Positions 1-64,000 of a stretch of DNA of 64,000 nt are shown piece by piece. The notes beneath the pieces are model-generated. The model made no database searches. It saw nothing but the letters and a program-made list of their open reading frames with translations, and was not told where the DNA came from. The number at the start of each line of letters is the position of its first letter. The first letter of the stretch is position 1. Source of the stretch: Achromobacter sp. AONIH1. GTDB taxonomy: Bacteria; Pseudomonadota; Gammaproteobacteria; Burkholderiales; Burkholderiaceae_B. The stretch covers positions 5,208,001-5,272,000 of the forward strand of contig NZ_CP026124.1 of NCBI RefSeq assembly GCF_002902905.1, given 5' to 3'. Both the position numbers and the translations under genes were made by a program.

Positions 1-1894
<1,894 letters not shown>

Positions 1895-1970
1895 GCTAGA
1901 CTGTTCCCGAGGTAAACCCCTCATTATCCACAGCACCAATTCCTGCGTCCACCCAGCCCAATAGACTCCC

Positions 1971-3170
1971 ATGAGCACCCTTTTCGATTCCGTCGAACTC
2001 GCGCCGCGCGACCCCATCCTTGGCCTGAACGAACAATTCAACGCGGACACTCGTCCCGGTAAAGTCAATCTGGGCGTGGGCGTGTACTACGACGACCAGG
2101 GTCGCATCCCTCTGCTGGGCGCGGTGCGCAAGGCCGAAGCTGCCCGCATCGAGGCCGCCGCGGCCCGCGGCTACCTGCCGATCGAAGGCATCGCCGGCTA
2201 CAACAAGGGCGCGCAGGCGCTGCTGCTGGGCAACGACTCCCCGCTGGCCGCCGCCGGCCGCGTGCTGACCACGCAGGCCCTGGGCGGCACCGGCGCGCTC
2301 AAGATCGGCGCCGACTTCCTGCACCAGCTGCTGCCGAGCTCCAAGGTCCTGATCAGCAACCCCAGCTGGGAAAACCACCGCGCCCTGTTCGAGCGCGCCG
2401 GCTTCGAAGTCGACACCTACACGTACTATGACGCCGCCACCCGCGGCCTGAACTTCGAAGGCATGCTGGCCGACCTGAAGGCCGCGCCGGCCAAGACCGT
2501 CGTCGTGCTGCACGCCTGCTGCCACAACCCGACCGGCGTGGATCCCACGTTCGAGCAGTGGAAGCAGATCGCCGACGTCGTCAAGCAGAACCAGCTGGTC
2601 CCGTTCCTGGACATCGCCTACCAGGGCTTCGGCGACGGCCTGCAGGAAGACGCCGCGGTCGTGCGCATGTTCGCCGAGCAGGACCTGACGATGTTCATCA
2701 GCTCCTCGTTCTCCAAGTCCTTCTCGCTGTATGGCGAACGCGTCGGCGCCCTGACCGTGGTGGCCGGCAGCAAGGACGAAGCCGTGCGCGTGCTGAGCCA
2801 GCTCAAGCGCGTCATCCGCACCAACTACTCCAACCCGCCCACCCACGGCGGCACGGTGGTGTCGACGGTGCTGAACTCGCCCGAACTGTTCTCCCTGTGG
2901 GAAGAAGAGCTCGCCGGCATGCGCGACCGCATCCGCCTGATGCGCAAGCAGCTGGTCGAGAAAATCAAGGAACACGGCGGCAAGCAGGACTTCAGCTTCG
3001 TCCTGGCCCAGCGCGGCATGTTCTCGTACTCGGGCCTGAGCGCCGCCCAGGTCGACCGCCTGCGCGAAGAGCACGGCGTGTACGCCGTCTCCAGCGGCCG
3101 CATCTGCGTCGCCGCGCTGAACAGCGGCAACATCGACAAGGTGGCCAAGGCCATCGCCGCGGTGCTCTGA
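1971..3170 (+). CDS. tyrB: Aromatic amino acid aminotransferase (TyrB/AspC-type, class I)
   Basis: This is a 399-residue PLP enzyme of aminotransferase class I, cytoplasmic. It catalyses the last transamination to tyrosine or phenylalanine, and usually also accepts aspartate. The start [20 protein letters not shown] and the length match TyrB/AspC enzymes. The PLP-binding lysine lies in [16 protein letters not shown] (Lys about 249), the NPTG element is at residues 186-189 and the DIAYQGFG element is near 214. The sequence alone cannot separate TyrB from AspC with certainty. The gene is followed by a strong intrinsic terminator at 3222-3251 and is divergent from uvrB. Confidence 0.93.
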
Positions 3171-3221
3171 GCCTGACGCCCGGCGCGGCGCCATGCCGCC
3201 GCTGGCAACTGGCGATGCAAG

Positions 3222-3251
3222 ACGGGACCCATGCGGGTCCCGTTTTGTTTT
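3222..3251 (+). terminator. Intrinsic terminator of tyrB
   Basis: Perfect 9-bp stem (ACGGGACCC / GGGTCCCGT) with an ATGC loop, followed by a T-rich run, 51 bp after the tyrB stop codon. Confidence 0.9.
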
Positions 3252-3263
3252 GGCGGCGTGCGC

Positions 3264-3312
3264 TTGCATTTTTCCGTTATGTCCCCCAGAATGGCGCTGT
3301 ATATATGTACAG
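3264..3312 (+). promoter_or_regulatory. lexA promoter with SOS (LexA) box
   Basis: CTGTATATATGTACAG at 3297-3312 is a perfect match to the CTGT-N8-ACAG LexA operator and lies 23 bp before the lexA ATG. A plausible promoter precedes it: TTGCAT at 3264-3269 and CAGAAT at 3287-3292 with a 17-bp spacer, which would put the operator over the transcription start. This fits classic LexA autorepression. Confidence 0.92.
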
Positions 3313-3335
3313 TCCGCAAGCAACGGATCATCGCC

Positions 3336-3986
3336 ATGGCCAGCAAACTCACGGAACGCCAGCAGCAAATCCTCGACCTCATCAGGCAAACCGTCGCGCG
3401 CACGGGCTTTCCGCCCACCCGCGCCGAAATTGCCCAGGCGCTGGGTTTCCGCTCCCCCAACGCGGCAGAGGATCACCTCAAGGCATTGGCCCGCAAGGGC
3501 GCCATCGAGCTGACCGCCGGCGCCTCGCGCGGCATTCGCCTGAAGGACGCCGCCACGGCGCCAGCGCAGGCCATGCTGCCCCATCCCGCCCTGGCCCAGC
3601 TGCTGCTGCCGCTGGTTGGCCGCGTTGCCGCTGGCAGCCCGATCCTGGCGGCCGAGCATGTAGAGCGCGAGGTCGGCGTCGACCCCGGCCTGTTCGCCCA
3701 GACACCCGATTACCTGCTGAAAGTGCGCGGCATGAGCATGCGCGACGCCGGCATTCTTGAAGGCGACCTGCTGGCGGTCAAACGCGCCACCGAAGCGCGC
3801 AACGGCCAGATCGTGGTCGCCCGCCTGGGCGACGACGTGACGGTCAAGCGCTTGCAGCGCCAGAATGGCCGCCTGGAACTGCTGCCCGAGAACCCGGATT
3901 TCGCCCCCATCGTCGTGGACGCCGAACAGGAGTTCGCGCTGGAGGGCATCGCTGTCGGGCTGATCCGCACTCAGGCCCTGCACTGA
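3336..3986 (+). CDS. lexA: LexA, SOS repressor and self-cleaving protease
   Basis: LexA represses SOS genes and cleaves itself when RecA filaments form. The 216-residue protein has an N-terminal winged HTH (residues 1-65, [18 protein letters not shown]) and a C-terminal S24 peptidase domain. The Ala-Gly cleavage bond is about 99-100 (RVAAGSPI), the catalytic Ser is about 134 ([10 protein letters not shown]) and the catalytic Lys is about 171 (DVTVKRL). The ATG at 3336 is chosen because the LexA family starts there and the SOS box sits just upstream. An in-frame ATG at 3231 would run through the tyrB terminator and the operator. A terminator follows at 4061-4084. Confidence 0.97.
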
Positions 3987-4060
3987 GCACGCGCCATTGC
4001 GGTCGACCTGGGCTTGACCACGCCCGGCTCCCGCAGCATCGATCGCTACACCGCGACAGG

Positions 4061-4084
4061 AAACCCCGCCATGGCGGGGTTTTT
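4061..4084 (+). terminator. Intrinsic terminator downstream of lexA
   Basis: AAACCCCGCC pairs with GGCGGGGTTT around an AT loop, followed by T residues, 75 bp after the lexA stop. Confidence 0.88.
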
Positions 4085-4213
4085 GTTTGGCGATGCGTCA
4101 GGGCACGACACCAGGTTGGCCCTGGCACCAGCATGCCCCTCTTATCGGCGCCAGCTCGGCCACACGCTTCATGCCGACGCCATGGCATATCCATCGGAGC
4201 CGTCGTTGCCCCT

Positions 4214-4247
4214 AAAAGAAAAGCGCCGCATAAGCGGCGCTTTTCTT
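4214..4247 (-). terminator. Terminator of lon (probably bidirectional)
   Basis: Perfect 12-bp stem GAAAAGCGCCGC / GCGGCGCTTTTC around ATAA, 15 bp past the lon stop on the minus strand. Flanking A/T runs on both sides suit termination in either direction. Confidence 0.87.
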
Positions 4248-4261
4248 ATCTGCTCAGGATA

Positions 4262-6712
4262 TCAGTGCTTGAGCACCGGATCCGTGCTGCCCGGTTCCGC
4301 CGGCTTGGCCACCAGCGGTTCCTTGACGGCTTCTTCCTCGGCCAGCGGCTCCGGCAGGCGCTCCAGAGCCAGCTCCAGAACCTTGTCGATCCAGCGCACC
4401 GGCACGATTTCCAGATGATTCTTGACGTTGTCCGGAATCTCCGCCAAGTCCTTGACGTTTTCTTCCGGAATCAAGACCGTCTTGATGCCGCCGCGATGCG
4501 CGGCCAGCAGCTTTTCCTTCAGGCCGCCGATGGGCAGGACTTCGCCGCGCAGCGTGATCTCGCCGGTCATGGCGACGTCGGCGCGCACCGGGATGCGCGA
4601 CAGGGCCGACACCATGGCCGTGGTGATCGCGATACCCGCGGACGGACCGTCCTTGGGCGTCGCGCCTTCCGGCACGTGCACGTGCATGTCGTGCTTCTCG
4701 AACACGCTGTCCGCGAAGCCCAGGCGCCGGGCGCGCGAGCGCACCACGGTGCGGGCGGCCTCGACCGATTCCTTCATGACGTCGCCGAGCGAGCCCGTGC
4801 GCTGGATCACGCCCTTGCCGGGCATGTCCGCCACTTCGATCGTCAGCAGGTCGCCACCGACTTCCGTCCAGGCCAGGCCGGTAACCTGGCCGATCTGGTT
4901 TTCCTTCTCGGCCATACCAAACGTGTAGCGACGCACGCCCAGGTAGTCGGACAGATTTTCACCGGTGACGTTGACGACCTTGGCTTCCGCGGTCTTGCCT
5001 TCAGCCTTGGCCTTGTCGCTCTGGGTGAGCAGCTGCTTGATGACCTTGCGGCAGATCTTGCCCACTTCACGCTCGAGCGCGCGCACGCCGGCTTCCCGGG
5101 TGTAGTAGCGCACGATGTCGCGCAGCGCGGACTCATCGACCGTCAGCTCGTTGTCCTTGACGCCGTTGTTCTTCATCAGCTTGGGCAGCAGATGGTCGCG
5201 GGCGATGTGGATCTTTTCCTCTTCCGTGTAACCCGACAGGCGGATCACTTCCATGCGGTCCAGCAGCGCCGGCGGAATATTCAGCGTGTTGCTGGTCGCG
5301 ACGAACATCACATCGGACAGGTCGAAATCGACCTCGATATAGTGGTCCTGGAACGTGTGGTTCTGTTCGGGATCCAGCACTTCCAGCAGCGCCGACGAAG
5401 GATCGCCACGGAAATCCATGCCCAGCTTGTCGATCTCGTCCAGCAGGAACAGCGGGTTGCGCACGCCGACCTTGGTCATGTTCTGGACGATCTTGCCGGG
5501 CATCGAGCCGATATACGTGCGGCGATGGCCGCGGATCTCGGCTTCGTCGCGCACGCCGCCCAGGGCCATGCGCACGAACTTGCGGTTCGTGGCCTTGGCG
5601 ATGGACTGGCCGAGCGAGGTCTTGCCCACGCCCGGAGGCCCGACCAGGCACAGGATCGGCGCCTTGACCTTGTCCACGCGCTGTTGCACCGCGAGGTATT
5701 CAAGGATGCGTTCCTTGACCTTCTCGAGGCCGTAGTGGTCGTTGTCCAGCACCGTCTCGGCGTTGCTGATCGAGTTGTTGATCTTGCTCTTCTTCTTCCA
5801 GGGAAGATTGATGAGCGTATCGATGTAGTTGCGCACCACCGTGGCTTCGGCGGACATGGGCGACATGAGCTTGAGCTTCTTGAGCTCGGCGTCGGCCTTC
5901 TTACGGGCCTCCTTGGGCATGTGCGCGGCGATGATCTTCTTTTCGAGTTCCTCGATGTCAGCGCCTTCCTCGCCTTCGCCCAGTTCCTTCTGGATGGCCT
6001 TGACCTGTTCGTTCAGGTAGTAGTCGCGCTGGCTCTTCTCCATCTGCTTCTTGACGCGGCCGCGGATACGCTTTTCGACCTGGAGGATGTCGATTTCGGT
6101 TTCCAGCTGCGTCAGCAGGCCTTCGAGGCGCTCGGAGGTGCCGACGATCTCGAGCATCTTCTGCTTCTGCTCGAGCTTAAGCGGCAGGTGCGCGGCGATC
6201 GTGTCGGCCAGTCGGCCGGCGTCGTCGATGCCGGCGAGCGAGGTCAGGATCTCGGGCGGGATCTTCTTGTTGAGTTTGACGTACTGCTCGAACTGGGCAA
6301 CGATCGCGCGGCGCAGCGCCTCGGTCTCGGAACCCTGGATGGCGTCCGGCTCGATCGGGGTGACCTGGCAGGTGAAGTGCGAATCCGCGTCTTCGATGGT
6401 GTTGATGCGGGCGCGCTGCGTGCCCTCGACCAGCACCTTCACGGTGCCGTCGGGCAGCTTCAGCATCTGCAGGATGCCGGCGACGCAGCCGATTTCGTAG
6501 ACGTCTTCGGGAGTGGGATCATCCTTGCCGGCGGACTTTTGCGCCACCAGCATGATGCTCTTGCCCGCTTCCATCGCGACTTCCAGCGCGCGGATCGAGC
6601 GCGGACGGCCGACGAACAGCGGGATGACCATGTGCGGGAACACCACCACGTCGCGCAGCGGCAACAGCGGCAGGTCGATCGGGTCGGAAGGCAGGGTCTG
6701 GCTGGCAGACAT
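4262..6712 (-). CDS. lon: Lon ATP-dependent protease
   Basis: Lon unfolds and degrades misfolded and regulatory proteins in the cytoplasm. The 816-residue length is normal for LonA. In order: an N-terminal LON substrate-binding domain ([19 protein letters not shown]), a coiled-coil helical region, an AAA+ module with Walker [12 protein letters not shown], and a C-terminal S16 protease domain. The catalytic Ser is about 691 ([10 protein letters not shown]) and the Lys about 734 ([14 protein letters not shown]). It has its own sigma-32-like promoter, separated from clpX by a terminator. Both key catalytic regions are intact. Confidence 0.98.
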
Positions 6713-6790
6713 AGATGGTTCCTCGGTATGACTCGGCGTATCGGGGACAGAGAAGGCCCGAAAACACGGGCGCCCTCGTCAGTTACGTCT

Positions 6791-6819
6791 GTTATGGGAA
6801 CAATAGCCGAAAATTCAAG
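6791..6819 (-). promoter_or_regulatory. Heat-shock (sigma-32-type) promoter of lon
   Basis: On the minus strand, CTTGAA (6819-6814), a 15-bp spacer, then CCCATAAC (6798-6791). This closely resembles the RpoH consensus CTTGAAA / CCCATnT and lies about 80 bp before the lon ATG. The match is seen in the sequence; RpoH control is inferred. Confidence 0.78.
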
Positions 6820-6851
6820 GTCCCGGCGTCCTGGTGGCCAACAAGGCCAAA

Positions 6852-6876
6852 AAAACCCGTTACATGAACGGGTTTT
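6852..6876 (-). terminator. Terminator of clpX
   Basis: AAAACCCGT / ACGGGTTTT stem with a 7-nt loop, 10 bp past the clpX stop on the minus strand. It is followed by a T run in that direction and separates clpX from the lon promoter. Confidence 0.87.
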
Positions 6877-6885
6877 CTTGAAATG

Positions 6886-8184
6886 TCAGGCTGCGGCGTC
6901 GCGGACTTCCCCGCGCTCCGGCTTTTCCGAAGCGCCGGCCTCGTCAGCGTAGATCAGCAAGGGCTTGCCGTCGCCTTCGATGACATTCTCGTCCAGCACC
7001 ACGCGCTTGACGTTGCCTTGGGAAGGCAGGTCATACATGGTGTCGAGCAACGCCTGCTCGATGATGGAGCGCAGGCCGCGCGCGCCGGTCTTGCGCTTGA
7101 GCGCCTTGCGGGCGATGGCCGTCAGGGCGGTGGGACGCACATCCAGCTCGGCGCCTTCCATCGCGAACAGCTTCTGGAACTGCTTGAGCAGCGCGTTCTT
7201 CGGTTCGGTCAGGATCTGGATGAGAGCAGCCTCGTCCAGCTCATCGAGCGTGGCGACCACCGGCAGGCGGCCGACCAGCTCGGGGATCAGGCCGAACTTG
7301 ATCAGGTCTTCGGGCTCGACTTCGGAGAAGAGTTCGCCCACGCCGCGCTCGGACTTGGCCCGGACCGAGGCCGAGAAGCCGATGCCGGATTTTTCGGTGC
7401 GGTCGCGGATGACCTTTTCCAGGCCGTCGAAGGCGCCGCCGACGATGAACAGGATGTTGGTCGTGTCGACCTGGACGAAGTCCTGGTTCGGGTGCTTGCG
7501 CCCGCCTTGCGGCGGCACCGAGGCCACCGTGCCTTCGATCAGCTTCAGCAGGGCCTGCTGCACGCCCTCGCCCGATACGTCACGCGTGATGGACGGGTTG
7601 TCGGACTTGCGCGAGATCTTGTCGATTTCATCGATGTAGATGATGGCGCGCTGCGCCTTCTCGACCTCGTAGTTGCAGTTCTGCAGCAGCTTCTGGATGA
7701 TGTTTTCGACGTCTTCGCCCACGTAGCCGGCTTCGGTCAGCGTGGTGGCGTCGGCCATGACGAAGGGCACGTTCAGCATGCGCGCCAGCGTCTGGGCCAG
7801 CAGGGTCTTGCCCGAGCCGGTCGGGCCGATCAGCATGATGTTGCTCTTGGAGAGCTCGACCTCGTCGCCCTTGATCTCGCCGTGGCGGATCCGCTTGTAG
7901 TGGTTGTAGACCGCCACCGCCAGCATGCGCTTGGGCAGCGACTGCCCGATCACGTACTGATCCAGGAAGGTCTTGATTTCAGCCGGAGTGGGCAGTTCGG
8001 AACGAATCGCCGCGCGCGCGGTTGCCTGGGCTTCCTCGCGGATGATGTCGTTGCACAGGTCGATGCACTCATCGCAGATGAATACCGACGGACCTGCGAT
8101 CAGCTTGCGGACTTCGTGCTGGCTTTTATTGCAAAACGAGCAATGCAGCACCTTTGCGTCTGCCGATCCCTTTTTTTCAGGCAT
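6886..8184 (-). CDS. clpX: ClpX, AAA+ unfoldase of the ClpXP protease
   Basis: ClpX recognises tagged substrates (for example ssrA), unfolds them and feeds them to ClpP. The 432-residue protein has the N-terminal C4 zinc-binding domain (Cys 15, 18, 37 and 40), Walker A GPTGSGKT at 120-127, and Walker B in [10 protein letters not shown]. The ATG at 8184 gives the typical start a few residues before the zinc domain. It follows clpP with a 102-bp gap in the usual tig-clpP-clpX order, so it may be read through from upstream or have its own weak promoter. Confidence 0.98.
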
Positions 8185-8286
8185 ATGTATTTCGTATCTC
8201 AGGTAACGACGCGCCAGGCCCTAAGGACCCGGCGCAGCCTACGCATACTCGAACGTGATGGCAGCTGATTCGGACAAGCCGGAAAG

Positions 8287-8940
8287 TCAGCCTTCCGAAC
8301 GGGAGGTCATCACCTTGTCGACCAGTCCATACGATACCGCATCTTCGGCGGACATGAAGTTGTCACGTTCCGTGTCCAAGGCGATGCGTTCGACGGGCTG
8401 GCCGGTGTTTTCGGCCAGGATGCGGTTCAGGCGCTCGCGCAGATCCAGGATTTCGCGGGCCTGGATCTGGATGTCGGAGGCCTGGCCCTGGGCGCCGCCC
8501 GAGGGCTGGTGAATCATGATGCGGGAGTTGGGAAGCGTGAAACGCTTGCCCTTCTTGCCCGCCGCCAGCAGGAACGCGCCCATGCTGGCCGCCAGGCCGG
8601 TGCACAGGGTGGACACGTCCGGCTTGACGAACTGCATCGTGTCGTAGATGGCCATCCCCGCGTACACCGACCCGCCGGGCGAGTTGATGTACAGGGAAAT
8701 GTCCTTGTCAGGATTCTCCGATTCCAGGAACAGCAACTGGGCGACCACCAGGTTGGCGGTCGCGTCGTTGACCGGGCCCACCAGGAAGATGAGCCGCTCG
8801 CGGAGCAGACGCGAGTAGATGTCGTAGGCGCGTTCACCGCGCCCCGACTGCTCGATCACCATGGGAATGTAGCCCAGGCCGGTGGGGGTCACCGAAGACC
8901 CGCCATTCATTGCCGCATAGAAATCGGTGAATCTCTGCAT
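8287..8940 (-). CDS. clpP: ClpP, serine protease subunit
   Basis: ClpP forms the barrel peptidase that works with ClpX (and ClpA). The 217-residue protein has the full catalytic triad: Ser about 119 ([11 protein letters not shown]), His about 144 (IMIHQPSGG) and Asp about 193 (DTERDNF). A short N-terminal propeptide precedes the conserved [19 protein letters not shown] block. It starts 5 bp after the tig stop, which implies co-transcription with tig. Confidence 0.98.
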
Positions 8941-8945
8941 AGTAA

Positions 8946-10256
8946 TTACGCCATCCCCATCAACTGATCGAAAGGCACCTTCTCGTCGGTGACCTTGGCC
9001 TTTTCCAGAACGTGCGCGACGACATTGTCTTCCAGCACGATAGCCTCGATTTCAGCACGACGCTGGCGGTCAGCCAGGTAATAGCTGACAACCTGAGCGG
9101 GTTGTTCGTAGTTCTGGGCGAACTCTTCGATGCGGGCGCGGACCTGTTCCGGCTTGGCTTGCAGCTGGGCTTGCTTGACCAGCTCGGACACCAGCAGGCC
9201 CAGGCGCACGCGGCGCTCGGACTCGGTGGCGAAGGCTTCGGCGGGGATCGGCACCGACTCGGCGTTGGGGATGCCGCGCTGCTTCAGTTCTTCGCGGGCG
9301 GCGGCCACGCGGCCTTGCACGTCGTTGTCGACCAGGGCCTTCGGCACGTCGAACTTGCCGGCTTCGACCAGGGCGTCCATCACGCTGGCCTTGGTGCGGC
9401 CTTGCGAGCGCGTCTTGACTTCGCGTTCGATGTTGCTGCGGATGTCGGCCTTGAGCTTTTCCACGTCGCCTTCGGCCTGGCCGAGGGACTTGGCGAATTC
9501 GCCGTTCAGCTCGGGCAGCACGCCTTCAGCCACTTCCTTGACGGTGATGGTGAACTCGGCGGTCTTGCCGGCGACTTCCTTGCCCTGGTAGTCATCGGGG
9601 AACTTGAGCGGGAAGACCTTGGTCTCGCCGGCCTTCAGGCCACGGGCGGCTTCCTCGAACTCGGGCAGCATGCGACCCTGGCCCAGCACGAAGGGGAAGC
9701 CTTCGGCCTTGCCGCCTTCGAACGGCACGCCGTCGATGGTGCCGGCGAAGTCCAGCGTGACGCGGTCGCCGTCTTGCGAGGCGCGGCCTTCACGGGCTTC
9801 GAACGTGGCGCGCTGCTTGCGCAGCACGTCCAGGGTCTGCTGCACTTCGGCGTCGGTCACGGCGGTTTCGTAGCGCGTGACGGCCAGGCCCGACAGGTCA
9901 GGCACGGCGACTTCGGGATAGACCTCGAACGTGGCGGTGAACGCCAGCGTGTCATCCGAGACGCCTTCGGTCTTGGGTTCCAGGTTCGGGGCGCCGGCGA
10001 CGCGCAGCTTCGCGCCGTCCACGGCTTGTTCGAAAGCGCGGCCGACCTGGCTGTTGATCACGTCATAGCGGATGCCGGGGCCATGGCTGCGTTCGAGCAT
10101 GGCGAGCGGAGCTTTGCCGGGACGGAAGCCGGGCACCTTGGCGGTGCGGGCCACGCGCTTGAGCTGCGCCTGGACTTCCTTTTCGACGTCGGCCACCGAA
10201 ACGGCCAGATCAACACGGCGCTCCAGGCCGGAGAGGGTTTCAACCACAGGCTGCAT
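8946..10256 (-). CDS. tig: Trigger factor, ribosome-associated chaperone
   Basis: Trigger factor binds ribosomal protein L23 at the exit tunnel and shields nascent chains. The 436-residue length fits. The N-terminal ribosome-binding signature GFRPGKAP is near residues 44-51. The FKBP-like PPIase domain lies in the middle ([19 protein letters not shown]), followed by the helical C-terminal chaperone arms. It is the first gene of the tig-clpP unit. A likely -10 (TAAAAT on the minus strand, 10313-10308) is preceded by the palindrome CCGGAAACTTCCGG at 10314-10327. Confidence 0.98.
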
Positions 10257-10340
10257 TAAAAGACCTATTTTCCGAAAAATGAATGGTGACGGGCGGATAA
10301 ACGCGGCATTTTACCGGAAACTTCCGGATCCCTGACGCGA

Positions 10341-10385
10341 CGGGGCGCGGGCCCCGGATACATCCGGATGCCCGCGCCCCGTTTT
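10341..10385 (+). terminator. Strong GC-rich hairpin between tig and the M48 gene
   Basis: 12-bp perfect stem CGGGGCGCGGGC / GCCCGCGCCCCG with a 17-nt loop. The T run (10382-10385) is on the plus-strand side although both neighbours are on the minus strand. It could still stop minus-strand transcription from the M48 gene, or stop antisense transcription over tig. Its role is uncertain. Confidence 0.5.
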
Positions 10386-10413
10386 CCTCCCGGTGGAAGC
10401 GGGATCGAACGCC

Positions 10414-11169
10414 TTACTTGGCCTTGGCGATGCGCTCTTCGATGTGCTGCGCGCGCTTGGCCGAGGACGGATGCGAACTCATCATATCGCTCTTGCCACC
10501 GTCCAGTTCGGCCAGCTTCTGGAACGCCGTGACCAGGCCACGGGCATTGAGTTTCTTGGCCTGGATCAGGTCGAACGAGTAGTCGTCGGCAGCGCTTTCC
10601 TGCGATTGCGAGAACTGCGCGTTGATGAACTTCTCGGTCAGGTTGCCCAGCTGCGACTTGTTCAGCGCGGCGACCGTCGCGCCGCCGGCGGCGTCGGCGG
10701 CATCGCGGGCGGCCGAGACCGTGTAGGCGGTCTGCATGGCCTTCTTGCTGTGACCCAGCGCGACGTGGCCGATTTCGTGGCCCACCACGCCCAGCACTTC
10801 GTCGTCATTCATCATGTCCATCAGGCCGCTGTAGACGCGGATGCAGCCGTTGGCCATGGCCCAGGCATTGACGTCCTTGGTGATGTAGACCTTGTAGTTG
10901 GCGGGCTGGCCATTGACGCTGGCGCCAAGCGACTTGGCCAGCTTCTGCAGGCGGGCGTCGTACTTGCTGCCGGGCGCGGCGATCTTTTCCTGCGAATCGC
11001 TTTGCGCGCACGCCTTGTCCGACAGGGTCTTGATGTCCGCATCGCTCAGGGTGGCGGCCTGCACGACCTTGCTGCCGGCGCCGACCAGGCCGCCGATGTC
11101 GAGGGCATGCGAAACGGAGTACGGAGCGAGCGCGAGCGCCAGGGCTGCGGCGGTGTACCGGATCTTCAT
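10414..11169 (-). CDS. Periplasmic M48-family metalloprotease (LoiP/YggG-like)
   Basis: A 251-residue secreted zinc peptidase, probably for envelope quality control. It has a Sec signal peptide (MKIRYTAAALALALAPYSVSH) and the zinc motif HEIGH at about 131-135. The third ligand is probably Glu 191, in ESAADDY. It ends with an HPS-type helix. No lipobox cysteine is evident at the signal cleavage site, unlike E. coli LoiP. An AAGGAG ribosome site precedes the ATG. Its proximity to lon, clpXP and tig places it in a protein quality-control neighbourhood, though with its own promoter. Confidence 0.88.
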   Translation of the reverse strand: MKIRYTAAALALALAPYSVSHALDIGGLVGAGSKVVQAATLSDADIKTLSDKACAQSDSQEKIAAPGSKYDARLQKLAKSLGASVNGQPANYKVYITKDVNAWAMANGCIRVYSGLMDMMNDDEVLGVVGHEIGHVALGHSKKAMQTAYTVSAARDAADAAGGATVAALNKSQLGNLTEKFINAQFSQSQESAADDYSFDLIQAKKLNARGLVTAFQKLAELDGGKSDMMSSHPSSAKRAQHIEERIAKAK

Positions 11170-11458
11170 GGGAACAAACTCCTTTTTGACAAGCTCTATG
11201 CGAATTTGCCGGCAATTCTATCTATGGGAAAACCGGCGCAGACGTTTCGCCACAGAGTTTCGCAAATGCGAATTTCCCTTACATAAAAGCCATGCAAACC
11301 CCCATGGGGCATGCTAGGCACGGGATGACGCCACCTCGAATCCGCGGCAATGCGATGCCTGAAAATCGTTACGGAAACAGGTGTCCGCTGTTGCTTCGCA
11401 TTGATAGAATTGCCGCCGCGCTTTTTCCCGCAAACAACAAACGGCTCGCAACCCACCC

Positions 11459-12010
11459 ATGATGTCCACCAACATCCCTCCCCGCCTCGGCCTGCTGCCC
11501 GGCCTGATCTTCAGCTCGCGCTGGCTGCAATTGCCGCTGTATCTGGGGCTGATCGTCGCGCAAGGCGTCTATGTCATGCTGTTCCTGAAGGAACTTTGGC
11601 ACCTGCTGACGCACGCCACCAGCTTCGGCGAGATGGAGATCATGCTGCTGGTGCTGGGCCTGATCGATGTGGTGATGATCTCCAACCTGCTGGTGATGGT
11701 GATCGTCGGCGGCTACGAGACCTTCGTGTCGCGCCTGCGCCTGCAAAACCACCCGGACCAGCCGGAGTGGCTCAGCCACGTGAACGCCAGCGTGCTGAAG
11801 GTCAAGCTGGCCATGGCCATCATCGGCATTTCCTCGATCCACCTGCTGCGCACCTTCATCGAGGCCGGCACGCTGGGCACGCCCAATGCACGTTTCACCG
11901 AGGCCGGCGTGATGTGGCAGACCATCATTCACGCACTCTTCATCGCCTCGGCCCTGGGCATCGCCCTGGTGGACAGGCTGTCGTCGCCTTCCCACGCGAA
12001 GCACCACTGA
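11459..12010 (+). CDS. YqhA/UPF0114 family inner-membrane protein
   Basis: A 183-residue integral membrane protein of the UPF0114 (YqhA) family, whose biochemical role is not established. Hydrophobic segments lie near residues 25-45, 58-83, 112-130 and 150-168. The family-typical stretch [20 protein letters not shown] is present. The start could be either of two adjacent ATGs (11459 or 11462), and the ribosome site is weak. It is divergent from the M48 protease across 289 bp. Confidence 0.85.
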
Positions 12011-12189
12011 ACAACGCCTCGGCCTGCCGCATGCAAATGCGGCGGGTGCCGGGTTGCCGACGGCGGGCGACACGCCGCGCATGCCGAAGCATGATTGCGG
12101 CGTGGAGCACGGCCGGGCCGGGCTTGCCGGAAAGCGGCGATGTTGCTACTTTTGCCACGCCCCCCATTCCCGACAGGAGCGCGTCCACC

Positions 12190-12549
12190 ATGACCATCCT
12201 CGTTTATGCCGCCAACGCCCGCGCCCTTTGGGACACGATTCAGGCAGACATCCCGGCCATCGGCGCCAAGGGCACCTCCAGCAGCAATACCTGGCGCAAG
12301 GACGACAGCGGCCGCGCCACCAAGATCTATCGGGCCATGCCGACCGGTGAGCACGATGAGCGCGCCTATTTCGTCGGCACGGTGCGGACCGGCCAGTTGC
12401 TGTTGCTGGACCTGCTGCCGGGCAGCGAGACGCTCACCTGGCCGCTGTTCGGCGCCTTGCACGGCCATCTGTCAGGCATGCTGTTGGACACCTATTCCGA
12501 TGCCGTCCTGTCGTTGAACCTGTACCCCAACCGGCCGATCGAAGGCTGA
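12190..12549 (+). CDS. Conserved-type hypothetical protein, 119 aa
   Basis: Not recognised. It is a soluble protein beginning MTILVYAANARALWDTI, with no signal peptide or membrane segment. An AGGAG ribosome site at 12175-12179, ten bases before the ATG at 12190, and third-position GC bias support it as real. The same frame stays open upstream through yqhA sequence, but that part is out of frame with yqhA and lacks a good start. A bidirectional terminator follows. Confidence 0.75.
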   Translation: MTILVYAANARALWDTIQADIPAIGAKGTSSSNTWRKDDSGRATKIYRAMPTGEHDERAYFVGTVRTGQLLLLDLLPGSETLTWPLFGALHGHLSGMLLDTYSDAVLSLNLYPNRPIEG

Positions 12550-12577
12550 AAGCCGGCGCCCGCGAACCCCAGGCAAA

Positions 12578-12612
12578 AAAAATGCCAGTCAGCATCACTG
12601 ACTGGCATTTTT
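12578..12612. terminator. Bidirectional terminator between the 119-aa gene and a cold-shock gene
   Basis: 15-bp perfect stem AAAAATGCCAGTCAG / CTGACTGGCATTTTT with a CATCA loop. It sits between converging genes and carries T runs on both strands. Confidence 0.92.
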
Positions 12613-12679
12613 CATGTGTAAGGCATTGAAAGCCCGGGCCATGCGGGCATGCCGCCCCACGAACCCCAGGCGCGGCGGA

Positions 12680-12886
12680 TCAGGCCGAAACCTTGATGTT
12701 CTTCGCGCTCGGACCCTTGGGGCCGGTGCCGACCTCAAAGCTGACGCGCTGGTTCTCCTGCAGCGTCTTGTAGCCTTCGCTGCGGATTTCGGAGTAGTGA
12801 GCGAAAAGATCCTTGCTGCCGTCGTCGGGAACGATGAAGCCATACCCTTTTTCGGCGTTGAACCACTTGACGATGCCGGTTGCCAT
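12680..12886 (-). CDS. Cold-shock protein (CspA family), 68 aa
   Basis: A single OB-fold nucleic-acid chaperone that melts RNA structure. RNP1 (KGYGFI) and an RNP2-like motif (DLFAHYSEI) are present. [18 protein letters not shown] is the canonical start, so the ATG at 12886 is chosen although the frame is open further upstream. A predicted promoter about 250 bp upstream would give a long leader, a common site of temperature control in csp genes. A second, diverged cold-shock gene lies 1.1 kb away. Confidence 0.96.
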
Positions 12887-13217
12887 ATGCGGATGTCCTT
12901 GAATCCAGGGGAAGCGATTGCTCGCGGGGCGCCAGATCGTCAAGGATGGGAGAGGAAGCAACCGCAACAACAATGACGGCGACAAGTTAAACGCAGACCG
13001 CGTCGCTTGAAAATCTCGCTGGAACCAGTGTATTGGCGAATTTCGAAAAACGTCAATTGTGCAATTCCCGCCCCTGCCCGCCGCGCTCCTGGAGCCGGGA
13101 GAACGGGCCTGGTCATCAACGAGCCGCGTCACCATGCATTTTGTTGAAATGTATGGATATTTTCAAATTGGCGTTCGTTGACACATAAAGAAACCAGAAT
13201 AAACGGCACGCGATTCG
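12887..13217 (-). promoter_or_regulatory. Long leader and predicted promoter of the 68-aa cold-shock gene
   Basis: This 331-bp gene-free stretch holds a sigma-70-like promoter on the minus strand: TTGAAA (13166-13161), a 17-bp spacer, then CAAAAT (13143-13138). It would produce an mRNA leader of roughly 240 nt. The promoter region is AT-rich against a GC-rich background. Nothing else was recognised. Confidence 0.55.
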
Positions 13218-13790
13218 TCAGCCCGAAAAACCGCCCCCATCCAGGAACGCCTGCTCGGCAGGCGTGGTCAGGCGGCCTAGCGCCGCATTGCGGTGGGGGA
13301 AACGACCGAAACGCTTGATGATGTCGCGATGCAGGACCGCCCAGCGCAGCGTGTCGCCGCCCAGCGCCTCCATCAGCGCCACGCCGCGTTCCTGCGCCTC
13401 CAGGTCCTCGGCGTGCTCGAAAGGCAGATAGAAGAACTGGCGCAGTTGCGCATCGACCGCCAGGTCATGGCCAACGCCGATCGCGTACTCGGCGCAATAG
13501 CGCGCCAACGGATCAGTGGCGAACATGTGGGCCGTGCCACGATAGGCGTTGCGCGGGAACTGGTCCAGCAGGACCATCAGCGCCAGCGCCCCGGTGGAAT
13601 CTCCCAGCCAGTCGTCCAGCTCGCGGGTCGCGGCGGCGATATGGGCGCTCTCGAATCGCCGCCGGAATTCGGCGTCGAAGGCCGCGTTCTTGCTGAACCA
13701 TTGCTGAGGGCCCGCGTCGCGCCAGAAGGCGACGACCTCGGCGGGCTGCGGAAGCGGCGTGGGCAGGGAAGATGAGGACATGCTGGACAT
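13218..13790 (-). CDS. DUF924 family protein
   Basis: A DUF924-type helical protein of about 190 residues with unknown biochemical role. Family-typical blocks are VLDQFPRN-like (LLDQFPRNAYRGTAHMFATD), FFYLPFEHAED and a C-terminal RFGRFPHRNAALGR. The start may be ATG 13790 (MSSMSSSS) or ATG 13781, and neither has a strong ribosome site. A longer frame upstream to 13937 has no support. The gene is transcribed towards the 68-aa cold-shock gene but is separated from it by that gene's promoter. Confidence 0.88.
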   Translation of the reverse strand: MSSMSSSSLPTPLPQPAEVVAFWRDAGPQQWFSKNAAFDAEFRRRFESAHIAAATRELDDWLGDSTGALALMVLLDQFPRNAYRGTAHMFATDPLARYCAEYAIGVGHDLAVDAQLRQFFYLPFEHAEDLEAQERGVALMEALGGDTLRWAVLHRDIIKRFGRFPHRNAALGRLTTPAEQAFLDGGGFSG

Positions 13791-13937
13791 CCAGGAAAGA
13801 AGAAATGCGGCAGCGCGGGCGCGCACTTGCAGCATACAACGCCGCCCGGCCGTTCCTGCCCGGGATGCAAGGACAACATCATCGCCGGACGCTCGATGCC
13901 GGCTTCCTTGCGGGCGTTCGGCGTGGCGCGGCAACAA

Positions 13938-13961
13938 AAAAGCCCCCTGACGGGGGCTTTT
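13938..13961 (-). terminator. Terminator of the 67-aa cold-shock gene
   Basis: AAAAGCCCCC / GGGGGCTTTT perfect stem with a TGAC loop, 16 bp past the stop codon on the minus strand, followed by a T run in that direction. Confidence 0.9.
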
Positions 13962-13977
13962 CCGAAAAATCAGGTCC

Positions 13978-14181
13978 TTACAGGACTTGAATCTTCGTAG
14001 CTTGCGGACCCTTCGGACCGTTGGCGGTCACGAAGCTGACGCGCTGGTTCTCTTCCAGAGACTTGAAGCCCGAACCCTGAATCTCGGAGAAGTGGGCGAA
14101 CAGGTCCTTACCACCCGCTTCCGGGGTGATAAAGCCATAGCCTTTTTCCGAATTGAACCACTTAACGACGCCGGTTTTCAT
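13978..14181 (-). CDS. Cold-shock protein (CspA family), 67 aa
   Basis: The second small OB-fold RNA/DNA-binding protein in the window, with RNP1 KGYGFI and an RNP2-like DLFAHFSEI. It begins [19 protein letters not shown]. An AGGAAA ribosome site lies just upstream of the ATG at 14181. It has its own promoter and a strong terminator, so it is monocistronic. It differs clearly from the neighbouring 68-aa paralogue, which suggests divergent regulation rather than a recent duplication. Confidence 0.96.
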
Positions 14182-14562
14182 ACTGTATTTCCTAGAGATA
14201 ATGGGCAAATGCCCGGAGGTCACGAATCAATCAAGGAGGGGACAGTAGAACAATAACACTGAGCCGGAAAAGGCACGGCACTGAACGAAAATCGCAACGC
14301 TTGTGATCGTGTGCCGACACTATCGTTAGGTTCCCCTCACAAGTCAATATAATCTTAAAAAACGCGTGCCAATAATGCAACAAAGAGAAACTGACGAATA
14401 TTCACGCACGTTTTTATAGAAAACAAAAAGCCCTGCACTGGTGCAAAACACCAACGCATGATGAAAAAACAAGCAAGGCTTATATAAATGCCGTGTAAAC
14501 CCTTATACGAACAAACTCTTCATATACGTCGTTTACACAGGCATCCTGGTTTGCCGCCAGGC
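14182..14562 (-). promoter_or_regulatory. Promoter and AT-rich leader region of the 67-aa cold-shock gene
   Basis: On the minus strand, TTGACT (14347-14342), a 17-bp spacer and GATAGT (14324-14319) form a good sigma-70 promoter giving a leader of about 130 nt. The rest (14348-14562) is the most AT-rich stretch of the window and holds an inverted repeat at 14488-14544, but no gene I can support. Confidence 0.7.
14488..14544. repeat. Inverted repeat in AT-rich intergenic DNA
   Basis: Arms ATGCCGTGTAAAC (14488-14500) and GTTTACACAGGCAT (14531-14544) are complementary apart from one extra base. The loop of about 30 nt carries two TATACG copies. It lies just after the 106-aa gene on the minus strand and could act as an operator or as an RNA structure. 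Confidence 0.6.
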
Positions 14563-14883
14563 TTACTCGTCGATGGGCAAACCAAGCAGATCGAGCGCCG
14601 CGCCGAAAGCGTCGGTGTCCGAGCACAGGAAAACCGCCACGTCGCCGGGGTTCATATTTTCCAGGACCTGGTCGATCTGGTCTTGCGCATTATCAATATT
14701 GTCGACATTGGCTGCGTGTATGTCCGCTCCGGCCTCGACTTTCTCGCGGGGGACGATCTCTGCGATCGCGTTGAGATCGGTGACGCCCGTCACGACGTAG
14801 ACGCTGATGCTCTCGCCGTCCAGCGTCGTGTGCAGTTCGACGCCGCCCGCCACGTCGGCAAGGTGCCGACTTTGTATTTCCAT
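14563..14883 (-). CDS. Hypothetical protein, 106 aa
   Basis: Not recognised. A small acidic soluble protein beginning MEIQSRHLADVAGGVELH and ending LLGLPIDE. There is no signal peptide, membrane segment or cysteine cluster. A very good ribosome site (AAGGAAGAAGG) directly precedes the ATG at 14883, which is preferred over an upstream start that would add 14 poorly supported residues. It stands alone between unknown genes. Confidence 0.72.
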   Translation of the reverse strand: MEIQSRHLADVAGGVELHTTLDGESISVYVVTGVTDLNAIAEIVPREKVEAGADIHAANVDNIDNAQDQIDQVLENMNPGDVAVFLCSDTDAFGAALDLLGLPIDE

Positions 14884-14976
14884 GATCCTTCTTCCTTGAT
14901 GCGCGGGCCAGGCCCGCTTGAGCATGCCTCATGACGGTGCATGATCACGCCCAGGCGCGACTATAACAGCCTTGTG

Positions 14977-15375
14977 CTACCGATTCCTGACTTTCGGCCC
15001 GAGCGACGGGCGCGCCGCCCCCGACGTGGCGGCCACGCTACGGCTGCGCACCCCGGCATCGGCCAGCGTCCGCCCCAGCGCCTGCTGCGCGGCCAGGAAC
15101 GCGGCCTTCTCGTCACCCGTCAGTTTGCACAGGAACAACTGCGCCAGCAGCTGGGTGCGCCGGGCCTTGCGATTGTCGGATTCCTGCGACAACCACTCCC
15201 CCACCCAGGCGGCGGCCTCCTCGGCCGTGCCCTGCAGCTTGACGTGTCCCAGCAGGTCGAAAATGGTGACGCCAGCGAGACGGCCTTCCTCGTCGCGGCC
15301 CAGATACAGTTTCGCGACCTGGCCGGTGTAACCAGGCACCACGGCGACGCAGTCGCGTTCGGCGGGCTTCTTCAT
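14977..15375 (-). CDS. Hypothetical protein, 132 aa
   Basis: Not recognised. It begins MKKPAERDCVAVVPGYTGQ, has a probable beta-rich N-terminal half followed by a helical segment (RKARRTQLLAQLFLCKLTGDE) and ends in a basic, Ala/Ser-rich tail. No signal peptide. The ribosome site is weak. GC bias in the third codon position fits a coding frame. It lies in the same orientation as the 106-aa gene, in a run of small unknown genes. Confidence 0.65.
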   Translation of the reverse strand: MKKPAERDCVAVVPGYTGQVAKLYLGRDEEGRLAGVTIFDLLGHVKLQGTAEEAAAWVGEWLSQESDNRKARRTQLLAQLFLCKLTGDEKAAFLAAQQALGRTLADAGVRSRSVAATSGAARPSLGPKVRNR

Positions 15376-15586
15376 CGTCCGGCCCCCCAGGGAAAAGCGC
15401 CCTCGAGACAGGGGCGGGAAACGCGCGCGGCATGCGCGGCGTGCATAGCTTCATTCATACGTGTAGCGCCAATGCGGTAAACCAACGATCCCGGACTGTA
15501 ACCCAGCCGCCGGCCCTGTCGCATCGCTGCCGCGGAACTCTGCTATTGTCGGCCTGTTTCTTCCCTACCCCCACATGGTGGACATC

Positions 15587-15916
15587 ATGCAACGCGATTT
15601 CGATCTGGTCGTCACGATCCTGGGAGCCCTGCGCGACGCGCCTGGCCCCAACCTGAGCACCCTGGACATCAAGAACGCCGCCCTGGCGCCGCACCCCGAA
15701 GAGCAAGGCCTGCAGCTCATCGCGCATCACATGGACCTGCTGGCAGACGCCGGGCTGGTCAAGCAGATCAGCGAAACCGCCGCCAATGCCGGCGCGACCC
15801 GCTGGCGCATCACCTGGAAGGGCTATGACGCCCTCGAGCAGGACGACGAGGACGAAGAGGAATACGAAGAGGACGAAGACGAGGACGGCGAAGAGGACTA
15901 CGAAGAAGAGGAATAA
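15587..15916 (+). CDS. DUF2513-like winged-helix protein with an acidic tail
   Basis: A 109-residue protein. Residues 1-80 resemble the DUF2513 family, a small winged-helix fold of unknown role (start MQRDFDLVVTILGALRD, then HHMDLLADAGLVKQ and RWRITWKGYDALEQ). The last 30 or so residues are almost only Asp, Glu and Tyr. The ATG at 15587 is preferred because family members start M-K/Q-R-D and GGTGGA lies just upstream; an ATG at 15575 would add four residues. The acidic tail could mimic nucleic acid or mediate protein contacts (inference). Confidence 0.75.
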   Translation: MQRDFDLVVTILGALRDAPGPNLSTLDIKNAALAPHPEEQGLQLIAHHMDLLADAGLVKQISETAANAGATRWRITWKGYDALEQDDEDEEEYEEDEDEDGEEDYEEEE

Positions 15917-15933
15917 GACCCCTTCCCGCCCGC

Positions 15934-16215
15934 TCAGCGTTCCGCGCGGCGCAGCAGGATGCGCCGCGTGAGCAGCGAGGCCGCGGCGGCGATCACCAGT
16001 CCGAACATGAAGGCGGCGATGGACAGCATCGCCGCCAGATCCGCGAATCCATTCAGGCGCGACAACACCAGCACCGCGACGAAAATCGCCACCGCCAGCG
16101 CCGCCACCCCGACCAAGGTCCGTTTGACCGATCCCAGCCGGCCGCACAGCGCGCCGCCAGCCAGCGCCGCCGCCACGACGGCGGCCATGGACCAGAACAG
16201 ATATTCGTACTGCAT
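15934..16215 (-). CDS. Small inner-membrane protein, 93 aa
   Basis: Three hydrophobic segments, near residues 7-25, 34-52 and 58-80, followed by a basic C-terminus (RRILLRRAER), predict a three-pass membrane protein. No family recognised. GGAGG lies nine bases before the ATG at 16215; an ATG three codons earlier is too close to that site. It converges on the acidic-tail gene with 17 bp between stops. Confidence 0.75.
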   Translation of the reverse strand: MQYEYLFWSMAAVVAAALAGGALCGRLGSVKRTLVGVAALAVAIFVAVLVLSRLNGFADLAAMLSIAAFMFGLVIAAAASLLTRRILLRRAER

Positions 16216-16273
16216 CGCGGACATCCTCCGTAGCCTGGAATCGCCCGCATTATAGGCAGCCGGCCAGGCGGGA

Positions 16274-16666
16274 CTACGCCTGCGCCAGCGCGACGGCGCT
16301 GATTTCAACCAACGCGCCGTAATGCAGTTCGCCGGTCGGCACGATGGCGCGCGCCGGCTTGTGCGCCCCGAAGCGGCGCTCGTAAACGCGGTTGACCTCG
16401 TCCCACAAGCCCACGTCGCGCACGTAAACAGTGACGTTGACCACGGCCGCCAGCGACGAGTCCGCCGCCAGCAGGATGGCTTCCATGCTGCGCAGCGCCG
16501 CTTCGGCCTGCGCCGCCGCGCCCTGCGCCAGCACGGGCCGGGCGCCCGGCCCGGCCGGTGCCAGGAAGCCGAGCTGTCCCGAGACAAAAACAAAGCCGTT
16601 GGCACGCACCGCCTGCGAATAATGGCCGGCGGGCGGCGTGGCGTCGGGGGTGTAAATCAGGTCCAT
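16274..16666 (-). CDS. RidA/YjgF/UK114-family protein (first copy)
   Basis: RidA proteins hydrolyse reactive enamine/imine products of PLP enzymes, such as 2-aminoacrylate. Family blocks are seen: YSQAVRANGFVFVSGQ near the start, then ILLAADSSLAAVVNVTVYVRD, and a C-terminal EISAVAL. The ATG at 16666 (MDLIYTPDATPP) gives about 130 residues, the usual length. An alternative GTG at 16693 overlaps the stop of the upstream PLP enzyme by four bases, implying coupled translation. Its partner in the operon is a plausible source of its substrate. Confidence 0.88.
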   Translation of the reverse strand: MDLIYTPDATPPAGHYSQAVRANGFVFVSGQLGFLAPAGPGARPVLAQGAAAQAEAALRSMEAILLAADSSLAAVVNVTVYVRDVGLWDEVNRVYERRFGAHKPARAIVPTGELHYGALVEISAVALAQA

Positions 16667-16689
16667 GCGGATTCCAGTCCAGGCGCGGC

Positions 16690-17853
16690 TCACCAGCCGC
16701 GGAAACGTTCCCAGTGCGCGACGACCTCGGGCGAGGCTCCGCGCACCACTTCATAGGCCTCATGCTGCGCGCAGGTGGCGCAGGCATGATTGGGCAGGAT
16801 GCGCAGTTTGGTGCCCAACGGCAGATCCGGCAAGGTCGCGCCACTGCCGGCGCGCAGCTTGATGATGCCCTGCTCCTGGTTGGTCTCGGCCAGCAGCAGG
16901 TCGGGATACGGCCGGCCCTGCGCATCGCACACCAGGCCGTACAGCTGGTCCACGGGCTGCTTCGCCGTGCCGCGATCGCGCGACATCGCCATCCAGCCCG
17001 CGTCCACCAGGATCCAGCCCTTTTCGGCCTGATGTCCGATCACCGTGGTCAGCACCGATGCCGCGATATCGTCGGCCTGACATACGCCCAGCCCCGCCAT
17101 CACCAGATCGAAGAACACGTAGACGCCGGCGCGCACCTCGGTCACGCCCTCCAGGCTGCGGGCGAAATGGGCGGTGGGCGTGGACCCCACGCTGACGACC
17201 GGACACGGCAGGCCGGCGGCGCGGATGGCGTCGGCGCAGCTCACCGCCGCCCGCCGCTCCTGCTCGGCCATGTCGGCGATGGCCTCGACGCTGCGGCAGC
17301 CATAGGACTCACCTGCGTGCGTCATGACGCCGCGCAGGCAGCCCGCGCCGTGCAGCTCGCGGGCGATCGCCAGCAGTTGTTCGGTATTGCCCGGCTGGAC
17401 ACCCGCGCGGTGGCCGTCGCAATCGATCTCGATCAGCGCGGGAATGATCTCGCCCTGGGCCTGCGCGCGCCCGGCGACGGCGCTCGCGGCCTGAAGGCTG
17501 TCGACCACCACGGTCAGGTCCGCCCCCTGGCGGCGCAGGGCCAGCACGCGATCCAGTTTGGCCGGCGACACGCCCACGGCGTAGAGCAGGTCCGTGATGC
17601 CGGCGGCGGCGAACTGCTCGGCCTCCTGCAAGGTGGAGACCGCCGCAGGGCCGGTGGGCCCCGTCATTACACGGCGCGCCACGTCGATGGATTTCGGCGT
17701 CTTCAGGTGTGGCCGCAGGCGCACGCCATGCCCTGCCATCAGGCCGTTCAGGCGCTCGATGTTGCGCGTCATCCGCGTCTCGTCCAGGACCAGGCAAGGC
17801 GTGTCCAGGGATTCCAGGGTCGGGCGCTGCGAGGCGCTGAGCGTGTCGTTCAT
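16690..17853 (-). CDS. PLP enzyme of the D-serine dehydratase-like / D-threonine aldolase family (DSD1-type)
   Basis: A 387-residue fold-type III PLP enzyme with an alanine-racemase-like barrel N-domain. RPHLKTPKS near residues 48-55 holds the probable PLP lysine. The C-terminal NHACATC supplies the His and Cys expected to bind zinc in D-serine dehydratase-like enzymes. Substrate (D-serine, D-threonine or another D-hydroxy-amino acid) cannot be told from sequence. The ATG at 17853 is the family-like start; the frame is open upstream without support. It overlaps the following RidA gene, which would remove an enamine product. A LysR regulator is divergent. Confidence 0.85.
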   Translation of the reverse strand: MNDTLSASQRPTLESLDTPCLVLDETRMTRNIERLNGLMAGHGVRLRPHLKTPKSIDVARRVMTGPTGPAAVSTLQEAEQFAAAGITDLLYAVGVSPAKLDRVLALRRQGADLTVVVDSLQAASAVAGRAQAQGEIIPALIEIDCDGHRAGVQPGNTEQLLAIARELHGAGCLRGVMTHAGESYGCRSVEAIADMAEQERRAAVSCADAIRAAGLPCPVVSVGSTPTAHFARSLEGVTEVRAGVYVFFDLVMAGLGVCQADDIAASVLTTVIGHQAEKGWILVDAGWMAMSRDRGTAKQPVDQLYGLVCDAQGRPYPDLLLAETNQEQGIIKLRAGSGATLPDLPLGTKLRILPNHACATCAQHEAYEVVRGASPEVVAHWERFRGW

Positions 17854-17957
17854 GGCGGATTCTGTAGTCGTGGTTCGGTCGCCCGGTAGGGTCGGGAAGC
17901 AATGGCGGACGCAGTCCCGCCGTGTCCGCAGTATGGCGCGCATGCGCGTTCGCATGT

Positions 17958-17983
17958 TTAATATCGCCTTAATTGTCAGTTAA
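17958..17983. promoter_or_regulatory. Candidate LysR operator: three TTAA motifs at 11-bp spacing
   Basis: TTAA occurs at 17958, 17969 and 17980, each 11 bp apart (one helical turn), between the divergent lysR and DSD1-type genes. LysR-type boxes are typically T-N11-A with dyad symmetry in this position. Binding is inferred. Confidence 0.5.
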
Positions 17984-18011
17984 TTCCGTTCTGAATCCCC
18001 CAGGCGCCCGC

Positions 18012-18944
18012 ATGATCACCACCGACGATCTTCGTTTCTTCCTGAGCCTGGCGTCGACCCGTTCGCTGGCGCAGGCGGCGCGCGCGCTGGATGTGACGCC
18101 GCCCGCCGTGACGCAGCGGCTCAACGCGCTGGAAAAGCGGCTGGGCGTGCGCCTGGTGAACCGTTCCGGCCGTGGCACCGCCCTGACCGACGAAGGTCGC
18201 CTGCTGGCGCAGCGCGCCACCCAGATCAGCAATGAAATCAATGACCTGGCCGACGAGCTGGCGGGCCGCCGGGGCATGGTGGCCGGCCATCTGCGCGTGG
18301 TGGCGCCGCTGGGTTTCGGGCAACGCCACATCGCCGGCCTGGTCGCGCAGTTCCGCCAGCGCAGCGCGGGCATCACGGCCAGCCTGACGCTGTCCGACGG
18401 TCCGCCTCGGCTGTCCAGCGACGACTGGGACGTGATGGTGCACATCGGCGAGTTGCGCGACTCCACGCTGGTGGCCTATCCGCTGGCGCCGAACCGCCGC
18501 ATCCTCTGCGCCTCGCCCGCTTATCTGGCGCGTCACGGCGCGCCGGCCAAGCCGGAGGACCTGCGCGAGCATGATTGCATCGCGCTGCGCGAGAACGACG
18601 AGGACGTGACCCTGTGGCGCTTCAAGAAAGGCGGCGGCCCGGCGGTCGGTGTGCGTATCGCGCCTGTGCTTTCCAGCAACACGGGCGCGGCGGCGCTGCA
18701 ATGGGCGCTGGACGGCCAGGGCATAGTGGCCCGCTCGGAATGGGACGTGGCGGACCATGTGCGCGCCCGCAGGCTGGTGCCGCTGCTGGCCGGATGGGCG
18801 CTGCCGCCGGCCAATGTGGTGGCGCTGGTGAAATCGCGCCAGGATCTGCCGGCTCGCACGGCGGGATTTCTCGCGTATCTGAAAGAGGCCTTCGCCGCGC
18901 CCCCCTGGCGCGACAAGCCCGCGCGCGGCGCGGCCTCCGCCTAG
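18012..18944 (+). CDS. LysR-family transcriptional regulator
   Basis: A 310-residue LTTR: N-terminal winged HTH (DLRFFLSLASTRSLAQAARALDVTPPAVTQ) followed by a two-lobed substrate-binding domain (ITASLTLSDGP onwards). The ATG at 18012 is the family-typical start. It is divergent from the DSD1-type/RidA operon across 158 bp and converges on a second RidA gene, so control of D-amino-acid catabolism is a natural guess, but the effector is unknown. Confidence 0.93.
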   Translation: MITTDDLRFFLSLASTRSLAQAARALDVTPPAVTQRLNALEKRLGVRLVNRSGRGTALTDEGRLLAQRATQISNEINDLADELAGRRGMVAGHLRVVAPLGFGQRHIAGLVAQFRQRSAGITASLTLSDGPPRLSSDDWDVMVHIGELRDSTLVAYPLAPNRRILCASPAYLARHGAPAKPEDLREHDCIALRENDEDVTLWRFKKGGGPAVGVRIAPVLSSNTGAAALQWALDGQGIVARSEWDVADHVRARRLVPLLAGWALPPANVVALVKSRQDLPARTAGFLAYLKEAFAAPPWRDKPARGAASA

Positions 18945-18979
18945 CGCCAGCGGCATCGCGGACCCGCCGCCCACGCCCT

Positions 18980-19378
18980 CTAGTCCAGCATGGCCTCGGC
19001 TTCGATCTCGATCAGCCATTCCGGCAACGACAGGCCGCTGACGACGATCCACGACGACGGCGGCGGATCCGACTTGAAGCGCTCCCGCAACGCCTGCGCG
19101 ATCACCTCCTGGTCTTCACGCGCCGTTTCGCAGATATAGATGCGCAGCATGATGACCTGATCGATCCGTCCGCCCGCGGCGGCGAGCACGCGCTCGATGT
19201 TGTCCAGCGCGGCCTCGGTCTGTTCCTGCAGGCCCGGTCCCACGGTGCGCTCGTGGACGTCGATGCCGACCTGCCCCGACAGCAACATGCGGCGGCTGCC
19301 GGTAACGACCACGGCCTGGCTGAAGCCGTATTGCACCGAGTTGAAGACGGTGTCGGGATTGATCACGGTTCTAGACAT
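18980..19378 (-). CDS. RidA/YjgF-family protein (second copy)
   Basis: A 132-residue RidA relative, clearly different from the first copy at 16.3 kb. It begins MSRTVINPDTVFNSVQYGFS, has the core LSGQVGIDVHERTVGPGLQEQTEAALDNIERVL and ends in a Glu-rich helix (EIEAEAMLD). The C-terminal Arg-containing IPExR signature of enamine-deaminating RidA is not visible, so it may belong to another Rid subgroup. AGGAG precedes the ATG at 19378. Confidence 0.87.
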   Translation of the reverse strand: MSRTVINPDTVFNSVQYGFSQAVVVTGSRRMLLSGQVGIDVHERTVGPGLQEQTEAALDNIERVLAAAGGRIDQVIMLRIYICETAREDQEVIAQALRERFKSDPPPSSWIVVSGLSLPEWLIEIEAEAMLD

Positions 19379-19448
19379 ATTGTTCTCCTGACGATCACGC
19401 GCCCCCGCGGCACGCATGCCAGGAATTCTATCTGCGTCGGCGCGCCGC

Positions 19449-20591
19449 TCAGGCCGCCGAAGACGCGCCAGCGTCACGCCCACGCAAGGCGCCGGACAGC
19501 ACGATGGCCAGCACCGCCGCGCCCGCGCCGACCGCGGCGCCGAAACCCGCGCGGATGCCATGCATATCCACCAGCCAGGTCAGGCTTTCGGTCAGGCGAT
19601 GCGCGGGCGCGGCCGCCTCCGCCATGCCCATGGCGATGATCATGGTCGGGGCGAACGACACGCCCGCCGCCAATACCGCCAGCGACAGGCTCAGCAGGTC
19701 GTCGACCCACAGCAGCGGCAGCGTGGTGGCCGCCGTCATCGCGCCGGCGATGGCCAGCATGCGCGGCAAGGGCATGGACAGGCGCATCGCGCCGAACGCC
19801 AGTCCGGCCAGGCAGGAACCCAGCGCATACACGGACAGCACGATGCTGGCGCCCGCCGGCACGCCCTGACGCGTGGCGACGGCCACGCTCATCACATCGA
19901 TGACGCCCACGATCACGCCCATCGCGGCCAGCATGAACGTCAGCTTACGCAAGGCTGCCACGCCCAGCACGGTCGGCTCGCGGCCGGCGCGCGCCGGGTT
20001 CAGCGGCGGCGCGGTCCGGGTCTGCAGGCTGAACGCGGTGATGCCGACGGCCAGCAGCGCCGCTGCGGCCAGCGGCCCCGCCTGGGGAAACCAGGCCACG
20101 CTCAGCCCCACCGCCAGCGGCGGGCCGACGATCAGCGTGACCTCGTCCAGCACCGATTCCAGCGCGAAGGCCGTGCGCAACAGCGGCTGGTCGCGGTACA
20201 GCGCACTCCAGCGCGCCCGGACCATGGCCGGCATGCTGGGCATGACGCCGGCCGCCGCCGCGCAGACGAACAGGGTCCAATCCGGCCAGTTGCCATGCGC
20301 GCCGGCCGCCAGCCCCGCCAGCGCCAGGATGCTCAGGGCCGCCGCCAGCGGCAGCACCCGGGTCTGCCCGTGCCGGTCCACCCGGCGCGATATCCACGGC
20401 GCCAGCAAGGCGGTGGACAGCGAGAACGTGGCCGCCACCGCCCCCGCCAATGCGTAGGCGCCACGCAGCTGGGACAGCATGGTGATGATGCCGATGCCCG
20501 CCATGGGCAGCGCCAGCCGCGCCATCAGGCCGGCCAGCACGAAGCCGGCGGCGCCGGGCGCCTTGAACAACTCTCGATAAGGATTTCGCAA
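19449..20591 (-). CDS. MFS transporter (12-TM, sugar/drug efflux type)
   Basis: A 380-residue major facilitator protein, largely hydrophobic with about 12 predicted membrane segments and a basic loop (WISRRVDRHGQTRVLP) after the second helix pair, as in the MFS motif A region. It is short for MFS but complete. It is divergent from a TetR repressor across 135 bp containing operator-like palindromes, which suggests an inducible exporter. Substrate unknown. Confidence 0.9.
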   Translation of the reverse strand: MRNPYRELFKAPGAAGFVLAGLMARLALPMAGIGIITMLSQLRGAYALAGAVAATFSLSTALLAPWISRRVDRHGQTRVLPLAAALSILALAGLAAGAHGNWPDWTLFVCAAAAGVMPSMPAMVRARWSALYRDQPLLRTAFALESVLDEVTLIVGPPLAVGLSVAWFPQAGPLAAAALLAVGITAFSLQTRTAPPLNPARAGREPTVLGVAALRKLTFMLAAMGVIVGVIDVMSVAVATRQGVPAGASIVLSVYALGSCLAGLAFGAMRLSMPLPRMLAIAGAMTAATTLPLLWVDDLLSLSLAVLAAGVSFAPTMIIAMGMAEAAAPAHRLTESLTWLVDMHGIRAGFGAAVGAGAAVLAIVLSGALRGRDAGASSAA

Positions 20592-20642
20592 CCGCGCACC
20601 TGTGAAAAAAAGGACGCCGCCGTCCAGGCCGCGCCAGATTTA

Positions 20643-20709
20643 CATACGAAGCGTATGCCAAATCGTATTCACATACGTGGTGCATGTCAATTAACATACG
20701 CAGCGTATG
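20643..20709. promoter_or_regulatory. TetR operator array: two CATACG-N3-CGTATG palindromes plus a degenerate third
   Basis: CATACGAAGCGTATG (20643-20657) and CATACGCAGCGTATG (20695-20709) differ only in the centre and lie 52 bp (about five helical turns) apart. A weaker copy, CATACGTGGTGCATG, lies between them at 20672-20686. All are in the divergent tetR/MFS promoter region, as expected of sites bound by the adjacent TetR protein. Confidence 0.85.
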
Positions 20710-20726
20710 CCACCAGGAAACCCGCC

Positions 20727-21311
20727 ATGTCCCGAACCCGCGCCGAAATGATCGAGGAAACCCGTGTGAAGCTGCTGGCCGCCGCCCGCAAGGCGTTCCG
20801 CGACTCGGGCTATGCCGCGGCGTCCATGGACGAGCTGACCGCCGCGGCCGGCCTGACCCGCGGCGCGCTCTACCATCACTTCGGCGACAAGCAGGGACTG
20901 CTGGCTGCGGTGGCCGCCGAACTCGACCAGGAAATGGACCAGAGGCTGCAGCGCATCTCGGACGCGGCGCCCGACGCCTGGACGGCGCTGCGCGAACGCT
21001 GCCGCGCCTGGCTGCGCATGGCGACCGAACCCGAAATCCAGCGCATCGCGCTACAGGACGCGCGCGCCGTGCTGGGGCCGGCCTCGGAGCCGGCCCAGCA
21101 GCCCTGCATCACGTCGCTGGCCACCCTGCTGCAAAGCCTGATGGACGAAGGCCAGGTCCGCGCCGCCGAACCTCAGGCGCTGGCACGGCTCATCAACGGG
21201 GCGCTGATGGACGGCGCCTTCTGGATCGCCGCGGCGCCCGACGATGGCGAACGGCTGGAACAGGCGCTGCGCGCGCTGGACCTGCTGCTGGATGGGCTGC
21301 GCCAAGGCTGA
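20727..21311 (+). CDS. TetR-family transcriptional repressor
   Basis: A 194-residue TetR regulator. The N-terminal HTH is clear (KAFRDSGYAAASMDELTAAAG ending GALYHHFGDKQGL), followed by the helical ligand-binding domain. The ATG at 20727 follows AGGAAA, and the last palindrome of the operator array ends 17 bp before it, consistent with autorepression. MFS exporters lie on both sides: one divergent at 19.4 kb and one downstream in the same direction at 21.5 kb. It may control both (inference). Confidence 0.94.
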   Translation: MSRTRAEMIEETRVKLLAAARKAFRDSGYAAASMDELTAAAGLTRGALYHHFGDKQGLLAAVAAELDQEMDQRLQRISDAAPDAWTALRERCRAWLRMATEPEIQRIALQDARAVLGPASEPAQQPCITSLATLLQSLMDEGQVRAAEPQALARLINGALMDGAFWIAAAPDDGERLEQALRALDLLLDGLRQG

Positions 21312-21491
21312 AGCCCTCTTCGGCAAGCGCCGGACACAAAGATGCATGGAGCGGCTGGCGTGGCGCCTTGCATGCCCGGCCCCGAGAAACCCCACGCCGC
21401 CACCGCCCTTGCCGGCTCGGCCGCTCCCTCTTATTATTCAAAGATAATTCTTGTTTAAATACCCACAAGCCCGCAGCGGCAGGAGCACACC

Positions 21492-22910
21492 GTGAATTCA
21501 GACACCGCGCAGGCGTCAGGCGCCAGCTGGGCCGACCTGCTGCATGGCGCCAACGCGCTGCGTTCCATCGCGCTGGCCGGCGGCGTCGCCCTGCACGCCA
21601 TCAACGTCTACATCGTCACCACCATCCTGCCCAGCATCATCAAGGACATCGGCGGCCTGGAGTACTACGCCTGGAACACCACGCTGTTCGTGGTGACCTC
21701 CATCGTCGGTTCGGCCCTATCGGCGCGGCTGATCCAGGCATGGGGTCCCAAGGCGGCGTACCTGCTGGCCGTGGCCGTCTTCTCGGCCGGCTCGGTCGTC
21801 TGTGCGCTCGCGCCCTCCATGCCCTGGATGCTGGCGGGCCGCAGCATCCAGGGACTGGGCGGCGGCGTGCTGTTCGCGCTGAGCTATGCGCTGATCCGCA
21901 TCGTGTTCGACGCGGCGCTGTGGTCGCGCGCGATGGCGCTGGTGTCCGGCATGTGGGGGGTGGCGACGCTGTGCGGCCCGGCCATCGGCGGCATCTTCGC
22001 CCAGACGGGGCACTGGCGCCTGGCGTTCTGGACGCTGCTGCCCGCCGGCGCGCTGCTGGCCTTCATCGTGGCGACCAAGGTGGGCGGCAAGTCGACGGTG
22101 AGCGACGCGCGGCCCAGCCCGGTACCGCTGGCCACGCTCGGACTGCTGGTGGCCAGCGTGCTGGCCATCACGCTGGCCAGCCTGTCTCAGGACCTGCGCT
22201 GGAACCTGGCCGGCATCGTCGCCGGCCTGGCCATCGCGCTGCTGATCGCGCGGGTCGACACCCGCGCCGGCAAGAAACTGCTGCCCAGCGGCGCCTATAC
22301 GCTCGCCACGCCGCTCGGTTCGCTGTACGCCATCATCTGCCTGGTAGTGGCCGCCATCACCACCGAGATCTTCGTGCCCTACTTCCTGCAGACCATCCAC
22401 GGTTTCTCGCCGCTGGCCGCTGGCTACATGACGGCGGCGATGGCGGCGGGCTGGACGCTGGCGGCCATGCCCAGCGCCACGCGCAGCGGCGCGGCGGCCG
22501 ACGGCATGATGCGGCTGGGGCCGGCGGTGGTGCTGGCCGCGCTAGTCTTGCTGGCGATCCTGATGCCGCTGCCTGGCGCCTTCGGATCGCCGGCCGGCCT
22601 GGCCGTCGGCGCGCTGGCGCTGGCCGCGGTGGGCTTCGGCATCGGCCTGGGCTGGCCTCATCTGCTGACCCGCGTCTTCAATGCCGCGCCGGCGGGCCAG
22701 GAAACCCTGACCGCCTCGTCCGTCACCACGGTGCAGCTCTACGCAACGGCATTGACGGCGGCGCTGGCCGGCGTCATCACCAACAGCGCGGGACTGGCCC
22801 AACCGGGCGGCGTCGAAGGCGCGCGGCAGGCCGCCTTGTGGCTGTTCGCCGCGTTTTCCATCGCGCCCGCGCTGGCCCTGATCCTGCTGATCCGCCACCT
22901 GCGACGCTAG
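21492..22910 (+). CDS. MFS transporter, DHA2/EmrB-like (about 14 TM)
   Basis: A 472-residue drug:H+ antiporter-like exporter. Early segments contain INVYIVTTILPSIIKDIGG and the motif-C-like GPAIGGIFAQTGHWRLAFW region typical of the 14-helix DHA2 group. Starts at GTG 21492 with AGGAG six bases upstream; no ATG fits. The 180-bp upstream gap is locally AT-rich (ATTATTCAAAGATAATTC) and lacks the CATACG palindromes, so it may have a separate promoter. Substrate unknown. Confidence 0.91.
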   Translation: MNSDTAQASGASWADLLHGANALRSIALAGGVALHAINVYIVTTILPSIIKDIGGLEYYAWNTTLFVVTSIVGSALSARLIQAWGPKAAYLLAVAVFSAGSVVCALAPSMPWMLAGRSIQGLGGGVLFALSYALIRIVFDAALWSRAMALVSGMWGVATLCGPAIGGIFAQTGHWRLAFWTLLPAGALLAFIVATKVGGKSTVSDARPSPVPLATLGLLVASVLAITLASLSQDLRWNLAGIVAGLAIALLIARVDTRAGKKLLPSGAYTLATPLGSLYAIICLVVAAITTEIFVPYFLQTIHGFSPLAAGYMTAAMAAGWTLAAMPSATRSGAAADGMMRLGPAVVLAALVLLAILMPLPGAFGSPAGLAVGALALAAVGFGIGLGWPHLLTRVFNAAPAGQETLTASSVTTVQLYATALTAALAGVITNSAGLAQPGGVEGARQAALWLFAAFSIAPALALILLIRHLRR

Positions 22911-23083
22911 TGTGCGGTTTCGTGGATGCCTGCGCATGACGACATTCATGCGCAGCCGCGGGGCCAGGCCCGAACCGTTGCGCGCAGCCGACGGCGGGCG
23001 CGCCTCGCCCAAACGCCGTATGGAAGGCCCGGACCATCTTTGATACGCTGGCCCCACCCTGGATGCAAGATCAGGTATAGGCC

Positions 23084-23392
23084 ATGAAAGAGACGATCCG
23101 CATGCTGCGCGTGCAGCCATCCTCCCTCTCGGCGCGCTTCGCCTTCCTGGCGATCGCATTGCGCTGGACGCTGGGCGCGACCCCGCGGCCGAACCGGCTG
23201 ATGATCGGCCCGCACGACCTGGAGCCTGTCGGATCGGAATGCGCCTTCTGGCTGTTCGCCTTCCGGCATGCCTGCTCCGGCCAGTCCATCCTGGTGACGC
23301 GCGGCGGGCGCTGGGACCTGGGCGCCTCGTTCGACGGCGACCAGGTACACGCATTTGGCCGCAGGTTCGCCCTGCGGCAGTGCCTGTTCTGA
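23084..23392 (+). CDS. Hypothetical protein, 102 aa
   Basis: Not recognised. A small basic protein (MKETIRMLRVQPSSLSARF) with one mildly hydrophobic stretch and three cysteines. An AGG-containing ribosome site lies close upstream. It could be a genuine small gene or a spurious frame; codon bias mildly favours it. It converges on the 102-aa gene at 23433. Confidence 0.5.
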   Translation: MKETIRMLRVQPSSLSARFAFLAIALRWTLGATPRPNRLMIGPHDLEPVGSECAFWLFAFRHACSGQSILVTRGGRWDLGASFDGDQVHAFGRRFALRQCLF

Positions 23393-23432
23393 ATGCTCCC
23401 GGGCCGCCGCCGCGCGCGGCTCGTCCGCCGGA

Positions 23433-23741
23433 CTAGAACTCCGGCAAGTCGAACAGGGTGTGCAACGTCGAACTGGGCGCCGGCGCCGAGGCCAGCCGCT
23501 CGCGGCCCTCGTCGTCGGTCAGCACGCGCACCGGCCGCGATGCCACCGACGTGCCCTCCACGCTGAATGCCGTCTCCACTTCCGCCCCCTGCCGGATCAG
23601 CTCGATGACTTCCGACGCGGCCGCCGTGACCGGCTCGCTGACCCAACCCGGCACGCCGCGCTCGGCCTGCCCCCAGCGCACATAGGCCACATGGCCGCTG
23701 AGCGGCTCCTTGCGGACGGCGACGATCACGTACAAAGACAT
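23433..23741 (-). CDS. Hypothetical protein, 102 aa
   Basis: Not recognised. A soluble protein beginning MSLYVIVAVRKEPLSGHVAYVRWGQ, with no signal peptide. A perfect AAGGAGG ribosome site just upstream of the ATG at 23741 makes this a well-supported gene. It follows kdsA on the same strand with a 65-bp gap, so it could be co-transcribed with kdsA. Confidence 0.75.
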   Translation of the reverse strand: MSLYVIVAVRKEPLSGHVAYVRWGQAERGVPGWVSEPVTAAASEVIELIRQGAEVETAFSVEGTSVASRPVRVLTDDEGRERLASAPAPSSTLHTLFDLPEF

Positions 23742-23806
23742 CCTGGCCTCCTTAGCATCCGGCCAGGATCGTATAACAGCATGACTGTGCGAGCGTGACA
23801 GCCGGC

Positions 23807-24754
<948 letters not shown>

Positions 24755-25318
24755 TCAACGCCGCGGCAGCATCCGGCGCAGGATCCCGTCCTTCAGCCAG
24801 TAATGATGGGCCAACCCCGCCAGAGCATGGCAACCCGCCAGGACGATGATGGTCCAGGCCACCGTGTCGTGCAGGCCGCCGATGGCGCGGCGCTGCTCGC
24901 GGTCGATGGGGATCAGCGTGGGCACGTCGAACAGGCCGAAAAAGGTGAACGCTTCACCCTGCGCCCAGCGGAACAGGAAACCCAGCACGACCTGCGCCGC
25001 CATCAACACATAGAGCAGGACATGCATGCTTGAGCCGGCCAGTCCCCAGATGCCGCCGGACGCCCGGGGCAGACGCCGCCCCGCCGTCAAGCGCCAGACA
25101 ATGCGCGCCACCAGCACGGCCGCAAACAGCAGGCCGAAGGACACATGCAGCGACTGCAGCAATTTGCGCGCGGGCGTGCCGCGCGGCAGCGCGTCCCATA
25201 TCTCGGCCAGAGCGAACAGTCCGATCACAAGCAGGGCCGTCAGCCAATGCAGCAGGATGGTGGGCGTGTCGTAGCGCGTCGGCGAGCCAGCGTCGCCGGA
25301 CAAAGGAAGGGGATTCAC
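24755..25318 (-). CDS. Cytochrome b561-family protein
   Basis: A 187-residue four-helix membrane cytochrome b that passes electrons from the quinone pool, in relatives to periplasmic acceptors or superoxide. Candidate haem-ligand histidines lie in TILLHWLTA, LQSLHVSFGL, HDTVAW and CHALAGLAHHYWLKDG. This is the bacterial CybB-like layout. It begins MNPLPLSGDAGSPTRYDTPT. It stands alone between kdsA and the aquaporin gene on the same strand; electron partners are unknown. Confidence 0.88.
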   Translation of the reverse strand: MNPLPLSGDAGSPTRYDTPTILLHWLTALLVIGLFALAEIWDALPRGTPARKLLQSLHVSFGLLFAAVLVARIVWRLTAGRRLPRASGGIWGLAGSSMHVLLYVLMAAQVVLGFLFRWAQGEAFTFFGLFDVPTLIPIDREQRRAIGGLHDTVAWTIIVLAGCHALAGLAHHYWLKDGILRRMLPRR

Positions 25319-25442
25319 GGATCAGGCCCGGAAAGTGGCGGAATCTATGAGCGTATCGAGCGGCGACTTACGGCGTCCTGAGTCCCGCCAGAACGCCACA
25401 AGGCGCAAGCCGGCCCCGCACCTGGGACGTCGGCGAGCCTGC

Positions 25443-26150
25443 TTACTCGTTCTCGGGCCGGCTGACCAGGCGGTAGGCGATCGCGCCCACCACGGCGCCG
25501 GCGATCGGCGCCACCCAGAACAGCCACAGCTGCTCCACCGCCCAACCGCCGACGAACAGGGCCGGGCCGGTTGAACGCGCCGGATTCACCGAGGTGTTGG
25601 TCACCGGGATGCTGACCAGATGGATCAGCGTCAGGGCCAGGCCGATGGGAATGCCCGCGAATCCGGCGGGCGCGCGCTTGCTGGTGGCGCCCAGGATCAC
25701 GAAGATGAAGCCGGCGGTCAGCACCAGCTCGGCGGTGAAAGCCGCCGCCAGCGAGTACTTGCCGGGAGAATGATCGCCATAGCCATTGGCGGCGAAGCCG
25801 CTGGCCTGCAGGTCGAACCCCGTCTTGCCCGTAGCGATGCAGGCCAGCACCGCCGCCGCCGCGACGGCGCCCAGCACCTGGGCCACGACATAGGGCAGGA
25901 CGTCCCTGGCGGGAAAACGCCCGCCCGCCAGCAACCCCACGGTCACCGCAGGGTTGAAATGCCCGCCTGAGATATGGCCCACGGCGAAGGCCATGGTCAG
26001 CACCGTCAGGCCGAACGCCAGGGCGACGCCGGCATAGCCGATGCCCACATCGGGCACGCCGGCGGCCAGCACCGCCGCGCCGCAGCCGCCCAGCACCAGC
26101 CAGAAAGTCCCGAAAAACTCGGCCCCGCACCGTTTCGACAAAGCATGCAT
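25443..26150 (-). CDS. aqpZ: Aquaporin Z-type water channel
   Basis: A 235-residue six-helix MIP channel. Both NPA boxes are intact: GGHFNPAVT in the first half and [11 protein letters not shown] in the second, with the selectivity-filter Arg after the second NPA. The short loops and the sequence around [16 protein letters not shown] resemble AqpZ rather than glycerol facilitators. The ATG at 26150 gives the family start [16 protein letters not shown]; the open frame further upstream is not used. Confidence 0.95.
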
Positions 26151-26326
26151 GATGGTGGTCCCTTGGACTGAAAATCCAAAGATATCGCGCCGCGCCATCC
26201 CAGACTTCAAAGCATTGCAAAGTCGGCGCCGGCGCCACGCGCCTGGATGCTGCCTTAAGTCGCCGCTCGAATTGCCGTCAACCCGGCAACGCAAGCTCCA
26301 GATATCGCCTATTCGGAACCGATTTC

Positions 26327-26740
26327 ATGTCCATCACGGATGCCGCCTCCGCGCCGCCAAACCTGTATCAGAAACCCGCGCAATTCGTCGACGGCCCGAC
26401 GCGGCCGCTGGCCCCCCTGTCCGGCCAGTCCCTGGCCGGCAGCCCGGCCCGCGACCTGCCGGCCGGCACCATCGTCGACCTGCCCAGCGTGCGCTATAGC
26501 AACGGCCAGATGGAAATGCGCCCGGCGGACCGCGCCACGGCCGCCCTGATGGGCGTGGTGCAGCCGCGCGCGTTCGAGGCGTTCAAGGCGGCGCTGCTGA
26601 ACGACGGCGACTGGCGCGGCTTGCTGCATGCATTCGAACGCAGCATTCCGCAGAATCCGGAGTGGCGGCTGGGGGAATACCGCATCGCGGCCGGCGAGTT
26701 CCTCAAGAGCACCGGCTATCTGCTGGACCTGCGGGCCTGA
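26327..26740 (+). CDS. Hypothetical protein, 137 aa
   Basis: Not recognised. The first 55 residues are Pro/Ala/Ser-rich and probably disordered (MSITDAASAPPNLYQKPAQF). The rest is predicted helical (QPRAFEAFKAALLNDGDWRGL, then EWRLGEYRIAAGEFLKSTGYL). No signal peptide or membrane segment. GC bias supports coding. It lies between the divergent aquaporin gene and a convergent glyoxalase-fold gene. Confidence 0.7.
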   Translation: MSITDAASAPPNLYQKPAQFVDGPTRPLAPLSGQSLAGSPARDLPAGTIVDLPSVRYSNGQMEMRPADRATAALMGVVQPRAFEAFKAALLNDGDWRGLLHAFERSIPQNPEWRLGEYRIAAGEFLKSTGYLLDLRA

Positions 26741-26759
26741 GACCCACGGATCCGGCCGG

Positions 26760-27152
26760 TCATGCCTGGATCGGGCTGCACAGTTCGACCAGCGAACCGT
26801 CCGGGCATCGGACATAGGACACGACCTGGCCCCAAGGCTTGGTCTCTGGCGCGCTGAGCTGGGTCGCGCCCGCGTTGACCGCGCGGACATGCGCGCCGGC
26901 CACGTCCTGCGTCACGAAGGCTATCTCCACGCCCAGCGGCCTGGCCGACGCGGCTGCCGGGATCACGCCGCCTTCGAAATGCAGGTCAGCCAGTTCGCTC
27001 GCGGCGAAGGCCAGCGTGGTTTCGCCGGTTTCCAGTTCGCCGTAGGTATTCGACTCATGCAGGAAACGGCGCGCAAAGCCAAAGGCATCCTCGAAAAACC
27101 GCAGCGAGGCCGGGACATCCGGCACGTAGATAATGGTGTAGCCAAATTTCAT
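26760..27152 (-). CDS. VOC (glyoxalase/bleomycin-resistance fold) protein
   Basis: A 130-residue vicinal-oxygen-chelate protein with paired beta-alpha-beta modules: MKFGYTIIYVPDVPASLRFFEDAFGF at the start, and PWGQVVSYVRCPDGSLVELCSPI at the end with the closing Glu typical of the metal site. The reaction cannot be predicted; relatives include lyases, dioxygenases and antibiotic-binding proteins. It converges on the 137-aa gene. Confidence 0.9.
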   Translation of the reverse strand: MKFGYTIIYVPDVPASLRFFEDAFGFARRFLHESNTYGELETGETTLAFAASELADLHFEGGVIPAAASARPLGVEIAFVTQDVAGAHVRAVNAGATQLSAPETKPWGQVVSYVRCPDGSLVELCSPIQA

Positions 27153-27302
27153 GGTTCTTCCTGATTCGGTTATGGTTCAGCGGCGGCCGGCCGATCCGGC
27201 GCACGACATTCTGCGATTATCCATGCCTTTCGACTTGCCGCGCGACGATCCGGACCTGGCGTCCGTTCCTGCGATCCCCAACCATAGCCATCCGAATACG
27301 CC

Positions 27303-27701
27303 ATGCCGAACCCGATCTCCCGCCTGCTCTGCGCCCTGCCCCTGCTGCTTCCCCTGGCCGCCGGCGCCGCGCCGGCCGTCGACTACAACACGCTGTATGA
27401 CCGCTGCCTGACCGAGGCCGGCGCGGTCAACAACACATCGGTGCTGAGCTGTTCGGAATCGGTTTCGGCGCAGGTCAAGCGCGAGATCAACACGCTCTAT
27501 GCGCGGCTGCATGCCAAACTCGCGCAGGAAGCGCCCGAGGACGCCGACAAGCTGGAACAGACGCAGAAGGCCTGGCTGCAATACCGCAACGGCCATTGCG
27601 CGCTCGCCACGTCCTATGTGGGCTCGCCGATGTACGGGCACTGCCCCATGCTGCTGAACATCGCCCGCGCGCTGGAGCTGCGCGAACTGGCGGGCGACTG
27701 A
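27303..27701 (+). CDS. Secreted LprI/DUF1311-type protein (lysozyme-inhibitor-like)
   Basis: A 132-residue periplasmic protein with a signal peptide (RLLCALPLLLPLAAGAAPA) and the DUF1311 pattern: paired cysteines, then a helical KREINTLYARLHAKL block and QKAWLQYRNGHCAL. Family members include the mycobacterial lysozyme inhibitor LprI, but activity here is unproven. It is followed 18 bp later by the tandem GNAT gene in the same direction. Confidence 0.82.
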   Translation: MPNPISRLLCALPLLLPLAAGAAPAVDYNTLYDRCLTEAGAVNNTSVLSCSESVSAQVKREINTLYARLHAKLAQEAPEDADKLEQTQKAWLQYRNGHCALATSYVGSPMYGHCPMLLNIARALELRELAGD

Positions 27702-27719
27702 GGCGGCACGGATCCGGCC

Positions 27720-28631
27720 ATGACGATCACGCTCGAACGCGTTCCCGCCGGCGGCCCGGCGCGGGAGGAACTCACCGCCCTGCTGCCCGGCTACCTGCGC
27801 GGCCTGGGCGTGGACGCCCACTACCCGTATCTGCCGCTGTATTGGACCGAAGCCGGCCGCTTTCCCTATCTGATCCGCGAGCAGGGCCGGACCGCAGGCT
27901 TCGCCCTGGTCCGGCAACTGCCCGACAGCGGCGCCTTCGAAATGGCCGAGTTCTGCGTGCTGCCCGACTTCCGCGCGCGGGGCCTGGGCGCGCAGGCCGC
28001 GCGCGCGCTGTTCGCCGCCCATCCGGGCGCCTGGCGCATCGGCATCATGGCAAACAACGCCGGCGCGCTGCGCTTCTGGCGCACGGTCGCGCCGCAGGCG
28101 GCCGTGCAGCCGCCGCGCGAAGCAGATGGCGAAGACGGATTCTGGATGCTGTCCTTGCCCGGCGCGCCTCCGACCCGCGCGTCCGACCAGACCGCGCCGC
28201 CCCAGGATGCGCAGCAAGTCCGCGTGGCGACGCCGGCGGACACGCCAGCCATCCTCGCGGTCGACGCCCTGGCCCTGGCGGATCCCGCGCGCGCCAGGCA
28301 GATCACGCGGGCCATCGAACAGGGACAATGCCGGGTCGCGGTCGACGCCGGCCGCATCGTGGGCTATGTGATGCAGGACCACGGCTTTTTCGGACACGGC
28401 TTTGTATCGCTCATCGTCGTCGCCGCCGCTTGCCGGCGCCAGGGCGTGGCGCTGCGCCTGCTGCAAGCGGCCGTGACCGCTTGCGATACAGCCAAGCTTT
28501 TCACGTCGACCAACCAGTCCAATGTCGCCGCCCGGCGCCTGATGGCCAAGGCCGGTTTCGTGCCCAGCGGCATGATCGAAAACCTGGACGAAGGCGACCC
28601 GGAACTCGTCTACGTCAAGTTCGTCCGCTGA
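27720..28631 (+). CDS. Tandem GNAT acetyltransferase (two domains fused)
   Basis: A 303-residue protein with two GNAT domains. The first (residues 1 to about 145) has the acetyl-CoA loop in PDFRARGLGAQAARALF. The second (about 167-303) has ACRRQGVALRLLQAA and the terminal FTSTNQSNVAARRLMAKAGFVPSG block. A Pro/Ala-rich linker joins them. Two catalytic domains in one chain occur in some GNATs (for example mycothiol synthase), but the substrate here is unknown. It sits directly after the LprI-like gene. Confidence 0.87.
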   Translation: MTITLERVPAGGPAREELTALLPGYLRGLGVDAHYPYLPLYWTEAGRFPYLIREQGRTAGFALVRQLPDSGAFEMAEFCVLPDFRARGLGAQAARALFAAHPGAWRIGIMANNAGALRFWRTVAPQAAVQPPREADGEDGFWMLSLPGAPPTRASDQTAPPQDAQQVRVATPADTPAILAVDALALADPARARQITRAIEQGQCRVAVDAGRIVGYVMQDHGFFGHGFVSLIVVAAACRRQGVALRLLQAAVTACDTAKLFTSTNQSNVAARRLMAKAGFVPSGMIENLDEGDPELVYVKFVR

Positions 28632-28760
28632 ACGCCAGGCTCGGCGGCAGATTCACAACCACAACAATCCTTCACACAACTTCATACCATGCGCTCCCGC
28701 GCTTGCTAAGCTTCTCCTGCCACCGTTCCTGGCATCCCCCGCCCGTAACCGGTGGCACTG

Positions 28761-28795
28761 CGCCCCAGGCAACATGCGGTTGTCTGGGGCGTTTT
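28761..28795 (+). terminator. Intrinsic terminator downstream of the GNAT gene
   Basis: CGCCCCAG (28761-28768) pairs with CTGGGGCG (28784-28791), followed by TTTT. It is 130 bp past the GNAT stop and just before the convergent alcohol dehydrogenase gene. Confidence 0.75.
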
Positions 28796-28853
28796 CTTTG
28801 CCATGGCCCCGCCCACGCCTGCACCGATGGCCATCCGGACAAAGACGGCGTCG

Positions 28854-30017
28854 CTACAGCACGCCTTCGACCGCGTTCACCAGGATGCCCGCATACGCCT
28901 GCGGCGTGAATGGAATCGGATTGGTGCCGGCCGAGCCATCGGCGTGCGCCATCCTGCCGATGCGTTCCGCCTCCTTCGCGTCGATGCCGATCTGCGCAAG
29001 CGTGTGCGGGATGCCCAGGGCGGCACGCATCTCCAGCACCCAATCCAGAAAGCTGTCGAAGGACGGATCCGGCAGCTCCAGATAGCGCGCCAGCAGACCG
29101 ATGCGCGACGCGATGACGCTCTGGTTGGCGCGCAGCACATATGGCATCAGGATCGCGTTGAGCAGGCCGTGATGCGCGTCGTACAGCGCACCCAATGGGT
29201 GCGCCAGGGCGTGCATCGCGCCCAGGCCGCGCTGGAAAGCCGTCGCGCCCATGCTCGACGCCACCAGCATTTGCAGGCGCGCCTCCAGATCCGAGCCGTT
29301 TTCGCAGGCGCGCGGCAGATAGTCCTTGACCAGGCGGATGCCTTCCACCGCGATACCCACGGCCATCGGATGGTAGAACGGCGAACAATACGCCTCCAGG
29401 CTGTGCGACAGGGCGTCCATGCCGGTGGCGGCCGTGATCTTCGGCGGCAGGCCGACCGTCAGTTCCGGGTCCAGGATGACCACCGCCGGCAGCATCTTCG
29501 CATGGAAGATGATGCGCTTGACGTGCTCGCGTTCATCGGTGATGACCGAGGCGCGGCCGACTTCCGAGCCGGTGCCGGCCGTCGTCGGAATGGCGACCAC
29601 GGGCGCCATGCCCGCGACGTTCACGCGCAGGTGGTTGTCGCCGACGTCCTCGAAATCCCAGAGCGGCCGGTCCTGGCCCGCCATCAAGGCGATCGCCTTG
29701 GCGGCATCGAGCGCCGAGCCGCCGCCAAATGCGATGACGCCATCATGGCCGCCGGCCTTGAACGCCGCCACGCCGTCATCGACGTTCTTGCCGGTCGGAT
29801 TGCCCTTGATGGCATGGAACAGGCCCGCGTCCAGGCCGGCCGAGCGGCATGAATCCAGCAGCTTCACCGTCATCGGCAACGCCGCCAGCCCCGGGTCCGT
29901 CACCAGCAGCGGCCGCTTCATGCCCAGGCTGGCACACCATTGCGGCAGTTCGCTGGCGCGTCCCGCGCCCACCTTGACCGAGGTCGGATAATTCCAGTTT
30001 GCAATCGGGAGAGTCAT
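28854..30017 (-). CDS. Iron-containing alcohol dehydrogenase (type III)
   Basis: A 387-residue NAD(P)-dependent group III alcohol dehydrogenase. The nucleotide site reads GVIAFGGGSALDAAKAIAL, and the metal-site region has LSHSLEAYCSPFYHP and HALAHPLGALYDAHHG, which carry the conserved His ligands. It is the last gene of a five-gene minus-strand set and starts 14 bp after the aldehyde dehydrogenase. In that context it would oxidise the hydroxyl of a gamma-glutamylated amino alcohol to the aldehyde (inference from neighbours). The family alone cannot give the substrate. Confidence 0.93.
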   Translation of the reverse strand: MTLPIANWNYPTSVKVGAGRASELPQWCASLGMKRPLLVTDPGLAALPMTVKLLDSCRSAGLDAGLFHAIKGNPTGKNVDDGVAAFKAGGHDGVIAFGGGSALDAAKAIALMAGQDRPLWDFEDVGDNHLRVNVAGMAPVVAIPTTAGTGSEVGRASVITDEREHVKRIIFHAKMLPAVVILDPELTVGLPPKITAATGMDALSHSLEAYCSPFYHPMAVGIAVEGIRLVKDYLPRACENGSDLEARLQMLVASSMGATAFQRGLGAMHALAHPLGALYDAHHGLLNAILMPYVLRANQSVIASRIGLLARYLELPDPSFDSFLDWVLEMRAALGIPHTLAQIGIDAKEAERIGRMAHADGSAGTNPIPFTPQAYAGILVNAVEGVL

Positions 30018-30031
30018 GTTTTTCTCAAGGA

Positions 30032-31429
30032 CTAGGGTTGGACATGCCGCTTCAGGTGGAAGGACTTCGGACGGGTCAGATGCTCATAGCCGACCTGCGA
30101 GAGCGTGGCCCCGCGCCCAGAGTGCTTCACGCCGGTCCATGCCAGCGCCGGATCCAGGTAGTCGCAGCGATTCATGAAGAACGTGCCCGTCTCCAGGCGC
30201 TGGCCGATGCCGATCGCCGCCTGCTCGTCGGTGGTGAATACACTGGCGGTCAGGCCGTAAGGGCTGGAGTTCATCAGCGCGATCGCCTGCTCGTCGTCCC
30301 GGACCGGCATGATGCCGACGACGGGGCCAAAGCATTCATCGTTCATCAGCGTCATCGTGTGATCCACGTTGACGAACAGCCCCGGCGCCAGATACGGTCC
30401 GCCATCGTCAGCCCTGCCGAACACCTGCGGATCAATGAGATTCTTCGCGCCCTTCGCCAGCGCGTCGGCAATGACGGCGCGCACGCCATCAGCCGCCGAG
30501 GCGCGGACGACCGGGCCCAGCGTCGTCGCCGGGTCCAGCGGATTTCCCAGCACATACTGGTTCGTCAGCGCCACGGCGCGCTGAACGAACGCGTCATAGT
30601 GGCGCTGCGCGACGTAGATGCGCTGGATGCCGCAGCAGGACTGCCCGCTATTGAAAAACGCGCCGTCCACCAGCGTCTCGACGGCATGGCCGAGGTTGGC
30701 GTCTTCGCGCACATAGGCCGGATCGTTGCCGCCCAGTTCCAGGCCGACGCCGATGAAGCGGCCGGCGGCCGCCTGCTCGATGGCGCGCCCGCCGGCCACC
30801 GATCCCGTGAAGCAGACGACGTTGACCTGATTGGATTCGATGATGCGGCGAACGGCATCATGGTCGACGTGCAGGTACTGGAACAGACCCGGCGGCAGAC
30901 CGGCCTCGACGAAGGCCTGGTGGATCCATTCGGCGCAAAGCGGCGTCTGGTCAGAGTGCTTCAGGATGACCGCGTTGCCGGCCGCCAGCGCCGGCACGAT
31001 GCTGTTCACCGCCGTCAGCAGCGGGTAGTTCCACGGCGCGATCGTGAAGACCACGCCTGCCGGTTCGCGCGTGATGTAGCGGGTGTAGCCTTCCTGCGGC
31101 GGCGCCTGGATGGGCCGCAGCGACGCTTCGGCGATCGACAGCATGTGGCGGGCGCGCGCGGCGAATCCGTCCACCTCGCCGCCGGCATAGCGGATCGGCC
31201 GCCCCATCTGGCGCGTGATGCCTTCGGCGATGATCTCCTTGTTGGCGACAAAGCGGTCGATCGCGGTGCTCAGGATCCTGATGCGATGCGCGATCGGCTG
31301 CCTGGCCCAGTCCTTCTGAACTGCGTGCGCGTGCGTCAGCGCCTGCGCGATCTGCGTGTCCGTCGCCAGATCGCGCTGAACGTACAGGCTGCCATCGATG
31401 GGGCTGATGGTGGTCAGTTGCTTTTTCAT
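30032..31429 (-). CDS. NAD(P)-dependent aldehyde dehydrogenase
   Basis: A 465-residue ALDH of the succinate-semialdehyde-like group. The general base Glu is in GVGLELGGNDP, the catalytic Cys is in the FNSGQSCCGIQ block, and the nucleotide fold includes IAPWNYPL and CFTGSVAGGRAI. The ATG at 31429 (MKKQLTTISPIDGSLYV) is chosen; the frame is open further upstream but that part overlaps the ligase gene. It lies 23 bp after the ligase and 14 bp before the alcohol dehydrogenase, so the three are surely one transcript. Proposed role: oxidise the aldehyde made by the alcohol dehydrogenase. Confidence 0.94.
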   Translation of the reverse strand: MKKQLTTISPIDGSLYVQRDLATDTQIAQALTHAHAVQKDWARQPIAHRIRILSTAIDRFVANKEIIAEGITRQMGRPIRYAGGEVDGFAARARHMLSIAEASLRPIQAPPQEGYTRYITREPAGVVFTIAPWNYPLLTAVNSIVPALAAGNAVILKHSDQTPLCAEWIHQAFVEAGLPPGLFQYLHVDHDAVRRIIESNQVNVVCFTGSVAGGRAIEQAAAGRFIGVGLELGGNDPAYVREDANLGHAVETLVDGAFFNSGQSCCGIQRIYVAQRHYDAFVQRAVALTNQYVLGNPLDPATTLGPVVRASAADGVRAVIADALAKGAKNLIDPQVFGRADDGGPYLAPGLFVNVDHTMTLMNDECFGPVVGIMPVRDDEQAIALMNSSPYGLTASVFTTDEQAAIGIGQRLETGTFFMNRCDYLDPALAWTGVKHSGRGATLSQVGYEHLTRPKSFHLKRHVQP

Positions 31430-31452
31430 GACGGTCTCTCGACGACTGGAAC

Positions 31453-32850
31453 CTAGATGATTTCGAAATAGCGCTTGAGCTCCCAGTCCGTCACATGACG
31501 GCGGAACTGGCGCTCCTCCCACTCGCGCGTGGCCACGAAATGCTCGACGAACGCATCGCCGAACAGCTCGCGCCCCACTGCCGATGCGCGCAGGCGCTGC
31601 GCCGCGTCCCATAGCGAGCTGGGCAGCTTCAGATGATCGGGAAACTGCTGCGTGTAGGCATTGCCCGTGACGATGGGCTGGAGTTTCAGCTTGTGCTCGA
31701 TGCCGTGGAGACCCGCGCCCAGGGCCGCGGCCAGGGCGATGTACGGATTCGCGTCCGCGGAGCCGATGCGCACCTCGACGCGCTGCGACTTTTCCGTTCC
31801 CGGAATCAGGCGCAAGGCCGTGGTGCGGTTTTCCACGCCCCAGGTGGCGTCCAGCGGCGCCCAATAACCCGGCACCAGACGCGAATAGCTGTTGACCGTC
31901 TGCCCGTACATGCTCATGAATTCCGGCAGGAATTGCTGGACGCCGGCGATGAAGTGCTCCTGCACCACGCTCATGTTGTGCGGCCGCGATTCATCGTGGA
32001 ACGCCGACTTCCCTGATTCCCGCTCGCGCAGCGACATGTGGATGTGGCCGCTCTGGCCGGGCTCGTTGTGCGACCACTTCGCCATGAACGTGGCCATCAG
32101 GCCGTTGCGCTGGGCCAGGGCCTTGGTGAAGCACTTGAACAGCATGGCCTTGTCGGCCATCGCCAAGGCTTCGTCGACCGCCAGCGCGGCCTCCAGCACG
32201 CCCGGCCCCGTCTCGGTGTGCAGTCCCTCGATCGGCATGTCCATGGTCTCGGTCATGTCGATGAGGTCGCGATAGAAATCGCTGTTCACCGTGCTGCGCA
32301 GGATCGAATAGCCGAAGTTCCCGGGCGTCCAGCTCTTGAGGTTCTGGTAGTTCTTTTCGCGCACGCTGTGAGGCGTTTCCTCGAACACGAAGAACTCGTA
32401 TTCCAGCGCCGAATACACGTCGTAGCCCAGGTCGCCGGCGCGCTTGATCACCCGGCGCAGGACGCCGCGCGGGCAGATGTCCTCGGCATCGCCGGCGAAC
32501 TCCGCCAGGAAGAACAGCATCGGTTCGCCGTTCATGATTTCCAGCGGCAGCCGGCGGCAGCTCTGCGGAATGATGCGGACCTGCGCATCCGGGTAGGCCG
32601 TGTGCCAACCCGTGTACGACGCGTTGTCGTACATCTGATCGTCAGCGTCCCACCCCAGCACCACGCTGCAGAACGCGAACCCCGAGCGCAACGCGCAGAC
32701 GAACTTGTCCTTGCGCAGATACTTGCCGCGCAGGATGCCGTCGACGTCGGACAGCCCCACCTTGATGTGAGTCAGCTTGCTGGCCTCGACCAATCGAATG
32801 GCGTCCTCGACCGTCTTGATATCGATACCCGACTTACCCTGCGTGTCCAC
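31453..32850 (-). CDS. Glutamine-synthetase-like gamma-glutamyl-amine ligase (PuuA/GlnA4-like)
   Basis: A protein of about 465 residues of the glutamine synthetase superfamily. In order: the beta-grasp N-domain (KVGLSDVDGILRGKYL), the metal-binding ALEYEFFVFEE, the glutamate-site HTETGPGVLEAAL, SGHIHMSL and ENRTTALRLIPG. The adenylylation-loop tyrosine of true GlnA is not visible, and its dehydrogenase partners point to an enzyme that glutamylates an amine other than ammonia. The start is uncertain: no suitable ATG exists, so GTG 32850 (GGAG nine bases upstream) is chosen over GTG 32865. Substrate is inferred from the ethanolamine-type permease in the cluster. Confidence 0.88.
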   Translation of the reverse strand: MDTQGKSGIDIKTVEDAIRLVEASKLTHIKVGLSDVDGILRGKYLRKDKFVCALRSGFAFCSVVLGWDADDQMYDNASYTGWHTAYPDAQVRIIPQSCRRLPLEIMNGEPMLFFLAEFAGDAEDICPRGVLRRVIKRAGDLGYDVYSALEYEFFVFEETPHSVREKNYQNLKSWTPGNFGYSILRSTVNSDFYRDLIDMTETMDMPIEGLHTETGPGVLEAALAVDEALAMADKAMLFKCFTKALAQRNGLMATFMAKWSHNEPGQSGHIHMSLRERESGKSAFHDESRPHNMSVVQEHFIAGVQQFLPEFMSMYGQTVNSYSRLVPGYWAPLDATWGVENRTTALRLIPGTEKSQRVEVRIGSADANPYIALAAALGAGLHGIEHKLKLQPIVTGNAYTQQFPDHLKLPSSLWDAAQRLRASAVGRELFGDAFVEHFVATREWEERQFRRHVTDWELKRYFEII

Positions 32851-33106
32851 GATTGACGTCTCCACTGTTGCTGTCTTCGATACAAGCTCATCGAACGCGA
32901 CGGCCTGATTGCATCCCGTCCTTTCGATGCGTCCATGGTAATGAGGGGCATCGCGCAACCCGTATCGACTTTTGGCAAAGAATCGCCCTCTACTGGTTAA
33001 CCATGAGCGAGGTGAATCAAGCGTGATTGCAATCGCCGACGGCGCGCGCATGGCCGCGCCGCCCGCGCGGCGGCCATGCCAGCGATGCGATGTGCCGTGA
33101 GCCGGC

Positions 33107-34096
33107 TCAGCCCGCGCTGCCGCCGCCCGCGAGCAGGGTGTCGGAAGGCAGCACGCCGAACAGCGTCCGATAGTCCTGGGCAAACTGGCTCATGTGCCAG
33201 AAGCCCCAGGATGAGGCGACCTGATGGATGGTGGTCGAACCGCGCTCGCGCGCTGACAGCTCTCGACGCACGCCATTGAGCCGCAACGCGCGCAGGTAGT
33301 TCTGCGGCGTCGTGTCGTAGGCATATTCAAAACAGTATTGAAGCGTTCTGCGGCTGACGTGCAGCACGCCGCAAAGCTCCAGGATGCCGACCGCCCTGTC
33401 CCGGTTGGCCAGCGCGAAATCGCGGGCATCGGAAGCGATCTGGACCCGACGCGCGCTCGAGATGTGGCGGGCCTTCTGGCGCGTCGTCGGCAACACGCCG
33501 GACTCGACCAGCGTGGCGAATATCGTCGTTTCCACGTTGTGCTGCGCGGCGCCCCCGGAGGCATCGGCGGCGCTGCGCCCTTCCCGCAGGATCATCTGCA
33601 GCATCTCGCTCAGCGCATGCCGCCTCTGCGCGCCGATACAGATGATCTCGTTGCTGGTGTGGATCTGCCGCAACGTCGATTCGCAGTACTGCTCGGCGTA
33701 GCGCATGAGCGCATCCGCGTTCACCACCACGCCGAGAATCGAATAGTCGGGCGGCGTCAGCAGTTCGAATTCACATCCGCCCGGACGAAAGGCCAGCACC
33801 TCCGTCGAGATGGGCGTGGCATGGATGCTGCCGGCGGCATCGCGTCCGACCGGAATGCCGAACCACCATGCGCCATCCGGAATCTCGCACAGCTGATGCA
33901 GCTTGTGGCTGGTCGTTTCGCAAAACAGATGCGTGGCCGAGAAATTCAGCTCGGTAAGACTGCCGACAAACGGTCCGGGAGTCAGCTGGTCGTAGGTCTG
34001 CTTCCAGCCGCACAAGGTCGCCGCCTGCTCGTCGGCATCGTGCGACACGATCTGGCGCGCCTTGAACTCGCGGACTGATGTAGAGGTTTCGAGCAT
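33107..34096 (-). CDS. AraC-family transcriptional regulator (EutR-like)
   Basis: A 329-residue regulator. The C-terminal AraC domain carries two HTH motifs (VGILELCGVLHVSRRTLQYCF and the later SSWGFWHMSQFAQDYRTLFG). The N-terminal sensor domain is not a cupin of obvious type and resembles the EutR/AraC group used in ethanolamine control. It lies between the permease and ligase genes on the same strand, so it probably activates this cluster. Candidate sites are the palindromes TGGTTAACCA (32994-33003) and GATTGCAATC (33025-33034) in the 256-bp gap before the ligase. Confidence 0.88.
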   Translation of the reverse strand: MLETSTSVREFKARQIVSHDADEQAATLCGWKQTYDQLTPGPFVGSLTELNFSATHLFCETTSHKLHQLCEIPDGAWWFGIPVGRDAAGSIHATPISTEVLAFRPGGCEFELLTPPDYSILGVVVNADALMRYAEQYCESTLRQIHTSNEIICIGAQRRHALSEMLQMILREGRSAADASGGAAQHNVETTIFATLVESGVLPTTRQKARHISSARRVQIASDARDFALANRDRAVGILELCGVLHVSRRTLQYCFEYAYDTTPQNYLRALRLNGVRRELSARERGSTTIHQVASSWGFWHMSQFAQDYRTLFGVLPSDTLLAGGGSAG

Positions 34097-34237
34097 CTCG
34101 TGGCGACCTCATCGATTGCCGTCAGGCGGCTGCGGCAGCGCCCCATGTCGAGGCCGAGGCCGGCTTGGCATCACGAAGAATCGGTTGGCGCCTGGCATCA
34201 TGTTCCCCTACTCCGGCCTCACGGCCTCTTCGAGCAA

Positions 34238-35620
34238 CTAGGCCGCATCGTCCTTGCGCCTTCCCCTGGTCATCAGGAAGTAGACGTAGCCCAGCGCCAT
34301 GAAGGCCGCGAACAGCAGCGCGACCTCGCGGTTATAGTAGATCATCGTCAACAGACAGACGATGGCCGCCACCAGGGAAAACCCTGGGAAAAAGGGATAC
34401 AACGGCGCGCGGAACGGGCGGGCCAGCCCGGGCTCCGTTTTCCTCAGCTTGAACAGCGAGAGGATGCTGATGATGTACATCACGATGGCGCCGAACACCG
34501 ACATCGTCACGATGTTCGCGGTGAGCGCCTGGCCGGCGAACTGCACGTACTGGTCGCTGAAGATGGCGATGATGCCGACCACGCCGCCAGCCAGGATGGC
34601 CCGGTGCGGCGTCCTGAAGCGCGGGTGCAGCTTCGCCAGCCACGCCGGCAGATAGCCTTCGCGGCCCAACGCGTAGATCTGGCGCGAGTAGCCGAGAATG
34701 ATGCCGTGGAACGAGGCGACCAGGCCGAACAGCCCAAGCCAGATCAGCATGTGCATCCAGCCGCTGTTTTCCCCCACGATGAGCTTCATCGCCTGCGGCA
34801 GCGGATCGTTGATGTCCGCCAGCAGTTTCCAGTCGCCCACGCCGCCCGCGAACAGCATCACGCCCATCGCCAGCACCACCAGCGTCAGGATGCCCGTGAT
34901 GTACGCGATCGGAATCGAACGCCTGGGATTCTTGGCTTCCTCCGCCGCCATGGCGACGCCCTCGATCGCGAGGAAGAACCAGATGGCGAACGGCACCGCG
35001 CCAAGGATGCCGCCAAACGTGCCCATCGAAAAGCTGTCGGCGCCGGCCCAGCCGCCCTGCGTGAAGTTCGACCAGTGAAATCCCGGGGCCACGACGCCCA
35101 TGAATACGAGCAGCTCGAACACGGCCAGCAGCGTGATCGTGAGCTCGAACGCCGCGGCGATCTGCACGCCAACGATGTTCAGCGACATGAAGATGAGATA
35201 GGCGCCCACCGCCGCGGTGGTGGGCGAAAGCCCGGGAAACTGGATATGGAGATACGCGCCGATGGCCAGCGAAATGGCGGGTGGCGCGAACACGAACTCG
35301 ACCAGTGTCGCCATGCCGGCGATGTATCCGCCCACCGGGCCGAACGCCCGCTTGGCGTAGGCGAAGGGCCCGCCCGCGTGCGGAATCGAGGTGGTGAGTT
35401 CGGTGAAGCTGAAGATGAACGTCGTGTACATCGCCGCGACGAAGGCCGACGTGACCAGAAAGCCCAGCGTCCCGGCCTTCGCCCAGCCGTAGCTCCAGCC
35501 GAAATACTCGCCGGAGATCACGAGCCCGACGGCGATGCCCCACAGCTGCCAGGTGCCCAGCGTCTTCTTCAGACCGCCCTGGGTCGATCCGCCATGGGGA
35601 TGGGAATTCACATTTGACAT
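34238..35620 (-). CDS. APC-superfamily amino acid permease, ethanolamine permease type
   Basis: A 460-residue transporter with about 12 membrane helices. The N-terminal SGEYFGWSYGWAKAGTLGF block is the hallmark of the ethanolamine permease subfamily of APC transporters, and FAIWFFLAIEGVAMAAEEAK is also typical of that group. It begins MSNVNSHPHGGSTQGGLKKTLG. It is the first gene of the minus-strand cluster and supplies the substrate clue for the ligase and the dehydrogenases. A 741-bp gene-free region lies upstream, presumably holding its promoter. Confidence 0.9.
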   Translation of the reverse strand: MSNVNSHPHGGSTQGGLKKTLGTWQLWGIAVGLVISGEYFGWSYGWAKAGTLGFLVTSAFVAAMYTTFIFSFTELTTSIPHAGGPFAYAKRAFGPVGGYIAGMATLVEFVFAPPAISLAIGAYLHIQFPGLSPTTAAVGAYLIFMSLNIVGVQIAAAFELTITLLAVFELLVFMGVVAPGFHWSNFTQGGWAGADSFSMGTFGGILGAVPFAIWFFLAIEGVAMAAEEAKNPRRSIPIAYITGILTLVVLAMGVMLFAGGVGDWKLLADINDPLPQAMKLIVGENSGWMHMLIWLGLFGLVASFHGIILGYSRQIYALGREGYLPAWLAKLHPRFRTPHRAILAGGVVGIIAIFSDQYVQFAGQALTANIVTMSVFGAIVMYIISILSLFKLRKTEPGLARPFRAPLYPFFPGFSLVAAIVCLLTMIYYNREVALLFAAFMALGYVYFLMTRGRRKDDAA

Positions 35621-36224
35621 GCTTTCGTTTCCCGATGTGTCTGATACAGGACGTCCCGACGCTCGGACGGCATCCGGTGAAGAGGGTCCACGCTGCCGTG
35701 CCTAGCGCCGCGGAGGATGACTTCCCCTGCCTTCGGGACAAGTCAGCGCGTTCTTGCCTACGACCTTCCGCGGACGGGCTGTCGGAGCCTCTGGACGCGG
35801 ACCATGCCCCTTGCCATGTTCTGGGTTGCGCCGGCGAGACCGTCCGCATGCGCAGCCTTGGCATTGCGTACCCTTCCGCCGCGCTCGGCCCGACTTGCCG
35901 GAGTGGCCGCGCGCAAGCAGGAAAGGTACGTTTTTGATGCTAATGACCAAAAGACTCAACGGGTTATCAAGATTTGGCAAACTTTCCCGGGATTAGGGAT
36001 ATCCCATATCCCGGCCGCGCCGCGTCCGTCCGACGTGGCGCCGGGAGCGGCGATGGAATTCGACATCTGCGGCACACGGCCATCCCCTGGCGCGCGGACA
36101 AAAGAAAATCTATGGTCAGCCCGATTTTTGCAAGCGAGGCGGTGTAGGCGTAAATTGGGCTTGCTCAAATCTATTCGGAGTCAGTTGGGGCTAGGCCCCC
36201 CGCTCCATGATGAGAGTCGCGCCC
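35621..36224. other. Gene-free region upstream of the permease
   Basis: No supportable gene on either strand; the short frames here lack ribosome sites and family features. It contains the large palindrome at 35987-36014 and locally reduced GC, and probably includes the permease promoter and the insertion flank of the IS110 element. Confidence 0.6.
35987..36014. repeat. 28-bp nested palindrome
   Basis: Outer arms CCGGGAT / ATCCCGG enclose the perfect 10-bp palindrome GGGATATCCC at 35996-36005. Only the two dinucleotides between the inner and outer parts fail to pair. Candidate operator or cruciform, 367 bp upstream of the permease start. Confidence 0.7.
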
Positions 36225-36283
36225 GGCAAACCTAAAAAGCCCCTCAGCATCGCGGTGCTGGATTTCATGTCAGGTTTCTTGCC
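36225..36283. other. Hairpin-rich 3' flank of the IS110 transposase gene
   Basis: AAACCT (36228-36233) pairs with AGGTTT (36272-36277), with GGC/GCC extending the stem. Inside it CAGCA (36245-36249) pairs with TGCTG (36256-36260). In the IS1111 branch of IS110 elements the guide ('bridge') RNA is encoded on this side of the transposase gene. Confidence 0.45.
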
Positions 36284-36360
36284 AGGCCGTTGAGCCGTTT
36301 ATGTCTTCACGTACTCGCGTCGCAAAACCAGGAAGTGACTACGTAAAACGGTGATGAAGG

Positions 36361-37388
36361 TCAGGCTGGCGCTACAGTCTGCTCACTTCGGTAGTTCGTT
36401 CCATTGGCGAGGATGGCCCAGGCGATCCTCGCCAATTTATTGGCCAGCGCACAAGCGACCACGTTCGAGTGACGTCGGGCCTGCAGCTCGCGCACCCAGG
36501 CGCCTAGCCGGTCGGTTCGTCGCTCCACGTGTCGCATGATCGCGCGAGCGCCCTGTACCAACAATCGTCTAAGGTTCTTGTCGCCCCGTTTGCTGATGCC
36601 CAGGAGCGTGGGTTTGCCGCCCGTGCTGTACTGGCGAGGCACCAAGCCTACCGAAGCGGCGAACTGGCGCGCCGAACCAAATTGCCGCGCATCGCCCAGC
36701 TCAGTCATCAGCACGCTAGCAGTGATTGGCCCGATGCCGGGGATCTGAAGCAGCCGCTGGCTGCGTTCATCCTCGCGCAGCTGTAGACACAGCTCACGCT
36801 CAATCTGGCCTACCTGCTCATCCAGATACTGAAAGTGCGATCGCAGCCGCTCCAGCAGCGCGCCTAGTTGGGGCGGCAGCGCGTGTTCGGCCAGAACCGC
36901 TGGCAAGCGTCGCAGGATCGCCTGACCACGAGGCAGGCTGATGCCAAACTCCAGCAAAAAGGCGTGCACCTGGTTGATCACGCCCGTGCGCTGAGCGACC
37001 AGTGATTCACGCACCCGATGCAGGGCAGAGACGGTCTGCTGAGCCTGATTGCGCACGCTCACGAACCGCATGCTCGGGCGCGAGGCCGCCTCGCAGATCG
37101 CCTGGGCATCGGCGAAGTCATTCTTGTTGCCCTGTACGAAGGGGCGCACGAACCTGGGGGGGAAATGAGCTTGGCCTGGTGGCCCAGTTCTTCGATGCGG
37201 CGCGCCATCCAGTGCGCGCCGGCGCAGGCCTCCATCACCACTGTGCTGCGCGGTGTGTTGCCCAGTAACTTGAACAGATCCTGGCGCGAGCACTTCTTGC
37301 GAAACATCATCCTGCCGGCCGCGTCCTGCCCATGCAGATGGAAGCTGTGTTTGCCCAGATCGATGCCAATCAGCGTGACGGTGCTCAT
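36361..37388 (-). pseudogene. IS110-family transposase, frameshifted
   Basis: A RuvC-like DEDD recombinase. The N-terminal frame starts at ATG 37388 (MSTVTLIGIDLGKHSFHLHG, first Asp) and contains ACAGAHWMARRI (Glu). It shifts out of frame in a run of seven C on the coding strand near 37156-37162. The rest continues in another frame with RFVRPFVQGNKNDFADAQAI (the two closing Asp) and the C-terminal transposase-20 domain (IPGIGPITASVLMTELGDARQF). Adding one C, or removing two, restores an uninterrupted protein of about 342 residues. It may be a dead copy, a slippage site or a sequencing error in the homopolymer. Confidence 0.88.
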
Positions 37389-37410
37389 GAGAGGTCTCCC
37401 AAAAAGAACA

Positions 37411-37489
37411 ATCCCCACTCAGCGTACCGCTTCGTGGGGATCGGGCTGACCATCTCATTAGCCCCGGAGCACTTGCGTGCCACGGGGCT
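37411..37489 (-). other. Two strong hairpins in the 5' flank of the IS110 transposase (candidate bridge RNA)
   Basis: ATCCCCAC (37411-37418) pairs perfectly with GTGGGGAT (37434-37441) over a 15-nt loop. Next to it, AGCCCCG (37460-37466) pairs with CGGGGCT (37483-37489), enclosing GCAC-TTGC-GTGC. IS110-group elements encode a structured bridge RNA immediately 5' of the transposase, which is where these lie. Assignment is by position and structure only. Confidence 0.4.
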
Positions 37490-37539
37490 CCAGACAGCGC
37501 CGGCCTGGCGCCGGATCAACGCCCGCGCGGGGCATCCGG

Positions 37540-37812
37540 TCACCGGCCGCGCTTGGCCTTGTCATGCTTGCGCCAGTAGGCGAATTCTTCCTCGTGGACT
37601 TCCAGGTCCAGCTCGGCAACGCGCGCCTGCAGCCTTTCCTGCACGTCAGCAACCGCCCGGTTGTAGATGACCGGCGCGATTTCCTCCAGGAAGAATCCCA
37701 GCAGCGCGCCGGCGGCGATATTGCCGATCGGCTCTTCCATGTTCTGGTCGAAATACCGCTGGATCGACGCGACCGCCGTATCGCGCAGTTCCCGTTCAAG
37801 TTCGATAGGCAT
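37540..37812 (-). CDS. DUF2164 family protein, 90 aa
   Basis: A small helical protein of the DUF2164 family, function unknown: MPIELERELRDTAVASIQRYFDQNMEEPIG, then the conserved NIAAGALLGFFLEEIAPVIYN. The ATG at 37812 has GAGG upstream and matches the family start; an upstream ATG (37833) would add seven residues. It lies directly beside the IS110 element, whose insertion ends close to its stop codon. Confidence 0.85.
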   Translation of the reverse strand: MPIELERELRDTAVASIQRYFDQNMEEPIGNIAAGALLGFFLEEIAPVIYNRAVADVQERLQARVAELDLEVHEEEFAYWRKHDKAKRGR

Positions 37813-38158
37813 CCTGCCCGCCTCGGTTTGCATTCATGAGGGCTACGAGACTAGAACAAAGCGCGCGGCAGGACAACGCAAGCCCGGCCGCGCAACATTA
37901 TCCCGCCGGGCACACGGCCGCCTTGTTCCCGGCTTCAAGCCGCCCGCCATCGACGTAGCGCGTGAGCGCCCGCCACGGGTTCAAGGCATACAAGCGCCAA
38001 CACTGCACAACCTTGAGCGATGATCATCCGGGTTGAATCCAGATGTGCGGAAAATGGACGCCATCAGCCGCGCCAATACCGGCCGCAAGGCCGTCGGCCT
38101 CTTCGGGGAGAACCTGGCATCAAGTGGTCGCCCATAGCCCAGACAGCCCCCAAAAAGC
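37813..38158. other. Gene-free stretch before the tRNA-Leu terminator
   Basis: No gene, repeat or recognisable RNA seen. The short frames present have no ribosome site or coding bias I trust. Confidence 0.6.
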
Positions 38159-38199
38159 CAAAAACAATGACAAGGTAAAAACCTAAGTCATTGTTTTTG
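38159..38199 (-). terminator. Terminator of tRNA-Leu
   Basis: CAAAAACAATGAC / GTCATTGTTTTTG perfect outer stem with an inner AGGT-AAAA-ACCT helix, 13 bp past the tRNA 3' end on the minus strand, with a T run in that direction. Confidence 0.9.
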
Positions 38200-38211
38200 A
38201 TGGGAGTTTCT

Positions 38212-38298
38212 TGGTGCGAAGGAGGGGACTCGAACCCCTACACCTGTTACGGCGTCAGGACCTAAACCTGGTGCGTCTACCAATTTCGCCACCTTCGC
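38212..38298 (-). tRNA. leuW: tRNA-Leu, anticodon UAG, CCA encoded
   Basis: The 87-nt minus-strand sequence starts GCGAAGGTGGCGAAATTGG and ends CTTCGCACCA. The acceptor arms pair (GCGAAGG / CCTTCGC). The D-arm is TGGCGAAATTGGTAGACGC, the anticodon loop is TTTAGGT (anticodon UAG, reading CUN leucine codons), a long variable arm is present as in class II tRNAs, and the T-arm is GGGGTTCGAGTCCCC. It is divergent from dapC; a -10 (TACAAT, 38320-38315) lies upstream. Confidence 0.97.
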
Positions 38299-38327
38299 TT
38301 TAGCCAAGCCCGCTATTGTAGCTTGCT

Positions 38328-38336
38328 TGTTAAAAT
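38328..38336 (+). promoter_or_regulatory. Extended -10 promoter of dapC
   Basis: TGTTAAAAT gives the TG-N-TAAAAT extended -10 pattern. The last T is at 38336, so transcription would start around 38342-38345, essentially at the dapC ATG (38344). The divergent tRNA-Leu -10 is 8 bp away. Confidence 0.5.
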
Positions 38337-38343
38337 CGTGCGC

Positions 38344-39540
38344 ATGAACCCGCGCCTAGATGCCCTACACCCCTACCCGTTCGAGAAATTGCGGGCCTTG
38401 CTGGCCTCGGCCGGCACGCCGCCGGACGGGCTTGCCCCCATCAATCTGTCGATCGGCGAGCCCAAGCACGCCGCGCCGGAGCGCGTGGCGCAGGCCATCC
38501 GGGACGGCATGGCGGGGCTGTCGGTCTACCCGTCCACCAAGGGCGATCCGGCGCTGCGCCGGGCGATCTCCGCGTGGCTGGCGCGCCGCTACAGCATCCC
38601 CGCCCCCGACGCGGAAACCCAGGTGCTGCCCGCGCTGGGCTCGCGCGAAGCGCTGTTCGCCTTCACCCAGACGGTGATCGATCCCTCGGCCGGCGCGGTG
38701 GTGGTCTGCCCCAACCCGTTCTACCAGATCTACGAAGGCGCGACGCTGCTGGCCGGCGGCACACCCTATTACGTCAATGCCGACGCGGCGCGCAATTTCG
38801 GCTGCGACTGGAACCAGGTGCCGGAAGACATCTGGCGCAAGACGCGGCTGGTGTTCGTCTGCTCGCCAGGCAACCCGGCCGGCAACGTGATGTCGCTGGA
38901 AGAGTGGAAGACGCTGTTCCAGCTGTCCGACCGCCACGGTTTCGTCATCGCGTCCGACGAATGCTATTCCGAGATCTACCTGGACGAAGGCAATCCGCCG
39001 CTGGGCGGGCTGCAGGCGGCGCGCCGCCTGGGCCGCGACGACTACCGCAACCTGGTGGCGTTCTCCAGCCTGTCCAAGCGATCCAACGTGCCCGGCCTGC
39101 GCTCTGGCTTCGTGGCCGGGGACGCGGCGCTGATCGGCCGCTTCCTGCTGTACCGCACGTATCATGGCAGCGCAATGAGCCCCATCGTCACGGCCGGCAG
39201 CATCGCCGCCTGGACCGACGAGGAGCACGTGAAGGAAAACCGGCGCATGTACCGCGAGAAATTCGACGCGGTGCTGCCCATCCTGCGCAACGTCCTCAAC
39301 GTGGACCGCCCGCAAGCCTCGTTCTACCTGTGGGCCGGCACGTCCGGCCCCGACAGCGCCTTCGTGCGCGACCTCTACGGCCGCACCGGCGTGACGGTGC
39401 TGCCCGGCAGCTTCCTGGCGCGCGACGCGCACGGCGTCAATCCCGGCGAGAACCGGGTGCGCCTGGCGCTGGTGGCGCCGCTGGCCGAATGCGTCCAGGC
39501 CGCCGAGCGCATCGCGCATTTCGTCAAGACTTCCGTTTGA
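38344..39540 (+). CDS. dapC: DapC, N-succinyldiaminopimelate aminotransferase
   Basis: A class I/II PLP aminotransferase that makes N-succinyl-LL-diaminopimelate in lysine and peptidoglycan synthesis. The 398-residue protein begins MNPRLDALHPYPFEKLRALL. Landmarks are SIGEPKH, CSPGNPAGNVMS, SDECYSEIYL and FSSLSKRSNVPGLRSGF (PLP lysine). The ATG at 38344 fits the family; the frame extends seven residues upstream. There is no Shine-Dalgarno sequence before it, which together with the promoter position suggests a leaderless mRNA. It heads the dapC-dapD-dapE operon. Confidence 0.96.
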   Translation: MNPRLDALHPYPFEKLRALLASAGTPPDGLAPINLSIGEPKHAAPERVAQAIRDGMAGLSVYPSTKGDPALRRAISAWLARRYSIPAPDAETQVLPALGSREALFAFTQTVIDPSAGAVVVCPNPFYQIYEGATLLAGGTPYYVNADAARNFGCDWNQVPEDIWRKTRLVFVCSPGNPAGNVMSLEEWKTLFQLSDRHGFVIASDECYSEIYLDEGNPPLGGLQAARRLGRDDYRNLVAFSSLSKRSNVPGLRSGFVAGDAALIGRFLLYRTYHGSAMSPIVTAGSIAAWTDEEHVKENRRMYREKFDAVLPILRNVLNVDRPQASFYLWAGTSGPDSAFVRDLYGRTGVTVLPGSFLARDAHGVNPGENRVRLALVAPLAECVQAAERIAHFVKTSV

Positions 39541-39569
39541 CCAACCCCTCTTTGAAAAGCTGAGCCGTT

Positions 39570-41545
<1,976 letters not shown>

Positions 41546-41636
41546 CGAGCTACACCCCGCGCCTGCCGCGCGGGACCGCCGCCCCCATGAAGGCCCGCCG
41601 GGTCGGACGGGGGCGGCTTCACGAATCCGAGTACAC

Positions 41637-42533
41637 ATGAATCCTGCCGCCCGCCACGAACTGCAAACCCTGCGCGACCTGATCCGCTACGGCGTGTCGC
41701 GCCTGAACGCCGCCCAGGTGGCGCTGGGCCATGGCAGCGACAATGCCTGGGACGAGGCGGTGTACCTGACGCTGCATGCGCTGCACTTGCCGCTGGACAC
41801 GCTGGATCCCTTCCTGGACGCCCGCGTGCTGGCCGAGGAACGCGAGCGCGTGCTGGACCTGATCGACCGCCGCGTCACCGAACGCGTGCCGGCCGCCTAC
41901 CTGACCAACGAGGCCTGGCTGCGCGGCCACCGCTTCTATGTGGACGCGCGCGTCATCGTGCCGCGCTCGCCCATCGCCGAACTGCTGGACCAGGGCCTGA
42001 CGCCCTGGGTGCAGGATCCCTACGCCGTCGAGCACGTGCTGGACATGTGCACCGGCTCGGGCTGCCTGGCCATCCTGGGCGCGCTGGCCTTCCCCCATGC
42101 GCAGGTGGACGCCGTTGACGTGTCGCCGGACGCGCTGGACGTGGCCCGCCGCAACGTCGACGACTACGGCCTGGCCGAGCGGCTGGAACTGCACCAGAGC
42201 AACCTGTTCGACGCGCTGCCCGCGCGCCGCTACGACGTGATCCTGTGCAACCCGCCCTATGTGAACAGCGGCTCGATGGACGCGCTGCCGCAGGAATACC
42301 TGCACGAACCGCAACTGGCCCTGGCTGGCGGCGCGGACGGCATGGACCTGGTGCGCCGCATCCTGGAAGCCGCGCCGCGCTATCTGAGCGACGAGGGCGT
42401 GCTGGTGCTGGAAATCGGCCACGAGCGCGACTTCTTCGAAGCCGCCTTCCCCGAGCTGTCGCCCGTGTGGCTGGACACCGAGGAAGCCAGCGACCAGCTT
42501 CTGCTATTGACCCGAGAACAACTGAAAAAGTGA
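41637..42533 (+). CDS. prmB: PrmB, ribosomal protein L3 glutamine methyltransferase
   Basis: An SAM-dependent N5-glutamine methyltransferase acting on ribosomal protein L3. The 298-residue protein has a helical N-domain with RVPAAYLTNEAWLRGHRFYVD, SAM motif I as DMCTGSGCLAIL, and the NPPY catalytic motif (ILCNPPYVNSGSM). The ATG at 41637 starts MNPAARHELQTLRDLI. The stop overlaps the GTG start of the following ABC-F gene by four bases, so the two are coupled. Confidence 0.95.
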   Translation: MNPAARHELQTLRDLIRYGVSRLNAAQVALGHGSDNAWDEAVYLTLHALHLPLDTLDPFLDARVLAEERERVLDLIDRRVTERVPAAYLTNEAWLRGHRFYVDARVIVPRSPIAELLDQGLTPWVQDPYAVEHVLDMCTGSGCLAILGALAFPHAQVDAVDVSPDALDVARRNVDDYGLAERLELHQSNLFDALPARRYDVILCNPPYVNSGSMDALPQEYLHEPQLALAGGADGMDLVRRILEAAPRYLSDEGVLVLEIGHERDFFEAAFPELSPVWLDTEEASDQLLLLTREQLKK

Positions 42534-44461
42534 TACGCGCCCAAGGATTGACCGTGCGCCGCGGCACCAAGGTGCTGCTGGACGGCGCTGAGTTTGTTGT
42601 ACACCCCGGCGAACGCGTGGGCATCGTCGGCAAGAACGGCGCCGGCAAGTCGACGCTGTTCGCGCTCCTGACCGGCGAGATCGACCAGGACGCCGGCGAC
42701 CTGAGCCTGCCGGCCGGCTGGCGCATCGCCAGCGTCGAGCAGGAAATCCACGCCGACGAACGTCCCGCCCGCGAGTTCGTCATCGACGGCGACACCCATC
42801 TGCGCGAACTGCAGGCGCGCCGCGCCACGCTGGGCGACGACCAGGGCACGCAGATCGCCGAGACCGAGGCGGCGCTGGTGGAAGCCGGCGCCTGGAGCGC
42901 GGCCTCGCGCGCCGAGCAGTTGCTGGCCGGCCTGGGCTTCAAGCCGCAGGAATGGATGCAGCCCGTGCAGAGCTTCTCCGGCGGCTGGCGCATGCGCCTG
43001 GCGCTGGCGCGCGCACTGATGGCGCCGTCCGAGCTGCTGCTGCTGGACGAACCCACCAACCACCTGGACCTGGACGCCATGCTGTGGCTGGAGAAATGGC
43101 TGGCGGCCTATCCCGGCACGGTGATGCTGATCTCCCACGACACCGAGTTCCTGGACGCGGTGGCGAAATCCATCCTGCATTTCGACCATGCCAAGCTGGT
43201 GCGCTACCGCGGCGGCTACAACGACTACCTGACGCAGCGCGCCGAGCGCCTGCGCCTGGGCAACATCGCCTACGAACGCCAGCAGCGCGAGGCCGCCCGC
43301 CTGCAGGGCTTCATCGACCGCTTCAAGGCCAAGGCATCCAAGGCCAAGCAGGCGCAGAGCCGGGTCAAGGCCCTGGCGCGCATGCAGGTGCTGGCGCCGC
43401 TGCAGGCCGAAGCCGGCATCGACATCCGCATTCCCTCGCCCGATCAGGTGCCGGATCCGCTGCTGACGCTGGAACACCTGTCCGCCGGGTACACCGACGC
43501 GGCCGGCAACACCGTGCCCATCCTGCGCGACGTGACGCTGATGGTGCGCGCCGGCAGCCGCGTCGGCGTGCTGGGCGCCAACGGCGCCGGCAAGAGCACG
43601 CTGATCAAGACGCTGGCCGAAGAGCTGCCGGTGCAGGCCGGCGAGCGCCGCGCCTCGCGCGGGCTGGCCATCGGCTATTTCCACCAGCACCAGCTCGACA
43701 TGCTGGACGTGGACAGCACGCCGCTGGCGCACCTGGCGCGGCTGGCGCCCGAGGCGCGCGAGCAGGAGCTGCGCAACTACCTGGGCGGCTTCGGCTTCTC
43801 CGGCGACACGGTCAACGGCAAGGTCGGCCCCATGTCCGGCGGCGAAAAAGCCCGGCTGGCGCTGTCGCTCATCGTCTGGCAAAAGCCCAACCTGCTGCTG
43901 CTGGACGAACCCAGCAACCACCTGGACGTGGAAACCCGCGAGGCCCTGGCCGCCGCGCTGGCGGAGTTTGGCGGCAGCATGCTGCTGGTCTCGCACGACC
44001 GGCACCTGCTGCGCACCACGGTGGACAGTTTCTGGATCGTGGCCGACGGCGCCGTGCGCGAGTTCGACGGCGACCTGGAGGACTACCGCGACTGGCTGGC
44101 CGCGCGCAATGCGGGCGAGCGGGCCGAGGCGCGTGAAAACGCGGAAGGCGCCGATCCCGTCGTCGACCGCAAGGCCCAGCGCCGCGCCGAGGCCGAACAG
44201 CGCCAACGCCTTGCCGCCCTGCGCAAGCCGCTGGAAGCCAGGCTCGCCAAGGTCGAGACCGAGATGGAAAAGCTGCGCGCCAAGCTGCAGGCGCTGGATG
44301 CGACCATCGCCGATCCGGACCTGTACTCCGACGAACGCCGCGCCGAACGCCAGAAGGTCATGGCCGAGCACGGCGAACACGGCAAGCGCATGGACGAGCT
44401 GGAAGAGCAGTGGCTGGAGCTGCAAGGCTCGCTGGAGGAAATCGGGCAGTCCGAAGCCTGA
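42530..44461 (+). CDS. ABC-F family ATPase (YheS-like)
   Basis: A 643-residue soluble tandem ATPase acting on ribosomes; YheS is one of the E. coli ABC-F proteins. First cassette: Walker A GIVGKNGAGKST, signature FSGGWRMRLALARAL, Walker B LLLLDEPTNHLDLD. Second cassette: Walker A GVLGANGAGKST, signature MSGGEKARLALSL, Walker B LLLLDEPSNHLDV. There are no membrane segments. The C-terminal 100 residues form a charged coiled coil (KRMDELEEQWLELQGSLEE). GTG start at 42530 within GTGA, overlapping the prmB stop. Confidence 0.93.
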   Translation: MIRAQGLTVRRGTKVLLDGAEFVVHPGERVGIVGKNGAGKSTLFALLTGEIDQDAGDLSLPAGWRIASVEQEIHADERPAREFVIDGDTHLRELQARRATLGDDQGTQIAETEAALVEAGAWSAASRAEQLLAGLGFKPQEWMQPVQSFSGGWRMRLALARALMAPSELLLLDEPTNHLDLDAMLWLEKWLAAYPGTVMLISHDTEFLDAVAKSILHFDHAKLVRYRGGYNDYLTQRAERLRLGNIAYERQQREAARLQGFIDRFKAKASKAKQAQSRVKALARMQVLAPLQAEAGIDIRIPSPDQVPDPLLTLEHLSAGYTDAAGNTVPILRDVTLMVRAGSRVGVLGANGAGKSTLIKTLAEELPVQAGERRASRGLAIGYFHQHQLDMLDVDSTPLAHLARLAPEAREQELRNYLGGFGFSGDTVNGKVGPMSGGEKARLALSLIVWQKPNLLLLDEPSNHLDVETREALAAALAEFGGSMLLVSHDRHLLRTTVDSFWIVADGAVREFDGDLEDYRDWLAARNAGERAEARENAEGADPVVDRKAQRRAEAEQRQRLAALRKPLEARLAKVETEMEKLRAKLQALDATIADPDLYSDERRAERQKVMAEHGEHGKRMDELEEQWLELQGSLEEIGQSEA

Positions 44462-44471
44462 CGGCAAGCGG

Positions 44472-44494
44472 AGGGGGCGACAAGCCCCCTTCTT
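44472..44494 (+). terminator. Terminator downstream of the ABC-F gene
   Basis: AGGGGGC (44472-44478) pairs with GCCCCCT (44484-44490), followed by TCTT. It is a short stem 10 bp after the stop and precedes the Fur-box promoter of the sigma-factor gene. Confidence 0.7.
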
Positions 44495-44518
44495 GACTGC
44501 CGTTCCATGCGCCTATTT

Positions 44519-44537
44519 GATATCAATAATTATTATC
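44519..44537 (+). promoter_or_regulatory. Fur box upstream of the FecI-type sigma gene
   Basis: GATATCAATAATTATTATC matches the 19-bp Fur consensus GATAATGATAATCATTATC at 15 of 19 positions. It lies 50 bp before the sigma-factor ATG in a GC-rich background, which strongly suggests repression by iron-loaded Fur. Confidence 0.85.
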
Positions 44538-44587
44538 ATTTATACTTCGTCGCGAATCTGGCTCTGACGGCCGACCGGGCCGGCGTC

Positions 44588-45076
44588 ATGTCTACGCTTA
44601 CGGATGTATTTCTTCGCCACTACCGCGAACTGCTGGGCTTTCTTTCACTGCGCACGGGGTCGCGCGACGTGGCCCAGGACTGCGCCCATGACACCTGGAT
44701 CAAGCTGGCGCAATTCCGTGACCGCACGCGCCCGGACAATGACCGCGCCTACGTCTTCCGCGTCGCCGCCAATATCGCCACCGACTGGCACCGTCGGCAC
44801 AGCCGCGAACTGACCGGCGCCGCCGACTACGCGAGCGCCCTGCCCCCAACCCACGAGGCCGACACGCTGGAGGTCGCCGTGGCCAACCAGCTGCTGCGAC
44901 GGCTCGAAGCCGCGCTGCTGTCCCAGCCGCGCCGCAGCCTGGACGTGTTCGTGATGCACCGGCACGACGGCCTGACCTACCGCGCCATCGCCGAACGCTA
45001 CGCGATCACGGTCAGCGCGGTCGAAAAACACATGATGCGCATCCTGCTCGCCTGCGACCAGGCGCTGGCGGCGTGA
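44588..45076 (+). CDS. FecI-like ECF sigma factor (iron-starvation type)
   Basis: A 162-residue ECF sigma factor: region 2 (MSTLTDVFLRHYRELLGFLS, then DVAQDCAHDTWIKLAQF) and region 4 (LTYRAIAERYAITVSAVEKHM). It should direct transcription of the TonB receptor downstream once released by FecR. The ATG at 44588 is chosen because the family starts shortly before region 2 and the Fur box would otherwise be inside the gene. Its TGA overlaps the fecR-like GTG. Confidence 0.92.
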   Translation: MSTLTDVFLRHYRELLGFLSLRTGSRDVAQDCAHDTWIKLAQFRDRTRPDNDRAYVFRVAANIATDWHRRHSRELTGAADYASALPPTHEADTLEVAVANQLLRRLEAALLSQPRRSLDVFVMHRHDGLTYRAIAERYAITVSAVEKHMMRILLACDQALAA

Positions 45077-46008
45077 GCGCCGCCGACGCGCGCGGCCGGC
45101 AGGCCAGCCTGGCCGAGCAGGCCTCGCGTTGGGTCGTGCGCCGCAGCGGGCAGCCATTGGCCCCGGAGGCTCAGGCGGAGTTCGATGCCTGGTATCAGGC
45201 CGATATCCGCCATGCCGAGGCCTATGAACGGTTGGCGCGGATATGGCGCCGCATGGGTGACATCGACCAGGCCCGGCTGGCCAAGCGCCCGGCGCGCGGA
45301 CGCAAGGCAACGGTCGCGGCGCTGCTGATCGCCGCCACGGCCTGGCCCGTCTGGCAATTCTCGCGCGATGCCCATCCCGGCGCGGACTATGCCAGCGGCA
45401 ACGCGCTGCGCGTCGTCGAGCTGCCCGACGGCTCAAGCGTCACGCTGGACGCGGAGTCCGCCATCGCGCTGGACTATGCGGCGGGCAAGCGCGTCGTGCG
45501 CCTGCTGGCGGGCCGCGCGCTGTTCGAGGCCGCCCCTGCCGCGCAAGGTGGCCCCGCCTTCACCGTCACCACGCCCGATGCATCAGCCACGGCGCTGGGC
45601 ACGCGCTATACCGTGGAGCGCCAGGAGCATGGCACCCGCGTCGCGGTCTACGAACACCGCGTGCAAGTGCATTGCCGGATCTGCGCCGACGATCGCGCCG
45701 ACATCCTGGACAGCGGCGACAGCGTCCAGGTCTCGGCCGACGGCATCGTCCGCGTCGCCTCGTCAAGCGAAGCGGCGCCGGACTGGAGCCAAGGCCTGCT
45801 CTCGTTCAACGATGTGGCGCTGCCGGCGGCGGCGGCGCAATTGTCCCGCTACACCAGCAAGCGCGTGCTGGTGCTGGGGCAGGCCGCGCGCAATGCGCGC
45901 ATCTCCGGCACCGCGCGCCTGGCCGACCCGAAACGCGCGCTGGAACTGCTGCTCGCGCAGACCCGCGTGCGGATCACCGACCTGCCGGGACTGCTGCTGC
46001 TGCGTTGA
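45073..46008 (+). CDS. FecR-like anti-sigma / signal-transfer protein
   Basis: A 311-residue inner-membrane protein linking the outer-membrane receptor to the sigma factor. The N-terminal cytoplasmic segment includes FDAWYQADIRHAEAYERLARIW. The single membrane span is near residues 79-97, followed by the periplasmic FecR domain (VELPDGSSVTLDAESAIALDY) and a C-terminal STN-contacting region. GTG start at 45073, with a four-base overlap with the sigma gene. It ends 147 bp before the receptor. Confidence 0.92.
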   Translation: MSAADARGRQASLAEQASRWVVRRSGQPLAPEAQAEFDAWYQADIRHAEAYERLARIWRRMGDIDQARLAKRPARGRKATVAALLIAATAWPVWQFSRDAHPGADYASGNALRVVELPDGSSVTLDAESAIALDYAAGKRVVRLLAGRALFEAAPAAQGGPAFTVTTPDASATALGTRYTVERQEHGTRVAVYEHRVQVHCRICADDRADILDSGDSVQVSADGIVRVASSSEAAPDWSQGLLSFNDVALPAAAAQLSRYTSKRVLVLGQAARNARISGTARLADPKRALELLLAQTRVRITDLPGLLLLR

Positions 46009-46155
46009 CCGCGACGACCGGCATGCGGCGGCCCATTTGCCGTTTGCCAATCGGTAAATAAGAATCAATATAAATTATTCATGGCGATCGCGCTGAGGTA
46101 ATCCAGCGCCCGCAGCGTCCTACGGCCGAGATCAACACCGCTTTTGGACGCACGC

Positions 46156-48780
46156 ATGTCTACCTCTTCCATCGGCCGACGCCGCGCCGGCACCGCGTTG
46201 CTCGGCGCCGTGCTGGCCCTGGCCGCTCCCGTCTACGCGCAACCTGCCGCACGCCCCGCCACATACAACCTGCCCTCCCAGCCCCTGGGCGATGCGCTGC
46301 TGGCGCTAGGCCGCCAGGCAGGCCTGGAAATCTCGTTCCCGCCAGCCGCCGTCGCCGGCAAGACCGCGCCGGCGCTGCGGGGCGAGTACTCGCCGCTGCT
46401 GGCGCTGGACCACCTGCTGGCTGGATCCGGCCTGGCCCTGAAAGCGGACGGTCCGGGCCGCTACATCGTCTACGTGGACAAGACCAATCTGTTCTCTGCC
46501 CACCGCCTGGACGCGGTGCGCGTCTACGGCGAACAGCCCGGCGAGCGGACCTACACCCGCGAACAGATCGCCGAGACGCCCAGTTCCAACCGCGACCTGA
46601 CATCGCTGGTCGCCAGCCACCCGGCGGTGCGCGTCAATGCCGGCGCCAACGGTTCGCAGAACCGGGGCTCGCTGGACGTGGAAGACCTGTCCTTCCACGG
46701 CGCCAGCCCCTACCAGAACCTGTTCCAGCTGGACGGCATGGACGCCACCAACCGCCTGGACCCGGCCAGCAAGAACCTGAACCTGCAGGTCGGCAACATC
46801 CCCAGCAACAGCCAGTCGTATTTCGTCGACACCAGCCTGCTCGAGGAGGTTCGCGTCTACGACAGCTTCGTGCCGGCGGAATACGGCCGCTTCACTGGCG
46901 GCGTGGTCGACGCCCGGCTGCGCCGCTACTCCGGCGAGAACCACCTGAGCCTGGACTACCGCTGGAACACGTCCAAGATGACGCAGCAGAAGGTGGCCGA
47001 AGGCGAGGAAGCGAGCTGGGCGCAGGGCAAGCCTGGCTACGCGCCGGAATGGAAAAAGCGCTTCTACTCCGGCGTGGCGGATCTGGCTTTCAACGAAAAG
47101 TCCGGCGCGGTCCTGGCGGTATCGCGTCGCCAATCCGACATCACGCGCTGGAACATGGGCGTGGACGGCAAGGGCCAGCCGCTGCCCGGCCAGGACAACT
47201 ATCGCGACCAGATCGACAATTTCCTGGGCAAGTTCAGCGTGCGCGTCAGCGCGCGGACCACGGCCGACCTGGTGCTCAAATACAGCGACCGCAAGGAAAC
47301 GCTGGTCAGCAACCTCTTCCGCGAAACCCGCTGGGACAACAACCATGCGGCGCGCGGCATCAGCGTCAACATCGACCACCAGTTCCAGGGCGGGCGCTAT
47401 TCGCTGCAGGCCAGCTGGGACCGCGTGCTCAGCAACCGCGTATCGGTCGGCGACGAGCTGGTCACTTTCCAGCCCCGGGGCCTGCCGCAATATACGGCGG
47501 GCGGCTTCGGCAAGGAACAGAAGCAGCAGGACAGCTGGACCCTCAAAGGCCGCGTCGACCTGGATCCGGTGCGCACCGGCGCAATCACGCACATCCCCTA
47601 CGCCGGCCTGGAATGGCAGCGGGTGCAGGCCGGGTTCGAACGCTTCCAGCAATCGCATTCCTACCGTCGCGCCTACGACAACAAGGGCGGCTACCAGGAC
47701 TTCAGCAAGGTCCGCTACCTGCCCGGCACCGTGGACGTGAACTACGACAGCGTCAGCGCGTATCTGTCCGACCGCATCGAATGGGAACGGCTGGCCCTGG
47801 ACGCCGGCGTGCGCTATGACCGCGAGAGCTTCCTGGGCACGAACAATATCTCGCCGCGCTCCCGCCTGGATTGGGACGTGCTCGGCTCGGGCGACACGCT
47901 GCTCAGCGCGGGCTGGTCGCGCTACTACGGTTCGGAAGTGCTGCAGACCGCGCTGGAGGAAGAGATCAACCGCATGCGGCGGCAAGTGCTGGACGCCAAG
48001 GGCCGCCCGGTCGCCGACGGCGCCAAGGAATACTACGTGCGCTATCAGGGCCTGCGCATGCCCTACGACGACGAATGGGCCATGTCGCTGCGCCAGCGCC
48101 TGGCCGGCATCGAAGGCACGCTGAGCTATGTGCATCGCAACGGCCGCGATCAATGGACCAAGGCCGGCAACGATACCGACGGCTACCGCTACACCAACGA
48201 CGGCCGCTCGACCACCGATGGCGTCAGCCTGACGCTGCGTCCGCTGGAGCCCTGGCGCCTGGGCGAGACACGCTGGAACCTGCTGGCGACCTGGAGCTGG
48301 CAGAAGCGCAAGACCAACGGCGACCTGGTGAAGGGCTATAGCGGCGACGCCCGCGATCCCGACGACCAGGTGATCTACAACAACGCGCAGATACGCGCCA
48401 TGGATCTGCCGCCCAGCAATTTCCACCAGCCGCAGGAAGCCGTGCTGCACCTGATCGGCGCTTTACCCAAGGCCGGCCTGACCTGGAGCAACAAGCTGCA
48501 CTGGCGCAGCAAGCGCGACGCCACCATCTACGTGGGCGTGGGACCCAAGCCGCTGTACCTGCAGCGCTACGAGTCCGGCAACCTGCCCTCGTACTGGACC
48601 TGGGACACCAAGCTCGCGTGGCGGCCGACCTTCGCCCGCAATCTCGAAATCTCGGCCGAGGTGCTGAACGTGCTCGATAGCAAGCCCGCGCTCACGGCCA
48701 GCAACCCGAATCTCAAGAGCAGCCGCGCGCTGTATCAGGTGGGACGTGAAATATGGCTGCAAGTCGGTTATCGCTATTGA
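46156..48780 (+). CDS. TonB-dependent outer-membrane transducer (FecA-type, with STN domain)
   Basis: An 874-residue protein. It has a signal peptide (ALLGAVLALAAPVYAQ), then an N-terminal STN signalling domain (residues about 38-110, YNLPSQPLGDALLALGRQAG). The plug domain follows (AETPSSNRDLTSLVASHPAV), and finally a 22-strand barrel ending in WLQVGYRY with the terminal aromatic residue. The STN domain explains the upstream FecI/FecR pair. The plug (FHGASPYQNLFQLDGMD) is not that of a classic citrate receptor, so the ligand is unknown. The ATG at 46156 is used; a TTG at 46144 would add four residues. Confidence 0.94.
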   Translation: MSTSSIGRRRAGTALLGAVLALAAPVYAQPAARPATYNLPSQPLGDALLALGRQAGLEISFPPAAVAGKTAPALRGEYSPLLALDHLLAGSGLALKADGPGRYIVYVDKTNLFSAHRLDAVRVYGEQPGERTYTREQIAETPSSNRDLTSLVASHPAVRVNAGANGSQNRGSLDVEDLSFHGASPYQNLFQLDGMDATNRLDPASKNLNLQVGNIPSNSQSYFVDTSLLEEVRVYDSFVPAEYGRFTGGVVDARLRRYSGENHLSLDYRWNTSKMTQQKVAEGEEASWAQGKPGYAPEWKKRFYSGVADLAFNEKSGAVLAVSRRQSDITRWNMGVDGKGQPLPGQDNYRDQIDNFLGKFSVRVSARTTADLVLKYSDRKETLVSNLFRETRWDNNHAARGISVNIDHQFQGGRYSLQASWDRVLSNRVSVGDELVTFQPRGLPQYTAGGFGKEQKQQDSWTLKGRVDLDPVRTGAITHIPYAGLEWQRVQAGFERFQQSHSYRRAYDNKGGYQDFSKVRYLPGTVDVNYDSVSAYLSDRIEWERLALDAGVRYDRESFLGTNNISPRSRLDWDVLGSGDTLLSAGWSRYYGSEVLQTALEEEINRMRRQVLDAKGRPVADGAKEYYVRYQGLRMPYDDEWAMSLRQRLAGIEGTLSYVHRNGRDQWTKAGNDTDGYRYTNDGRSTTDGVSLTLRPLEPWRLGETRWNLLATWSWQKRKTNGDLVKGYSGDARDPDDQVIYNNAQIRAMDLPPSNFHQPQEAVLHLIGALPKAGLTWSNKLHWRSKRDATIYVGVGPKPLYLQRYESGNLPSYWTWDTKLAWRPTFARNLEISAEVLNVLDSKPALTASNPNLKSSRALYQVGREIWLQVGYRY

Positions 48781-49994
48781 TGCTGGGCGCGGCGCTGGGG
48801 GCCGCCGCGAACGCGGCCGACCCGTCCGCGGCCGTCTGCCGCGCGCAGGCCGGCTGGGATCTCGCCTGCCTGCGCGCGCGCTATGCGGCGCCAAGAGCAC
48901 AATGGCCCGCGCCGTCCATCGATCCGGGCGTGGCCTGGACCGAATGGGCGCCGGTGCCTGCCGCGTCGGCCCCCGCCCTGCAATGGACCGCCGCCAATGC
49001 CGGACAGGCGCAGCTGGCCGCCGATGTGGCCACGCCCGCGATCGTCGCGCTGGGCCAGACGCTGTTCTTCGATGCGCGCCTGTCGCGCAAGGGGCAGGTA
49101 TCCTGTGCGTCCTGCCATGCGCCCGAACGCGCCTTCACCGACGGCAGGCCGCTGGCGGTGGGCGAGGACGGGCTCATGGGACGGCGGCGCTCCACGCCGC
49201 TGTACGCCGCGCCCTTCGCGCCCCGGCTGTTCTGGGACGGACGCGCCGCCACGCTCAAGGAACAAGTGATGGGGCCGCTGCACGATCCGCGCGAGATGAA
49301 CCACGACGCGGCCGGCGCGGTCGCCCGGCTCGACGCATCCGAGTCCTATCCCGCCCGGTTCCTGCGCGCATTTGGCGCAGCGCCCGCACAGGGTTCGCCT
49401 CCAGGCGCCGTCCCCATGTCGTCCGTGCCAAACCCTCCACTCGATGCCATCTCCGTGGCGCCCGTGCCGGGCTCTCCGATCGATGCCGACCGGCTGGCGC
49501 GCGCGCTGGCCGCCTACGTCGCCACCCTGCGCCCTGAACGCACACGCTTCGACGACTTCATCGAAGGCCGCGCCGATGCGCTGGACGACACCGAGCTGCT
49601 CGGCCTGCACCTGTTCCGCACCCGGGCCCGCTGCATGAATTGCCACGGCGGCCCGCTGCTGAGCGATCACGCCTTCCACAACATCGGGCTGTCTTTCTAC
49701 GGCCGGCGCAACCAGGATCTGGGGCGCTATGAAGCGACGCGCGATCCGGCGGACCTGGGCAAGTTCCGCACGCCCAGCCTGCGCAACGTCGCGCGCGCCG
49801 GCCCGTGGATGCACAACGGCCTGTTCCCCGACATGAGAGGTCTGCTGCGCATGTAAGACGCCGGCATGGGCCGCGACCCAGTACCGCGCGAACCACCGGA
49901 TCCGCTGGCGCCGCGCAAGTCGGAACACATCCGGCCGCTCGATTTGAGCGCGGACGAGATCGACGCCCTGATGGCGTTCATGAAGGTGTTGTGA
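48753..49994 (+). pseudogene. Di-heme cytochrome c peroxidase (MauG/CcpA family) interrupted by an in-frame TAA
   Basis: A periplasmic di-heme enzyme with a signal peptide (RLSLLMLGAALGAAANA). Heme sites are CASCH (about 118-122) and CMNCH (about 294-298), with the late PSLRNVARAGPWMHNGLF block. Reading stops at TAA 49854-49856 after residue 367, yet the same frame continues for 45 codons (AGMGRDPVPREPPDPLAPRK and on to LSADEIDALMAFMKVL) to a normal TGA at 49992-49994. That matches the usual C-terminus of the family. The stop stands where a Tyr codon is expected (RMY-DAG). The start overlaps the receptor by 28 bp, so the gene belongs to the receptor operon. Confidence 0.85.
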
Positions 49995-50008
49995 AGCGGG
50001 CGCGCTGT

Positions 50009-50029
50009 CCGCCGGCGCGAAGCCGGCGG
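50009..50029. terminator. Hairpin between the convergent peroxidase and chorismate mutase genes
   Basis: CCGCCGGC / GCCGGCGG perfect stem with a GCGAA loop. No T run on either side, so termination is uncertain. Confidence 0.4.
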
Positions 50030-50045
50030 GCAGGCCGGGAAGGGA

Positions 50046-50351
50046 TCAGGAATACGGACGGTCGCGCAGGCGGCTGTGGTGGTCGATCACGGTGTCGATC
50101 ACCTCGCGCAGGATGGTTTCTGCCAGCGCGGCCGGCACGCCGGCCTCTTCGGCCAGGCGGCGGATGCGCGCGACCTGCTGGGCCTCGCGCTTGGGATCCA
50201 CCAGATCCATGCCGTGGTTCTGCTTCAGCTCTCCGATCATGTCGGTGCAGCGAAAGCGCACGCCGAGCAGCAGCATGATCTGCTGGTCGATCTCGTCGAC
50301 CTCGGCGCGCAGCGCTGCCAGTTCGGCCTTGGGGGAATCGTGGTCAGCCAT
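50046..50351 (-). CDS. Chorismate mutase, AroQ class
   Basis: A 101-residue all-helical AroQ chorismate mutase domain that converts chorismate to prephenate for phenylalanine and tyrosine. Conserved residues are seen in LRAEVDEIDQQIMLLLGVRF and the DPKREAQQVARIRRLA block. No signal peptide, so cytoplasmic, and not fused to a dehydratase. The related isochorismate-pyruvate lyases share this fold and cannot be excluded. It starts 5 bp after the helicase stop and is the last gene of the desaturase-helicase-mutase operon. Confidence 0.85.
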   Translation of the reverse strand: MADHDSPKAELAALRAEVDEIDQQIMLLLGVRFRCTDMIGELKQNHGMDLVDPKREAQQVARIRRLAEEAGVPAALAETILREVIDTVIDHHSRLRDRPYS

Positions 50352-50356
50352 GTCGT

Positions 50357-52648
50357 TCAACCCTGGACTATGTCGAGTTTGGCGATGCCCAGCGCCAACG
50401 TCTTGGCGCCCACGTCGCGGAACTGGATCTCGGCCTGGGCATCCTGCCCCGACCCGCTCAGACCGATGATGGTGCCGTCGCCGAAACGCGCGTGATGCAC
50501 GCCCTGGCCCACACGATACTGCTTGTCGCCCACGGTGACGCCGGTGGCGACGCCGCGCGGTTGACGCGGCGCAATCGTGTTGGTGGGCTTGCGGCCGAAC
50601 GCGTCGGTGCGGCTGCCGCCCCAGGACGCCTGCGAGGCGCCCGCCTGGGCCAGGCCGGCCTTGGGCGTCAGCCACTTCAGGTGCTTCTCGGGGATTTCTT
50701 CCAGGAAGCGCGAACGCATGGCGTAGCGCGTCTGTCCATGCAGCATGCGGCTCTGCGCCAGCGTGATGTACAGGCGCTGTCGCGCGCGCGTGATCGCCAC
50801 GTACATCAGGCGCCGTTCCTCTTCCAGCCCGGATTGTTCGAGGATGCTGTTCTCGTGCGGGAACAGGCCCTCTTCCAGGCCGGTGATGAAGACCGCGTCG
50901 AACTCCAGGCCCTTGGCGGCATGCACCGTCATGAGCTGGACCGCGTCCTGGCCCTGCTGCGCCTGGTTGTCGCCGGCTTCCAGCGCCGCGTGCGACAGGA
51001 AGGCCGCCAGCGGCGTCATGCCGTCCGGCGCGACGATGGGCGCGTCGACCACGCCCGGCATCAGCGTCGAGGACGCATCGGTCTGGGGCACCACGCCGGC
51101 GGGCATGCCGTCGTAATTTTCCTCGGACGCGAACACGGCCGCGGCGGTGATCAGTTCGTTCAGGTTTTCCAGGCGCTCGGCGCCTTCGCGCTCGGCCTTG
51201 TAATGGGCGTTCAGGCCGCTGGCCTCGAGCATGTGCTCGACCATCTCGGGCAGCGGCAGGTCGCGCGTTTCCTCGATCAGGCGGTTGATGAGCTGGGCGA
51301 ACTGCACCAGGTTGGAACCGCCCTTGCCGCCCACCATGGCCACTGCCGAATACAGGCTGATGTCATGGGTGCGGGCCGCGTCGGCCAGCGTTTCCAGCGT
51401 GCGCGCGCCGATGCCGCGCGTGGGGAAGTTCACCACCCGCATCAACGACGTGTCGTCCTGCGGGTTGGCCATCAGGCGCAGATAGGCCAGCGCGTGCTTG
51501 ATTTCCTGGCGCTCGAAGAAGCGCAGGCCGCCATAGACCTTGTAAGGAATGCCGGCGGAAAAGATGGCGTGTTCCAGCACGCGCGACTGCGCGTTGCTGC
51601 GGTAGAGCACGGCGATCTCGCGGCGCAGGCTGCCTTCGTGGATCAGCGAACGGATCTCGTCCACCACCCACTGGGCTTCCATGCCGTCCGACGGCTGCTC
51701 GATGACGCGCACGGGCTCGCCTTCGCCCTGCTCGGTCCAGAGGTTCTTGCCCAGGCGGCCGCTGTTGTGGCCGATCAGCGCGTTGGCCGAATCCAGGATG
51801 TGGCCATAGGAACGATAGTTCTGCTCCAGCCGGATCACCGTGCCACGCGCGTAATCGCGCTCGAAGTCGGCCATGTTGCCGACGTTGGCGCCACGGAACG
51901 CGTAAATGGACTGGTCGTCATCACCCACGGCGAAGATCGCCGCGCCGCCCCCGGCCAGCAGACGCAGCCACTTGTACTGCAGCGTGTTGGTGTCCTGGAA
52001 CTCATCGACCAGGATGTGGCGGAAACGCCGCTGGTAGTGCTCGCGCACCGGCGCGTTGCGCGACAGCAGTTCATAGGCGCGCAGCAGCAGCTCGGCGAAA
52101 TCGACCACGCCCTCGCGCTGGCACTGGGCCTCGTACAGCTGGTAGATCTCGATCAGGCGGCGGCGGTGGCTGTCGTAGGCTTCGACGCCGTCCGGGCGCA
52201 GCCCTTCTTCCTTGGCGCCATTGATGAAGCGCTGCACGTCGCGCGGCGGGTACTTCTCGTCGTCGACGCCATTGGCCTTCATCAGCCGCTTGATGGCGGC
52301 GAGCTGGTCGGTGACATCGAGGATCTGGAAGCTTTGCGGCAGGCCGGCATCGCGGTGATGCGCCCGCAGCATGCGATTGCACAGCCCGTGGAAGGTGCCG
52401 ATCCAGAGACCGCGCGTGTCGATCGGCAGGATGGACGACATCCGCGCCAGCATCTCGCGGGCGGCCTTATTGGTGAACGTGACAGCCAGCAGCCCAAAAG
52501 GCGAAGCCTGGCCGGTTTGAATCAGCCAGGCCATGCGGGTGGTGAGCACCCGGGTCTTGCCGCTGCCCGCCCCGGCCAGGACCAGGGCGTGCTGCGGTTC
52601 TAACGTTACTGCGGCGCGTTGTTCGGGGTTGAGCTTCTCTAGCATCAT
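50357..52648 (-). CDS. uvrD: UvrD/PcrA-type superfamily 1A DNA helicase
   Basis: A 763-residue 3'-5' helicase for nucleotide excision and mismatch repair. Motif I is AGAGSGKTRVL, motif Ia TFTNKAAREML, motif II VDEFQDTN, motif III GDDDQSIYAFRGA, and the later motifs VI/V regions include TRARQRLYITLAQSR. The C-terminal part carries a Tudor-like end (YRVGQGVHHARFGDGTIIGL) used to contact RNA polymerase in relatives. The ATG at 52648 overlaps the desaturase stop as ATGA. No SOS box seen, as expected from its internal operon position. Confidence 0.96.
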   Translation of the reverse strand: MMLEKLNPEQRAAVTLEPQHALVLAGAGSGKTRVLTTRMAWLIQTGQASPFGLLAVTFTNKAAREMLARMSSILPIDTRGLWIGTFHGLCNRMLRAHHRDAGLPQSFQILDVTDQLAAIKRLMKANGVDDEKYPPRDVQRFINGAKEEGLRPDGVEAYDSHRRRLIEIYQLYEAQCQREGVVDFAELLLRAYELLSRNAPVREHYQRRFRHILVDEFQDTNTLQYKWLRLLAGGGAAIFAVGDDDQSIYAFRGANVGNMADFERDYARGTVIRLEQNYRSYGHILDSANALIGHNSGRLGKNLWTEQGEGEPVRVIEQPSDGMEAQWVVDEIRSLIHEGSLRREIAVLYRSNAQSRVLEHAIFSAGIPYKVYGGLRFFERQEIKHALAYLRLMANPQDDTSLMRVVNFPTRGIGARTLETLADAARTHDISLYSAVAMVGGKGGSNLVQFAQLINRLIEETRDLPLPEMVEHMLEASGLNAHYKAEREGAERLENLNELITAAAVFASEENYDGMPAGVVPQTDASSTLMPGVVDAPIVAPDGMTPLAAFLSHAALEAGDNQAQQGQDAVQLMTVHAAKGLEFDAVFITGLEEGLFPHENSILEQSGLEEERRLMYVAITRARQRLYITLAQSRMLHGQTRYAMRSRFLEEIPEKHLKWLTPKAGLAQAGASQASWGGSRTDAFGRKPTNTIAPRQPRGVATGVTVGDKQYRVGQGVHHARFGDGTIIGLSGSGQDAQAEIQFRDVGAKTLALGIAKLDIVQG

Positions 52649-53853
52649 GCCGCGTAGCGGCGCAGACGTTGAGCGAATTGCTCGAGCCCGGCGATGCCGC
52701 TTTGCTGGGCGCGCTGGCACCAGGCCTGCAGGTCATGGAGCAGCTGTTCGCTGCTGGCGCTGGAACTTTCCCAGATGCGGCCTAGCTCGCGGCGCATCTG
52801 CACCAGCGTGGACAGCGACTTGTTCTGGGCGATGGCCTGATCGACGGCCTGCAGCTGCTCGGGCTGGAGGATGTCCTCGTTGCGGTGAATGGCGCGGCGC
52901 ACCTTGTGCAGCTTGCTCCAGCCGCATTCGGCGTTGCCTTCCTGACGCGAGGCCTTCATCTTGGCCAGCTCTTCGCGGGCGGCGCTCTTGATGATGTCGG
53001 CGTAGCGGGCCATGACTTCGTAGCGGTGCGTGATCACGCCCTGCAGCGTGCGCAGGTCGATGCCGGTGCGCGAGTCATCCAGCTTGAGTTTGGGCGCGAC
53101 CTTCTTGATCTTGGCCAGGCCCAGGAACTTCAGGATGTTGATGTAGCACCAGCCGATGTCGAATTCGTACCACTTGGCCGAGAACTTGGCCGACGTGCCG
53201 TGAGCGTGGTGGTTGTTGTGCAGCTCTTCGCCGCCGATCACGATGCCCCAGGGGAACACGTTGGTGCTGGTGTCCGGGCTGTTGTAGTTGCGGTAGCCCC
53301 AGTAGTGGCCGATGCCATTGACCACGCCGGCGGCCCAGAACGGGATCCAGGCCATCTGCACGGCCCAGACGGTCAGGCCGATGGCGCCGAACAGGGCCAC
53401 GTCGATGGCGAGCATGGTCAGCACGCCCCACAGGCTGTGCTTGCTGTAGACGTTGCGCTCGAGCCAGTCGTCAGGCGTGCCGTGGCCGAACTTGGCCATG
53501 GTTTCCTTGTTGTTGGATTCTTCGCGGTAGAGCTCGGCGCCACGGAACAGCACCTTCCAGATGCCGAACAGGATGGGCGAATGGGGATCGCCTTCCTTTT
53601 CGCACTTGGCGTGGTGCTTGCGGTGAATGGCGACCCATTCCTTGGTGACCATGCCCGTCGTCATCCAGAGCCAGAAGCGGAAGAAATGCATGACGGCGGG
53701 ATGCAGGTCCAGACCGCGGTGCGCCTGGCTGCGATGGAGGAAGACGGTGACCGAGACGATCGTGATGTGCGTCACCACCAGCGTGAAAACCACGACCTGC
53801 CACCAGGTGGCTTGGGTCAGACCGCCGGCAATGAAGGAAAGGATGTAATCCAT
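52645..53853 (-). CDS. Membrane fatty-acid (acyl-CoA type) desaturase with a C-terminal extension
   Basis: A 402-residue integral-membrane di-iron desaturase. The three His boxes are intact: HRSQAHR, HRKHH and HNNHH, separated by hydrophobic segments. The last ~130 residues are a charged helical region (KSAAREELAKMKASRQEG onwards) absent from the minimal family. It begins MDYILSFIAGGLTQATWW. Its stop overlaps the helicase start by four bases (ATGA), an unusual partner pairing. Substrate (acyl-CoA, acyl-lipid) is unknown. Confidence 0.92.
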   Translation of the reverse strand: MDYILSFIAGGLTQATWWQVVVFTLVVTHITIVSVTVFLHRSQAHRGLDLHPAVMHFFRFWLWMTTGMVTKEWVAIHRKHHAKCEKEGDPHSPILFGIWKVLFRGAELYREESNNKETMAKFGHGTPDDWLERNVYSKHSLWGVLTMLAIDVALFGAIGLTVWAVQMAWIPFWAAGVVNGIGHYWGYRNYNSPDTSTNVFPWGIVIGGEELHNNHHAHGTSAKFSAKWYEFDIGWCYINILKFLGLAKIKKVAPKLKLDDSRTGIDLRTLQGVITHRYEVMARYADIIKSAAREELAKMKASRQEGNAECGWSKLHKVRRAIHRNEDILQPEQLQAVDQAIAQNKSLSTLVQMRRELGRIWESSSASSEQLLHDLQAWCQRAQQSGIAGLEQFAQRLRRYAA

Positions 53854-54246
53854 AAAGCTTTTGTGAGCCTCGCGTAAAGAGTGCCTGAAGTTTAGCTTAC
53901 CTTTGCCTGCTTATGACAAGGGAGTTTCAAAATAGTTATTGAGAGAAATCAAGGACTAAGCCCCGTTTGGCTGGCAAGAAACCTGCTGAAAAACCCGCAG
54001 GCAAGCCGCCAATGAACCGAATTTTCCGCAAAAACATTTCAGGCGCGTCGCGATACGTCCTCGCCTGCGTGGCCCGCGCCGGATGGCGCGGCCCGCAGCG
54101 CCTGTTTCAAGGGAATTGGCGCGGACGTCAGGTTTTGGCCGGCCCGGGCCGTTAAAGTTCCAGTCAGGTGCGCCCGTCTTGATACGGCCACGGACTGGAG
54201 GCAAACTTCGCCCCTGCCCTCAGTCCTCCACTTCGAACCCGTTCCG
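53854..54246. other. Gene-free region between the desaturase and a secreted protein
   Basis: No supportable gene. The part nearest the desaturase is AT-rich and carries promoter-like hexamers on the minus strand (TTGTCA). The short frames on either strand lack ribosome sites. Confidence 0.55.
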
Positions 54247-54642
54247 ATGCCTGTTTCAATTATACGTCCCCATTTAATCCCCCTGCTGGCCGCCGCGACC
54301 CTGGCTTATGCCGGCGGCGCCTGCGCCCAGTCATTGAAAGTGGGAGACGTGACGGTGTTGGCTTCTTACTACGAAATAAGAGGGTCGGATTGCTTGGCCC
54401 TGAGGGCGCCAAAAGTGACGATCACCCTGCCGCCGCACCTGGGTTCAGCCAACGTGGCCCATACCCAGGGACAATCGAGTGATTCGGGTCGCTGCGCCTA
54501 CAAGGCTGTGCCGATCGCCCAGGTGGTTTACCAGACCGGCCAGCCCGGCGCGGACACCCTGGCCTGGGAAGTGAAATACCAGAACAAGACACTGGGCATC
54601 CGTCGCTACAGCGCTACCTTGAACGTCGCGCCCGCGCCCTGA
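54247..54642 (+). CDS. Hypothetical secreted protein, 131 aa
   Basis: A signal peptide (IPLLAAATLAYAGGACA) precedes a mature domain with two cysteines (about 49 and 82, possible disulfide), beginning QSLKVGDVTVLASYYEIRGS. It is beta-rich by inspection. Not recognised. It converges on the rRNA methyltransferase gene, whose terminator begins three bases past its stop. Confidence 0.75.
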   Translation: MPVSIIRPHLIPLLAAATLAYAGGACAQSLKVGDVTVLASYYEIRGSDCLALRAPKVTITLPPHLGSANVAHTQGQSSDSGRCAYKAVPIAQVVYQTGQPGADTLAWEVKYQNKTLGIRRYSATLNVAPAP

Positions 54643-54644
54643 TG

Positions 54645-54677
54645 AAAACGGCGCCCCGGCGGAAAGCCGGGGCGCCG
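54645..54677 (-). terminator. Terminator of the RsmB-type gene
   Basis: CGGCGCCCCGGC / GCCGGGGCGCCG perfect 12-bp stem with a 5-nt loop. The T run is on the minus-strand side (AAAA at 54645-54648 on the plus strand). Confidence 0.88.
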
Positions 54678-54700
54678 CTGATCGAAGATCCCCTGGGGAC

Positions 54701-56962
54701 TCAGGCGGTTTCGCCGGCTGCCGAATCCGTCTGTGCGCCGGCATCCTGCCCGGCTTGCGGCGATGCGTCGTCCATCTCGCCCTCGGCCTCGAGCGCCAAC
54801 GGCTCGGCATCCTGCTCCGTCTTCGCGCCCGCCTTCTTGCGCTCGAACACGGCGGCGAAGAAGCCGTCGGTACCGTGCAGGTCGGGCCGCAGTTGCACGT
54901 AAGGGCCTTCCAGCTTCAGGTTCTCGCAACGTCCGGCCAGGATGGCCGCGGCGTCCAGGCGCTCGAACTCGGGGTGGCTGGCCAGGAAGCGCTCGGCCTG
55001 GACCTCGTTTTCCTCGGCCAGCAGGCTGCAGGTGGCGTACACCAGCCGACCGCCCGGCGCCACGCAGCGCGCGGCGCTGTTCAGAATGCGCTCCTGCAGC
55101 TGGCCCAGCTCGGCCAGCGCCTCGGGGTGCTGGCGCCATTTCAGGTCGGGATTGCGGCGCAGCGTGCCGATGCCGCTGCACGGCGCGTCGACCAGCACGC
55201 GCTGGGCCTTGCCGGCCAGGCGCTTGATGCGGGTGTCGTTCTCGCTGTCGATGGCCACGGGAACCACATTGGACAGTCCGCTGCGGGCAAAACGCGGCTT
55301 GGCGCGCGCCAGACGCGCGGCCGACACATCGAAGGCGTACAGCCTGCCGGTCGAGCGCATCAGCGCGCCCAGCAGCAGCGTCTTGCCGCCCGCGCCGGCG
55401 CAGAAATCGATGATCATCTCGCCGCGCCGCGGCGCCACCAGCAGGGCCAGCAGCTGGCTGCCCTCGTCCTGCACCTCGATGCTGCCGTTCTCGAACTGGG
55501 CCCAACGGTTGATGGCCGGACGGCCCTCCATGCGGATGCCCCAGGGCGAATACGGCATGGCGACCGGCTCGTAGCGACCGGCGCTCTGCTGCAGCTCGAC
55601 CAGCATGGCATCGCGCTCGGCCTTGAGCGGATTGACGCGCAGGTCCAGGCTGGCCTGGCGGTTCAGCGCCTCGATCAGCGTGTCCGGGCTGTCCATGGCG
55701 GACAAACGCTCGTCCAGCCAGTCGGGAATGCTGCCCCGCACCGCGCGCGGCAACGTGGCCGGATCGATGCGCGACACGCGCTGCAGCCATTCGGCCTCGG
55801 CCGCGTCCAGCCCTTCGGCCAATTCCTGCGCGCCCAGCGTGGCGGCCAGGCCCAGGATGGCCAGACGGCGCGAGGCCGGGCCAACGCCGCTTTCACCGTA
55901 CTGGCGGTAGCGCCGCAGATGCCGCAGCACGTCGTAGACGGCTTCGGCGACTTCGGAGCGGTCGCGGGCGCCCAGGCCGGGATGGCCGCGCAGCCAGTGC
56001 GACAAGGCCGCGTCCGCCGGATAGGTCCATTGCAGGATCTCGCCCAGCACGCGCTGCACCTGGTCGATGCGAATGGCGGCATAGGGCTGGCGTGGGCGCG
56101 ACGGCTGCGATGCGCGAGCCTGCCCGCCTCGCGGACCGCCGTGGCCGGACGTCGGACGGGAATCCTGGCCCGGGCGTCCATCGCGGCGCTCGGCGCCCGG
56201 ACGGCCATCACGCTCTCCACGGAAATCGCGGTCGTCGCGGCCGCCGTCGAAACGGGGGCCTTGGCGATTCTGGCCGCTCGGCCCGTCCTGATAGGCGCGC
56301 TGGCCGTGGCGTTCATCGCCCCGACCGGCATGGCCCTGCTCGCGACGCCCGTCGAAACGGCCATCGCGGCGATCGTCCCGGGCGTATTCCGGGCGTCCCT
56401 GCGAACGGCTGTCGCGGCTGTTGTAGTTGTATTCACCACGGCGATCCTGCTGGCGATCGTCACGGCCCGGCTCCCGGCGGCCGTCCTGGCGAGCGCCGCC
56501 GGCATATTCCCGGCGCGCATCCTGACGATCATCACGGGAGTATTCCCGGCGTCCTTCCTGGCCGCGCGGAGCCTCGCGACGGCCGGCATCGCCCTGCCGC
56601 TCATTGCGACCATAAGCGCGCGCCCCCTCGCGACCGCCGCCTTGCTCGCGGCGATCCTGGCCGGCGTGCTCACGATGGCCTTCGTGTTCGCGACGACCGT
56701 CCTGGCGCCCGTCGCGGCCGTATTCGCGGCGGCTGGCGCCCGCCCCGTCGTCCCGCCGCCCCGCCGGCGCGTCACGGCGCGCGCGCGGCTCGGCATGGCC
56801 GCCACGGCCGCCATCAGGCCCCGAGGCCCGGGCGGGCCGCTCGGAACGCTCGACCGTGGCGCGGGCCTCGCCCTTCGGGCGCGAGAAGAAAGACCGTCCG
56901 TCGCGCCCTTCGCCCGCCTTGGCGGCGGCCGGACGGGAACGCGGAGATTGGGGTTTGCTCAT
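54701..56962 (-). CDS. RsmB/NOP2-type RNA m5C methyltransferase with a long Arg/Asp/Gly-rich N-terminus
   Basis: The C-terminal half is an SAM-dependent RNA cytosine methyltransferase: a NusB-like helical domain (RIDQVQRVLGEILQWTYP), motif I as IIDFCAGAGGKT, motif IV VLVDAPCSGIGTLRRNP and the catalytic Cys in ATCSLLAEENE. It is probably the 16S rRNA enzyme RsmB. The first ~290 residues of 753 are low-complexity repeats of R, D, G, E and Q (for example RREYSRDDRQDARREYAGG). The ATG at 56962 (MSKPQSPRSRPAAAK) is the likely start. The tail is acidic (EPLALEAEGEMDDASPQ). Confidence 0.87.
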   Translation of the reverse strand: MSKPQSPRSRPAAAKAGEGRDGRSFFSRPKGEARATVERSERPARASGPDGGRGGHAEPRARRDAPAGRRDDGAGASRREYGRDGRQDGRREHEGHREHAGQDRREQGGGREGARAYGRNERQGDAGRREAPRGQEGRREYSRDDRQDARREYAGGARQDGRREPGRDDRQQDRRGEYNYNSRDSRSQGRPEYARDDRRDGRFDGRREQGHAGRGDERHGQRAYQDGPSGQNRQGPRFDGGRDDRDFRGERDGRPGAERRDGRPGQDSRPTSGHGGPRGGQARASQPSRPRQPYAAIRIDQVQRVLGEILQWTYPADAALSHWLRGHPGLGARDRSEVAEAVYDVLRHLRRYRQYGESGVGPASRRLAILGLAATLGAQELAEGLDAAEAEWLQRVSRIDPATLPRAVRGSIPDWLDERLSAMDSPDTLIEALNRQASLDLRVNPLKAERDAMLVELQQSAGRYEPVAMPYSPWGIRMEGRPAINRWAQFENGSIEVQDEGSQLLALLVAPRRGEMIIDFCAGAGGKTLLLGALMRSTGRLYAFDVSAARLARAKPRFARSGLSNVVPVAIDSENDTRIKRLAGKAQRVLVDAPCSGIGTLRRNPDLKWRQHPEALAELGQLQERILNSAARCVAPGGRLVYATCSLLAEENEVQAERFLASHPEFERLDAAAILAGRCENLKLEGPYVQLRPDLHGTDGFFAAVFERKKAGAKTEQDAEPLALEAEGEMDDASPQAGQDAGAQTDSAAGETA

Positions 56963-57041
56963 GGTGTATTCCAAATAAGGCGGCATCGATCCGCCCTGGT
57001 AAATGCGATTGCGGGCCTGATGGCCGGATGATGGCGGGCCG

Positions 57042-57707
57042 TCAGGCGGCCGGCGACCAGGTGAACAGGCGCTCGGGATCGCCCTGCACGTCCACCCGGT
57101 GGTCAGGCGTCAGCGTAACCCGGCCTTCGGCCAGCCAGCGCACGGCGGCCGGAAAAGCCCGGTGCTCGACTTCCAGCACGCGATTGGCCAGCGAATCCGG
57201 CGTGTCGCCGGCCAGCACCGGCACGCAGCCCTGGGCGATGATGGGGCCGTGGTCCAGCACCGGGGTGACGAAATGCACGGTGCAGCCGTGCACGCGCACG
57301 CCCGTGGCCAGCGCCTGGGCATGGGTGTGCAGGCCAGGGAAGGCCGGCAGCAGCGAAGGATGGATATTCACCAGCCGACCCGCGAAATGGTTGACGAAGC
57401 CCGGCGTCAGCACGCGCATGAAGCCGGCCAGGATGACGTAGTCCGGCGCATGGCGGTCGATTTCCTCGGCCAGCGCGGCGTCGAAGGCCTCGCGGCTGGC
57501 GTATTCCTTGTGGTGCAGGGCCGAGGCGGCGATGCCCTGGGCGCGCGCCCAGTCCAGCCCGGCGGCGTCCGGCCGGCTGGCGATGACGGCGACGACCTCG
57601 GCCGGCCAGCCCTGGTCGCGACAGGCCTGGACCAGCGCCTGCATGTTGCTTCCGCGCCCCGAGATCAGGATGACCAGGCGGCGCTTGATAAGAGAAGAAT
57701 CCGGCAA
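57042..57707 (-). CDS. purN: PurN, phosphoribosylglycinamide formyltransferase
   Basis: Transfers a formyl group from 10-formyl-THF to GAR in purine synthesis. The family core is clear: RRLVILISGRGSNMQALV at the start, catalytic Asn/His in NIHPSLLPAFPGLHTHAQAL, and the catalytic Asp in VTPVLDHGPIIAQG. No ATG fits the N-terminus, so TTG 57707 (PDSSLIKRRL follows; GGAAA upstream) is the best start, giving 221 residues. The frame stays open upstream to 57896, but that part has no family support. It is divergent from ribF. Confidence 0.92.
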   Translation of the reverse strand: MPDSSLIKRRLVILISGRGSNMQALVQACRDQGWPAEVVAVIASRPDAAGLDWARAQGIAASALHHKEYASREAFDAALAEEIDRHAPDYVILAGFMRVLTPGFVNHFAGRLVNIHPSLLPAFPGLHTHAQALATGVRVHGCTVHFVTPVLDHGPIIAQGCVPVLAGDTPDSLANRVLEVEHRAFPAAVRWLAEGRVTLTPDHRVDVQGDPERLFTWSPAA

Positions 57708-57876
57708 GATAGCGATTTCCGAGAAAAACCCCGCGCGGCGCCGGGCGCGCATTCCGCTCCGGCGGGCCATTTTTACCCAGGAGCGGCGGCGGGTTGGGGA
57801 CCGGTCCGCCACCCTCTGGCGCAAGAATGCGCGGGGTGCGGACTGATCCTGAATCCAAAATTGTAAACTCTCGTCC

Positions 57877-58842
57877 GTGAAACCTACGCTGCGCATCCAC
57901 CGATCCCTGCCCCCGCCCGCTCAACGCGCGCCCAGCGCCTTGACCATCGGCAATTTCGACGGCGTCCATCGCGGACACCAGGCCATGCTCGCGCGCGTCT
58001 GCCAGGTCGCGCGCGAACGCGGCCTTACGCCCGCCGTGATGACCTTCGAACCGCATCCGCGGGAGTACTTTGCCGCCCTGAACCGCCGGCCTGAACTGGC
58101 GCCCACCCGCATCTCCGGCCTGCGCGACAAGCTGGCCGCGCTGGCCCGCTATGGCATTTCCCAGGTGGTGGTGGAGCGCTTCAATTCCCGGCTAGCCGAA
58201 ATGTCGGCCAACGCCTTCATCGAGAACCTGCTGGTCCAGGGCCTGCAGACGCGCTGGCTGCTGGTGGGCGAGGACTTCCGCTTCGGCCACAAGCGCAGCG
58301 GCGACATCGACCTGCTGCGCGAGGCCGGCCTGCGGCACGGCTTCGAGGTGCAGACCCTGGCCGACGTGACCGACCAGCACGGCCACCGCATTTCCAGCTC
58401 CGAAGTCCGCACCGCGCTGGCGGTCGGCGACCTGGAGCGCGCGCGCCATCTGCTGGGCCACCCGTTCCATATCAGCGGGCACGTGATCCACGGCCAGAAG
58501 CTGGGCCGCACGCTGGGCTTTCCCACGATGAACCTGCGCGTGGCGCCGCGCTGCGCGGCGCGCTCGGGCATTTACGTGGTCCAGGTCTACGGCCTGGGCG
58601 ACCGCGCCCTGCCGGCCGTGGCCAGCCTGGGCGTGCGCCCGACGGTCGAGGACCACGGCCGGGTCCTGCTGGAGGCCCACCTGCTCGACGAGACCGTCAA
58701 TGCTTACGGTAAACTCGTGCGAGTCGAATTCCTGCACAAGCTGCGGGACGAAGAAAAATTTCCCGATCTCCCTTCCCTGACTGCCGCCATCGCCGAAGAC
58801 GCGCGAAACGCGCGCGCCTATTTTGCCGTTCATGGACTATAA
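57877..58842 (+). CDS. ribF: RibF, bifunctional riboflavin kinase / FAD synthetase
   Basis: Makes FMN and FAD from riboflavin. The 321-residue protein has an N-terminal adenylyltransferase domain ([16 protein letters not shown], and the [10 protein letters not shown] block) and a C-terminal riboflavin kinase domain ([13 protein letters not shown]). It starts at GTG 57877; a -10-like TAAACT ends 7 bp before it and no ribosome site is visible, so the mRNA may be leaderless. Its end overlaps ileS by 11 bp. Confidence 0.96.
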
Positions 58843-61693
58843 AAAATCCCTCAACCTGCCCGACACTCCCTTCCCCATGCGGGGCGACCTCGCCAAGCGC
58901 GAGCCCGCCTGGATCACGCAGTGGGAGGAAAACCACGTCTACCAGGCGATCCGCGCCGCCAGCCGCGGCCGTCCGCGCTTCGTGCTGCATGACGGCCCGC
59001 CCTACGCGAACGGCGACATCCACATCGGCCACGCGGTCAACAAGATCCTGAAGGACATCATCGTCAAGAGCCGCAACATGGCCGGCTATGACGCGCACTA
59101 CGTGCCGGGCTGGGACTGCCACGGCATGCCCATCGAGATCCAGATCGAAAAGAAGTACGGCAAGCACCTGCCCGTGGCGGAAGTGCAGTCCAAGGCGCGC
59201 GCCTACGCGCTCGAGCAGATCGACCGCCAGCGCAAGGACTTCAAGCGCCTGGGCGTGCTGGGCGAGTGGGACCGCCCCTACATGACCATGAACTTCAGCA
59301 ATGAGGCCGACGAGATCCGCGCGCTCGGCCGCATTCTGGAAAAAGGCTATGTGTTCCGCGGCCTGAAGCCGGTGAACTGGTGTTTCGACTGTGGCTCGGC
59401 GCTGGCCGAGGCCGAGGTCGAGTACGCCGACCGCGTCGATCCGGCCGTGGACGTGGCCTTCCCCTTCGCCGACCGTCCGGCGCTGGCCAAGGCCTTCGGT
59501 CTGGATTCGGTCGACGATGGCGCCATCGTGATCTGGACCACCACGCCCTGGACCATTCCGTCGAACCAGGCGCTGAACCTGCACCCGGAGATCGAATACG
59601 CGCTGGTGCGCGTGTCGCCCGCGCCCGTGTCCGGCCCGCTGCTGCTGATCGCCAAGGACCGCGTCGAGGACTGCCTGAAGCAATGGCAGCTCGAAGGCGA
59701 TGTCATCGCCACGGCGCCTGGCGCCGCCCTGTCCGGGATCCGCTTCCGCCACCCGCTGGCCAAGGCCAACCCCGGTTATGACCGCACGGCGCCCGTCTAC
59801 CTGGGCGACTACGTCACGGCCGATTCGGGCACCGGCGTGGTCCACTCGGCGCCGACCTACGGCATCGAGGACTTCGTGTCGTGCAAGGCGCACGGCATGA
59901 AGGACACCGACTTCATCAGCCCGGTCATGGGCGACGGCAAGTACGCCGACAGCCTGCCGCTATTCGGCGGCCTGTCGATCTGGGACGCGAACCCCAAGAT
60001 CGTCGAGGCCCTGAAGCTGGCGGGCACGCTGATGCACGTGGAAAAGCACAAGCACAGCTACATGCACTGCTGGCGCCACAAGACGCCCATCATCTACCGC
60101 GCCACCAGCCAGTGGTTCGCGGGCATGGACGTCGCCCCCAAGGACGGCGGCCCGACGCTGCGCGAATCGGCGCTGGCCGGCATCGACGCCACGGCCTTTT
60201 ATCCGGCCTGGGGCCGCGCCCGCCTGCACGCCATGATCGCCAACCGCCCCGACTGGACGCTGTCGCGCCAGCGGCAATGGGGCACGCCCATGGCCTTCTT
60301 CGTGCACAAGGAAACCGGCGAGCTGCACCCGCGCACGGTCGAGCTGCTCGAACAGGTGGCGCTGCGCGTCGAACAAGGCGGCATCGAAGCCTGGCAGACG
60401 CTCGATCCGCGCGAGCTGCTGGGCGACGAGGCAGACCAGTATGAAAAGAACCGCGACACGCTGGACGTCTGGTTCGACTCGGGCAGCACCCACGCCACCG
60501 TGCTGGGCGGCAAGGACGGCGCCTTCGCCGGCTCGCACGGCGCCGAGCTGGCCTGGCCCGCCGACCTCTACCTGGAAGGTTCCGACCAGCACCGCGGCTG
60601 GTTCCATTCCTCGCTGCTGACCGGCTGCATGCTCTATGGCCAGCCGCCCTACAAGGCCCTGCTGACGCACGGCTTCGTGGTGGACGGCCAGGGCCGCAAG
60701 ATGAGCAAGTCCGTGGGCAACGTGATCGCGCCGCAGAAGGTATCCGATTCGCTCGGCGCCGAGATCCTGCGCCTGTGGGTCGCATCCACCGACTACTCGG
60801 GCGAGCTGTCGATCTCCGACGAGATCCTCAAGCGCGTGGTCGAAGGCTACCGCCGCATCCGCAACACGCTGCGCTTCCTGCTGGCCAACCTGGCCGACTT
60901 CGACGCCGTGTCGCAGGCCGTGCCGCATGGCGAGCTGTTCGAAATCGACCGCTACGCGCTGGCCATGACCGCGCAGATGCAGGCCGAGATCAGCGCGCAC
61001 TACGAGCGCTACGACTTCCACCCGGCCGTCTCGCGCCTGCAGACCTTCTGCTCCGAGGACCTGGGCGCGTTCTATCTGGACATCCTGAAGGACCGCCTGT
61101 ACACCACGGCGGCCGGCAGCCTGGCGCGCCGCTCGGCGCAGACCGCGCTGCTGGAGATCACCCAGGCGCTGCTCAAGCTGATGGCCCCGATCCTGTCCTT
61201 CACCGCCGAAGAAGCCTGGAAGGAACTGGTCGCCTCGGCGCTAAAGCACCAGGCCGACGCCGCGCGCGTCACCATCTTCACCGAGGTCTTCCACAGCCTG
61301 CCGCCCTATGCCGACGCCGAGGCGCTGACGGCCAAGTGGACGCGCCTGCGCGCGATCCGCGCCGAAGTGCAGCGCAAGCTCGAGGAAGTCCGCACGGCCG
61401 GCGACATCGGTTCGTCGCTGCAAGCCGAAGTCGATCTGTACGCCGCCAGCGCCGACCAGGCACTTTTGGCCAGCCTGGGCGACGATCTGCGCTTCGTGCT
61501 GATCGTGTCGCGCGCCACCGTGCATGCCGGCGAGGGTGAAACGCGCATCGAGGTCACGCCGTCCCAGCACAAGAAGTGCGAGCGCTGCTGGCACTGGCGC
61601 CTGGACGTGGGCCAGGACGCGGACCACCCCGAGATCTGCGGCCGTTGCGTGTCCAACCTGTTCGGCGCGGGTGAAGCCCGCAGCAAGGCCTGA
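58832..61693 (+). CDS. ileS: IleS, isoleucyl-tRNA synthetase
   Basis: A class I synthetase of 953 residues. The signature HIGH is at about 64-67 ([16 protein letters not shown]) and KMSKS begins near residue 623. The connective editing domain lies between them ([19 protein letters not shown]). The C-terminal zinc site reads CERCWHWR and CGRCVSNL. The ATG at 58832 ([18 protein letters not shown]) matches the family. It is placed between ribF and lspA as in many proteobacteria. Confidence 0.98.
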
Positions 61694-61695
61694 GC

Positions 61696-62226
61696 ATGGC
61701 CGGCCCCGTCGACCACGGGACGCCGGACCAGCCGTCCGGCCGCGCCGCACCGGCGCGGATCGGCGGCTGGCTGGCGCTGGCGCTGTGCATCATCGTCCTG
61801 GACCAGCTGACCAAGATCTATTTCAACACCGCCTTCCAGTACGGCGAACGGCTGCACCTGCTGCCGTTCTTCGACTTCACGCTGGTCTATAACCGAGGCG
61901 CGGCGTTCAGTTTCCTGGCGACCGAGGAAGGCTGGCAACGCTGGCTCTTCACCGGCCTGGGCTGCGTGGCGGCGGTGGTCATCGTCTGGATGCTGCGTCG
62001 CACGCCCGGCCAGCCGCGCTTCAGCCTGGCGCTGGCGCTGATCCTGGGCGGCGCCGTGGGCAACGTGATCGATCGCGTGGTCTACGGCCACGTGGTGGAC
62101 TTCCTGCTGTTCTACTGGAATGACTGGCAGTTCCCCGCCTTCAACCTGGCCGACGTGGGCATCAGCTGCGGCGCCGTGTTGCTGGTGCTGGACGAACTGC
62201 TGCGCTCGCGCAAGCCGCGCGGCTGA
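61696..62226 (+). CDS. lspA: LspA, lipoprotein signal peptidase (signal peptidase II)
   Basis: A 176-residue four-helix aspartyl peptidase in the inner membrane that cleaves prolipoprotein signal peptides. The catalytic Asp pair is about 126 (GNVIDRVVYGHVVDF) and 153 (FNLADVGI). The N-terminal 20 residues are a Pro/Gly/Asp-rich cytosolic extension. It starts 3 bp after ileS, in the same transcript. Confidence 0.97.
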   Translation: MAGPVDHGTPDQPSGRAAPARIGGWLALALCIIVLDQLTKIYFNTAFQYGERLHLLPFFDFTLVYNRGAAFSFLATEEGWQRWLFTGLGCVAAVVIVWMLRRTPGQPRFSLALALILGGAVGNVIDRVVYGHVVDFLLFYWNDWQFPAFNLADVGISCGAVLLVLDELLRSRKPRG

Positions 62227-62230
62227 GCGC

Positions 62231-62238
62231 TGTAGAAT
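62231..62238 (+). promoter_or_regulatory. Extended -10 promoter for coaBC
   Basis: TGTAGAAT (TG then TAGAAT at 62233-62238) about 50 bp before the coaBC start, just after lspA ends, suggests a separate promoter in addition to read-through. Confidence 0.45.
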
Positions 62239-62287
62239 CAATATCCATTCCTCGACTACGCGGCGCCCTCCGCGCCGCTCCCGCCCC

Positions 62288-63484
62288 ATGCTCGACCTCG
62301 CCCGCAAACGCATCGTCCTCGGCCTGACCGGGGGCATCGCCTGCTACAAAATCGCCGAGCTGGTGCGGCGCTTGACCGAACAAGGCGCCACGGTCGACGT
62401 GGTCATGACCGAGGCGGCCACGCATTTCATCACGCCCGTCACCATGCAGGCGCTGTCCGGCCGTCCGGTGTTCGTCGATGCCTGGGACGCGCGCGTGCCC
62501 AACAACATGGCGCACATCGACCTCACGCGCGGCGCCGACGCCGTGCTGATCGCGCCGGCCAGCGCCGACTTCATGGCCAAGCTGGCGCACGGCATGGCGG
62601 ACGACCTGCTGTCCACGCTGTGCCTGGCGCGCGCCTGTCCGCTGCTGGTCGCGCCCGCCATGAACCGCGAGATGTGGGCCAACCCGGCCACCCAGCGCAA
62701 CGTCGAACAGCTGCGCGCCGACGGCATTGCCGTGCTCGGCCCCGCCGCCGGCGAACAGGCCTGCGGCGAGACCGGCGACGGCCGCATGCTGGAAGCGCAC
62801 GAGCTGCTGACCGACCTGATCGCCTTCTTCCAGCCCAAGTTGCTGGCCGGCCGCCACGTGCTGCTGACCGCCGGCCCCACGTCCGAGCCGGTCGACCCCA
62901 TCCGCGTGCTGAGCAACCGCTCGTCCGGCAAGACCGGCTACGCGCTGGCGCGCGCCGCGCGCGAAGCCGGCGCCCGCGTCACCCTGGTCACGGGCGCCAC
63001 CGCGCTGCCCGTGCCGCGCGGCGTCACCTCGCTGTCCGTGACCACGGCGCGGCAGATGCACGATGCCGTCATGGCCAGCGCCATAGATGCCGACATCTTC
63101 ATCGCCGTGGCCGCCGTGGCCGACTGGCGCGTGAAGAACGTCAGCGCGCAGAAACTCAAGAAGACCAGCGAAGGCGGCGGCGCGCCGCAGATGGAGTTCG
63201 AACCCAATCCGGACATCCTCGCCGAAGTGGCCAGGCTGCAAGACGGCCCCTGGTGCGTGGGCTTTGCCGCCGAGACCGAAAAGCTGGCCGAGCACGCCGA
63301 GGCCAAGCGCGTGCGCAAGGGCATCCCGCTGCTGGTGGGCAACCTGGCGCAGAAAGTCATGGACGCGGACACCACCGAGCTGGTGCTGTTCGATGCGCAG
63401 GGCGTGCATCCCCTGCCCGCAGCCGGCAAGCTGGACGCCGCGCGGCGCCTGATCGCCGAGATCGCGGCGCGCCTGCCGGACTGA
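62288..63484 (+). CDS. coaBC: CoaBC, phosphopantothenoylcysteine decarboxylase / synthetase
   Basis: A bifunctional coenzyme A enzyme, 398 residues. The N-terminal CoaC flavodoxin-like domain has the active-site His about 76 (NNMAHIDLTRG), PAMNREMW at 123-130 and the redox Cys about 159 (GEQACGETGDGRM). The C-terminal CoaB domain has TAGPTSEPVDPIRVLSNRSSG and a CTP-binding AAVADWRVKN block. The ATG at 62288 follows GCCCC without a strong ribosome site, but the family start MLDLARKRIVLGLTGGIA is clear. Confidence 0.97.
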   Translation: MLDLARKRIVLGLTGGIACYKIAELVRRLTEQGATVDVVMTEAATHFITPVTMQALSGRPVFVDAWDARVPNNMAHIDLTRGADAVLIAPASADFMAKLAHGMADDLLSTLCLARACPLLVAPAMNREMWANPATQRNVEQLRADGIAVLGPAAGEQACGETGDGRMLEAHELLTDLIAFFQPKLLAGRHVLLTAGPTSEPVDPIRVLSNRSSGKTGYALARAAREAGARVTLVTGATALPVPRGVTSLSVTTARQMHDAVMASAIDADIFIAVAAVADWRVKNVSAQKLKKTSEGGGAPQMEFEPNPDILAEVARLQDGPWCVGFAAETEKLAEHAEAKRVRKGIPLLVGNLAQKVMDADTTELVLFDAQGVHPLPAAGKLDAARRLIAEIAARLPD

Positions 63485-63539
63485 AGCCGGCAAGACTGGC
63501 GGCTGCCCGGCTATCGGACAGCCGCTGCCCCCAAAGCGC

Positions 63540-64000
63540 TCAATCGGGCGCGTTCCCCACCGTCTGCAAGTGCGCCAGCGAGCCATAGCGCTGTTGCAGC
63601 GCGGCCCATTCCGCTTCGTCGTAGAACTTCAGCGCGCCCTGGCCGTAGACCTTGGCGACCTCGATGCAGAAACGCATGGCCACGTCGGCGTCGACCGCAT
63701 TGGTCACGCCCGTGGCGCAGCCAGGCACCGTGGTCTGCGCCGTCAGCGCCACGCCCACCACCGGCGCATCCGTGGCGATCGCCGGTTGCATCAGCGAATT
63801 CACATGCCACAGCCCGTTCTCGTAGGGCGTGATGTCCTGCGTGGTCAAAGGCAGCGTCAGCGGCAATTCGCCGCTCACCCAGCCCAGCAGGTCCAGCATG
63901 GTCTCGGGTATGCGCAGCAAATAGCCCTGCTTGGCGACCGGCGTCAGGGCGACGCCGCGCTGGTTGACCAGGCGATTGCCACGCGTGGTGTCGACCGACA
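63540..64000 (-). CDS. DUF1177 family protein (N-terminus off the right edge)
   Basis: The last 152 or so codons of a minus-strand gene. Blocks seen are SVDTTRGNRLVNQRG, YLLRIPETMLDLLGWVSG, LTTQDITPYENGLWHVNSLM, PVVGVALTAQTTVPGCATG and the ending ALQQRYGSLAHLQTVGN. As I recall it, this is the C-terminal half of the DUF1177 family, of unestablished function. The frame is open to the window edge, so no start is given. Confidence 0.75.
   Translation of the reverse strand, partial: SVDTTRGNRLVNQRGVALTPVAKQGYLLRIPETMLDLLGWVSGELPLTLPLTTQDITPYENGLWHVNSLMQPAIATDAPVVGVALTAQTTVPGCATGVTNAVDADVAMRFCIEVAKVYGQGALKFYDEAEWAALQQRYGSLAHLQTVGNAPD

Follow-up and report, generated by a model that had tools for sequence, protein, structure and literature searches.

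Ethanolamine is an abundant compound derived from phosphatidylethanolamine, and gamma-glutamyl masking by a glutamine synthetase (GS)-like ligase is known from the Ipu pathway, where the ligase is IpuC. A gamma-glutamylation route for ethanolamine has already been published for Chromohalobacter, Agrobacterium, Streptomyces and Phaeobacter. The Phaeobacter operon is described as containing RpiR, GGAH, EtoV, EtoW, EtoX, the ligase, an aldehyde dehydrogenase (ALDH) and an alcohol dehydrogenase (PMC10132767). GlnA4 of Streptomyces coelicolor makes gamma-glutamylethanolamide, with the activity shown in vitro and the later steps predicted (PMC6529630). The pathway has also been reviewed, with Achromobacter among the genera reported to use ethanolamine (PMC9397018). 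Accounts of the pathway of Vetting 2015 differ: PMC10132767 presents it as demonstrated, naming C. salexigens and A. tumefaciens, and PMC6529630 as an in silico prediction.

We examined a locus in a 64,000-nucleotide stretch of the Achromobacter sp. AONIH1 genome (the window). It has the same ligase-ALDH-alcohol dehydrogenase order as the Chromohalobacter salexigens/Agrobacterium/Phaeobacter pathway (EtoXWV; ETAGA-GAADDH-GETADH-GGAH), and would share its overall chemistry. However, that type carries a TRAP transporter and an RpiR regulator, whereas the window has an APC permease and an EutR-like AraC regulator, along with a ligase of another subfamily. The published operons also contain a hydrolase gene that the window locus lacks, making it a variant that would work like that pathway. 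The S. coelicolor GlnA4 system (SCO1611-1615), to which we liken the window by description, has a ligase, an alcohol and an aldehyde dehydrogenase and no eut genes, but differs in its regulator (EpuRI) and in its proposed hydrolase of the formylglutamate amidohydrolase (FGase) family. The original prediction had regarded this as a novel parallel route for ethanolamine, and the combination of functions in one locus as a candidate novelty. Neither view can be kept, since the ligase-ALDH-alcohol dehydrogenase pathway is in print (PMC10132767, PMC6529630 and PMC9397018), and similar loci occur in many Proteobacteria. What is new here is the swapping of parts within a known pathway.

Gene content and order of the locus

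The open reading frame list placed all five pathway genes on the minus strand between 28854 and 35620, and the NCBIfam and Pfam matches bore out their predicted identities and order:

34238..35620, minus strand: ethanolamine permease, APC superfamily, 460 aa (TIGR00908, 653 bits; cut-off 381.75)
33107..34096, minus strand: EutR-like AraC-family regulator, 329 aa (best family EutR PRK10130, 215 bits, below the cut-off of 319)
31453..32850, minus strand: GS-like ligase, predicted gamma-glutamylethanolamide synthetase, 465 aa, GTG start (PF00120, 330 bits)
30032..31429, minus strand: ALDH, predicted gamma-glutamyl-acetaldehyde dehydrogenase, 465 aa from ATG (PF00171, 416 bits)
28854..30017, minus strand: iron-containing alcohol dehydrogenase (FeADH), predicted gamma-glutamylethanolamide dehydrogenase, 387 aa (PF00465 and PF25137)
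36361..37458, minus strand: transposase (open reading frame), upstream of the permease; context, outside the pathway

The transposase is, going by its sequence, presumably of the IS110 type. The Pfam scans were run on a ligase frame with three extra codons and an ALDH frame with one extra codon. The ligase start is the GTG at 32850, and the resulting length of 465 aa agrees with its own database cluster. Reading frames were intact in all five genes. The close spacing noted for the last three genes (14-23 bp) was confirmed by the coordinates, which gave 23 bp between ligase and ALDH and 14 bp between ALDH and FeADH. The gaps between AraC and ligase (256 bp) and between permease and AraC (141 bp) were wider, and therefore only the ligase, ALDH and FeADH genes form a secure operon. 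A sigma-54 promoter scan of the window gave 5 one-mismatch sites against 6.8 expected, with none near the operon.

The GS-like ligase

In a residue comparison with GS, we observed that the metal, glutamate and ATP residues were retained in the ligase. The residue E327 of the ammonia enzyme was replaced by a tryptophan (W330), and PauA7 likewise has a tryptophan (W296) at this position (PMC6529630). The AlphaFold model showed the GS fold. Four curated NCBIfam GS models matched the ligase, all far below their cut-offs; TIGR00653 scored 220 bits (cut-off 429), and the gamma-glutamylputrescine synthetase model 174 bits (cut-off 650). The glutamine synthetase family name and this weak match could suggest a polyamine (Puu-like) or nitrogen-assimilation locus, with a ligase making gamma-glutamylputrescine or glutamine. 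We consider this extremely unlikely, as the scores of all four models, the replacement of E327 and the absence of a diamine oxidase from the five genes (by Pfam) argue against it. Moreover, the genome has two GS-like genes, the window ligase and one other, which we take from its sequence to be GlnA.

The top sequence match of the ligase was PDB 5dm3 (titled Csal_0679), but it was ruled out as a close orthologue, since the similarity was only distant (32% identity in the structure alignment). Identity to the Paracoccus eto ligase was 35%, and that ligase is itself 59.9% identical to Csal_0679. In the ligase tree, the window ligase stood on a branch separate from the Paracoccus and Ruegeria ligases. 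Clear orthology to Csal_0679 was thus not found by sequence, structure alignment or tree, and at 35% and 32% identity function cannot be transferred by orthology of the ligase. By these comparisons the ligase subfamily is different from the published Csal_0679 type, and it is the distant similarity to 5dm3/Csal_0679 that leads us to read the ligase as swapped.

Conservation of the ligase, ALDH and FeADH genes

A scan of genome contigs with the ligase gave at least 592 confirmed relatives. We retained the 80 best loci; all locus counts here rest on these best 80 of at least 592 and not on a random sample. In ten of the 80, less than 3.2 kb of sequence follows the ligase; excluding these left 70 testable loci. 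ALDH and FeADH were both present in 64 of these 70, an association beyond chance. FeADH was found in 69, five of them without ALDH, and one locus (L091) had neither. Related loci were seen in Achromobacter, Paraburkholderia, Bordetella, Gallionella, Legionella, Halomonas, Microbulbifer and Desulfopila, among other lineages. At E 1e-100 or better, the ligase was found in 61 of 268 genomes of the window's family and in 41 of 43 genomes of its genus (its own included). The window ALDH and FeADH shared 54% and 53% identity, respectively, with their counterparts in a Paracoccus denitrificans operon. The Paracoccus and Ruegeria operons are annotated in the order published for Phaeobacter, with an FeADH.

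In the genus-mates G005 and G007 and in a named Achromobacter locus, the ligase operon adjoins a gene that we take to be EF-Tu. In three Nitrosomonas MAGs (L100, L105 and L124), the ligase groups with gammaproteobacterial ones, and L100 also has a class-I glutamine amidotransferase (GATase); the pattern looks as if the operon had moved as a unit.

Evidence for the substrate

The original remark that EutBC is missing nearby holds genome-wide as far as EutB is concerned: a search of the complete genome, a single contig of 6.65 Mb, gave no match to EutB, while the E. coli genome, used as a control, gave a positive match. The EutR-like regulator and the ethanolamine permease are common to the window and the Eut ammonia-lyase pathway; however, the latter has EutB, and so no acetaldehyde stage would be expected here. 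The Eut pathway was ruled out for this genome on the same ground.

Near the ligase genes, we observed two kinds of transporter among the best 80 of at least 592 loci. A permease related to that of the window was present in 12 loci, with an identity of 70-71% in two of them and of 35-40% in the other ten; two were scanned, and both passed the TIGR00908 cut-off (L016, 553 bits; L075, 642 bits). TRAP receptors, all belonging to one close group, were also present in 12 loci, and one locus (L107) carried both. Thus one or both types were found near the ligase in 23 of the best 80 loci, the remaining 57 being silent on the substrate. The receptor of an Aidingimonas locus (L093) matched PDB 4uab/4xf5, titled Csal_0678, with 524 bits (next entry, 69.5); the structure model of the receptor was poor (mean pLDDT 45), and only the entry titles from its search were used. 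A Phaeobacter homologue of this receptor binds ethanolamine with a Kd of 7.9 uM, and Csal_0678 is placed in the same tree (PMC10132767). Two unrelated kinds of transporter, both linked to this ligase type, thus point to ethanolamine as the likely substrate.

An AraC gene related to that of the window was found in six of the best 80 loci. Another regulator, presumably of the LysR type (e.g. L052, 13534-14505), lies near the operon in 18 of the best 80 loci, in both beta- and gammaproteobacteria, as an alternative to the EutR-like AraC. An inositol-monophosphatase-family gene (e.g. L055, 7124-7933) was near the ligase in 19 of the best 80 loci. It lies upstream of the ligase in 16 of these and downstream in the other three (L076, L077 and L082), and might dephosphorylate phosphoethanolamine.

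The chemistry would be identical for any primary amino alcohol, and the ligase shared 38% identity with IpuC of Paenarthrobacter aurescens TC1, slightly more than with the Paracoccus eto ligase (35%). The masking could thus act in the same way on a different small amino alcohol (alaninol, 1-amino-2-propanol or 3-amino-1-propanol), as in isopropylamine/alaninol degradation. However, the strong match of the permease to TIGR00908, the EutR-like regulator and the Csal_0678-type receptor beside ligases of the window type all favour ethanolamine. The IpuC locus is also annotated with an SDR dehydrogenase, a P450, a ferredoxin and a glutamine amidotransferase, where the window has FeADH and ALDH. We therefore regard another amino alcohol as unlikely.

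The gamma-glutamylation chemistry is well supported by the ligase-ALDH-FeADH trio (64 of the 70 testable loci) and by the Csal_0678/EtoX-type receptor in 12 of the best 80. Together, these comparisons have led us to conclude, with considerable confidence, that the locus is an operon for turning ethanolamine into glycine by way of gamma-glutamylation.

Candidates for the final hydrolase

Both alphaproteobacterial operons (Paracoccus and Ruegeria) contain a gene of the N-formylglutamate amidohydrolase family. Of the best 80 of at least 592 loci, 28 carried a class-I GATase akin to the L. lytica enzyme, and in 12 an M81 (MlrC-like) metallopeptidase followed FeADH; the two were never found together (0 of 80). 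In 60 of these loci FeADH is present and at least 2.5 kb of sequence follows it; here 26 had the GATase, 12 had M81 and 22 had neither. The M81 match began no more than 72 bp from that of FeADH in 10 of the 12 loci (at 425 and 478 bp in the other two), and the three M81 proteins scanned carried PF07364 and PF07171. All 12 M81 loci fell in one ligase clade, the window's own (37 entries, SH-aLRT 99), whose other members, where named, are betaproteobacterial; none of the GATase loci fell in this clade. Outside the best 80, M81 was also seen in L152, L157 and L158 (among 20 family stretches). Beyond the gammaproteobacteria, the GATase was found in Desulfopila, Desulfocapsa and a Nitrosomonas MAG. 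A Burkholderia vietnamiensis plasmid locus (L012), outside the M81 clade, lacked an FeADH match and had a class-I amidotransferase by annotation. We discarded a tally of 16 hydrolase changes across the ligase tree, since short loci and plasmid entries had been scored as 'none'.

From this distribution, M81 is predicted to cleave gamma-Glu-Gly in place of the GATase. Several results speak against such a swap: of the 22 loci with neither gene, 11 belong to the M81-bearing ligase clade (eight from Achromobacter and one each from Bordetella, Burkholderia and Candidimonas), the GATase occurs beyond the gammaproteobacteria, L012 has its amidotransferase, and the window's own genome holds further M81 genes. 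In the open-licence PMC literature, we found nothing linking the M81 family with ethanolamine, or an M81 metallopeptidase with glutamine synthetase.

In the window's own genome, all matches to PF07722, the L. lytica GATase, PF07364 (M81) and PF05013 (FGase) lay outside the window. Eight M81 genes were over the cut-off, which indicates that M81 has other uses. Two of them, C1:77548 and C1:3787885, fell in a group (support 100/100) with the 13 operon-linked M81 genes of the tree, and were up to 48% identical to operon-linked M81. This tree covers 13 of the 15 M81 genes of distinct ligase loci (L152 and L157 were left out), and the operon-linked genes need two changes on it, so they do not form a single clean clade. 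The C1:77548 gene precedes genes that by eye resemble an ABC transporter set, and its role may therefore differ. Further hydrolase candidates are three genes of the FGase family and five of the gamma-glutamyltranspeptidase family. One FGase-family gene and an operon-group M81 gene lie about 19 kb apart (C1:3768470-3788751). No clear orthologue of the L. lytica GATase was found in this genome (best match, 32% over about 151 residues), and the alphaproteobacterial GGAH sequences matched the three own FGase loci only in a 28-residue piece (E 0.08).

As both candidate hydrolases are missing in cis (as in 22 of the 60 loci with room, from the best 80 of at least 592), the pathway could be incomplete or cryptic here, an acquired operon without its hydrolase; this would be compatible with our assignment of the three enzymes. 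However, the eight Achromobacter loci with room after FeADH keep the three enzyme genes while lacking both hydrolases, the five reading frames of the window are intact, and the genome offers the M81, FGase and gamma-glutamyltranspeptidase candidates above. We consider a cryptic pathway very unlikely.

Origin of the window copy

In the ligase tree, the window ligase grouped with those of Paraburkholderia and Caballeronia (SH-aLRT 97), apart from the Achromobacter group (99). At E 1e-30, the permease had no match in six of six genus-mates, so that among the seven genomes searched only its own had it. Collinearity with the four genus-mate stretches (about 19 kb each) started in all four only near 38.0-38.2 kb, with 85-89% matches at 38.2-41 kb, and one of the four also matched at 24.2-26.2 kb. 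Between 26200 and 38000, no collinear nucleotide match of at least 150 bp was found in these four stretches, and on this comparison the interval is a strain-variable segment. The transposase (36361-37458) lies inside it. The ligase grouping, the absence of the permease from genus-mates, the broken collinearity and the transposase together make horizontal acquisition likely, and the operon copy was probably acquired into this variable segment.

Proposed pathway and its implications

Gene content, order, conservation, family membership, the kinship of ALDH and FeADH and transporter linkage were computed, and from these we infer every substrate and reaction. The originally proposed masking chemistry, with two oxidations and a hydrolase encoded elsewhere, remains the best-supported reading. 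The permease would import ethanolamine, which the EutR-like regulator probably senses. The ligase would then join ethanolamine to glutamate at the expense of ATP, giving gamma-glutamylethanolamide; FeADH would oxidize the masked alcohol to the aldehyde, and ALDH the aldehyde to gamma-glutamyl-glycine. Finally, a hydrolase encoded outside the locus would release glycine and return glutamate, our best guess being an M81 metallopeptidase acting in trans. It is possible, though we stop short of calling it probable, that this is a betaproteobacterial form of the pathway with both ends swapped. It would have a ligase that is not of the Csal_0679 type, and M81 instead of the amidotransferase or formylglutamate-amidohydrolase family, supplied here in trans from C1:77548 or C1:3787885.

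If this is true, the 'glutamine synthetase' annotations in many Burkholderiales, Halomonadaceae and other Proteobacteria would denote ethanolamine ligases, and eut-negative strains could still use ethanolamine. The poorly understood M81 family would also gain a metabolic substrate and a testable role.
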